Part shown: positions 1-33,747 of the stretch, one piece after another | How positions within the stretch are numbered: the first letter of the stretch is position 1 | Layout: every line of letters starts with the position of its first letter | Source of the DNA: Myxococcaceae bacterium | Lineage (GTDB): Bacteria; Myxococcota; Myxococcia; Myxococcales; Myxococcaceae | Reading direction: 5' to 3' | Assembly: GCA_019694595.1 (NCBI GenBank) | Contig: JAIBBQ010000057.1 | Coordinates: 1 to 33,747, forward strand | DNA: 33,747 nt | Notes under the pieces: model-generated | The model's database searches: none | What the model saw: only the letters and a program-made list of their open reading frames with translations | Told to the model about the DNA's origin: nothing | Position numbers and translations under genes: made by a program

Positions 1-1
1 G

Positions 2-55
2 TCGGGCGGCGGCAGCGCGTCGGGCGGCGGCAGCGCGTCGGGCGGCGGCAGCGGC
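2..55 (+). repeat. 18-bp tandem repeat encoding SGGGSA linker
   Basis: Three in-frame 18-bp units (2-19, 20-37, 38-55) based on tcgggcggcggcagcgcg; the last unit diverges at its 3' end. The array may continue upstream of the window. It encodes the flexible linker of the HAF-repeat protein. Confidence 0.85.
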
Positions 56-1090
56 GCGTGCACCGGCAGCTTCACCACCATCGGAACTCCGGACGCTGGC
101 GCGTTCGTCTTTGCCATCTCGCGCGATGGGACCACCGTGGTCGGGAGCGTGGGCTCCGCCACCGGGAGAATGGCGTTTCGCTGGCGCGCCGATGCTGGGT
201 TGCTGACGCTCGGCCAGCTCTCGTCGGCTTCGCCGTCGAGCGAGGCGTTCGCAGTCTCCGCAGACGGCGAGGTCGTCACCGGCATCAGTCACTCGAGCCA
301 GGTGAGCTGCCCGGGGCGCCAGGACGAGGCCTTCCGGTGGACGGCCGCCGGAGGCATCAGCGGCCTGGGCGATCTCCCCGGTGATTGTTTCTTCTCCGCG
401 GCCTACGGCATCTCCGCCGACGGCGCGCTCATCGTCGGCACCGCGACCAACGCGCAGAGCAACACCGCCGCGACCTGGTCCACCGCAGGTCAGTGGAACG
501 ACCTCGGCCTCGCCATGTCTCCCGGCAACAGCAGCTCCCTCGCCGCGGTGACGCCAGACCGCACGGTCTTCGCCGGCACGTACCGCATCGGCAACGGCGG
601 CGAGTACGAGCTGCTGCGCATCGCCGATGGAGGCGCGCTCGTGGAGCGCCTCGGCGACCTCGACGGCGGCATCAGCTACGCGGGCTTCAACGCGCTGTCC
701 GACGACGGCGAGGTGCTGGTCGGTTTCGGGACCTCGGCGGTCGGCGCCGAGGCGTTGCGGTGGACCCGCGACGCCGGCCCGGTCGCGCTCGGGCACCTCA
801 GCGGCTCCCAGCTCATCAGCGTCGCCGCCGCGGTCTCGCGCGACGGCAGCCTCATCGCCGGGAGTGAACTGACCGACGCCGGCTCGGAGGCCGTGCTGTG
901 GCTCGGCGGACTGTCCGCCTCGCGGCTCGAGCAGGTGCTCTCGAGCCACGGTGTGGTCGTCCCCGCGGGGTACCGGCTCCGCTCGGTCACCGGGCTCACC
1001 ACCTCGGCCACCCAGGTCACGGTGGTCGGAAACACCGACGACGCCAGCGGCAACCCTCTGGGCTTCGTGGCGCGCTACTGCACCCCGTAG
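2..1090 (+). CDS. HAF-repeat exported (lipo)protein, 5' end outside window
   Basis: The frame is open from the first base, so the N-terminus (presumably signal peptide and lipobox) lies upstream; 362 residues are visible. It begins with an SGGGSA low-complexity linker, then the rest is a chain of degenerate repeats of about 50 residues with motifs such as AFRWTAAGG.SGLGDLPGD, AYGISADGALIVG, FNALSDDGEVLVGFG and ALRWTRDAG. These match the 'probable extracellular repeat, HAF family' pattern, thought to form beta-propeller-like extracellular domains. The stop is TAG at 1088-1090. Gly-rich linkers of this kind join the lipid anchor to the folded domain in myxobacterial lipoproteins, so surface attachment is inferred. 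Function is unknown. Confidence 0.8.
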   Translation, partial: SGGGSASGGGSASGGGSGACTGSFTTIGTPDAGAFVFAISRDGTTVVGSVGSATGRMAFRWRADAGLLTLGQLSSASPSSEAFAVSADGEVVTGISHSSQVSCPGRQDEAFRWTAAGGISGLGDLPGDCFFSAAYGISADGALIVGTATNAQSNTAATWSTAGQWNDLGLAMSPGNSSSLAAVTPDRTVFAGTYRIGNGGEYELLRIADGGALVERLGDLDGGISYAGFNALSDDGEVLVGFGTSAVGAEALRWTRDAGPVALGHLSGSQLISVAAAVSRDGSLIAGSELTDAGSEAVLWLGGLSASRLEQVLSSHGVVVPAGYRLRSVTGLTTSATQVTVVGNTDDASGNPLGFVARYCTP

Positions 1091-1114
1091 CGCCGGAACT
1101 CCGCGAGCCTCGCC

Positions 1115-1741
1115 ATGATGAACACCACCAGCGTCGATGCCTACCTCCGCGACGGCTGCGGCCGCTGCGAGAAGTACCGGACCCCCGCGTGCAAGGTGCA
1201 CCTGTGGGCCAGGCCCCTCGAGGCGCTGCGCGCCCTGGTGCTCGAGAGCGAACTCGTGGAGGAGATGAAATGGGGCTCGCCTTGCTACACGCTCGGCGGG
1301 AAGAACGTGCTCATGATCGCGTCGTTCAAGGAGTACTGCGCGCTGCAGTTCTTCAAGGGCGCCGCGCTGGAAGACCCCGACGGCGTGCTGGAGAGCGCAG
1401 GCCCGAACTCGCAGCACGTGCGCTTCATCAAGTTCCGCTCCGGCCAGGACGTGGCCGCCCGGAAGAAGGCCGCCAAGCGCCTCGTGGCCCAGGCCATCGA
1501 ACTCGAGCGCGCCGGAGGCAAGGTCGCCCCGCGCTCCACGCCCGACGCCGTTCCCGAGGAGCTCGCCCGGCGGCTGGCCGCCCAGCCCGCGCTTCGCCGG
1601 GCCTTCGACGCGCTCACCCCGGGGCGCCGGCGCAGCCACGTGCTCCACGTCTCGGGTGCCAAGCAGGCCGAGACACGCGAACGCCGCGTCGACCGCTGCG
1701 CCGAGGCCATCCTCGCCGGACGCGGCTTCAACGAGCGCTAG
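1115..1741 (+). CDS. DUF1801 / YdeI-OmdA family protein
   Basis: 208 residues starting at the first of two adjacent ATG codons (1115, 1118). Residues about 35-125 resemble DUF1801: EEMKWGSPCYTLGGKNVLMIASFKEY, then LQFFKGAALEDP and RFIKFRSGQDV. The C-terminal part (about 135-208) has the OmdA-like helical tail: P.ELARRLAAQPALRRAFDALTPGRRR followed by a K..ETR..R.D.C...I repeat. The N-terminus adds a short Cys cluster (CGRCEKYRTPAC), which is not typical of the family. Members are cytoplasmic proteins of unclear biochemical function. It overlaps the convergent monooxygenase gene by four bases (CTAG), so no terminator separates the two. Confidence 0.85.
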   Translation: MMNTTSVDAYLRDGCGRCEKYRTPACKVHLWARPLEALRALVLESELVEEMKWGSPCYTLGGKNVLMIASFKEYCALQFFKGAALEDPDGVLESAGPNSQHVRFIKFRSGQDVAARKKAAKRLVAQAIELERAGGKVAPRSTPDAVPEELARRLAAQPALRRAFDALTPGRRRSHVLHVSGAKQAETRERRVDRCAEAILAGRGFNER

Positions 1742-3213
1742 CGTCCGTCCGGAGCGCCGAACCACGTGGTGAGCGCCGCCGGCAGGTGCTCGTCGCCGAG
1801 CGTACCCGCCCACGCGACGTATCCATCGGGGCGGACCAGCACCGCCGCCGGCGCCGCCACCATGCCCACCACCGGCAGCTCCCAGCGTCCTGGCGCCGTC
1901 GCGAGAACGCGGTCCACCCGCTTCCCCCAGGGCGAGAGGTCGAAGTGCCCGGGCCCCTTCAGGTCGAGCAGCAGCGGCCGGGCCCGGTGGAGCAGGGTGA
2001 AGAGCCGGGTGGCCCGACCGCCGACGTCCAGGTCGAGGTCGGGCATGCGGCGGCCGACCAGCGGGTGTCCGTCGCCCAGCGGGTAGCGCAGCTCGAGTCC
2101 CGACATCTTCCCCGCGTAGCGCTTGCGCGGCTCCTCCAGCTGCAGGAGCTCGCCGAAGAGCTCCCGCACTGCCTTGCTCCGCTCGTCGGTCCGGTTGAGC
2201 GCCACCTGCGCCAGCGTGTCGCGCAGCACCCGCACGGCCACCGGGTGGCGCTCCGAGTGGTACGTGTCGAGCAGCGCGGCGCTCGAGGTCCCCTTCACCA
2301 CCTGCCCGAGCTTCCAGCCGAGGTTCACCGCGTCCTGCACGCCGAGGTTCAGGCCCTGGCCGCCGACCGGGTAGTGCACGTGCGCGGCGTCCCCGGCGAG
2401 GAGGACCCGGCCCTCGCGGTAGCGCGTCGCTTGCCGGGCGGCGTCGGTGAAGCGGGAAATCCACACCGGGCTGTGCACGCCGAAGTCCGAGCCGTACAGC
2501 GACACCAGGAGCGCCCGCAGATCCTCGAGCGTCGGAGGCGCCGTCGCGCCGACCTGCGCCTCGGTCACCATCACCCGCACGTGCCGGCCGTCGTCCAGCT
2601 TCGCGAAGCCTCGCTGTCCCCGCGCGTCGTTCTGCATCCCCCACGGCGGCTCCTGCGCGAACTCCACCTCGGCGATGACGTGGCTCACCGTCGGCTCGAA
2701 GCCATCGAACGCGATGCCCGCAGCCTTGCGCACCACGCTGCGGCCGCCGTCGCACCCCACCAGGTACTGCGCCCGCAGCGACCGCCCGTCGGACAGCGCG
2801 ACGCTCACCCCGGCGTCGTCCTGCGCGAAGCCGGTCACCTCGCAGGCGCGGAGCATGCCGACCTGCAGCTCCGCCGCCCACTCCGCGAGGAGCCGCTCGA
2901 TGTGCCGCTGCCAGAGCGCCAGTCCGTAGCCGTGACGGGTGGGGAAGTCGCTCACGTCGAGCGGCGTGCCGGCGAAGCCTGCCACCTGCATCGCCTTGCC
3001 CTCGGCCAGGAAGCGGCCCGCGATGCCACGCTGGTCGAGCACCTCGATGGTGCGTGCGTGCAGCCCGCCGGCGCGGGAGCCGTCGACGTCCTGGGTGGCG
3101 CGCCGCTCGACGACGACCACTTCGACGCCCGAGAGCTTCAGCTCCGCCGCCAGCATCAAGCCCGTGGGCCCCGCGCCGGCGATGACCACCGGGTGCGTCG
3201 TCTCGGAATTCAT
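1738..3213 (-). CDS. FAD-dependent aromatic-type monooxygenase
   Basis: 491 residues of the class A flavoprotein monooxygenase family (PheA/TfdB/PgaE type). These enzymes use NAD(P)H and O2 to hydroxylate aromatic or polyketide-like substrates. The N-terminal Rossmann motif is GAGPTGLMLAAEL (residues about 13-25). The DG motif is YLVGCDGGRSVVRKAAGI and the GD motif is VLLAGDAAHVHYPVGGQGLN, followed by QDAVNLGWKL. The C-terminal 100 residues fit the thioredoxin-like domain of this subfamily. The start is the ATG at 3213. It is transcribed divergently from the NmrA-like gene at 3324, so shared control is possible. The substrate cannot be read from sequence. Confidence 0.9.
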   Translation of the reverse strand: MNSETTHPVVIAGAGPTGLMLAAELKLSGVEVVVVERRATQDVDGSRAGGLHARTIEVLDQRGIAGRFLAEGKAMQVAGFAGTPLDVSDFPTRHGYGLALWQRHIERLLAEWAAELQVGMLRACEVTGFAQDDAGVSVALSDGRSLRAQYLVGCDGGRSVVRKAAGIAFDGFEPTVSHVIAEVEFAQEPPWGMQNDARGQRGFAKLDDGRHVRVMVTEAQVGATAPPTLEDLRALLVSLYGSDFGVHSPVWISRFTDAARQATRYREGRVLLAGDAAHVHYPVGGQGLNLGVQDAVNLGWKLGQVVKGTSSAALLDTYHSERHPVAVRVLRDTLAQVALNRTDERSKAVRELFGELLQLEEPRKRYAGKMSGLELRYPLGDGHPLVGRRMPDLDLDVGGRATRLFTLLHRARPLLLDLKGPGHFDLSPWGKRVDRVLATAPGRWELPVVGMVAAPAAVLVRPDGYVAWAGTLGDEHLPAALTTWFGAPDGR

Positions 3214-3244
3214 GACCGCCGCACCTGCCCCGTTCCCCGCGGAG

Positions 3245-3261
3245 AAACCAGCTTCCGGTTT
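3245..3261. promoter_or_regulatory. Weak inverted repeat in divergent intergenic region
   Basis: AAACC-N7-GGTTT lies 32 bp from the monooxygenase start, inside the only spacer shared by two divergent genes. A 5-bp arm in GC-rich DNA is weak evidence. It could be an operator, but no cognate regulator is adjacent on this side. Confidence 0.2.
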
Positions 3262-3294
3262 TCGGCGCGCTGCGACACACTGCAGTCCGTCGCC

Positions 3295-3327
3295 ATGAAC
3301 CGCGGACGCACACGGCCGACCGCGTGA
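3295..3327 (+). other. Possible 10-codon upstream ORF coupled to NmrA-like gene
   Basis: ATG at 3295 opens a 10-codon frame (MNRGRTRPTA) whose TGA at 3325-3327 overlaps the GTG start of the next gene as GTGA. No Shine-Dalgarno sequence precedes that GTG, so coupling from this ORF would explain its translation. It may equally be chance. Confidence 0.3.
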
Positions 3328-4232
3328 GAACTCGAGGCGAGGTCCTGGTGATGGGTGGTCGCGGTCGCATCGGCCGCGAGGTGCTCCGGGCGTTGTCCGC
3401 GAAGGGCGCTCGCGTCCGCTCGCTGGTCCGCACGCCGTCGCCCGGGAGCCTGCTCCCCCACGTCCAGGAAGTGCCGGGGGACCTCGCCGACCGGGCCTCG
3501 CTCCAGCGCGCGCTCTCCGGGGTCGACGCCGCCTTCTTCGTCACCCCCCACCACGCCGACGAGGAGGCGCTCGGGCGCTCCTTCGTCGAGGCCGCGCTCG
3601 CCGCCGGGGTGCGCCGCCTGGTCTTCGCGTCCGCGTACCACGCCGACGTCCGGTCCTCGCTCGGCTACGCGCTCTTCGCCGCCGCGGTGGGGTTCGTCAC
3701 CCACTACGGGCCCAAGCTGCGGGTCGAAGGCCTGGTGCGGCGGTCCGGCGCGAGCCCCGTGGTGCTGATGCCGTCGAACTTCTTCCAGAACGACGAGCTC
3801 TTCCTGAACGAGCTGCGCGCCGGGCGCTACCCCCAGCCGCTCGGGCTGCGGGGGGCCAATCGCGTCGACTGCCGGGACATCGGCGACGCGGCCGCGCGGG
3901 CGCTCCTCGACCTCGAGCTCGCTTCCGGTGCGTACCCGCTCGTCGGCCCCGACCCGGCCTTGACCGGCCCCGAGTGCGCCGACGTCTGGGCCCAGGCGCT
4001 CGGGCGTGCCGTGGCCTACGACGGCGACCTCGACCGGTGGCGCGCCCTGGTCGCCGACCGCATGCCCAGCCGCGAACGGGACGACTTCGGCAAGACGTAC
4101 GGGCTCTTCAGCCGCGTGCGGGTGGCGGCCAAGCCCGCGGAGCTCGCCCGCACCACCGCGCTCCTCGGGCGACCACCCCGTGCGTACCGGGACTACGTCG
4201 CCGAGCTCGCTGCCCGGCTCGAGCCCGCCTGA
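3324..4232 (+). CDS. NmrA-like / atypical SDR NAD(P)-binding protein
   Basis: 302 residues from a GTG start. That start keeps the first Rossmann strand EVLVMGGRGRIGREVLRAL intact; the ATG at 3351 would remove it. Typical atypical-SDR features follow: R.LVRTP after strand 2, VPGDLAD at strand 3, GVDAAFFVTPHHADE, and RLVFASAYHAD. Beyond these, a predicted segment runs SNFFQNDELF and the C-terminal part has RVDCRDIGDAAARALLD and YPLVGPDPALTGPECADVWA, as in NmrA/YtfG/azoreductase-like proteins. Members act as NAD(P)H-dependent reductases or redox sensors. It is divergent from the FAD monooxygenase and 58 bp upstream of tetR. Whether it belongs to the TetR regulon is uncertain because the operator lies after its stop. 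Confidence 0.85.
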   Translation: MRTRGEVLVMGGRGRIGREVLRALSAKGARVRSLVRTPSPGSLLPHVQEVPGDLADRASLQRALSGVDAAFFVTPHHADEEALGRSFVEAALAAGVRRLVFASAYHADVRSSLGYALFAAAVGFVTHYGPKLRVEGLVRRSGASPVVLMPSNFFQNDELFLNELRAGRYPQPLGLRGANRVDCRDIGDAAARALLDLELASGAYPLVGPDPALTGPECADVWAQALGRAVAYDGDLDRWRALVADRMPSRERDDFGKTYGLFSRVRVAAKPAELARTTALLGRPPRAYRDYVAELAARLEPA

Positions 4233-4254
4233 CGCCGGCGCGCTCCTCGAGGAA

Positions 4255-4271
4255 GGCAACGAGGCGTTGCC
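4255..4271. promoter_or_regulatory. TetR operator copy 1 (tetR promoter)
   Basis: GGCAACGAGGCGTTGCC is a perfect 7-bp inverted repeat with a 3-bp spacer. It sits 6 bp upstream of the -10 hexamer and 19 bp upstream of the TetR start. The same 7-3-7 palindrome recurs twice upstream of the membrane protein gene at 6416 and was not seen elsewhere in the window. Autoregulation by the adjacent TetR protein is inferred. Confidence 0.75.
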
Positions 4272-4277
4272 GTGGCC

Positions 4278-4283
4278 TAGGCT
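4278..4283 (+). promoter_or_regulatory. -10 element of tetR, leaderless type
   Basis: TAGGCT is followed by exactly 7 nt and then ATG, which places the likely transcription start on the A of the start codon. The operator occupies the -35/spacer region, consistent with repression. Confidence 0.55.
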
Positions 4284-4290
4284 CTCGCCC

Positions 4291-4926
4291 ATGACCCGGA
4301 AGACCCGCCGGACCCGCGGCGTGCTCGGCGGCCGCAGCGACGAGGTGGTGCGCCGCGTGCTCGACGCCGCACTCGTCGAGCTCGCCAGCTCCGGCTACGC
4401 CGCCTTCCGCATGGAGGCCGTCGCCGAGGCAGCCGAGGTCAACAAGACCACCGTCTACCGGCGCTGGCCCGCCCGGGCACAGCTGATCGCCTCGCTCCTC
4501 GAACGGCTCCAGGCGCCGCTGCGCGCGCACGCCTTGCCTGACACCGGCTCCCTCGAAGGCGACCTGGTCGAGGCGTTCACCCACCGCGCCCGCGTCGCGC
4601 GGACCCTCGAAGGCCGTGCCTGGCGCAGGCTCCTCGCCGAGCGGCTCGACCCCGAGCTCGCGCCGCTGCTGCGCACGGCCATCGACGGCCGCGGCGGCGA
4701 ATGGAAGGCGATGGTCACCCGCGGCATCGGCCGGCGCGAGCTGCCCGAGGGCACCGACGTGCAGCGGCTGTTCGACTTCACCCGCGCCATCGTCGATTCG
4801 CGCGCGCCCGAGCACGTCGACGGGCGCTGGGTGCAGCAGGCGGTGCGCACGGTCCTCGCCGGCGCCCGGGTGGGCACGCTCCGGTCGAGCCCCGGCACCG
4901 CGTCGCGGACCGGGCGAGGGCGCTGA
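4291..4926 (+). CDS. TetR/AcrR family transcriptional regulator
   Basis: 211 residues from ATG 4291; the frame is open upstream, but the start is fixed by the promoter pattern and by homology. The N-terminal helix-turn-helix is clear: VVRRVLDAALVELASSGYAAFRMEAVAEAAEVNKTTVYRRWPARAQLI (residues about 15-60), with the diagnostic NKTTVYRRWP recognition helix. The C-terminal ligand and dimer domain (about 75-200) resembles the TetR_C_11-like group: LEGRAWRRLLAERLDPELAPLLR and FDFTRAIVDSR. It probably represses its own promoter and the unit at 6416-7554 through the three matching palindromes. It is convergent with the metallopeptidase gene (28-bp gap). The ligand is unknown. Confidence 0.92.
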   Translation: MTRKTRRTRGVLGGRSDEVVRRVLDAALVELASSGYAAFRMEAVAEAAEVNKTTVYRRWPARAQLIASLLERLQAPLRAHALPDTGSLEGDLVEAFTHRARVARTLEGRAWRRLLAERLDPELAPLLRTAIDGRGGEWKAMVTRGIGRRELPEGTDVQRLFDFTRAIVDSRAPEHVDGRWVQQAVRTVLAGARVGTLRSSPGTASRTGRGR

Positions 4927-4954
4927 ACCGGAAGCGCTCGCGGCGGCGACCGCC

Positions 4955-5818
4955 TCAGGGCTCGGCGGCGAAGGTGTCGCAGGCGGCGATGGTGCCTTCG
5001 CGCATGCCGGTCTTGAACCACTTCACCCGCTGCGCCGAGCTGCCGTGGGTGAAGGACTCCGGGCTCACCGCGCGCCCGGCGCCGCGCTGCAGGGTGTCGT
5101 CGCCGATGGCGGTGGCCGCCTTGATGGCCTCCTCGACGTCACCTTCCTGGATGAAGGTGCGCAGCTTCTGTCCCCGGTTGGCCCAGACGCCCGCGAAGCA
5201 GTCCGCCTGCAGCTCGAGCCGCACCGAGAGCGCGTTGCGCTCCGCCTTGCCGAGCGCCGTGCGCTGCGCGTGTACCCGGTCGCTGGTGCCGAGCACCTTC
5301 TGCACGTGGTGGCCGACCTCGTGGGCGATGACGTAGGCCTGCGCGAAGTCGCCCGGCGCACCGAAGCGCTGGCTCAGGAGGTCGAAGAAGCCGACGTCGA
5401 GGTACACCTGCTGGTCTCCCGGGCAGTAGAACGGCCCGGTCGCCGCCGTCTCGAAGCCGCACGCCGAGTCGACGGTGTCGCGGAAGAGCACCAGCGTCGG
5501 TCGGGGGTACGTCTTGCCCTGCGCCTGGAAGACCGAGTCCCAGGCGTCCTCGGTCGAGCCGAGCACCGCCCGCACGAAGTCCGAGGCCTGGTCGCTCACC
5601 GGCCCGCCGGTGGTGCGCGGGCCCGGCGCGGTCCGCTGCTGCTGCTGCGCGTCCTGCATCGCCTGCAGCACCTCCACCGGGCTCAGGCCGAGCAGCTTCC
5701 CCACCACCAGCGCGACCACCACTCCACCCAGCGTCAACCCCACGCCGGCCCGCCGGCCACCGCCGCCACCACGGCGGTCATCCACGTTGTCGGAGCGTCG
5801 CTGGCCTGAGAGGTCCAT
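4955..5818 (-). CDS. Neutral zinc metallopeptidase, YpfJ/KPN_02809 family
   Basis: 287 residues from ATG 5818. The frame runs further upstream, but family proteins begin with this short hydrophilic M-D-...-R-S-D-N-V-D-D-R segment. A Gly/Arg stretch is followed by one membrane helix (about 25-44), so the catalytic domain is anchored and probably periplasmic. The zinc site is HEVGH at 166-170 (AYVIAHEVGHHVQKVLG). The third ligand is expected within RLELQADCFAGVWAN. Two Cys in the SACGFETAATGPFYCPGDQQVYLD block are typical of the family. Length and motif order match PF04228 members. The physiological substrate is unknown. It lies between tetR and the VOC gene on the opposite strand and has no palindrome upstream. 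Confidence 0.92.
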   Translation of the reverse strand: MDLSGQRRSDNVDDRRGGGGGRRAGVGLTLGGVVVALVVGKLLGLSPVEVLQAMQDAQQQQRTAPGPRTTGGPVSDQASDFVRAVLGSTEDAWDSVFQAQGKTYPRPTLVLFRDTVDSACGFETAATGPFYCPGDQQVYLDVGFFDLLSQRFGAPGDFAQAYVIAHEVGHHVQKVLGTSDRVHAQRTALGKAERNALSVRLELQADCFAGVWANRGQKLRTFIQEGDVEEAIKAATAIGDDTLQRGAGRAVSPESFTHGSSAQRVKWFKTGMREGTIAACDTFAAEP

Positions 5819-5878
5819 GGGACCGCACCATGCCAAAGTCCACGGCGGCGGAGCATGAAGCCGACCTGGAGAATTCCG

Positions 5879-6328
5879 ATGACCCTCAAGCGCATGGACA
5901 ACGTCGGCATCGTGGTCGAGTCGCTCGACACCGCCATCGAGTTCTTCACCGAGCTCGGGCTCTCCCTGGAAGGCCGCACCACCATCGACGGTGAGTGGGC
6001 TGGTCGAGTCACCGGCGTGCGTGGCCAGCGCGTCGAGATCGCCATGCTCCGGACGCCCGACGGCCACGGGAGAATCGAGCTCTCCCGGTTCCTCGCGCCG
6101 AAGGTGGTCGCCGACCACCGGACGGCGCCGGTCAACGCGCTCGGCTACCTGCGGGTGATGTTCGCAGTCGACGACCTGGAGGCGACCCTGGCCAAGCTGC
6201 GCCCGCTCGGCGCCGCAGTGGTCGACGAGGTGGTCGAGTACGAGGGGGTCTACCGCCTCTGCTACGTCCGCGGCCCCGAAGGCATCCTCGTCGGGCTGGC
6301 GGAGGAGCTGGGTGGCGGCCGGGTATGA
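5879..6328 (+). CDS. VOC-superfamily (glyoxalase/bleomycin-resistance fold) protein
   Basis: 149 residues. ATG 5879 is preferred over ATG 5855 because a GGAG lies 6-7 nt upstream and because the MTLKRMDNVGIVV start is usual in this group. Two beta-alpha-beta-beta-beta modules are visible. The first spans residues 1-60: NVGIVVESLDTAIEFFTELGL ending EIAMLRTPDG. The second spans about 75-145: LGYLRVMFAVDDLEATLAKLRPLGAAVVDEVV ending YVRGPEGILVGLAEEL. Metal ligands His/Glu may be present (E near the end, H of DGHGRIEL). Related proteins are annotated as glyoxalases, but the substrate is not predictable. Its stop is one base before operator copy 2 of the TetR regulon. Confidence 0.88.
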   Translation: MTLKRMDNVGIVVESLDTAIEFFTELGLSLEGRTTIDGEWAGRVTGVRGQRVEIAMLRTPDGHGRIELSRFLAPKVVADHRTAPVNALGYLRVMFAVDDLEATLAKLRPLGAAVVDEVVEYEGVYRLCYVRGPEGILVGLAEELGGGRV

Positions 6329-6329
6329 T

Positions 6330-6346
6330 GGCAACGGCGAGTTGCC
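6330..6346. promoter_or_regulatory. TetR operator copy 2
   Basis: GGCAACGGCGAGTTGCC has 6-bp perfect arms (GGCAAC/GTTGCC) in the same 17-bp frame as copies 1 and 3. It overlaps the candidate -35 element of the 6416 unit. Confidence 0.7.
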
Positions 6347-6371
6347 TTTGAAGATGGTGGCTCGCTAGGGT
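6342..6371 (+). promoter_or_regulatory. Promoter of the membrane protein/methyltransferase unit
   Basis: TTGCCT (6342-6347), an 18-bp spacer and TAGGGT (6366-6371) form a plausible sigma70-type promoter. Operator copy 2 covers the -35 and copy 3 begins 10 bp after the -10, near +1. Confidence 0.5.
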
Positions 6372-6380
6372 TCCTTTGAT

Positions 6381-6397
6381 GGCAACGATTCGTTGCC
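6381..6397. promoter_or_regulatory. TetR operator copy 3
   Basis: GGCAACGATTCGTTGCC is a perfect 7-3-7 palindrome 51 bp (centre to centre) from copy 2, about five helical turns. It precedes the gene at 6416 and would block initiation or early elongation. Confidence 0.75.
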
Positions 6398-6415
6398 AAG
6401 ACAAGGGAGTCTCGA

Positions 6416-6751
6416 ATGGGTTGGCAGCTCGCGGTGGCGTGCTTCTTCGGCGGGGTCTTCCTGGCCAATGCCACGCCGCACTTCATCGCCGGGGTGTCCG
6501 GCAGGGCGTTTCACACGCCGTTCGCCACGCCCCCGTTCCGAGGGGTCTCGCCGCCGTCGGTCAACGTGCTCTGGAGCCTCTTCAACCTCGCGGTGGCGTA
6601 CGTGCTGCTGGTGGTGGTCGCCGGCCTCGAGCTCGGCAAGGTGGCCCAGGTCGCGCCGGCGGCGGCGGGCTTCGGGCTGATGGCGCTCTTCGTCGCGCGC
6701 TCGGTGACCAGGATGCAGCGCGAGGCGGCAGCGCCCGCGGCCCGCCAGTGA
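6416..6751 (+). CDS. Small membrane protein, TetR-regulon target
   Basis: 111 residues from ATG 6416, with AAGGGAGT as Shine-Dalgarno 7 nt upstream. There are probably three membrane segments: about 4-22, 50-71 (NVLWSLFNLAVAYVLLVVVAG) and 80-97. A conserved-looking loop, ANATPHFIAGVSGRAFHTPFA, contains His and Phe residues. I recognise this as a conserved small integral-membrane type but no function is established. It overlaps the methyltransferase gene by GTGA, so the two are translationally coupled. Two palindromes matching the one at tetR flank its promoter, so derepression by the TetR ligand is the likely control. An export or membrane-modification role is only a guess. Confidence 0.8.
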   Translation: MGWQLAVACFFGGVFLANATPHFIAGVSGRAFHTPFATPPFRGVSPPSVNVLWSLFNLAVAYVLLVVVAGLELGKVAQVAPAAAGFGLMALFVARSVTRMQREAAAPAARQ

Positions 6752-7554
6752 CGCCCTCGCTGTCCCTCGACAGCCGCGCGCTCGCGGAGGCGTACGACCG
6801 CTCGAGCGCGCTCCAGCTGGAAGGGGGCCAGCGCCTGGTGGAGCGGCTCCACCTCGGCCCCGAAGCCCGGGTGCTCGACGTGGGCTGCGGCACGGGCCGA
6901 CTCACCTGCTGGCTCGCCGCCCGTCTGGGCCCCAAGGCCCGGGTGGTGGGCATCGACCCGCTCGAGCACCGCATCGCGGTCGCGCGCTCGCACGGGGGCA
7001 CGGCACGCTTCGAGGTCGGCCGCGCGGAAGACCTGAGCGCCTTCCAGGACGCGAGCTTCGACACGGTCTGTCTGGCGTCGGTGCTCCACTGGGTGACGGA
7101 CAAGGCGCGCGCGCTCGCCGAGGCGCGCCGGGTGCTGCGGCCAGGCGGGACGCTGGCGGTGACCACGCTGCCCGACGAGCTCTCGGGGGTGAGCACCGTC
7201 TCCAGCGTGCTCAGGAGCGTGCTGCGGCGGGCGCCGTTCGTGGAGCACCTCGCGCCGCCGGGCCCCCGGCGGGGCTCCACCTCGACCGAGCTGGTCGCCC
7301 TGGCGCTCGAGAGCGGGCTCGAGCTCGTCGAACTCCAGGTGGCGCCCACCGAAAGCCGCCACGAGAGCGGCGCGGCCTTCGTGGAGCTCGCGGAAGCGAG
7401 CGCGTTCGGCAACCTGCTCGGTTCCGTTCCCGCCGAGCTGCGCACCTCGCTCCGCGATGAACTCGCCGCCGCGTTCGAGACCCAGCGCGGGCCGGCCGGC
7501 GTCGTGGTGCGCGGCTGGGAAGTTCGCCTCGTGGCCCGCTGCCCAGGCGAATGA
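6748..7554 (+). CDS. Class I SAM-dependent methyltransferase
   Basis: 268 residues from GTG 6748, which overlaps the preceding stop as GTGA. The frame is open further upstream, but the overlap and homology set this start. Motif I is RVLDVGCGTGRLTCWLA (about residues 42-57), motif II VVGIDPLEHRIAVAR, then GRAEDLSAFQDASFDTVCLASVLHWV and the post-motif EARRVLRPGGTLAVTT. This is the UbiE/Methyltransf_11 pattern for small-molecule substrates. Co-transcription with the small membrane protein under the TetR palindromes suggests the pair acts on one compound, perhaps detoxifying or modifying a hydrophobic molecule. That link is inference. Confidence 0.9.
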   Translation: MTPSLSLDSRALAEAYDRSSALQLEGGQRLVERLHLGPEARVLDVGCGTGRLTCWLAARLGPKARVVGIDPLEHRIAVARSHGGTARFEVGRAEDLSAFQDASFDTVCLASVLHWVTDKARALAEARRVLRPGGTLAVTTLPDELSGVSTVSSVLRSVLRRAPFVEHLAPPGPRRGSTSTELVALALESGLELVELQVAPTESRHESGAAFVELAEASAFGNLLGSVPAELRTSLRDELAAAFETQRGPAGVVVRGWEVRLVARCPGE

Positions 7555-7628
7555 GCGGAAAGGGCTGAAACTTTCGCGCGCTGAGCTACACCACCGCCCG
7601 CTTCAATCACTCAACCGGGAGGGTCGTC

Positions 7629-8459
7629 TTGAAGAAGCTGCTGCTCGCCGTGTGCTGTGCGCTGTCGTTCCCCGCCTTCGCCGACCTGAAGCTCCCGGCG
7701 CCCAGCCCGGGTGCCAAGGTGATGCAGACCGCCGGCCTCACCGACATCACCATCGACTACAGCTCGCCGGCCGTGAAGGGCCGCAAGATCTGGGGCGGCC
7801 TGGTTCCGTACGACCAGGTGTGGCGCGCGGGCGCCAACAAGGCCACCAACATCACCTTCAGCCAGCCGGTGGTCATCGACGGGAAGGACGTGCCCGCTGG
7901 TACGTACGCCTTCTTCACCATTCCCGGGCAGAAGACCTGGACCCTGGTGCTCAACAAGAACGCCGAGCAGTGGGGCGGCTTCAACTACGACCAGTCGACC
8001 GACCTGCTCCGCGTGACCGTCACCCCGCAGGCCATTCCGATGCGCGAGCGCCTCGCGTACGCGGTCACCAACTTCACCCACGACGCCGCCAACATCGACC
8101 TCGAGTGGGAGAAGCTCCGCGTCACGCTGCCGGTGAAGCTCAAGACCGCCGAGCAGTCCGAGAAGAACATCGTGCAGGCCGACGGCACCGCCTGGCAGCC
8201 GATGAACAACGCCGCCCGCTACTACCTGGAGATCAAGGACTGGGCGAAGGGCCTCGCCGCCATCGACAAGTCCATCGCCACCAAGGAGACCTGGCTCAAC
8301 GTGTGGGTGAAGGCGCAGCTCCTCGCCGGCAGCGGCAAGGTGAAGGACGCCTACCCGCTCGCCGAGAAGGCGCAGACGCTCGGCGCCGCCGTGCCCCCGG
8401 CCGACTTCTTCTACGCCGAGGACATCAAGAAGGCGCTCAAGGAGTGGAAGGGCAAGTGA
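7629..8459 (+). CDS. DUF2911 exported protein, first gene of bsh operon
   Basis: 276 residues from a TTG start preceded by a strong GGGAGGG five bases upstream. A signal peptide is evident (MKKLLLAVCCALSFPAFA then D-L-K). The DUF2911 domain covers about 20-165: GLTDITIDYSSPAVKGRKIWGGLVPYDQVWRAGANKAT, VPAGTYAFFTIPG and WTLVLNKN..QWG. The C-terminal 90 residues look helical and TPR-like (NNAARYYLEIKDWAKGLAAID, LAEKAQTLG). DUF2911 has no assigned biochemical role and is common in Bacteroidetes and Myxococcota. Its stop is three bases from the bshC start, so it is almost certainly in the operon. Confidence 0.88.
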   Translation: MKKLLLAVCCALSFPAFADLKLPAPSPGAKVMQTAGLTDITIDYSSPAVKGRKIWGGLVPYDQVWRAGANKATNITFSQPVVIDGKDVPAGTYAFFTIPGQKTWTLVLNKNAEQWGGFNYDQSTDLLRVTVTPQAIPMRERLAYAVTNFTHDAANIDLEWEKLRVTLPVKLKTAEQSEKNIVQADGTAWQPMNNAARYYLEIKDWAKGLAAIDKSIATKETWLNVWVKAQLLAGSGKVKDAYPLAEKAQTLGAAVPPADFFYAEDIKKALKEWKGK

Positions 8460-8462
8460 GCA

Positions 8463-9992
8463 ATGCCCACGCCGTTCTCGCCGTCGTTCCTCGGCGGTGA
8501 GGCGCGCGCGCGGGCTTTCCTGCCCGACGACTTCCGTGACGGGAGTCGTCGGGCGGAGCACGTCCGTCTGGCTGCGGGGCGCGCGGTCTCGCCTCGCACG
8601 CTGGGCGCCCTGAAGGCGCTCTCCGCCCGGCTGCCGGCGAGCCCGGCGCGCGAGGCCCACCTCGAGCGACTCGGCGCTGGACGCGCTGCGGTGGTGGTGA
8701 CCGGTCAGCAGGTGGGGCTCTTCACCGGGCCGCTCTACGCGTTCGCCAAGGCAGCCTCGGCCATCGCCGTGGCGCGCGCTCTCTCGGACGAGACCGGCGT
8801 GCCCTGCGTGCCGGTGTTCTGGCTGCAGAGCGAGGACCACGACTTCCCGGAGATCGACCACTGCGTGGTGCAGCCGCGCAAGGGCGAGCCGGTGCGGCTG
8901 TCGCTCCCCGCACCGCCGGGTGATGGGCGGCGCAGCGTCTCCTGCCTCGCGCTCGGTCCCGAGGTGAGCCAGGCGCTCGATGGGCTCGCCCAGGCCCTCG
9001 ACGGACTTCCCCACCGCGACGAGGTGCTGGCGCTCCTGCGCACCCACTACCGCCCGGGGGCCGGCTGGGTGGACGCCTTCGCCGGCGTGATGGCCGAGGT
9101 GTTCGCCGCCGAAGGGCTGGTCTTCCTGGACCCGCGCGACCCCGCGCTCATGCAGGAAGTCCTCCCGCTCCACCGGCGCTGCTTCGCCGAGCACCAGGCG
9201 CTCAGCCGCGCCCTGCTGGAGCGCGAGGCCGCCCTGGAGGCCGCGGGCTTCGAGGTGCAGGTGCGGGTGCGGCCCGACGTGGCGCTGCCCTTCGTGCACG
9301 CGGCGGGGCGCGACGGCCCGCGCGAGCGCATCGCGCCGCAGGCGCTCCCGGCCGGTGAGGTGTGTTTCTCCAGCTCGGCCCTGCTGCGGCCGCTGGTGCA
9401 GGACACGCTCCTGCCCACCGCCGCCATCGTGGGAGGCCCCGGCGAGCTCAACTACTTCGCGCAGGTGGGGCCGCTGTACGCGCACCTGGGACTGCCGATG
9501 CCCATGGTGCTGCCGCGGGCGCGCTTCCGCGTGCTCGATGCCCGCACCCGCGACGACCTGGCCGCGCTCGGGCGCACCGCCGCCGAGCTCGAGGTGCCAC
9601 GCGCGCAGGCGCTGGCCAGCCTGGGCGGCACGAGCGGCGAGCCCACTCCCGACGCCGTGGAGCGCGAGCTCCTGGCCGCGGTGGAGCCGGTGCTCGCCTC
9701 CTTGCCCAAGGACCCCCGCCTCGGCGACGCGGTGGAGCTCACCCGGGGCACCGTCGCCCGCGCGGCTGCGCGTCTCAAGGCGCGGTGGGCCTTCGCGCGC
9801 GGCGAGCGCGACCAGGTGCTGGCGCAGCGCGTGGGGCGGCTGCAGACCGCGCTCTTTCCGCTCGGTCAGCCACAGGAACGCGTCTACGGCCTGCCGTCGA
9901 TGGCTGCTCGCCATGGCCTGGCGGAATTCAAGGCGATGACCTTCGCCAAGCTCTCGCCGTTCTCCGGCGTTGTGGAGGAACTCCACCCGTGA
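8463..9992 (+). CDS. bshC: Bacillithiol biosynthesis cysteine-adding enzyme BshC
   Basis: 509 residues from ATG 8463, close to the usual length of about 540. BshC is assigned to the last step of bacillithiol synthesis, adding cysteine to GlcN-malate. Family signatures are present in order: VVVTGQQVGLFTGPLYAFAKAASAIAVAR (about 77-105), PVFWLQSEDHDFPEI, ILGGPGE-like IVGGPGELNYFAQVGPLYAHLGLPMPMVLPRARF, and a helical coiled-coil region before the C-terminal end. The N-terminal region is shorter and GC-biased. Its stop overlaps the bshA start (GTGA), so expression is coupled. Confidence 0.93.
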   Translation: MPTPFSPSFLGGEARARAFLPDDFRDGSRRAEHVRLAAGRAVSPRTLGALKALSARLPASPAREAHLERLGAGRAAVVVTGQQVGLFTGPLYAFAKAASAIAVARALSDETGVPCVPVFWLQSEDHDFPEIDHCVVQPRKGEPVRLSLPAPPGDGRRSVSCLALGPEVSQALDGLAQALDGLPHRDEVLALLRTHYRPGAGWVDAFAGVMAEVFAAEGLVFLDPRDPALMQEVLPLHRRCFAEHQALSRALLEREAALEAAGFEVQVRVRPDVALPFVHAAGRDGPRERIAPQALPAGEVCFSSSALLRPLVQDTLLPTAAIVGGPGELNYFAQVGPLYAHLGLPMPMVLPRARFRVLDARTRDDLAALGRTAAELEVPRAQALASLGGTSGEPTPDAVERELLAAVEPVLASLPKDPRLGDAVELTRGTVARAAARLKARWAFARGERDQVLAQRVGRLQTALFPLGQPQERVYGLPSMAARHGLAEFKAMTFAKLSPFSGVVEELHP

Positions 9993-11089
9993 GAGTGGGC
10001 ATCGTCTGCCACGCCAGCTTCGGCGGCAGCGGCGTCATCGCCACCGAGCTCGCGCTCGCGCTGGCCGAGCACGGTCACCAGGTGCACCTCGTCGCCGCCC
10101 ACGAACCGCCGCGCCTGCCGGCCACGCGGCCGGCGGGGCTCACCTTCCACGCCGTCGGCAGCCCGGTGCACCCTCTCTTTCCCCACGGGGAGTTCACCCT
10201 CGCGCTCGCCTCCGCGCTCGCCGAGCTCGGCCCCCGGCTCGACGTGCTGCACGTGCACTACGCGATTCCCCTGGCGACCAGCGCGGTGCTGGCGTGCGAG
10301 CTCGCGGGCCCGGGCGCGCCCAGGCTGGTGACCACCGTGCACGGCACCGACGTGCTCACCATCGGCCAGGAGCGCGCCTTCCGCCCGCTGGTGAAGCAGG
10401 CGCTCGAGCGCAGCGCGCTGGTGACGGCCCCGTCGGCCTGGCTCGCCCAGCAGGCGGTGGCGGGCTTCGCTCTCGCGCGCGCCGTGCAGGTGGTGCCCAA
10501 CTTCGTCGACTCCGGGCGCTTCTGTCCGCCCGAGGCGCGGCCGGCCGGGCTGCCGCGGCTCACCCACAACTCCAACTTCCGTGCGCTCAAGCGCGTGGAA
10601 GACGTGGTGCAGGTGTTCGACCGCGTACGGCGCGTGGTCCCCTGCGAGCTCGAGCTCCTGGGCGACGGGCCGGAGCGGCCCAGGGTCGAGGCGCTGGTAC
10701 GCGCGCTCGGGCTCCGGGCGCAGGTGCACTTCGCGGGGGAGACCTCCGACGTGGCCCCTCATCTCAAGGCGAGCGACGTCTTCCTCCTCCCGAGCGAGGT
10801 CGAGAGCTTCGGCCTCGCCGCCCTGGAAGCGATGAGCTGCGGCGTGCCGGTGGTGGCGAGCGCGGTCGGCGGGGTGAGCGAGGTGGTGCGCGACGGCGTC
10901 ACCGGCTTCCTCCACCCCGTGGGCGACGTCGACGCCATGGCCGCGTCCACCGTGCGGCTCCTGCAGGACCGCGCGCTCCACCGGACCATGTCGCGCGAGG
11001 CCCGCAGCTGGTGTACCGCCCACTGGCAGCGCGCGCCGGTGGTCGCCCGCTGGGAAGCGCTGTACCGCACGCTGCTGGAGACTCCATGA
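9989..11089 (+). CDS. bshA: N-acetyl-alpha-D-glucosaminyl L-malate synthase BshA
   Basis: 366 residues from GTG 9989; family members are about 375. BshA is a GT4 glycosyltransferase that joins GlcNAc from UDP-GlcNAc to L-malate, the first step of bacillithiol synthesis. Signatures specific to BshA are [67 protein letters not shown] and [15 protein letters not shown]. The GT4 donor motif is [22 protein letters not shown]. The order bshC-bshA-PIG-L is operonic: it overlaps bshC by GTGA and the next gene by ATGA. Confidence 0.93.
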
Positions 11090-13503
11090 GCCGTCGCACC
11101 CTCGCCCTGATGAGCTTGCTCACGTCCACGATGGTCTTCGCCGGTTCCGCGCCGCCCCGCCGCGACGGCGCCCAGCTGCTGCAGCAGGTGCGCAAGCTCT
11201 CGGTGCTGGGCAGCGCGCTCTTCGTGGCCGCCCACCCCGACGACGAGAACACCCGCCTCTTGGCCACCCTGGCCAACGAGACGCTGGTGCGCACCACCTA
11301 CCTCGCCTTCACCCGCGGCGAGGGCGGCCAGAACCTCATCGGCCCGGAGCTCGGTCCGCTGCTCGGCGTCATCCGCACCCAGGAGCTGCTGGCCGCCCGC
11401 CGCGTCGACGGCGCCGAGCAGGTGTTCACCCGCGCGCGCGACTTCGGGTTCTCCAAGAGCGTCGACGAGACGCTCGCCATCTGGGACCACGACCGGGTGC
11501 TCGCCGACGCGGTGTACGCGATTCGCGCGCTGCAGCCCGACGTCATCATCACCCGCTTCGCGCTCGAGGGCGGCGACACCCACGGCCACCACACCGCGTC
11601 GGCGCGCCTGGCGCTGGAGGCCTTCAAGGCCGCCGCCGACCCGGCGTTCCACCCCGAGCAGCTGAAGTCGGTGTCCGTCTGGCAGGCGAAGCGCATCGTG
11701 CGCAACGCCTGGGCGCCCGACGGCAAGCCCACCGGCCTTCCGCCCGAGACGCTCACCTGGGACTCGAGCCCCTACAGCCCGCTGCACGGCCTCACCTACG
11801 GCGAGCTCGCCGCCGAGAGCCGCAGCATGCACAAGAGCCAGGGCTTCGGCGCCGCGCCGCTGCACGGTCCCAACCCCGAGTTCTTCGTGCCCCTCGCGGG
11901 CGACGTGGCTCAGAAGACGCTCTTCGACGGCGTCGAGCTCACCTGGAAGCGCGTGCCCGGCGCGGAGAAGGTCGCCGCGCTCCTCGCCAAGGCGGCCCAG
12001 GACTTCAAGGTCGACGCTCCGCACAGCTCGGTGCCCGCCCTGCTGTCCGCGCTCGAGGAGCTGCGCAAGCTGCCGCGGTCCCTCTGGGTGCAGCGCAAGG
12101 AGCAGGAGCTCGTCGAGGTCATCGCCGCCTGCGCCGGGGTGTTCGTGGAGGCAGCGGCTGCGGCGCCCACCACCGTGCCCGGCGCCAAGGTCGAGGTGGT
12201 GACCCAGGCGCTGGTGCGCGCCGGCACCGCGCTCACCTTCTCGCAGGTGCGGGTGGGGGAGGCCCAGGACTCCGGCGCCAAGGCGAAGCTGCTGGTCGAC
12301 GCGCCCGCGCGGCTCACCAGCCCCTTCTTCCTCGAGCAGCCGCCCGCCAAGGGCACCTGGACGCTCGACGACACGCAGCCCTTCAACGCGCCCCAGCTCC
12401 CCGCCGCGCTGGAAGCCGAGTTCACCTTCAAGGCGGGGACGCAGAGCCTGGTGCTCAGCCGCGACGTCGTCTTCAAGTGGGTCGACCCCACCGTGGGCGA
12501 GCGCACCCGTCCACTCGAGGTGCTGCCGCCGGTGGTGGTGAAGCTGTCCGAGCCGCTCCTGGCCTTCACCGACCAGGCGCCGCGCCCGCTGGTGGTGACG
12601 GTGGTGGCCAACGCCGATGCGCAGAGCGGCTCGCTGCCGGTGACGGTGCCCGATGGCTTCACCGTGAGCCCGCCCGCCGTGGCGTGGACGCTGGCGAAGA
12701 AGGGCGACGAGGTGCAGGTGGCGCTCTCGGTCAAGCGCACCACCGCCAAGGCCGTGGGGGAACTCTCCCTCGACGCGCGCACGCTCACCCGCGTCGAGCA
12801 CGCGCACATTCCGATGCAGGTGGTGCTCGCGCCCGCCCGGGTGAAGCTGGTGCCGCTCGAGCTCAAGCGCGGCCGCACGAAGAAGGTCGGCTACATCGTG
12901 GGCGCGGGTGACGACGTGCCCCAGGCGCTGCGTCAGGCCGGGTATGCGGTCACCGTGCTCGGCGACGAGGCGCTCAAGGCCGAGAACCTCGGTGCCTACG
13001 ACGCCATCGTGGTGGGCATCCGCGCGTACAACGTCAACCCCAGGCTCATCGCCGCCTACCCGCGCCTCATGCAGTACGTGAAGGACGGCGGCGTCCTCGT
13101 CGCCCAGTACAACACCAAGAACTGGCTGAGCAGCGTGCCCGCCAAGCTGGGGCCGTATCCGCTCGAGCTGTCGCAGGACCGCGTGACCGACGAGGACGCG
13201 GAGGTCGTCTTCGCGTCGCCGAGGCACCCGGTGCTCTCTTCCCCCAACGCGCTCGGGCCGGCGGACTTCACCGGCTGGGTGCAGGAACGCGGGCTCTACT
13301 TCGCGTCGAAGTTCGACGCCCGGTACGAGACGCCGCTGTCGATGCACGACCCGGGCGAGAAGCCGCTCCAGGGCAGCCTCCTGGTCGCGAAGTCGGGGAA
13401 GGGCCGCTTCGTCTACACGGGCCTCGCCTTCTTCCGGCAGCTCCCCGCCGGCGTGCCCGGCGCGTACCGGCTCTTCGCCAACCTGCTCGACCGTGGAAGC
13501 TGA
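11086..13503 (+). CDS. Large exported PIG-L family deacetylase with C-terminal ThuA-like region
   Basis: 805 residues from ATG 11086. A signal peptide is visible (n-region SRR, hydrophobic [14 protein letters not shown], cleavage near AGSA). The PIG-L (LmbE) zinc site is [11 protein letters not shown], with AHPDDE at 49-54, and the second metal segment is [15 protein letters not shown] at about 160-172. The middle (about 350-600) is beta-rich. The C-terminal 200 residues ([59 protein letters not shown]) look like a ThuA/GATase-type fold. BshB, the GlcNAc-malate deacetylase, is a small cytoplasmic PIG-L protein; this one is three times longer and exported. It therefore probably acts outside the cytoplasm on a related N-acetyl or amide substrate. 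Confidence 0.9.
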
Positions 13504-13615
13504 AGAGGACCGCCCGCCGTTCTTCCGCACCTGGCGCGGCGCCTACGCGCTGGTGCTGGGCGCGCTCGCGGTGGAGGTGGTGCTCTTCACCGTCCTCGCG
13601 AGGCACTTCGCGTGA
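13493..13615 (+). CDS. 40-residue single-span membrane microprotein
   Basis: GTG 13493 to TGA 13615. It overlaps the deacetylase by 11 nt and the symporter start by 4 nt (GTGA). The protein begins with an acidic cytoplasmic segment ([17 protein letters not shown]) followed by one hydrophobic helix ([18 protein letters not shown]) and a basic end. The overlap on both sides and the clean single-span topology support a real gene. It is placed like other small accessory subunits that precede solute transporters (for example DUF4212 proteins). A role in assembling or stabilising the symporter is inferred. Confidence 0.75.
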
Positions 13616-15309
13616 GCCCGCTCGACTGGGCGGTGCTGCTCGGCACGCTCACCGTCATCGTCGGCTACGGCGTGTGGAAGACGCGGGGCGCCGCGCCGCT
13701 CAGCACCTACCTGCGCGGCGGGTCCGACGCCCGCTGGTACACCATCGGCCTCAGCATCATGGCCACCCAGGCCAGCGCCATCACCTTCCTCTCGACGCCG
13801 GGGCAGGGGTTCGACGACGGCCTGGGCTTCGTGCAGTTCTACTTCGGCGTGCCCATCGCGATGGTGGTGCTGAGCGCCACCATCGTGCCCATCTACTACC
13901 GCACGCGGGTGCTCACCGCGTACGAGTACCTCGAGCAGCGCTTCGACCTGAAGACGCGGCAGCTCACCGCGGTCATCTTCCTGCTGCAGCGCGGGCTGGG
14001 CGCGGGCCTCAGCATCTACGCGCCGGCCATCATCCTCTCCACCGTGCTCGGGTGGTCGCTCGCGTGGACCAACGTGCTCATCGGCGCGGTGGTCATCGCC
14101 TACACGGTCTCCGGTGGCACCCGGGCGGTCAACCAGACGCAGCAGCTGCAGATGCTGGTGATGCTCGGCGGCATGGGGCTCGCCTTCGTCTACCTGTTCA
14201 GCACGCTCCCCGACGGCATCACCGCGGGCGACGCGGTCGGGCTCGCCGGCGCCTTCGGCAAGCTCAAGGCCATCGACTTCTCGGCCTCGCTCGAGACCCG
14301 CTACACCTTCTGGTCGGGCATCACCGGCGGCACCTTCGTCGCCCTGGCGTACTTCGGCACCGACCAGTCGCAGGTGCAGCGCTACCTCTCGGGCGAGTCG
14401 CTCCAGCAGAGCCGGCTCGGGCTCCTCTTCAACGGCCTGCTCAAGGTGCCGATGCAGGTGATGATCCTCGGCGTGGGCGTGGTGGTGTTCGTCTTCTTCC
14501 TCTTCAACGCCCCGCCGCTCTTCTTCAACGCGCCCGCCCTGGCCACGGCGCGCGCCGCCGAGCCGGCCGCGGTGGCCGCGCTGGAAGAACGGCACGCCGC
14601 GGTCTTCGCCCGGAAGCGCGCCGCCATCGACGGCTGGGTGACGTCCAGGCACTCGGGCGACGCGGCGGCCGAGGCCCAGGCGACCGCGGCGCTGCGGGCG
14701 CTGGAGCTCGAGGCCAAGCAGGTGCGTACCGACACCAAGGCGCTGGTGGTGAAGGCGGACCCTCGCGCCAACCCCAAGGACGCCGACTACGTCTTCCTCA
14801 CCTTCGTGATGACGCGCTTCCCGCGCGGCCTGGTGGGGCTGTTGCTCGCGGTCATCCTCTGCGCGGCGATGTCCGCCACCGCGAGCGCGCTCAACGCGCT
14901 GGGCACCACCACCGTGGTCGACTTCTACCGGCGCAGCGTCGACCCCAAGCTCGACGAGCAGCGCGGGGTGCGCGTCGCGCGCTGGTTCACCGTGGGGTGG
15001 GGCGCGCTGGCGGTGGGCTTCGCCGTCTTCGCCTCGCAGCTCGACAACCTCATCCAGGCGACCAACATCCTGGGCTCCATCTTCTACGGGCCCATGCTGG
15101 GCGTCTTCCTGGTCGGCTTCTTCCTGCCCAGGGTGCGCGGCACGCCGGTGTTCGCCGCGGCGCTGGTCGCGCAGGCCGTGGTGGTCGCGACCTGGCTCGG
15201 CAGCGACATCGGGTTCCTCTGGTACAACGTCATCGGCTGTGTCGCGGTGGTCGCGGTGGCGCTCGCGCTGTCCGCCGTCCTGGCTCCACCGGCGGCGAAG
15301 ACGACCTAG
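13612..15309 (+). CDS. Sodium:solute symporter (SSS family)
   Basis: 565 residues from GTG 13612, with about 13 predicted membrane helices. Family signatures include GLSIMATQASAITFLSTPGQGFDDGL, YRTRVLTAYEYLEQRFDLKTRQ, IAYTVSGGTRAVNQTQQLQM, FGTDQSQVQRYLSGES and AAMSATASALNALGTTTVVDFY. The last holds the Ser/Thr residues expected at the Na2 site. A charged helical insert of roughly 85 residues (about 305-390) interrupts the helices before that site and is unusual compared with sugar or proline symporters. The substrate is unknown. Its place as last gene of the bsh operon, after an exported deacetylase, suggests uptake of an amino-sugar or malate-containing product. Confidence 0.92.
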   Translation: MSPLDWAVLLGTLTVIVGYGVWKTRGAAPLSTYLRGGSDARWYTIGLSIMATQASAITFLSTPGQGFDDGLGFVQFYFGVPIAMVVLSATIVPIYYRTRVLTAYEYLEQRFDLKTRQLTAVIFLLQRGLGAGLSIYAPAIILSTVLGWSLAWTNVLIGAVVIAYTVSGGTRAVNQTQQLQMLVMLGGMGLAFVYLFSTLPDGITAGDAVGLAGAFGKLKAIDFSASLETRYTFWSGITGGTFVALAYFGTDQSQVQRYLSGESLQQSRLGLLFNGLLKVPMQVMILGVGVVVFVFFLFNAPPLFFNAPALATARAAEPAAVAALEERHAAVFARKRAAIDGWVTSRHSGDAAAEAQATAALRALELEAKQVRTDTKALVVKADPRANPKDADYVFLTFVMTRFPRGLVGLLLAVILCAAMSATASALNALGTTTVVDFYRRSVDPKLDEQRGVRVARWFTVGWGALAVGFAVFASQLDNLIQATNILGSIFYGPMLGVFLVGFFLPRVRGTPVFAAALVAQAVVVATWLGSDIGFLWYNVIGCVAVVAVALALSAVLAPPAAKTT

Positions 15310-15319
15310 CGGGCCTGCA

Positions 15320-15820
15320 CTACGGAGGCAGGAACGTGCCGCCCTGGCTGGTGCAGCTGCTCTGCACGTCGGCGGTGCTCTTGGGCGGGTTGGTGGTGCC
15401 CGAGTAGTAGTAGACGATCTTGCACTGGTTCTCGTCGTTCAGGATCTTGCAGCCGCCGAGCAGGTTCGCGGTCGGGCACGACGTCACCAGGGTCGCCGAG
15501 TCGCCGGAGCTGGCGCCCGTCGGCACCTTGCAGGCCGCCTTCTCGGCGTCGATCGACGACTGCAGCTGCGAGGTCGCGTTGTACGTCGAGCACTGGTGCA
15601 CGCCGTAGGTCACCCTGTCGGGCGGAGACGGCGAGCCGGCCTTGGTCTCGCACGCGGTCGCCGGGTTGCAGCTGATGGGCTGGGCCGACGACGAGCCGCC
15701 GCCCGAACTGCCGGAGCCGCCGCCCTTGGAGCCCGAGCCGCCGCCCGATGCCCCCGAGCCGCCCGAGCCACACGCCACCAGGACACACAGCACCGCCGAG
15801 ACGCCCAGCTGTCGGATCAT
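15320..15820 (-). CDS. Cys-containing lipoprotein with SGGG linker, function unknown
   Basis: 166 residues from ATG 15820. A lipoprotein signal peptide ends in the lipobox LVAC (MIRQLGVSAVLCVLVAC). A Gly/Ser linker of about 30 residues (SGGSGASGGGSGSKGGG...) follows. The mature domain of about 115 residues contains Cys pairs (SCNPATAC, HQCSTYN, SCPTANLLGGCKIL, QCKIVYYYSG, SCTSQGGTF), suggesting disulphides in the periplasm or on the surface. No known family was recognised. It is convergent with the symporter gene (10-bp gap). Confidence 0.8.
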   Translation of the reverse strand: MIRQLGVSAVLCVLVACGSGGSGASGGGSGSKGGGSGSSGGGSSSAQPISCNPATACETKAGSPSPPDRVTYGVHQCSTYNATSQLQSSIDAEKAACKVPTGASSGDSATLVTSCPTANLLGGCKILNDENQCKIVYYYSGTTNPPKSTADVQSSCTSQGGTFLPP

Positions 15821-15827
15821 GCGGCGA

Positions 15828-15833
15828 TTCCTA
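15828..15833 (-). promoter_or_regulatory. -10-like TAGGAA, leaderless spacing
   Basis: On the minus strand TAGGAA is followed by 7 nt and the ATG at 15820, the same spacing as at seven other starts in the window. Confidence 0.4.
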
Positions 15834-15878
15834 CCACGCCCGGAAACGGTGCCCATTTTCCGGCCCGGCGTCGGCCCC

Positions 15879-17243
15879 TCAGCTGGCCGGGGTGGCCCGC
15901 TTCGTGAGCACCGTACTCCCGCCACGCACCACCGAGGCGACAGCTCCGACCATCAGCAAGACCGCCAGGTCGGGGTTGAAGCGGAGCATCGCGACGAGTG
16001 GAATGTGCGCCAACCAGGGGACCCCGACCAGCAACGCCACCGCGAGCGCGCCGTCGAACGCGGCGTGCCATCGCGGGCGAGACTGACCACGTCGCCAGGC
16101 CCAGGCGAACCTGGCGAGCGAGACGAGGCCGATGCCGAGGAACAGCCACTTCATCGCCGGCTGATTGCGATACCCGAACCAGGTGCTGGTCTTCGGTGAC
16201 TTCCCGAGCACCAGCTGCGCCACGCCGGGAACGATGTCGCGCACCGCGAGCCGTGTGGCTGGACTCGCCAGGGCGTTCACGTTGGCGAGCGCCGCCACCG
16301 CGAAACCGGACCGGGGAAAGAGCGCCATCGTCGAGGTGAACTCACCCGTCTGCCCGCTGTGCACGATCATCGGCTGGCCGTCGAGCTGTCGCACCGTCCA
16401 CCCCATGGCGTAGCTGCTGTCTTCGTCGGTGCCGGCACGATGCAGAGTCCCGAACCCGGCTTCGCTCAAGACCGTCGGCTCGAGGCTTCGGCCTTCGGTG
16501 AGGTGGAGTCGCAGCACCGCGCCCATCCCCTCGGCGGTGGCGAACATCCCACCGGAAGGTGTGTTGGCCTCGGTCCAGTCGTCGGAGTCGCGCCGCGCCT
16601 GGTACACCCCGAACCAGTCCTGGTACCCGCGGGGCACCTCGGCCAGCTCCGCGCGCACCCAGACCTGATCGAGCCCCATCGGACCGAGGACCTCGTCGCG
16701 CATGAATCGCGCGTACGGCTTGCCGGTGACCCGTTCGATGATCAACCCGAGCGCGTCGTAGTTCGCATTCGAATACTGGAAGGCCGTGCCAGGGGCCCAG
16801 AGGAGCGGTTCCCCGTGCAGCGCCCGGACCCTGCCTTCCAGCGAGCCGCCGTCGAACCAGAACCCGGCTGCTCCGGGAATTCCGCTCGTGTGATGCAGCA
16901 GGTGGCGAATGGAGATTCGCGGGTCGAGCTCCGGCAGAAGCGCGGCCGCCGGCTGGTCGAGCGACAGCTTCCCGCGCTCCACCAGAATCATCACGCCGAG
17001 CGCGGTGAAGCTCTTGGACAGGGAACCGATGGCGAACACCGAGCGAGGGCCGACCTCGGCGCCCTCGGCGTCGGTGCCCAGCGTCACCGAGGACACTTCC
17101 CCTGCCGCGGTGATGACCACCACCGCCAGGCCCGGGAGCCGCGCTCGGGAGCGGACCTCGGAGAGCCACGCCTGCAACTCGGGGGTCGCCGCCGGGCCCG
17201 AGGTGGCCGAGAGCACCGCCGCCAGGATCAACGAGCTGACCAT
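15879..17243 (-). CDS. Serine hydrolase, class C beta-lactamase family, with C-terminal membrane helices
   Basis: 454 residues from ATG 17243. A short hydrophobic N-terminus acts as signal peptide (VSSLILAAVLSATSGPAA). Catalytic motifs of the beta-lactamase/DD-peptidase fold are SLSK (S74-K77) in VFAIGSLSKSFTALG, YSN at 157-159 in FQYSNANYDALG, and HSGQTGEF near residue 320. HLLHHTSGIPG is typical of PF00144. After about residue 370 there are three likely membrane helices (KWLFLGIGLVSLARFAW, FDGALAVALLVGVPWL, AVLLMVGAVASVV). The hydrolase is thus tethered on the outer face of a membrane. Substrates may be peptidoglycan peptides, D-amino-acid peptides or esters. True beta-lactam resistance is not implied. 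Confidence 0.9.
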   Translation of the reverse strand: MVSSLILAAVLSATSGPAATPELQAWLSEVRSRARLPGLAVVVITAAGEVSSVTLGTDAEGAEVGPRSVFAIGSLSKSFTALGVMILVERGKLSLDQPAAALLPELDPRISIRHLLHHTSGIPGAAGFWFDGGSLEGRVRALHGEPLLWAPGTAFQYSNANYDALGLIIERVTGKPYARFMRDEVLGPMGLDQVWVRAELAEVPRGYQDWFGVYQARRDSDDWTEANTPSGGMFATAEGMGAVLRLHLTEGRSLEPTVLSEAGFGTLHRAGTDEDSSYAMGWTVRQLDGQPMIVHSGQTGEFTSTMALFPRSGFAVAALANVNALASPATRLAVRDIVPGVAQLVLGKSPKTSTWFGYRNQPAMKWLFLGIGLVSLARFAWAWRRGQSRPRWHAAFDGALAVALLVGVPWLAHIPLVAMLRFNPDLAVLLMVGAVASVVRGGSTVLTKRATPAS

Positions 17244-17250
17244 GGGGGCG

Positions 17251-17256
17251 CAGGTA
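17251..17256 (-). promoter_or_regulatory. -10-like TACCTG, leaderless spacing
   Basis: On the minus strand TACCTG is followed by 7 nt and the ATG of the serine hydrolase at 17243. Confidence 0.35.
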
Positions 17257-17364
17257 GCTCAGGAACCGTCGAGCAGCCAGCAAGTCGTCTTCGAGCCGCT
17301 GCGTGCCCCATTCGGCCTGCGATCGCGCTGGTGAAGGACCGAGGCCCCGAGCCGTTTCCAGGCC

Positions 17365-17370
17365 TAGATT
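17365..17370 (+). promoter_or_regulatory. -10 element TAGATT of the broken LtrA gene
   Basis: TAGATT, 7 nt, then ATG 17378. The promoter and start codon appear to survive although the coding region behind them is damaged. Confidence 0.45.
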
Positions 17371-17377
17371 CGCCGTG

Positions 17378-18150
17378 ATGAAGCTCAAGGCGCATCACCG
17401 AAGGGCACCTCGCGCCAGGCCATCCTCGGCATCCTGCCGGTGAACCTGGCGGTCTCCGCGTTGCTCGCCATCGCCGCTGCGGTGGGGCCCGAGTCGGGCT
17501 GGGTCGCCTGGGCCCTGGCGGTGGTGCTGGTCCTCGCGGCGACCGCGCTCCGCCAAGGCACGCCCTTCACGCTGCGCGCGCGCCACTTCGCCGAGCGGCA
17601 CCACCTGCTGGTCATCATCGCGCTGGGCGAGACCGTCATCCGCATCGGGCAGGGCTCGGCCGACCGCCTGCGAAACCTCCAGGGGCTCGTCGCCTTCGTC
17701 GTCGGTCTCACGCTCATCGTCGCGATGTGGTGGGTGTACTTCGGCACCGGCGACGAGGAGCGCGGCGTGCACGCCTTCGCCCACACGCCCGAGGCCGAGC
17801 GCTCGCTGCTCGGAGCGCGCGCCTACTCGGCGTCGCACCTGCTCCACATCGCGGGACTCGTGCTGTGCGCCGTGGGCCTCAACGCCGCCATCCGCCAGCC
17901 GATGCAGCCGTTCGGCATCGAGCTCGGCCTCACCACCGCCGCCGGCGTCGCGGTGTTCCTGCTCGGCCATGCGGGCTATCGCTCGGCGCTCGCGCTCGGC
18001 TCGAGCCGCCCGCACCTGGTGGCCGGTGGCCTCGCGCTCGCCTGCGCCATGCTGAGCACGGTGGTGCCCGCGGTGGCGCTCCTGGGCCTCTTGATGTCCT
18101 TGCTGCTGGGGCTCTCCTGGCACGTCGGTCCCACCGCGCGCCCGGTCTGA
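17378..18150 (+). pseudogene. LtrA-family membrane protein, internally deleted
   Basis: The long open part (from GTG 17440, 236 residues) is the C-terminal two thirds of a low-temperature-requirement A (LtrA) protein. It contains the hallmark RARHFAERHHLLVIIALGETVIRIG, then VAMWWVYF and six or so hydrophobic helices. Complete LtrA proteins are about 370-400 residues and begin with a TPLELFFDLVFV-type motif, which is absent. The ATG at 17378 with a matching -10 looks like the original start (MKLKAHH...), but it is 62 nt from GTG 17440 and therefore out of frame. The simplest reading is an internal deletion near 17385-17400 that removed about 150 codons and shifted the frame. A shortened protein from GTG 17440 is possible. 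Confidence 0.75.
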
Positions 18151-18218
18151 GGGCGCGGGCATCCTCGACGCGCTCGGCGCCAATCCGGACCCTGGCGGCT
18201 GCGGCGATTCGTCCGGGC

Positions 18219-18815
18219 TTACCGCTTCGAACGGGGCTTGTTCGGGTAGGGCGTCTCGCCCCGCTCGAGCATCTCCACGAAGGCAGCGATGCGCTTCTTC
18301 CGCCCGGCCTCGGTGCGCAGCGCGAGGACGCGAAAGGTCAGCGCGAAGCGGTTCTGCTTCGAGAGCTGCTCGTACATCGCTCGCGCCTTGGGCCGCGCGC
18401 GGATGGCGGCCAGGAGGTCGGGCGGCGCTTCGGCCTTCGACATGCGGTAGGCGGAATCCCACCGGCCATCGGCCTTGGCGGCGGCGACCTGGGCGAGGCC
18501 CGACGGCTGCATCCGCTTGGCGGCGATCAGACGCTCGACGTTGGCGACGTTGACCTGGCTCCAGACGCTCTTCTTGCCTCGCGGGCAGTAGCGCTGGAGG
18601 AAGCTCTTCTCGTCGAACCCCTTGCGGATGGCGTCGATCCACCCCCAGGTGAGCGCCACGTCGATGGCCTGGGCCGGTGTGATGGACGCGAGCCCGGAGC
18701 TGACCTTGTGGATCTTGATCCACACCTCGGTCTCCCGGTCCCAGTGCTTGCGCAGCCACGCGTCGAAGCGCTGCTCGCTCGGGAACTCGTGCACCTTCGC
18801 GGGGTCGACCTTCAC
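18219..18815 (-). CDS. YdeI/OmpD-associated (OmdA) family protein
   Basis: 198 residues. Two adjacent GTG codons (18818, 18815) are possible. The second is chosen because TAGTGG stands exactly 7 nt upstream, the spacing seen at other starts here, with TTGTGG 17 bp further up as a -35. Family motifs: FPSEQRFDAWLRKHWDRETEVWIKIHKVSSG, AIDVALTWGWIDAIRKGFDEKSFLQRYCPRGKKSVWSQVN, NRFALTFRVLALRTEAGRKKRI. These match the bacteriocin-protection YdeI/OmdA family, a cytoplasmic group of uncertain mechanism. It is the second protein of this broader group in the window, after the one at 1115. Confidence 0.88.
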   Translation of the reverse strand: MKVDPAKVHEFPSEQRFDAWLRKHWDRETEVWIKIHKVSSGLASITPAQAIDVALTWGWIDAIRKGFDEKSFLQRYCPRGKKSVWSQVNVANVERLIAAKRMQPSGLAQVAAAKADGRWDSAYRMSKAEAPPDLLAAIRARPKARAMYEQLSKQNRFALTFRVLALRTEAGRKKRIAAFVEMLERGETPYPNKPRSKR

Positions 18816-18822
18816 CACCGTT

Positions 18823-18852
18823 CCACTAGCGCGCAATCGGGTGACCCACAAT
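18823..18852 (-). promoter_or_regulatory. Promoter of the YdeI gene
   Basis: On the minus strand TTGTGG, 17 bp, TAGTGG (18828-18823), then 7 nt to the GTG at 18815. It has the best -35 match of the leaderless-type set. Confidence 0.45.
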
Positions 18853-18876
18853 CGCGCGCGACCGGGGGCCGCGTGG

Positions 18877-19191
18877 TCAGTCGCCCCAGACGACGCCGGT
18901 GAATCTCTTCTCGACGCTCGCGACCGCCGCTTCGAGGCTGCGGTAGCCAGGCACGCAGGTTCTGAACCGTCCCCGCTCGCCGGCCGGGGTGTACACCACG
19001 TCGAACCACGGCCCGGGATGGATGGTGGGCCCCCAGGGCTCCGGAAGATCGTCGAGAAACCAGGGCTCGTCCAGGTTGTCTCCCGAGCCGGAGCGGACGT
19101 TGGTCCTGACGATGCGGAGGTCGCCGAGCACCGTGCCGTCGTAGAGGTAGGTGCCGGTCCTGACGACGGTGTCGCCTTCACGCAGGTTCAT
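18877..19191 (-). CDS. Small conserved-type hypothetical protein
   Basis: 104 residues from ATG 19191. The sequence is soluble and beta-rich: MNLREGDTVVRTGTYLYDGT, LRIVRTNVRSGSGDN, PWGPTIHPGPWFDVVYTPAGERGRF and SLEAAVASVEKRFTGVVW. It has no signal peptide or membrane segment. I do not recognise a family. It lies 58 bp upstream of the YdeI gene on the same strand and may be cotranscribed with it. Confidence 0.65.
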   Translation of the reverse strand: MNLREGDTVVRTGTYLYDGTVLGDLRIVRTNVRSGSGDNLDEPWFLDDLPEPWGPTIHPGPWFDVVYTPAGERGRFRTCVPGYRSLEAAVASVEKRFTGVVWGD

Positions 19192-19310
19192 CGCGCGCGA
19201 CTGATATCCAGACGCTCCCGCCGGGGCAACCGCGCTCGCACGCGGCCTCTCGGGCCCTTCCGGCGAGTCGGTCGCTCGAAAATCGGTACGAGATGACTTC
19301 AGTGGTCTGA

Positions 19311-20198
19311 TTGCTGAGCCATGCTCGAGACCAGCAAGCCGCTCGCGCTGTTCGCCACGGTGGTCGAGGCGGGCTCGGTTCGAGCGGCTCGGCCCCGGCT
19401 GACGAAGCTGTTCGAACCTGCGAGCGCGGCCTGAACGCGCCGACCCTGCCACGCGACGTCCCCGCGCGGGCCGACGGACCGACGCGGGAGACCCTCGAGC
19501 GGGAAGGGTGGCTCCTGCTCCGCGGGCTGCTCGATGGCGCCACCGTGGACGCGCTGCGGGCGGCCGCCGAGAAGCTCCAGGAGTCGGCGCGCACCTTGAC
19601 CCGCGACACCACCGTGCGCGGCGTGGGGTACGAGGTGCAGTCCTCGACTGGCCGCCGGGGGGCGCCCGCCGTCGCTCCGGGGGCGCTGCGGAAGATCACC
19701 GCGCCTTCCAAGGGGCACCCGGAATTCGCCAGGCTCCGAGCTGACGAGCGCGTGCTGGCGATGATCCGGAGCTTCGGGGTCCACCAGCCGGCCTGCCAGC
19801 TCGACCAGCTCAACCTCAAGCTCCCGCGCGTGGGCACCGGCTTTCCCTTCCACCAGGATGCGCAGTTTCTCATCGGCAAGACCCGGGGGCGGATCGAGCG
19901 CCACGGAGGGCTCAACCTGATCATCGCCCTGGACCGCGCCGACGCCCGCAACGGTGCCCTCGAGATGCTGGGTCGCACGCACACCGGGCCGCTGCTCGAC
20001 ATCGGCTACGACACCGCGGGCGGGAACCGTCACCCCTTCGACCAGACCCACCGCGCGCTGATCGCGATGGAGCCGGGTGACGCGGTGCTGTTCCACCCCA
20101 ACCTGGCGCATGGCAGCGGCCCCAACCGCTCGCCCTGGCCGCGACGAATGGTGACCTTGTGGTTCGTCGGTGCCGGAGCTCCCGGCTCCGACTCCTGA
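19311..20198 (+). CDS. Phytanoyl-CoA dioxygenase family Fe(II)/2OG oxygenase
   Basis: The frame opens at TTG 19311 (295 residues), but only about residue 41 onward (from 19431) looks like the family. Before that it runs antiparallel in frame to a LysR stub, and no ATG or GTG lies between. Recognisable parts are TLEREGWLLLRGLLDGATVDALRAA, the iron site FHQD (in GTGFPFHQDAQFLIGK), LNLIIALDRADARNGALEMLGRTH, the distal His in LFHPNLAHGSGPN and the 2OG-binding Arg in PNRSPWPRR. Such enzymes hydroxylate small molecules in the cytoplasm. A CTG at 19431 overlaps the LysR stub stop (CTGA), so either non-canonical initiation or loss of the original start is possible. Confidence 0.75.
   Translation: MLSHARDQQAARAVRHGGRGGLGSSGSAPADEAVRTCERGLNAPTLPRDVPARADGPTRETLEREGWLLLRGLLDGATVDALRAAAEKLQESARTLTRDTTVRGVGYEVQSSTGRRGAPAVAPGALRKITAPSKGHPEFARLRADERVLAMIRSFGVHQPACQLDQLNLKLPRVGTGFPFHQDAQFLIGKTRGRIERHGGLNLIIALDRADARNGALEMLGRTHTGPLLDIGYDTAGGNRHPFDQTHRALIAMEPGDAVLFHPNLAHGSGPNRSPWPRRMVTLWFVGAGAPGSDS
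19321..19434 (+). pseudogene. LysR-family regulator, 5' stub only
   Basis: ATG 19321 opens 37 codons: LALFATVVEAGSVRAA is the first helix pair of a LysR winged HTH. The expected ARRL-LTPSAVS recognition part is then lost and replaced by PRLTKLFEPASAA and a stop. A full LysR is about 300 residues. The stub abuts the dioxygenase, suggesting a deletion junction near 19400-19430. Confidence 0.55.
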
Positions 20199-20333
20199 CC
20201 CACAAACGAGCGTAAACTGCCGTTCTCATTGGTGAAGTGGATGTGTGCCTGAACGAGGGCTGACATTCAGTGCGGGCAACTCGCCGCGATGCTCCCGGAT
20301 ACTAAAGTGGGCGTCACCTCTCGGGAAATCTCC

Positions 20334-21173
20334 ATGACCACCTACACCGTTCGGGCCGGCGACACGTTGAGTGGCATCGCCACCAAGTACAACACCTCGG
20401 TCAAGAAGCTGGCCGAAGCGAACAACATCGAGAACGCCAACCTCATCAAGGTTGGGCAGCGCCTCCAGGTCGACGGGTTCGACCGGCCCACGCCGTCGGG
20501 GGCCGGGACCAGCTCGGCCACGCCGCCTGCGCTCGGCGGCCAGCCGCCCAAGGCGGGCATTCCGAACACCTCGAAGATGTCGACCTCCGAGCGCTTCTCG
20601 CTCTATTCGAACTACGTCGCCGAGCACGGCGATGCGCAGGCCAAGAAGGACCTGGCCGCGGGCAAGCGGGTGATCCTCGGCCTCCGGGTCAACACCCCCT
20701 TCACCTCCGGCCACCCGTACCGTGGCACCTACGACGACCGAATGGTGGTGCTCTGGAAGGACTCCGCCGGCAAGCCGCACGTCCAGGAGTTCGCCGGCAA
20801 CACCGAGCCGAACCGCCGCTGGGCCGACGATCCCAGCCAGGCCACCAAGCCCGTCGGCCGCCTGGTGGGCAACAACACGTACCACTTCCAGAAGTCCTAC
20901 AACTCGAACTTCGGGGGCAACATCCTCGCGCCCGACATGAGCCACGGCCCGCTGGCCATGCGCCGCGACACCAACCACAACCACCGCATCGACTCCGGCG
21001 ACAAGGTCTACACCGGCGACTGGGGCGGCCAGAACGTGCTCTTCCACCGCGGCGTCGTCGGCGACACGTACTCGGCCGGCTGCCAGACCATGGAGCAGGG
21101 GCGCTTCAACAACTTCTGGGACGCGCTCGGCGACCAGTCCAAGTTCAGCTACGTGCTCGCGAACGTCGGCTAG
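20334..21173 (+). CDS. LysM protein with YkuD-like SxGC region
   Basis: 279 residues from ATG 20334 (GGGA seven bases upstream; the frame extends to 20289 without support). An N-terminal LysM domain (about 3-46: YTVRAGDTLSGIATKYNTS, LAEANNIENANLIKVGQRLQV) should bind peptidoglycan or chitin. A Pro/Gly/Ser linker follows. The C-terminal domain (about 85-279) ends with LFHRGVVGDTYSAGCQTMEQGRFNNFW. Its His...SxGCQ arrangement resembles the HxxG...SxGC active site of L,D-transpeptidase-fold enzymes, but Arg is replaced by Gln. No signal peptide is present, so it may be released by lysis or a dedicated secretion route. A cell-wall enzyme or effector is possible; this is inference. Confidence 0.8.
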   Translation: MTTYTVRAGDTLSGIATKYNTSVKKLAEANNIENANLIKVGQRLQVDGFDRPTPSGAGTSSATPPALGGQPPKAGIPNTSKMSTSERFSLYSNYVAEHGDAQAKKDLAAGKRVILGLRVNTPFTSGHPYRGTYDDRMVVLWKDSAGKPHVQEFAGNTEPNRRWADDPSQATKPVGRLVGNNTYHFQKSYNSNFGGNILAPDMSHGPLAMRRDTNHNHRIDSGDKVYTGDWGGQNVLFHRGVVGDTYSAGCQTMEQGRFNNFWDALGDQSKFSYVLANVG

Positions 21174-21202
21174 CAAACGAGCGCGTCGCTGCCGTGGTCG
21201 CC

Positions 21203-21208
21203 TAGGGT
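21203..21208 (+). promoter_or_regulatory. -10 element TAGGGT, leaderless spacing
   Basis: TAGGGT is followed by 7 nt and the ATG of the membrane protein at 21216. Confidence 0.5.
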
Positions 21209-21215
21209 CGCTCCG

Positions 21216-21587
21216 ATGGAGCCAGCCCCGAGCGTTCGAGACTCCCAGCTGACGGCCCTCGACTGGATGGGCGCGCTGGTGGCGGCGCTGGGTGGGCTGT
21301 TCTGCCTCCAGTTCCCGTTCTTCACCGCGCCGTCGTTCAAGGCGATGTTCGCCGACTTCGGCGGTCAGCTTCCGGCCATCACCGTGCTCGGGCTGACGCC
21401 GTGGTTTCCGCTCCTGGTCGGCGCCATTCCGCTCGCGGTGCTGACGTTCGCGCTCGCGGGGAAGCTCGGGCTGGGGCAGCGCCGGGCGATGATCGTCGGC
21501 GCCTTCGCGCTCTCGCTCGGCTCCGGCGGACTCTGCGTGTACGCGATGTACGCGCCCATCGTCGCCATCGCAGGGAACATCAAGTAG
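21216..21587 (+). CDS. Small three-span membrane protein, unknown
   Basis: 123 residues from ATG 21216. Three hydrophobic spans are visible: about 15-37 (LDWMGALVAALGGLFCLQFPFF), 56-82 (PAITVLGLTPWFPLLVGAIPLAVLTFALAG) and 90-115 (MIVGAFALSLGSGGLCVYAMYAPIVAIAG). The arrangement GGQLPAIT...W.P resembles parts of GspF-like or other small membrane proteins, but no family can be named. It has its own leaderless-type promoter and lies 94 bp before the pseudokinase start. Confidence 0.7.
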   Translation: MEPAPSVRDSQLTALDWMGALVAALGGLFCLQFPFFTAPSFKAMFADFGGQLPAITVLGLTPWFPLLVGAIPLAVLTFALAGKLGLGQRRAMIVGAFALSLGSGGLCVYAMYAPIVAIAGNIK

Positions 21588-21681
21588 CGGTTCAGGGCCT
21601 CGCCCCGCCGTGGCCTCGCTGCGCGTCGAGAACGCCGCGGCGCCCTGGTGCCTCGGGACCGGATCGGGCACCGTCCGGCAC

Positions 21682-22596
21682 ATGGCGGAGGTGTTCGCGG
21701 GCCACGTTCTCGTCAGGCGCCTGGACTCGGGAGGGCAGGTCGAGTTCCACCAGGCCCACCCGGTGGCGCCCGGCCAGGCGGACTGCCTTCTCGTCCGGCT
21801 TCCTGAGGGGAGCACACGGTGGCCACCCTGGGCCGATCCTGCGCTCGCGACGACGCTGGTCCACCCCAACATCGTGAGGCTCCTGGAGAGTCACCTTCTC
21901 GCCGACCGCCCCTACGCGCGTCTGGAGTTCGTGCCCGGAGTCGACCTGCGCGAGTTGCTTGCGCTGGAGCAGCTCCCACCGACGCTGTCGTGCTTCATCG
22001 TGGAGGAAGTCTGCCGTGGCCTCGTGGCAGCGCTCCAGTCCCGGGCAGGAGACGGAACTGAATTGCGGTGGGTCCACGGTCAGCTCAGCCCTCGGGTCAT
22101 TCGCGTCTCTCCAGCGGGGCAGGTCAAGGTCGGCGGCTTTGGACTCGGAGGACTCAAACCTGAAGAGGCTGGGGCGCCATCGAAGCGGCTCGACGAGCGC
22201 GTGATGTTCCTCGCGCCGGAACAGGTCGCGGGTGAGGTGCAAGATGACCTCACCCCGCAGATCGACGTGTTTCAGCTCGGCGCGGTGTTGCATGCGGCCT
22301 TGTCGAGGCAGTCCTTGGTCAGCGGGACGACGACGTTGGAGTACCTGCGGGCGGTCCTCGAGACTCGAAAGACACAGGCCTCCTTCTCGAGACTCGATGA
22401 CGGAGTTCCCCTCGCGTTGAGACAGGTCGTCACCAGGATGCTCGCCTCCTCGCCCGAGGACCGCTTTCGAGATGCCGGTGAAGTTCTCGCTGCCCTTGAA
22501 TCAGTCTCGGAGCGCGTCGAACGATCGGTCCTCGCGCGCGAGCTGGGCGCGGTGGTTCAGCGTCGCTTGGAGCGAGAACCACCCGCTGCCGGCTGA
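21682..22596 (+). CDS. Ser/Thr kinase-like protein, predicted pseudokinase
   Basis: 304 residues from ATG 21682; an in-frame GTG at 21610 is less likely because MAEVFAGHVLVRRLDSGGQVEF is a normal kinase start. The fold is a Hanks-type kinase: HPNIVRLLESH, YARLEFVPGVDLRELLA, FIVEEVCRGLVAAL, APEQVAGE and MLASSPEDRFRDAGEVLAAL. Catalytic motifs are lost: HRD is HGQ (132-134), the catalytic-loop Asn position is V139, DFG is GFG (152-154), and the VAIK Lys region reads LLVRL. No membrane span or C-terminal sensor is present. It is probably a scaffold or regulator rather than an enzyme. Confidence 0.85.
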   Translation: MAEVFAGHVLVRRLDSGGQVEFHQAHPVAPGQADCLLVRLPEGSTRWPPWADPALATTLVHPNIVRLLESHLLADRPYARLEFVPGVDLRELLALEQLPPTLSCFIVEEVCRGLVAALQSRAGDGTELRWVHGQLSPRVIRVSPAGQVKVGGFGLGGLKPEEAGAPSKRLDERVMFLAPEQVAGEVQDDLTPQIDVFQLGAVLHAALSRQSLVSGTTTLEYLRAVLETRKTQASFSRLDDGVPLALRQVVTRMLASSPEDRFRDAGEVLAALESVSERVERSVLARELGAVVQRRLEREPPAAG

Positions 22597-22667
22597 CGCG
22601 AGCCGGTGCTCGGAGCTGTGCCCCGTCGATGCGCAGTCTCAGCGCCGACCTCGCCAGCGAGGGCACC

Positions 22668-22787
22668 GTCAGCCCGCGGCGAATTTCATCGGCGCCGCGC
22701 GGCCGAGGCCTTCCACCACGCTGGTGAAGGCGTCGGCGGTCCGCAGCCGCTCCTCTCCGAACTTCCGCGCGAAGAGCCGGCGCACCG
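22668..22787 (-). pseudogene. Detached 3' end of an Hsp70-family gene
   Basis: This 120-bp segment matches 27501-27620 (the 3' end of the intact Hsp70-like gene) in the same orientation with about five mismatches. It encodes the last ~38 residues, RRLFARKFGEERLRT, AFTSVVEGLGRAAPM and a final KFAAG then stop (NFAAS in the intact copy). No Hsp70 coding continues upstream, where the dus gene ends at 22847. The spacer between the pseudokinase and dus (22597-22846) holds nothing else I can support. Confidence 0.8.
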
Positions 22788-22846
22788 GTGTCCGTGTGGC
22801 GCCGTCTTCGCTCAGCGCGCCTGGTTGGTACCCGTGGCGCAGGACC

Positions 22847-23815
22847 TCACGCCCCGGAGGTCAGCGCGTCCACCGCCGTGCAGAAGTCCCGCACCGACCT
22901 CGCCTTCGCGACCGCCTTGAGGGGCCAGGAGTCGTCGGGCACCTCCATCACGGCCAGCGAGCTCTTGAGCTTCGCGAGCACCTGCGCGTCGCCGTGGAAG
23001 AGCGCGCCGTAGCCCTGGGCGAGCTGCTGCAAGTACCTCTGGTGCGCGCGGAGGCGCTCCTCTCGCGAGGGCACCGCGGGAGCGCGCCCCCGCAGCCGCT
23101 CGAAGAGCAGCGGGTCCTTCATGGCTCCGCGGCCGAGCATCAGCCCGGCGGCGCCGGTCTCGTCGAGCACGCGGAGACCGACCTCCGCCGTGTCCAGGTC
23201 GCCGTTGGCGATGACCGGCAGGCGGGTGTGCTGCACCACACGCGCCGTGAGGCGGTGGTCGGCGGCGCCGTCGTAGCGCTGCGCCACGGTGCGCGCGTGG
23301 AGCACCAGGAAGTCGACGCCCGCGTCCTCGAAGACGGGGAGCAGCGAGAAGATCTGCTCCGGATCCGAGGCGCCAGCCCGGACCTTCACCGAGAAAGAAC
23401 CGGCGATGACGGCGCGCAGCCCTGCGAGGATCGTCGGGAGCTGCTCCGGGCGCTCCAGCATGCCCCCGCCACAGCCCACGTTCATTCGGCCGTACGGGCA
23501 GCCCATGTTCAGGTTCACGTGCACTGCGCCCGCGCCCTGCACCGCGTGCGCGGCCTCCACCAGCGGCGCCAGGTCGCGCCCAATGAGCTGCACGACCAGG
23601 GGAATGCCGTGCTCGGTGGCCTTGGCGTCGTCGAGGTCACCGTCGGAGAGGCGCTCACGCCCGGCCTGGGGGCCCGGCCGCACCCGCATGAACTCGGTGA
23701 AGAGCACGTCGGGCCGCACCCACTGGGCGAAGACCTTGCGCACCGCACGGTTGGTCACGCCCTGCATTGGCGCCAGCATCAGCGGCGGTGGCCCGGCCGG
23801 GTCCCACGGGAGCAT
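22847..23815 (-). CDS. dus: tRNA-dihydrouridine synthase
   Basis: 322 residues from ATG 23815. It is an FMN-dependent reductase that converts uridine to dihydrouridine in the tRNA D-loop. Motifs: LMLAPMQGVTNRAVRKVF (N-terminal FMN site), LVVQLIGRDLAPLVEAA, the active-site block VNLNMGCPYGRMNVGCGGGML with the conserved Cys of GCP, SVKVRAG, FLVLHARTVAQRY and PVIANGDLDTAE, then GLMLGRGAMKDPLLF. The motif HxRT reads HART. Which of DusA/B/C it matches best needs alignment. A TAGGGG hexamer stands 6 nt upstream of the ATG. Confidence 0.93.
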   Translation of the reverse strand: MLPWDPAGPPPLMLAPMQGVTNRAVRKVFAQWVRPDVLFTEFMRVRPGPQAGRERLSDGDLDDAKATEHGIPLVVQLIGRDLAPLVEAAHAVQGAGAVHVNLNMGCPYGRMNVGCGGGMLERPEQLPTILAGLRAVIAGSFSVKVRAGASDPEQIFSLLPVFEDAGVDFLVLHARTVAQRYDGAADHRLTARVVQHTRLPVIANGDLDTAEVGLRVLDETGAAGLMLGRGAMKDPLLFERLRGRAPAVPSREERLRAHQRYLQQLAQGYGALFHGDAQVLAKLKSSLAVMEVPDDSWPLKAVAKARSVRDFCTAVDALTSGA

Positions 23816-23821
23816 GCGCGC

Positions 23822-23827
23822 CCCCTA
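23822..23827 (-). promoter_or_regulatory. -10-like TAGGGG of dus
   Basis: On the minus strand TAGGGG is followed by 6 nt and ATG 23815, one base shorter than the leaderless spacing elsewhere. Confidence 0.25.
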
Positions 23828-23855
23828 CACCAGAGCCCGCGCCGCCGGCGAGCGC

Positions 23856-26800
23856 TCAGCGCTGGAAGTGCCGGAGGTACGGGCTCGTGTTCCCGTTCAC
23901 CGTGTCCTCGAAATAGAGGACGTGGAGACCTCCCGAGGGGTCGAAGCGCACATCGGCCACGCCCTCGAGGGTGCCCGCGACCGGGAGCACCTCCGTGGTC
24001 CAGGTGCCGGGGCCGGTGCGGGTCAGCAGCTCGAGCGCTCCTCCGTACGAGGCGTGCACGGCCACCACGGTGCCGCTGGGCGACGTGCGGCACACGACCT
24101 CTTCCCGCGTGGCGATGGCCACGTTGGGGATCGGCTCCAGGCTCCAGGCCGAACCGGAGCGCCGCGCGTACGCCACCCCACCGTTCACCGGCACGCACGC
24201 CGCCGGAGCGTTGCCCGGCCCCGCGAAGAGCTGCACGTTGCCGATGACGCCCGCGTCGGGCGCCTCCGCAAAGTCCCAGCTGCCGGAGGCGTTGTTCGCG
24301 TACCGGGTCTGGTACGCCACCTGGCCCGCGCCGAGCGACACCACCTGCTTCCAGAGGGCGTGGGTGACGTCGGCCGGGTCGGTGAACGTGCTCAGCGACT
24401 GTACGTTGGGCACGTTCTGCGCGATGAGCTGGAGCGACTGTCGGCTCTGCGGCGCGGAGCCCTGGAACCGGCTGGTGGCGACGTAGGCCCGGTACGGACT
24501 GCTCAGGGCCAGCGGCGCCACCGCGGTCAGCGTCCCTCCCGCGGTCGACGACAGGCTCACCCGGGGTGACGAGTAGACGCTCTCGAACCCGGCGTCGAGC
24601 ACCGGCATCAGCACGCCCCCTCCGTCCGGCTGCAGGTAGACCGCGTGAATCACGCCGGTCGTTCCGTCGTTGAGCACCGCCACCCCGCCGTCAGACAGAA
24701 GCACCGTGTGTTCGCGGCCTGCCGGCAGGTCGAACGGCAGCTGCGCTCCCGACCAGCGCCCACCACGCTTGCTCATCACCAGGCCCGACGGGCCCACGCC
24801 CGCCGTCATCTCCGCGCCCGACCGCACCTGGAGCGAGAAGCCCGTGTCCACGCCGCCCCAGGACGCTCCAGGCGGATCCGAGTTGGGTGGGTAGCAGACG
24901 TCCTCCACGGTCCAGCTGGTGCAGGTGCCGTTGGGGGCGCACTGGCCCGAAGCGCAGGTGCCGCAGGTGCCGCCGCAGCCATCGTCGCCGCAGGTGCGCC
25001 CCGCGCACGACGGCACGCAGGCTGGTGCGGAGTCGATGTAGTGGGGGCCGTTGTACGGAACCCAGCTCACCAGCAGGCGCGGGCGGCCATCGACCGTCGT
25101 GCGCAGCGCTCCGATGGATGCGCCCTGGTACTGCGCTTTTCGCGGAAGAACTGACCAGCCGAAGTCACCTCGGCGCAACAGCTTGGGCGTGTATGTGCTG
25201 CCCGTGAGGTACGTGCCGAGCACCAGCGTGCCCCCGTAGCCGTTCACCGGGCCCAGTACGGTGTGGCCGGTGCCGCTCGCTCCCGCGATCTGGATCAGCT
25301 CTTCGCGGTCCAGCTGCCCGTCGTACAGCCACTCCTTCAAACCGCTGCTGTAGTTCCCGGCGAGACCGGCCACCAGCGGAGCCTCCCCGCGCATCAGGAT
25401 GTTGAACTTCGTCATCGGCACGTTCTTGAACACCGTCCACACACCGCCGGGGGTCTTTCGGTACAGCGAACCGCTCTGCGCGTCGTTGCCGTAGACGAAC
25501 GCCGCGCCCGACGGCGCGAAGGCGACCGCGGTGCGCCCCGTCGACGCCGGGTTCACGCCGCTCGCCACCAGCTCGGTGCTCCAGGTGGCCCCGCTGCGCC
25601 GGGCCAAGCGCAGCTCCTTCGCAGTGCCGTCGAGGTACGCGATGGCGGGCGCGCCCGAAGGGTCCACCGCCACGCTGGGGTGCAGCCCGGTGCTGCCGGT
25701 GGACGCGACCAAGGCCTTCACGAACCCGCCGCCCACCCGCTCCGCGAAGCGCAGGTCCTGGTTGATGGAGTCCCAGTACGCCACCATCGCCTGGCCGCTC
25801 GCGCCGAGCGCCAGCGAGACCTCCGCCGTCTGCCCGAGCCCCGGGTCCAGCACCTCGTTCGTCCAGCCGGTCGCCGACGAGCGGGCGTAGAAGACGTCGT
25901 AGCCGTTCTGGCCGCTCGGCTGCGCCACCCAGACCAGGTGAATCTCCCCCGCGGCATCCACCTGCATGTCCTGCGAGAACCAGGCGTCGTTGCTCTGGAA
26001 GGGCAGCTGCTCCTGGGTCCACGACTGCGGCAGACAGTCGCCCTGGAAGCAGCCCTCGCTGCACCAGATGGAGCGCGCTGCGTACTGGCAGCTGCCAGCA
26101 TCACAGCCGCCCACGGGCGCGAACACCTTCTTCGTCTTCGCGTCCACGCAGGTCGCCACGGGAGGCGCGTTGCAGGCGCTCGCCCCGCAGCTCGGGGCGT
26201 TGCACACGCCGCCGGTGCAGCCTGCGGGGCAGGCAGTGTCCACGTACGGATAGCCGCAGGTGCCGCCGCTGCAGGAGCCGGCAGGCGCGTAGGCCCGCGC
26301 GGTCGTGGCGTCGACACACAGGTTGCTCGGGGGCGCTCCGCAGGTCACGCCCTGGCACGGGTCCGCCTGACAGGCGCCGCTGCTGCAGCCGAACGGGCAG
26401 GTGGTGTCGCTGGGTGCGTAGGTGCAGCTGCCGTTGCCGCAGGTCCCCGACGCGGCGAACGTGCGCCGGGTGTTGCTGCCGACGCAGGTGGCTGCGGGGG
26501 GCTGGTTGCAGACCACCCCCTGACAGGGGTTGCCGCTGCACAGGCCGTTCGCGCAGCCGAACTGACAAGTCGAGTCCTGCGGTGCGTAGGTGCAGTTGCC
26601 CCCCGCGCAGGTGCCCGGAGTGCTCCACGCCCGACGGGTGGTGGCGTCGAGGCAGTAGGCGGCGGGCGGCGCGCTGCAGGTCACGCCGGCACAGGGGTCG
26701 TTGACGCACGCGCCGTTCGCGCAACCGAACTGGCAGGTGGTGTCCTGCGGCGCGTAGCTGCACGTTCCGCCGCTGCAGGTTCCGGCGCTTGCATACCCGC

Positions 26801-27407
26801 GGCGCACCGTGCCGCTGATGCACGTGGCGGCCGGCGGAGTAGCGCACACCACGCCCGTGCATGGCTCGCCCACGCACTGGTTGTTCATGCACCCGTTGGC
26901 GCAGGCGACCAGCTGCGAGCCATATCCGCAAGTGCCGTTCGAGCAGGTCCCCGGGGCAGTGAAGGTCTTCAGATGCTGGGCGTCGGCGCACGTCGAGGCC
27001 GGCGGCGTCTGGCAGCTCACCCCTGCGCACGCCGCGGTGCCGCCACCTGACGCCGCGGTGCCGCCACCTGACGCCGCGGTGCCGCCACCTGACGCCGCGG
27101 TGGCGCCACCCGACGCCGCGGTGCCGCCGCCTGACGCCCCGGTGCCGCCGCCCGAGCCGCTGGGCCCGTGGCAGACATCCTGGAGACAGCCCTCCGTGCA
27201 CGCGTCGTACGTATCCAGGTACTGGCACGCGCCCGCCACGCACTTGCCGGTCGCCGCGTAGCGGTGGAACACCGTGTCGCTGACACAGACACTCGCCGGC
27301 GGAGTGTCACAGGGACCGCAGCTGCTGCCGGGCGGGCTCCCGGAACAGCCACATCCCAGCCCCACGAGGGCGGCGACGAGGAGCGCTGAAACTCGGGCAG
27401 TGTGCAT
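23856..27407 (-). CDS. Giant Cys-rich lipoprotein with beta-propeller-like halves
   Basis: 1183 residues from ATG 27407, chosen because it begins a lipoprotein signal peptide (HTARVSALLVAALVGLGC). One Cys module (CGPCDTPPASVC...), an ASGGGTA linker (about 85-127) and six further modules of about 56 residues follow. Each module has eight Cys in the pattern C-x4-C-(7)-C-(14)-C-x4-C-(8)-C-x3-C-x4-C, with an invariant PP after the second Cys. The rest is two beta-rich halves with repeated W..E.L, GASGQAMVAYWD and SGAPAIAYLDG blades. These are split at about 797-833 by a second Cys module (CAGRTCGDDGCGGTCGTC). It is surface-exposed by inference. Binding function is unknown. Confidence 0.85.
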   Translation of the reverse strand: MHTARVSALLVAALVGLGCGCSGSPPGSSCGPCDTPPASVCVSDTVFHRYAATGKCVAGACQYLDTYDACTEGCLQDVCHGPSGSGGGTGASGGGTAASGGATAASGGGTAASGGGTAASGGGTAACAGVSCQTPPASTCADAQHLKTFTAPGTCSNGTCGYGSQLVACANGCMNNQCVGEPCTGVVCATPPAATCISGTVRRGYASAGTCSGGTCSYAPQDTTCQFGCANGACVNDPCAGVTCSAPPAAYCLDATTRRAWSTPGTCAGGNCTYAPQDSTCQFGCANGLCSGNPCQGVVCNQPPAATCVGSNTRRTFAASGTCGNGSCTYAPSDTTCPFGCSSGACQADPCQGVTCGAPPSNLCVDATTARAYAPAGSCSGGTCGYPYVDTACPAGCTGGVCNAPSCGASACNAPPVATCVDAKTKKVFAPVGGCDAGSCQYAARSIWCSEGCFQGDCLPQSWTQEQLPFQSNDAWFSQDMQVDAAGEIHLVWVAQPSGQNGYDVFYARSSATGWTNEVLDPGLGQTAEVSLALGASGQAMVAYWDSINQDLRFAERVGGGFVKALVASTGSTGLHPSVAVDPSGAPAIAYLDGTAKELRLARRSGATWSTELVASGVNPASTGRTAVAFAPSGAAFVYGNDAQSGSLYRKTPGGVWTVFKNVPMTKFNILMRGEAPLVAGLAGNYSSGLKEWLYDGQLDREELIQIAGASGTGHTVLGPVNGYGGTLVLGTYLTGSTYTPKLLRRGDFGWSVLPRKAQYQGASIGALRTTVDGRPRLLVSWVPYNGPHYIDSAPACVPSCAGRTCGDDGCGGTCGTCASGQCAPNGTCTSWTVEDVCYPPNSDPPGASWGGVDTGFSLQVRSGAEMTAGVGPSGLVMSKRGGRWSGAQLPFDLPAGREHTVLLSDGGVAVLNDGTTGVIHAVYLQPDGGGVLMPVLDAGFESVYSSPRVSLSSTAGGTLTAVAPLALSSPYRAYVATSRFQGSAPQSRQSLQLIAQNVPNVQSLSTFTDPADVTHALWKQVVSLGAGQVAYQTRYANNASGSWDFAEAPDAGVIGNVQLFAGPGNAPAACVPVNGGVAYARRSGSAWSLEPIPNVAIATREEVVCRTSPSGTVVAVHASYGGALELLTRTGPGTWTTEVLPVAGTLEGVADVRFDPSGGLHVLYFEDTVNGNTSPYLRHFQR
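27028..27153 (-). repeat. 21-bp tandem repeat, six units, encoding ASGGGTA linker
   Basis: Six in-frame units based on gacgccgcggtgccgccacct (plus-strand reading; 21 bp): 27028-27048, 27049-27069, 27070-27090, 27091-27111, 27112-27132, 27133-27153. Units two and three are identical; the others carry one to three changes. Copy number is likely to vary between strains. Confidence 0.9.
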
Positions 27408-27500
27408 GGTCCGGTGACACCTGAGTGCTACCTCGAGTGCAAACATGTGCACGCCTTGGTGAAGGAGCGCTGCCCCACCCGCCATCGCCGCGACGAGAGC

Positions 27501-27620
27501 GTCAGCTTGCCGCGAAGTTCATCGGCGCCGCGCGGCCGAGGCCTTCCACCACGCTGGTGAAGGCGTCGGCGGTCCGCAGCCGCTCCTCGCCGAACTTCCG
27601 CGCGAAGAGCCGGCGCACCG
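27501..27620 (-). repeat. Direct repeat partner of 22668-22787
   Basis: This is the 3' end of the intact Hsp70-like gene and is nearly identical to the 120-bp segment 4.8 kb to the left. Confidence 0.85.
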
Positions 27621-28743
27621 CGGGCACGTGCGACGAGCCACCGGTGAGGAACACCGAGTCGACCCTGAGCCCTGCCGGCACGCGCGAGAGCACCTCGTCG
27701 GTGCACGCCTCGAGCTCGTCGATGAGGTGCGCCGACGCGGTCTCGAACTCCGCGCGGGTGATGGTCTCGTGAATCGAGATGCGCTCCTCTTCGAAGTCGA
27801 GCGTGGTCTTGGTAGAGGTGGACAGGCGCACCTTCGCCGCCTCGATGGCGCGGTAGAGGCGGAAGCCCAGGTTGTACATGACGAGGTCGTGCAGCGCCTC
27901 GATGGCTGGCTTGCGGTCGCTCGACCGGAGCATCAGGTCGATGAGCTCGCGCGTCTTCTTCTCGCGGATGAGCGACATCTCGTTCCACGACAACAGCCGG
28001 CTCGAGACGTACGTGGGCATCGTCATGCGCTTGGCGCCGAGCGCCGGGAGGTACGTCGAGCCCGCGCCGAAGTGGGGGAACAGCTTCTGCTTCATGATCG
28101 CCGCGTCGAAGCGATCTCCGCCCACGTACACGCCGCCGCTGGCGATGACGTCGCCCGAGCGGTCGGGCTGCGCGCGGTGCCGTGGCCCCAGGCGCATCAC
28201 CGTGAGGTCGGACGTGCCCGCGCCGAAGTCGGCCACCAGCACCACCTCGTCGCGCTTCAGCGAGGCCTCGTACGCGAGCGCGGCCGCGATGGGCTCGATG
28301 AGGAAGCGCACCGCCCCGAAGCCCGCGAGCTGCGCCGCCTTGAGCAGCCGCGCTTCCGCGAAGGCATCGACCTTGGGGTCGGTCGAGAAACGTGCCGGAC
28401 GCCCGAGCACCACCGCCTCGGTGGTGTGGCCCTGCTGCTTCACCGCCTCGCCCACCTTGCGGAGGAAGACGGCGATCAGCTCCTCGAGCGACAGCGTGCG
28501 CTCGCGCAGCTGCGTGCGCGTGAAGCTCTGCGAGGGGAGCCAGGTCTTCATCGACTGGATGAAGCGGCCCGCGTTGTCGTCCTGGTAGCGCTCGATGGCC
28601 TCGCTCCCCGCGAGCGTCTCCGGCGAGTCTTCCGGGTAGAAGAGGACGGTGCGGAAGAGCGCGTCGCCGTGGTCGATGCGCAGCACCTCGCCCGAGGCCG
28701 TGGCTACCGCGGTGTTGCTGGTCCCGAAGTCGATGCCGATCAC
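27502..28743 (-). CDS. Hsp70-family ATPase (DnaK/YegD-like, short)
   Basis: 413 residues from GTG 28743, preceded by GAGGAAG. It has the actin-fold ATPase signatures: phosphate-1 IGIDFGTSNTAVAT (2-15), connect-1 and phosphate-2 IEPIAAALAYEASL and VLVADFGAGTSDLTVMRL, and the adenosine motif VFLTGGSSHVPAVRRLF near the end. It stops soon after the ATPase domain, so the substrate-binding domain of DnaK (about 630 residues) is missing, as in YegD-type proteins. It probably acts as an ATP-dependent regulator or specialised chaperone. It sits 94 bp upstream of the giant lipoprotein on the same strand. Its last 38 codons are duplicated at 22668-22787. Confidence 0.92.
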   Translation of the reverse strand: MIGIDFGTSNTAVATASGEVLRIDHGDALFRTVLFYPEDSPETLAGSEAIERYQDDNAGRFIQSMKTWLPSQSFTRTQLRERTLSLEELIAVFLRKVGEAVKQQGHTTEAVVLGRPARFSTDPKVDAFAEARLLKAAQLAGFGAVRFLIEPIAAALAYEASLKRDEVVLVADFGAGTSDLTVMRLGPRHRAQPDRSGDVIASGGVYVGGDRFDAAIMKQKLFPHFGAGSTYLPALGAKRMTMPTYVSSRLLSWNEMSLIREKKTRELIDLMLRSSDRKPAIEALHDLVMYNLGFRLYRAIEAAKVRLSTSTKTTLDFEEERISIHETITRAEFETASAHLIDELEACTDEVLSRVPAGLRVDSVFLTGGSSHVPAVRRLFARKFGEERLRTADAFTSVVEGLGRAAPMNFAAS

Positions 28744-28875
28744 AGCCGCTTCCTCTCATGCCGCGCGCGTGAGGGGTACGACCTTTGACGTGCCCACGGA
28801 AGCGGGTTCATGCGGCGAGCCAGCGGCCCGGGCCGCGCGCCGTGGTGCCTGGCCTCGAAGACCTCGCGCGCGTGC

Positions 28876-28881
28876 TATCCC
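28876..28881 (+). promoter_or_regulatory. -10 element TATCCC upstream of DUF4304 stub and arsCA
   Basis: GTGC-TATCCC, 7 nt, ATG 28889. The intact DUF4304 paralogue has GTGC-TATTCC at the same spacing. It may now drive the ArsC-ArsA gene. Confidence 0.45.
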
Positions 28882-28888
28882 GCTGGGC

Positions 28889-28975
28889 ATGCCGGGACAC
28901 GATGGCGACGGTGTCGGAGCTCGGTTCCTCGATTCGCTGCAGGACCACGCCGGCCCGGGGCTGCGCCGTGAGTGA
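28889..28975 (+). pseudogene. 5' stub of a DUF4304-like gene, possible leader ORF
   Basis: 28 codons from ATG 28889, including VGARFLDSLQ, identical to residues 9-18 of the intact paralogue at 31704. 25 bp are identical (28919-28943 versus 31734-31758). Homology then stops after about 20 codons and the frame ends at TGA 28973-28975, overlapping the ArsC-ArsA GTG by 8 nt. It looks like a duplicated gene that kept promoter and start but lost its body. Confidence 0.65.
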
Positions 28976-31196
28976 GCCCTGGGAAGTTGACGCCGAGCGG
29001 CTGCGCGCCAGGCCGCCGCGGCACATCCTCTTTCTCTGCGTCGCCAACTCTGCGCGCAGCCAGATGGCCGAGGGCCTCGCCCGGGCGCTCGCGCCGGCAG
29101 GAGTGAAGGTCTCGTCGGCGGGCTCGGCGCCATCGAAGGTCAACCCCCTCGCCGTCGAGGTCCTGGCGGAGATCGGCCTCGACATCTCGAAGCACCGCTC
29201 CAAGAGCGTCTCCGAGATTCCGCCTGCGGACGTCGACCTCGTGGTGACGCTCTGCGCTGAAGAGGAGTGCCCACTCTTTCTCGGAAAGGCGCCCCGCCTG
29301 CACTGGGGGCTGCCGGACCCGGCGGCTGCCCAAGGGGACGAATCGGCCCGCCGGAAGTCCTTTCGAAGCGTTCGAGACGAGCTGAGCCGGCGACTGGGCC
29401 GCGTCTTCAGCCCGGGGTTTCTCCTCGAGACCACGCGCTACCTGTTCTTCACCGGAAAGGGCGGGGTGGGGAAGACGTCGCTCTCGGCCGCGACGGCGAT
29501 CGGCCTCGCCGACCGGGGCGAACGCGTCCTCCTGGTCAGCACCGACGCGGCGTCGAACCTCGACGAGATTCTCGGCGTCGAGCTGCGCAACCAGCCCGTG
29601 CCGGTCCCTGGCGTCGCGGGGCTCTCGGTGCTGAACGTCGACCCCGACGCCGCGGCCGAGGCGTACCGTCTCCGGGTGCTGGCCCAGCTCGGCGACCAGG
29701 CGACCGACGACGAGCGCTCGACGGTGCGGGAGCAGCTCTCCGGGGCGTGCACCACCGAGCTCGCCGCCTTCGACGAGTTCGCCGCGCTGCTCGCCGACGC
29801 TCCGGCCGAGTACGGGCACGTCATCTTCGACACCGCACCGACGGGCCACACCTTGCGCCTGCTCAGCTTGCCGAAGGCGTGGACCGGCTTTCTCGAGGGC
29901 AACGACCGGGGGGCTTCGTGCCTCGGCCCGCACTCGGGACTGAAGTTGCAGGAAGCACGCTTTGCCCGTGCGCTCGCGGCGTTGGCGGACCCCACCCGCA
30001 CCACCGTGGTGCTGGTCGCCACGCCCGACGCGCGGGCCATCGGCGAGGCCGCTCGGACTGCGCGCGAGTTCGTGGCCCTGGGCATCGGCCACCAACGCCT
30101 GGCGATCAACGGGGTGTTTCATGCGAGCGACGACACCGACGGCGTGGCGACGGCGCTGGCCGCCCAGCAAGGCGCGGCGACGGCGCAGCTCCCTGCGGCG
30201 CTCGACGCCCTGCCGCGAGATGAAGTGGCGCTGAGGCCCTTCGATACGGTGGGCGTGCCCGCGCTGCGCGCCCTTCTGCGCACCGGCGTGGCGCTCCCCC
30301 CGAGTCCCTCGGCCATCGAGCCCGCCCCGCTGCGCATGGACCCGCTCTCCGCCCTGGTCGAGCAACTCGCCGGTCAGCCGCAGGGGCTGGTCATGGTGAT
30401 GGGCAAGGGCGGCGTCGGGAAGACCACGATTGCGGCGGCGCTCGCGGTCGCGCTCGCCGAGCGTGGGCTCGAGGTGCATCTGTCCACGACCGACCCGGCG
30501 GCGCACCTCGTGGACACACTCTCCGGTGACGTTCCCCGACTCGAGGTCAGCAGGATCGACCCCGCCGTCGAGACCCGCGCCTACGTCGAGAAGATCATGG
30601 CGACCAAGGGGCGTGAGCTGGACGCCCAGGGCCAGGCGCTCCTGCGCGAGGACCTTCGCTCGCCGTGCACCGAGGAAGTCGCGGTCTTCCACGCGGTCTC
30701 CCGGGTCATCAGCGAGTCGCGCCGCCGCTTCGTGGTGCTCGACACGGCGCCCACCGGCCACTCGCTGCTCCTGATGGATGCGACCGGCGCCTATCACCGT
30801 CAGGCGCTTCGAGACCTCGGGCCCGGGCTCAACCCCACACGTCTGACGACGCCGCTCATGCGTCTTCAGGACCCGGCGCTGACCCACGTGGTCATCGTCA
30901 CGCTGCCCGAGACGACGCCCGTCTCCCAGGCCGCGGCGCTCCAGGAAGACCTGCGCCGCGCCAAGGTCGAACCCTTCGCCTGGGTGGTGAACCGCAGCCT
31001 GTCTGCGGCGGGGGCGCATGAACCCCTGCTCGCCGCGAAGCTCGAAGGCGAGCGGCGGCAACTGCGGCGGATTGCGAACGGCCTCGCCAAGCGCGTGTTC
31101 GTGGTTCCGTGGCGACCCGCGCCACCGGTCGGCGCCCGGGCACTCGCGGCCCTCGCTGCCGGGGCCTCCGACGGGACCGGCCCCGCGGCGCGCTGA
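28968..31196 (+). CDS. ArsC-ArsA fusion: arsenate reductase plus arsenite-pump ATPase
   Basis: 742 residues from GTG 28968. Residues 1-145 are a low-molecular-weight-phosphatase-type arsenate reductase with the P-loop CVANSAR (C24-R30), redox Cys C96 and C101 in VTLCAEEEC, and the DP loop near 117. The rest is a two-halved ArsA ATPase. A1 has GKGGVGKT at 163-170 and DTAPTGHTLRLL at 288-299; A2 has GKGGVGKT at 479-486 and DTAPTGHSL at 592-600. The three metalloid-binding Cys of ArsA appear to be kept (C261 in GACTTELAAFDEF, C318 in GASCLGP, C567 in SPCTEEVAVF). The product would reduce arsenate to arsenite and energise efflux with an ArsB-type pump. No arsB, arsR, arsD or acr3 is in the window. 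Confidence 0.93.
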   Translation: MSEPWEVDAERLRARPPRHILFLCVANSARSQMAEGLARALAPAGVKVSSAGSAPSKVNPLAVEVLAEIGLDISKHRSKSVSEIPPADVDLVVTLCAEEECPLFLGKAPRLHWGLPDPAAAQGDESARRKSFRSVRDELSRRLGRVFSPGFLLETTRYLFFTGKGGVGKTSLSAATAIGLADRGERVLLVSTDAASNLDEILGVELRNQPVPVPGVAGLSVLNVDPDAAAEAYRLRVLAQLGDQATDDERSTVREQLSGACTTELAAFDEFAALLADAPAEYGHVIFDTAPTGHTLRLLSLPKAWTGFLEGNDRGASCLGPHSGLKLQEARFARALAALADPTRTTVVLVATPDARAIGEAARTAREFVALGIGHQRLAINGVFHASDDTDGVATALAAQQGAATAQLPAALDALPRDEVALRPFDTVGVPALRALLRTGVALPPSPSAIEPAPLRMDPLSALVEQLAGQPQGLVMVMGKGGVGKTTIAAALAVALAERGLEVHLSTTDPAAHLVDTLSGDVPRLEVSRIDPAVETRAYVEKIMATKGRELDAQGQALLREDLRSPCTEEVAVFHAVSRVISESRRRFVVLDTAPTGHSLLLMDATGAYHRQALRDLGPGLNPTRLTTPLMRLQDPALTHVVIVTLPETTPVSQAAALQEDLRRAKVEPFAWVVNRSLSAAGAHEPLLAAKLEGERRQLRRIANGLAKRVFVVPWRPAPPVGARALAALAAGASDGTGPAAR

Positions 31197-31200
31197 CCAT

Positions 31201-31290
31201 GTGGTGGCCACGGCACGAATCCTCCTCATCGGCGGCAGCGGTCGGACGGGGCTGCATCTTCTCGAGTGGGCACTGGCCCGCCCTCTCGAA
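31201..31290 (+). pseudogene. 5' stub of an NAD(P)-binding Rossmann protein
   Basis: GTG at 31201 or 31204, 5-8 bases after the ArsC-ArsA stop, gives VATARILLIGGSGRTGLHLL, the first strand, Gly-loop and helix of an NmrA-like Rossmann protein. After about 30 codons the similarity ends in sequence antisense to the next gene. The end is approximate. Confidence 0.5.
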
Positions 31291-31334
31291 CGCGCAGTGC
31301 GAGGAAACGGGCAGGCGACGGCCTCCGAATTCGC

Positions 31335-31574
31335 TCAGCCGGTTGCGGAAGAGCGCAGCTCGTCCAACGACATCGCGCGGCCGATGTGCCACTGCTCGCA
31401 GAACGCGCAGGGGTAGGCCTCCAGCGGCTTGCGCGTTGTCGGCTTCGCGTTCATTGCCACGGCGGCGCGGGTCGCAGAATCCTCGGCCGGGTAGGCGACC
31501 TTCTTTCCACAGGTCCGCTCGACGCCAGCCCGTCTCCCCGCGCGCAGGTGCAGCTCCATCAGCTCGGTGTCCAT
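31335..31574 (-). CDS. Small Cys-containing protein, zinc-ribbon-like
   Basis: 79 residues from ATG 31574. One Cys lies in VERTCGKKVAYPAE and a CxxC in YPCAFCEQWHIGRAM, preceded by a helix rich in Ala and Met/Asn (SATRAAVAMNAK). The pattern C...K.AYP....A..A...MN......L.AYPC.FC..WHIGR is a recurrent small-protein type, probably binding one zinc through three Cys and a His. The function is not known. It is divergent from the DUF4304 gene across 129 bp (31575-31703), in which I see only the promoter noted for the latter. Confidence 0.6.
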   Translation of the reverse strand: MDTELMELHLRAGRRAGVERTCGKKVAYPAEDSATRAAVAMNAKPTTRKPLEAYPCAFCEQWHIGRAMSLDELRSSATG

Positions 31575-31690
31575 GCGTGCCGTGACGGCGCAGCCGCCAC
31601 GTTGCTGACACCACGCGGAGGGGCGCCCAGCGCTGCGCGGCTCGGGAATGGCCCCTTCCTGCGCCAGGAAGTCCGCCAACGAAGGCGTGC

Positions 31691-31696
31691 TATTCC
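31691..31696 (+). promoter_or_regulatory. -10 element TATTCC, leaderless spacing
   Basis: GTGC-TATTCC, 7 nt, ATG 31704; parallel to the stub at 28889. Confidence 0.45.
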
Positions 31697-31703
31697 CACG
31701 CCC

Positions 31704-32162
31704 ATGGCTGAACACGGCGAAAAGGGCGTGGGCGCTCGGTTCCTCGATTCGCTGCAGGCACACCTCGCGCCGGTGATGAAGACCAACGGGTTCAAGAAGT
31801 CGGGCCGGTGCTACTTCCGGGTGCACGAGGAGCGTTGCTACGACGTCATCGAGCTCAGGGTGACCCTCTACGGCTCGGCCGAGCAGTCGCGCTTCACCTG
31901 CGAGGTGTACCAGCACGACGCGCGCAAGGACGACCCGCAGGCCCGTCACTGGACGAAGTTTCCGACCACCGGAGCCAACGTCTTCAGTCGCAACATCGGC
32001 AGCTACCGGCCCGGAGGACACCAGCACTGGTGGGACCTCGACGGCGGTGTGGACCTCGAGGCGCTCACCACGGAGCTCGCGGCGCTCCTCGAGCAGCAGG
32101 TGATCCCCTCCTTCGGCACCTGGGGCGCGGCCCGGAAGCCCTTCATCGTCCCCGCCTGGTGA
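31704..32162 (+). CDS. DUF4304-like protein
   Basis: 152 residues from ATG 31704. Residues 9-60 carry GVGARFLDSLQAHLAPVMKTNGFKKSGRCYFRV and DVIELRVTLYGS, matching the DUF4304 plan (N-terminal helix, 'GFKK.G..F.R', then a strand with IELQ). Later parts are RFTCEVYQHDARKDDPQ and PGGHQHWWDLDGGVDLEALTTELAALLEQQVIP. It is a cytoplasmic soluble protein of unknown function. Related domains occur as solitary proteins and near toxin-immunity loci. A truncated paralogue lies 2.8 kb upstream. Confidence 0.75.
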   Translation: MAEHGEKGVGARFLDSLQAHLAPVMKTNGFKKSGRCYFRVHEERCYDVIELRVTLYGSAEQSRFTCEVYQHDARKDDPQARHWTKFPTTGANVFSRNIGSYRPGGHQHWWDLDGGVDLEALTTELAALLEQQVIPSFGTWGAARKPFIVPAW

Positions 32163-32238
32163 GCCAGGTGGTGCTGCGTGCGAAGAGTTCCCCGAACTCC
32201 CCGAAGGCCCCGGGCGCAGGACGGAAGGGATGGTCGGC

Positions 32239-32719
32239 ATGACCTTGGCGGTCGAACAGCTCTTGGCCAGCCTCTCGCCGAGGCTCGCCCGCGACGCGCT
32301 CGAGCGCGGGGGGGCGCCCGGACTTGCTGGTGCGGCTCGTCCGAACCGACCACGGTTGGCGAACCCTCGCCGATGAGCTCGGCTTTCGTTGTCCTCCGGC
32401 GCTGCTTGAACTCGGTCGCGCCAGTGAGCACCAGGTCGTCCACATCGATGATGACCACGGCTGGGACCTCCTCTTTCCCGAACAAGCGCGCGAAGCACGC
32501 CAGTTCCTCGCGCACCTGGCGACTGACTTCCCTGCGGTGGGCGAACGCTCCCGCATGGTGCCGGTCTTCGGTCAGGACGGTGATCTCTTGCTCCTCGCAC
32601 CTGACGAGCGGGTGTGGATGTTCACGCACGACGACTGGGACAACGATGGGGTCGTGGCCGAGAGCTTCGATGCGCTCCTTGTCTTGCTCGCCGGCCGAAG
32701 ACGAATTGCGCGGCTGTGA
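32239..32719 (+). pseudogene. SMI1/KNR4 (SUKH)-like gene, frameshifted at G7 tract
   Basis: The start at ATG 32239 (or 32230) encodes MTLAVEQLLASLSPRLARDALERGG. A seven-G run at 32308-32314 then throws the frame off. With six G residues it would read LERGGRPDLLVRLVRTDHGW and continue in the second frame, open from 32324 to the stop at 32717-32719. The second part has GWRTLADELGFRCPPALLELG, a predicted strand with DLLFPEQAREA, VFGQDGDLLLLAPDERVWMFTHDDW and SFDALLVLL. This is the general plan of SMI1/KNR4-like immunity or regulatory domains, though the match is by eye. The shift could be sequencing error, decay or phase variation. Confidence 0.6.
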
Positions 32720-32791
32720 GGCGGGAAAACTCCCCGAACCGAGCAGAGTCTGGGCGCGTTCGCTCGCAAACCAGGGCGAGAGGCGGGCACG

Positions 32792-33271
32792 TCAGCCAGC
32801 AGGCACCCACCTGGGGTTGACGCTGCTCAAGAAGACCCTGGCCGTCTCTTCCTCGGTGGTCGTGGATCCGACGACTGCTGCTGCAACGACGATACGGCCG
32901 ACGTCCCCATCGGAGTGCGCGAACAGCCGCACGTAGGCTGAACAGGGGCCCTCGTAGTCAAGGCGGAGGTCGAGCTCACGAGTGGCCCTCCCCCGGGGCG
33001 TGGACGCCTGGTCTCGCATCACCTGGGGGGCGAATGCGGCGAACTTCTGTGGCCAGTGATCGCCGAACGTCTGGACCCACCGCAGAGCTCCGACGGCGAG
33101 AAAGGGGTCGAGCGGCATCTGCGTGACTCGAATGCTGAAGAGTCCGAAGGGAGCGAGCTCCGCCGAGAAGTCGACCGTCCTCGCGAAGGCGACGTCCGTG
33201 GCCTCTTCGGCCACTTCGACGCGCGATGGAAACGTGGCGCTGAACCAATCGTTGTCGATCACCACGGACAT
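32792..33271 (-). CDS. Hypothetical soluble protein
   Basis: 159 residues from ATG 33271. No signal peptide or membrane span is present. Visible segments are VVIDNDWFSATFPSRVEVAEEATDV, an alternating beta pattern (FSIRVTQMPLDPFL, ATRELDLRLDYEGPCSAYVRLFAHSDGDVGRIVVAAAVVG), and a C-terminal FLSSVNPRWVP typical of stand-alone beta-sandwich proteins of the myxobacterial 'hypothetical' class. The start is 21 bp after the phnA stop on the same strand, so the two probably form an operon. No function can be assigned. Confidence 0.75.
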   Translation of the reverse strand: MSVVIDNDWFSATFPSRVEVAEEATDVAFARTVDFSAELAPFGLFSIRVTQMPLDPFLAVGALRWVQTFGDHWPQKFAAFAPQVMRDQASTPRGRATRELDLRLDYEGPCSAYVRLFAHSDGDVGRIVVAAAVVGSTTTEEETARVFLSSVNPRWVPAG

Positions 33272-33292
33272 GGAACCCGCACTTGTCCCCCC

Positions 33293-33649
33293 TCACGCCT
33301 TCTTCACGAACTTCGATTTGAGCCCCATGGCTCCGATTCCTTCGACCTTGCAGTCGATGTCGTGATCGCCTTCGACCAGGCGAATGTTCTTCACCTTGGT
33401 TCCGGCCTTGATGCCTGTCGGAGAGCCCTTCACGGGCAGGTCCTTGATGACCGTCACCGAGTCGCCATCGTGAAGGACGTTCCCCACGGCGTCACGGATG
33501 ACGCGGGTCTCCTCCGCTGGCTCGCTGGCTTCGGCGGGCGCGGCAGTCGGGGACCATTCGTGAGCACACTCCGGGCACACCAGAAGGCCGCTTGGATCCT
33601 GGTAGGTGTATTCGGAAGTGCACTTGGGGCAGGGAGGGAGAGTGCTCAT
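33293..33649 (-). CDS. phnA: PhnA/YjdM family zinc-ribbon protein
   Basis: 118 residues from ATG 33649. The N-terminal zinc ribbon is [26 protein letters not shown] (two CxxC pairs at 8-11 and 26-29). An acidic linker of about 20 residues leads to the conserved C-terminal SH3-like domain: [65 protein letters not shown]. Length and motif order match the E. coli protein, named for phosphonate utilisation although it is not part of the C-P lyase. The exact role is unsettled. It is probably cotranscribed with the gene at 32792-33271. Confidence 0.95.
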
Positions 33650-33708
33650 TGGGCGTCTCGAAGCGTGAGGGGCCCTTCCGGTTCGAAGGAGTCGAGTCCC
33701 CGCAACGA

Positions 33709-33735
33709 AAAAGCCCCGGCAGAACCGGGGCTTTT
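33709..33735. terminator. Bidirectional rho-independent terminator
   Basis: AAAAGCCCCGG, a CAGAA loop, then CCGGGGCTTTT: an 11-bp perfect stem including four A-T pairs, with a T run on one strand and an A run on the other. It lies 60 bp upstream of phnA and so more likely ends transcription entering from the right of the window. Confidence 0.85.
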
Positions 33736-33747
33736 CACTTCAGCTCC

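Follow-up and report, generated by a model that had tools for sequence, protein, structure and literature searches.

The locus described here raises a simple question: why does one palindrome stand three times within 2.1 kb of DNA, once ahead of a TetR-type regulator gene and twice ahead of a gene for a small membrane protein (SMP), with two other genes in between? The window, that is, the whole 33,747-nucleotide stretch that was analysed, has the following features around these palindromes.

up to 4232, + strand: nmrA-like gene (end)
4255-4271, no strand: predicted tetR operator copy, an exact match to GGCAACGAGGCGTTGCC; the half-site is also conserved ahead of orthologous tetR genes
4278-4283, + strand: candidate -10 element of tetR, TAGGCT, read from the sequence, 7 nt before the ATG
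4291-4926, + strand: tetR, 211 aa, with TetR_N and TetR_C_11 domains and the recognition helix VNKTTVYRRWP
4955-5818, - strand: neutral Zn-metallopeptidase (Zn_peptidase, PF04228)
5879-6328, + strand: VOC protein (glyoxalase/VOC)
6327-6349 (core 6330-6346), no strand: predicted operator O1, GGCAACGGCGAGTTGCC, with 6-bp arms, aligned with O1 of the orthologous loci
6342-6371, + strand: probable SMP promoter, TTGCCT (6342-6347, the right arm of O1), 18 bp, TAGGGT (6366-6371)
6378-6400 (core 6381-6397), no strand: predicted operator O2, GGCAACGATTCGTTGCC, present in the aligned orthologous regions and lying over the expected SMP transcription start
6416-6751, + strand: SMP, 111 aa; orthologues in operator-bearing loci are 52-74% identical
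6748-7554, + strand: class I SAM methyltransferase (Methyltransf_11, E 2.4e-26), GTG start

The domains found in the neighboring genes agree with the names TetR, metallopeptidase, VOC and methyltransferase given to them in the first-pass annotation. The tetR product matches both the N-terminal TetR helix-turn-helix (PF00440, 40.3 bits; cutoff 24) and the C-terminal ligand-binding domain TetR_C_11 (PF16859, 54.4 bits; cutoff 32). The tetR and SMP genes are on the same strand with about 1.5-2 kb between them, which is occupied by the Zn-peptidase and VOC genes, and the GTG start of the methyltransferase overlaps the SMP stop by 4 nt. The 17-bp palindrome described by the first-pass annotation at 4255, 6330 and 6381 was found at all three positions, one copy ahead of tetR and two ahead of the SMP/methyltransferase unit, with the perfect 7-bp arms reported for the copies at 4255 and 6381 and the 6-bp arms reported for the one at 6330. 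The VOC stop codon and O1 overlap. The three copies share the form GGCAAC-N5-GTTGCC. The proposal that this palindrome is an operator stands in so far as it is conserved, but the predicted operator is longer than 17 bp, with the half-site GATGGCAAC and a spacer of N5 rather than N3.

We favor the interpretation, with a probability of roughly 0.86, that the product of the tetR gene at 4291-4926 recognizes the palindromes as its operators, and that this protein is an autoregulated repressor of the SMP and methyltransferase genes. Sequence comparison shows the conservation of the sites, the orthology of the genes, the confinement of the sites to the locus, the geometry of the promoter and the correlation between recognition helix and half-site; binding, repression, the ligand and the inclusion of the methyltransferase are deduced.

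The confinement of the sites is clear. Under a first-order Markov model, GGCAACN5GTTGCC is expected 0.0015 times in the window and 0.32 times in the 7.28-Mb genome, but four copies exist in the genome. Three are in the window and the fourth is within a predicted coding sequence (C86:1707), and at the genome's own rate three copies in 2.1 kb have a P of ~3e-10. The longer ATGGCAACN5GTTGCCAT, with up to two mismatches, occurs exactly three times in the genome, always at the window locus, and its reversed control does not occur. Random recurrence across the genome, the outcome set beforehand as refuting the operator, was not seen in a genome-wide scan. The first-pass annotation was also right that the window has no further copies: the other matches differ by three mismatches, and their number (7 versus 4.85 expected) is at the chance level. 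With one mismatch, GGCAACN5GTTGCC occurs 43 times in the genome versus 35 in the control, and single weak sites elsewhere in the genome therefore mean little. The window had no Rfam match to a structured RNA. The seven other GCAACN5GTTGC places in the genome were considered as further members of the regulon and rejected, since a split of six within predicted genes and one between genes is at the chance level. The intergenic one, GCAACAGCCTGTTGC (C164:69992), is 38 bp ahead of the start of a pirin-like gene; it is a possible fourth site, though chance expects one.

The sites are also conserved. The SMP side was sampled by a scan with an SMP alignment, using one genome per species; 500 relatives were found and 80 loci were kept. 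Six of these loci (L102, L103, L106, L107, L109 and L132) have a tetR orthologue (50-62% identical) divergent to an SMP orthologue, with the two less than 200 bp apart, an arrangement not found in the window. One or two GATGGCAACN5GTTGCCATC-like palindromes are located between the two genes, usually two that are ~50 bp apart, and the aligned regulatory regions have two operators and a TANNNT in common. Five of the six loci are placed in the Myxococcota by their tree labels, and L107, by its place, corresponds to G183, of the same phylum. The scan of relatives that the first-pass annotation had called for, then, finds the palindrome upstream of orthologous tetR and target genes in six other genomes. 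Of the 38 SMP genomes, the six with a complete pair contain close TetR homologues (E <1e-50), whereas the 30 whose SMPs are more distant and have no operator contain none; the best TetR match there has an E value of 5.7e-18. The best operator-like sites of the complete-pair genomes sit at the tetR/SMP locus, and the SMP-linked TetRs form one clade with the window TetR and that of relative G047 (support 100/99). In L105 the available DNA starts 670 bases from the SMP gene, and no site was found.

This distribution bears on a different explanation, that some other regulator (a global factor or a TetR paralogue) uses the operators and the neighboring tetR is incidental. The GCAAC half-site is common to other TetR subgroups in the relatives, and a paralogue could conceivably bind the sites as well. 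Genome G197 keeps one operator and the SMP gene (L104, 3900-4000), with only a tail of the last tetR codons (AVRTVIAGARAGTL) and no other close TetR in the genome. However, in each of the six complete pairs an SMP with operators comes together with the orthologous tetR, one site stands in the promoter of tetR itself, and the remaining TetR matches in the window genome are weak (best E 2.7e-5). We consider another regulator to be quite unlikely and attribute the sites to the neighboring TetR.

The promoter layout suggests how this TetR would act. TTGCCT and TAGGGT are a probable -35/-10 pair of the SMP gene, and a TANNNT is present between O1 and O2 in eight of the nine aligned regulatory sequences. 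A scan for consensus sigma-70 promoters found none for either tetR or SMP; therefore, the assignment of these elements rests on their conservation. The tetR transcript is possibly leaderless. A TetR dimer would read a pair of GATGGCAAC half-sites, each with the core GCAAC and with 5 bp between them. As O1 lies on the -35 region and O2 on the start site, with the -10 element in the middle, bound TetR would exclude RNA polymerase and the SMP-methyltransferase pair would be repressed. The third copy, just upstream of the tetR -10 element, would provide autorepression. A small-molecule ligand, perhaps lipophilic or xenobiotic, would bind the C-terminal domain and release TetR from the DNA, and SMP and the methyltransferase would then be induced. 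A role in looping was also considered for the third site and was dropped because no supporting evidence was found. Divergent TetR/target pairs with less than 200 bp between them are usually repressor and target (PMC3511530). Some members of the family, such as AtrA, are activators (PMC3511530), and the window TetR might likewise activate from these sites, or activate one promoter and repress the other. An O1 over the -35 region and an O2 over the start site is the usual geometry of a repressor, however, and activation seems very unlikely.

The usual arrangement is a divergent tetR/SMP pair that shares its operators, and the window appears to have a split version of it. VOC orthologues in the relatives were never found beside the peptidase, tetR or SMP genes. 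The split may be a misassembly, since the window genome is in 394 contigs, but the reading frames of the locus are intact. If the split is real, the locus would be a case of a divergent repressor-target pair that was separated, and the presence of a separate operator at the repressor gene would point to autoregulation having been retained. Elsewhere, the unit appears to be eroding: G197 has the tetR tail described above, and G047 has what is probably an SMP remnant, detected by hhalign with a probability of 75, while BLASTP alone finds nothing.

The first-pass annotation also proposed a regulon that skips the intervening genes. The predicted regulon amounts to one target operon plus tetR, with the methyltransferase as a presumed member, and leaves out the peptidase and VOC genes. 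It was placed in the unit because of two things, its 4-nt overlap with SMP and one truncated copy in L102, which likewise starts 4 nt inside SMP and diverges after ~93 residues; among 144 relatives, candidate methyltransferase orthologues had just generic similarity.

The half-site extends beyond the SMP-linked regulators. GCAAC-N5-GTTGC is found beside many TetR homologues in the relatives, often in duplicate, with 44-45 bp from one copy to the other. In the 300 bp upstream, 26 of the 32 homologues with a V[NSH]KT[TS]xYRRW helix have GCAACN5-6GTTGC, but only one of the 26 without it and two of 228 other genes do. The compared TetR homologues are related to each other and were found with the window TetR as the query, and because of this shared ancestry and choice of query, the Fisher p of 1e-9 overstates their independence and is indicative only. 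The palindromes upstream of the distant tetR homologues in L083, L085, L088-L090 and L101 have a 6-bp rather than a 5-bp spacer. The divergent neighbors, as identified by Pfam, vary: an EryCIII-like glycosyltransferase in L066 (followed there by an MFS gene), L071, L076 and L079, HlyD and MFS in L069, and a fatty-acid hydroxylase in L078, L081 and L082. The Myxococcaceae TetR_C_11 (PF16859) regulators of L066 and L071 resemble the window TetR in their GCAAC half-site, in their VNKTT-YRRWP helix and in having two sites, which are ~45 bp apart there. They differ in that their targets are EryCIII-like glycosyltransferase/MFS genes rather than SMP and in that they form a separate clade.

The relative G047 has a more unusual pattern. 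Its 23-bp palindrome GATGGCAACTNNNAGTTGCCATC exactly matches an operator of the G047 tetR. With up to three mismatches the palindrome occurs 18 times (control 0), several times at convergent gene ends or within genes; it is absent from five congeners. One could take this as a sign that the palindromes in general are chance repeats, an interspersed palindromic repeat or terminator-like hairpins instead of operators. That idea is highly improbable for the window genome, which has only three copies, all at promoters, and the absence from the five congeners and the conserved position relative to the -10 element and the genes at orthologous loci argue against it as well. A broader proposal would combine these patterns: a TetR_C_11 subgroup with the helix V-[NSH]-K-T-[TS]-x-YRRW reads a fixed GCAAC half-site with a spacer of 5 or 6, its targets have been exchanged, and in G047 its operator has spread as an interspersed palindrome, either through a large expansion of the regulon or because an operator has turned into a repeat. 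Taken as a whole, this proposal is tentative and rather doubtful. If true, SMP would belong, as its regulated member, to an uncharacterised family of membrane proteins and would have a part in a xenobiotic or envelope response.

The SMP protein has no match in Pfam or NCBIfam. Its AlphaFold2 model has three long helices (pLDDT 92) and no Foldseek match with E <0.001. SMR transporters such as Gdx-Clo are also helical membrane proteins of ~110 residues, but the structural resemblance to Gdx-Clo is weak (VIA-align Z 8.8, below the trust level for helical bundles; rmsd 5.0 over 85 residues), and SMP differs in having three modelled helices in place of the four-helix SMR fold, no SMR Pfam match and a Foldseek E of 6.9. 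The more distant SMP genes have no site and are often in isochorismatase-SMP-MFS operons. For example, SMP is between isochorismatase and MFS_3 genes in L110, L139, L144, L168, L176 and similar distant genomes, where it is annotated only as a hypothetical protein. The neighbors of these TetRs (glycosyltransferase, MFS and HlyD) and those of SMP elsewhere (MFS and isochorismatase) suggest, by association, a role in detoxification or at the envelope. The family is widespread and conserved and has had no name; it now has a probable regulatory context. Two loci, L020 (G065) and L019 (G028), have another repeat upstream of SMP homologues, with ATGGAC-type half-sites (e.g., TGATGGACCCGTCCATCA), which adjoins an apparent MarR-type gene. 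Given the different repeat and the MarR-like neighbor, SMP seems to be under other regulators in these two genomes.

Compared with known systems, the predicted switch is closest in plan to the classical TetR/tetA (PMC3511530), which also has a TetR-family repressor, two palindromic operators at the target promoter, an operator in the promoter of the repressor and a membrane protein as the target. The window differs in its operator (GATGGCAAC-N5-GTTGCCATC), in its target, a three-helix protein plus a methyltransferase, and in that repressor and target are not adjacent. KstR is the nearest NCBIfam model to the window TetR, with a likeness over the HTH only that does not include the C-terminal domain (35.6 bits versus a cutoff of 280). 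The divergent two-operator TetR layout has long been known (PMC3511530), and in mycobacteria the regions upstream of TetR genes have been searched for motifs before (PMC4482099); we found no published operator of the GCAAC-N5-GTTGC type in the open-access literature. The predicted switch is well supported and of an ordinary bacterial kind, and the recognition rule is useful. A repeat noticed by eye in one window has become a defined candidate operator with a candidate repressor, target and recognition rule. From this rule, operators can be predicted for many myxobacterial TetRs that are still uncharacterised, including some beside glycosyltransferase and efflux genes.

Downstream of the locus, at 8463-13503, the window also has bshC and bshA (bacillithiol synthesis), both above their NCBIfam cutoffs, and then an Mca/LmbE-like gene.

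Follow-up and report, generated by a model that had tools for sequence, protein, structure and literature searches.

The window analysed here is a 33,747-nucleotide stretch of contig JAIBBQ010000057.1 from a Myxococcaceae bacterium. We identified a collinear run of six genes on its forward strand (7629-15309), encoding a DUF2911 protein, BshC, BshA, a long PIG-L hydrolase, a 40-aa protein, and an SSS symporter. The genes, together with the domains and loop discussed below, are as follows:

7629-8459, +: DUF2911 protein, 276 aa, with a signal-peptide-like N-terminus; TTG start; PF11138, 186.9 bits
8463-9992, +: bshC, cysteine-adding enzyme of bacillithiol synthesis; TIGR03998, 360 bits (cut-off 265.8)
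9989-11089, +: bshA, GlcNAc-malate synthase; GTG start; TIGR03999, 394 bits (cut-off 273.7)
11086-13503, +: long PIG-L hydrolase, 805 aa, export predicted; ATG start; PF02585, 56.9 bits
11200-11943, +: PIG-L catalytic domain, residues 39-286, with HPDDEN (50-55), R97, and HGxH (166-169), from the predicted model and conservation
12874-13500, +: C-terminal GATase1/ThuA-like domain of the PIG-L protein, residues 597-805, from a fold match of the predicted model
13493-13615, +: single-helix membrane microprotein, 40 aa, conserved family; GTG start; 31 sequences compared
13612-15309, +: SSS-family (SLC5-like) symporter, 565 aa; GTG start; TIGR00813 and PF00474
14563-14757, +: helical hairpin (residues 318-382) in the symporter loop that joins core helices 7 and 8, from predicted helices

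In order, the genes are separated by 3 nt at the first junction and overlap by 4, 4, 11, and 4 nt at the others, and the coordinates re-read from the sequence agree with the tight spacing described in the original prediction. From this spacing, the run from DUF2911 to the symporter is likely one transcription unit; a scan for promoters and terminators gave no informative signal. The curated cut-offs of PF11138, TIGR03998, TIGR03999, PF02585, TIGR00813, and PF00474 were all exceeded, and those passed by BshA and BshC are NCBIfam equivalog cut-offs for bacillithiol (BSH) biosynthesis. Elsewhere in the window, the reverse strand encodes a beta-lactamase-family protein (15879-17243), a zinc metallopeptidase (PF04228; 4955-6334), and an FAD aromatic hydroxylase (1738-3213), which have no evident link to BSH.

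The collinear bshC-bshA-PIG-L-SSS form was found in the source window and in G012, a genome of another family. In the usual Myxococcaceae layout, the symporter, microprotein, and PIG-L genes lie on one strand, divergent from bshC-bshB1-bshA, and in Bacteroidota the PIG-L-microprotein-symporter set is mostly apart from bshA and bshC. The survey of gene order proposed along with the original prediction thus found that the six-gene order is not kept across Myxococcaceae or Bacteroidota, and these two arrangements rule out a conserved six-gene operon.

Co-occurrence with bacillithiol genes

In a sample of 97 genomes from Myxococcota, an identical set of 29 contained BshC, the long PIG-L, and the symporter subfamily, all of which the other 68 lacked. 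The microprotein was found in 28 of the 29 BshC-positive genomes, with G005 as the sole exception, and likewise in none of the 68 others. This co-occurrence covers three families, with several presences and absences inside one genus. The module genes are physically linked in Myxococcota, so a joint gain or loss amounts to one event and the coincidence counts as few events.

A scan of genome contigs detected long PIG-L proteins in Bacteroidota, Ignavibacteria, Acidobacteriota, Eisenbacteria, and Myxococcota. Among 75 loci with 2.5 kb or more of sequence downstream of the PIG-L gene, 51 had a codirectional symporter gene there. BshC was identified in 46 of 48 PIG-L genomes of several phyla, scoring over the cut-off in 43. 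Acidobacteriota provided the best independent test, because the module genes and bshA/bshC are mostly unlinked in this phylum. Of its 119 genomes, 60 encoded the long PIG-L and 58 of these had BshC, as compared with 20 of the 59 genomes without the long PIG-L (Fisher p ~4e-14, phylogeny ignored; the positive set was drawn by hand, with three weak matches left out). A stricter BshC threshold gave 54/60 versus 14/59. We dropped the Bacteroidota co-occurrence as uninformative, since BshC is nearly universal there (147 of 148 genomes; long PIG-L in roughly a third). BSH-positive genomes devoid of the module are common, accounting for 20/78 in Acidobacteriota and most of Bacteroidota.

These comparisons show that the PIG-L, microprotein, and symporter genes constitute a conserved, predicted envelope module tied to bacillithiol, and the tie is very probably functional. 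The association of BSH synthesis with an exported PIG-L protein and a symporter, which had been predicted from the window, is therefore borne out by the 29/29 versus 0/68 distribution in Myxococcota, and holds in Acidobacteriota.

We also observed very divergent BshC-like matches in eight Acidobacteriota genomes (G316, G339, G350, G360, G369, G378, G386, and G395), in frames of ~410-640 aa. They scored 31-49 bits per piece, far below the BshC cut-off, and some of these genomes also encode a long PIG-L.

Predicted structures of the module proteins

The long PIG-L protein (805 aa) is ~3.5 times the size of BshB1 (a 226-position model), as originally estimated. Its N-terminus resembles a signal peptide, and a hydropathy heuristic (not SignalP) detected a hydrophobic N-terminal stretch in 50/50 long PIG-L homologues from other genomes. 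Judged from these N-termini, the hydrolase is probably exported. The predicted model was confident (pLDDT 87.5). Residues 39-286 matched the folds of MshB (4ewl, Z 21.7) and BshB (6ull, Z 18.4), as well as LnmX and chitobiose deacetylases, and the 56.9-bit PF02585 match and the His-Asp-His zinc site place the protein in the PIG-L/LmbE-like superfamily. A PDB sequence search with the single protein returned nothing, and when the PIG-L profile was used, the only matches were weak ones to LnmX and MshB. Residues 597-805 matched 2gk3 (Z 17.4) and 3rht (Z 16.5). The only cysteine of the protein is residue 349. Lacking a cysteine, the GATase1-like domain is unlikely to be a catalyst of the usual GATase kind and probably has a structural or binding role.

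Across 40 homologues from several phyla, the zinc ligands H50, D53, and H169, the base D52, and R97 were invariant, while the x position of HGxH (168) was occupied by His, Asn, or Gln. Compared with the residue roles listed in PMC4101496, the long PIG-L keeps the zinc ligands, the base, and the equivalent of BshB Arg53. The position of Arg109, located by motif alignment, is occupied by Gly or Thr, and that of Asp112 by His, Asn, or Gln. The best profile match was to Mca (44 bits, cut-off 277), followed by MshB (32 bits, cut-off 224), and BshB2 scored 25 bits (cut-off 195); BshB1 was not among the matches listed. Judged from its sequence, the active site is nearer to MshB/Mca than to BshB, yet distinct from both.

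The long PIG-L therefore shares the PIG-L fold, the zinc-site residues, and R97 with MshB and the Mca/Bca conjugate amidases, but it is far larger, apparently exported, extended by beta-rich and GATase1-like domains, and far below the Mca and MshB equivalog cut-offs. It has HGxH where BshB, MshB, and Mca have HPDH. With BshB1/BshB2 it shares the fold and the genomic tie to bshA/bshC, whereas BshB1 is encoded by a small gene of its own, found alongside the long PIG-L in 25 of the 29 Myxococcota genomes.

The symporter scored 216 bits against TIGR00813 (cut-off 184). Its model was closest to SiaT (5nva; Z 42.1, rmsd 2.3 over 464 residues), followed by SMCT1, NIS, and SGLT2, and it shares the fold of SiaT and other SSS/SLC5 symporters over nearly its whole length. 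Unlike them, it carries a ~65-residue hairpin in the outer loop that joins core helices 7 and 8, a feature not described in the original prediction. The two predicted helices (318-348 and 351-382; pLDDT ~90-95) are absent from SiaT in the alignment. The outer loop comprises 90-134 residues in 51 homologues, mostly 99, as compared with ~12 in SiaT. The Na2 site also appears to differ in part. The TM1 segment is strongly conserved, while TM8 presents Ser421, Ala424, and Ser425 at the positions that we take to be Ser342, Ser345, and Ser346 in SiaT, so that one of the three positions is Ala and the site seems only partly kept. In PutP, the corresponding loop that joins core helices 7 and 8 lies on the extracellular side and contributes to closure of the outer pathway (PMC7918813).

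The microprotein contains a PPxxxSWxxxY motif, in which W14 and Y18 are invariant in 31 sequences. In all five phyla, its gene lies upstream of the symporter gene in most loci, and the two typically overlap by 4 nt. Differences by codon position among 12 Myxococcaceae (479/229/587) are concentrated at positions 1 and 3. Its recurrence in this position across five phyla and this codon-position bias rule out a chance small ORF. Pfam and NCBIfam scans gave only chance-level matches, and no family in them covers the protein; standard family libraries thus miss a conserved microprotein that the module reveals, and the original prediction had not recognized it as a gene family. The gene remains coupled to the start of the symporter gene even where ORFs intervene after the PIG-L gene, and this coupling suggests that the product is an accessory subunit of the symporter. 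A comparable arrangement is that of MAP17, the single-helix subunit of human SGLT2 (PMC10803289). Both are small single-helix proteins accompanying an SSS/SLC5 transporter, with a putative complex in the present case; by sequence, the comparison gave only a chance-level Pfam match (MAP17, PF15807; one of the 31 members, E 0.099).

We further observed a small hydrophobic ORF of ~55-66 aa in Mucilaginibacter, Chitinophaga, and their relatives, located between the PIG-L and microprotein genes (loci L110, L119, L125, L134, L145, and L174; also L109, L118, and L161).

Possible roles in bacillithiol metabolism

The source genome (99% complete) encodes three PIG-L proteins, and the statement that the exported one is the only PIG-L protein present accordingly applies to the window but not to the genome. 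Of the additional two, L001 is lipoprotein-like and L002 has no evident signal peptide. All three fall below the cut-offs of BshB1 and BshB2 (TIGR04001, 182.5; TIGR04000, 195.25; best 54 bits), and none reaches those of Mca or MshB. The search for a separate bshB, proposed with the original prediction, therefore gave none over the cut-off in the source genome, while in 25 of the 29 module-bearing Myxococcota genomes BshB1 directly follows bshC. The genomes with bshA and bshC and without a BshB1 family member are the source genome (G000), G089, G005, and G012. The BshB step in the source genome may be carried out by an enzyme outside the BshB1 and BshB2 families.

One possible assignment is that the exported PIG-L is itself the working BshB here, in which case GlcNAc-Mal would be sent out of the cytoplasm for deacetylation and then brought back by the symporter for use by BshC. 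The lack of a BshB1- or BshB2-level protein in the source genome, the position of the long PIG-L gene directly after bshA in the window, and the module-bearing, BshB1-less G089, G005, and G012 are in line with this, the long exported PIG-L being the only PIG-L protein found in G012. However, the completeness of G012 is only 93%, two of the three sampled relatives without BshB1 retain one other, possibly cytoplasmic, PIG-L protein, the source genome has its two others, the long PIG-L lacks the Arg109 equivalent, and exporting and re-importing an intermediate would be costly. Because BshB1 coexists with it in 25/29 Myxococcota genomes, the exported PIG-L is not a general substitute for BshB; this coexistence rules out such a replacement for most genomes, with the four BshB1-less ones as the exceptions, and overall we consider a BshB function improbable. 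The same coexistence argues for a role of the PIG-L after BSH synthesis. The hydrolase and symporter could instead be a general pair for scavenging environmental N-acetylated sugars or glycoconjugates, with the tie to BSH arising from shared ancestry, ecology, or the supply of sugar and cysteine rather than from BSH being the substrate. The diacetylchitobiose deacetylases among the related folds would fit, as would the substrates of the nearest symporter structures, which span sialic acid, monocarboxylates, iodide, and vitamins, and the placement of the module away from bshA/bshC in Bacteroidota and most Acidobacteriota. Weighing against it are the coincidence in the same 29 Myxococcota genomes and the 58/60 association in Acidobacteriota, a phylum with mostly unlinked genes, and we regard it as unlikely, although the least so of these alternatives. 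In a further variant, the module would handle a BSH-derived product, such as a periplasmic thiol/perthiol carrier or a cysteine conjugate, and import the cysteine or mercapturate part rather than glucosaminyl-malate (GlcN-Mal). The perthiol of the low-molecular-weight thiol GASH has been suggested for sulfur transfer to the periplasm in purple sulfur bacteria (PMC6336425), and relatives of the symporter carry several kinds of carboxylates. No sequence feature points to this variant specifically, and we give it as little credence as the BshB assignment.

Our tentatively preferred reading, to which we assign somewhat less than an even chance, is salvage of BSH: an exported Mca-like amidase would cleave BSH or its conjugates, and the symporter would retrieve glucosaminyl-malate. 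In this cycle, the PIG-L protein would be a zinc amidase of the MshB/Mca type that cuts the cysteinyl-glucosamine amide. It would act on BSH, BSH disulfide, or BSH S-conjugates that reach the periplasm by excretion or leakage, and would release GlcN-Mal together with either cysteine or a cysteine conjugate. Assisted by the microprotein as its putative accessory subunit, the symporter would import GlcN-Mal or another product, and BshC would re-add cysteine to the imported GlcN-Mal. The release of cysteine from BSH requires dedicated amidases, and S-conjugates may be excreted without prior cleavage (PMC6336425). The closest structural relative of the symporter, SiaT, has an acidic amino-sugar substrate, and this fits GlcN-Mal import. 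Against salvage, the predicted active site differs from those of BshB, MshB, and Mca in the HGxH motif and the Gly/Thr at the Arg109 position. Further points against it are the many BSH-positive genomes devoid of the module and the Ala at one TM8 position of the symporter's Na2 site. The proposed extracytoplasmic breakdown of a thiol followed by re-uptake resembles the part played by gamma-glutamyl transpeptidase in glutathione turnover, although that enzyme is unrelated to PIG-L and the role here is inferred.

Among low-molecular-weight thiols, BSH and its derivatives are reported to be the most widespread (PMC6282198). Among the papers searched, none described BSH turnover outside the cytoplasm or a BSH transporter. 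The occurrence of BSH genes, in the source genome and in other BSH-making phyla, together with those for an apparently exported zinc hydrolase, an importer of the sugar-acid type, and a hitherto unnamed membrane protein of 40 residues suggests that some bacteria may break down BSH or its conjugates outside the cytoplasm and retake the pieces. A slightly more doubtful extension of the salvage reading is a diderm extracytoplasmic cycle, in which an exported multi-domain amidase and a dedicated symporter with a single-helix subunit and an outer-loop hairpin would return GlcN-Mal to BshC, and the microprotein would represent an undescribed class of bacterial SSS subunits. In Bacteroidota and Myxococcota, phyla with some genetically tractable members, the module provides specific candidate genes.

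A DUF2911 gene, like that at the start of the run, was also present in 29 of the 65 PIG-L loci from several phyla that have 6 kb or more of downstream sequence, as compared with ~1% expected by a rough estimate that assumes three copies per genome.
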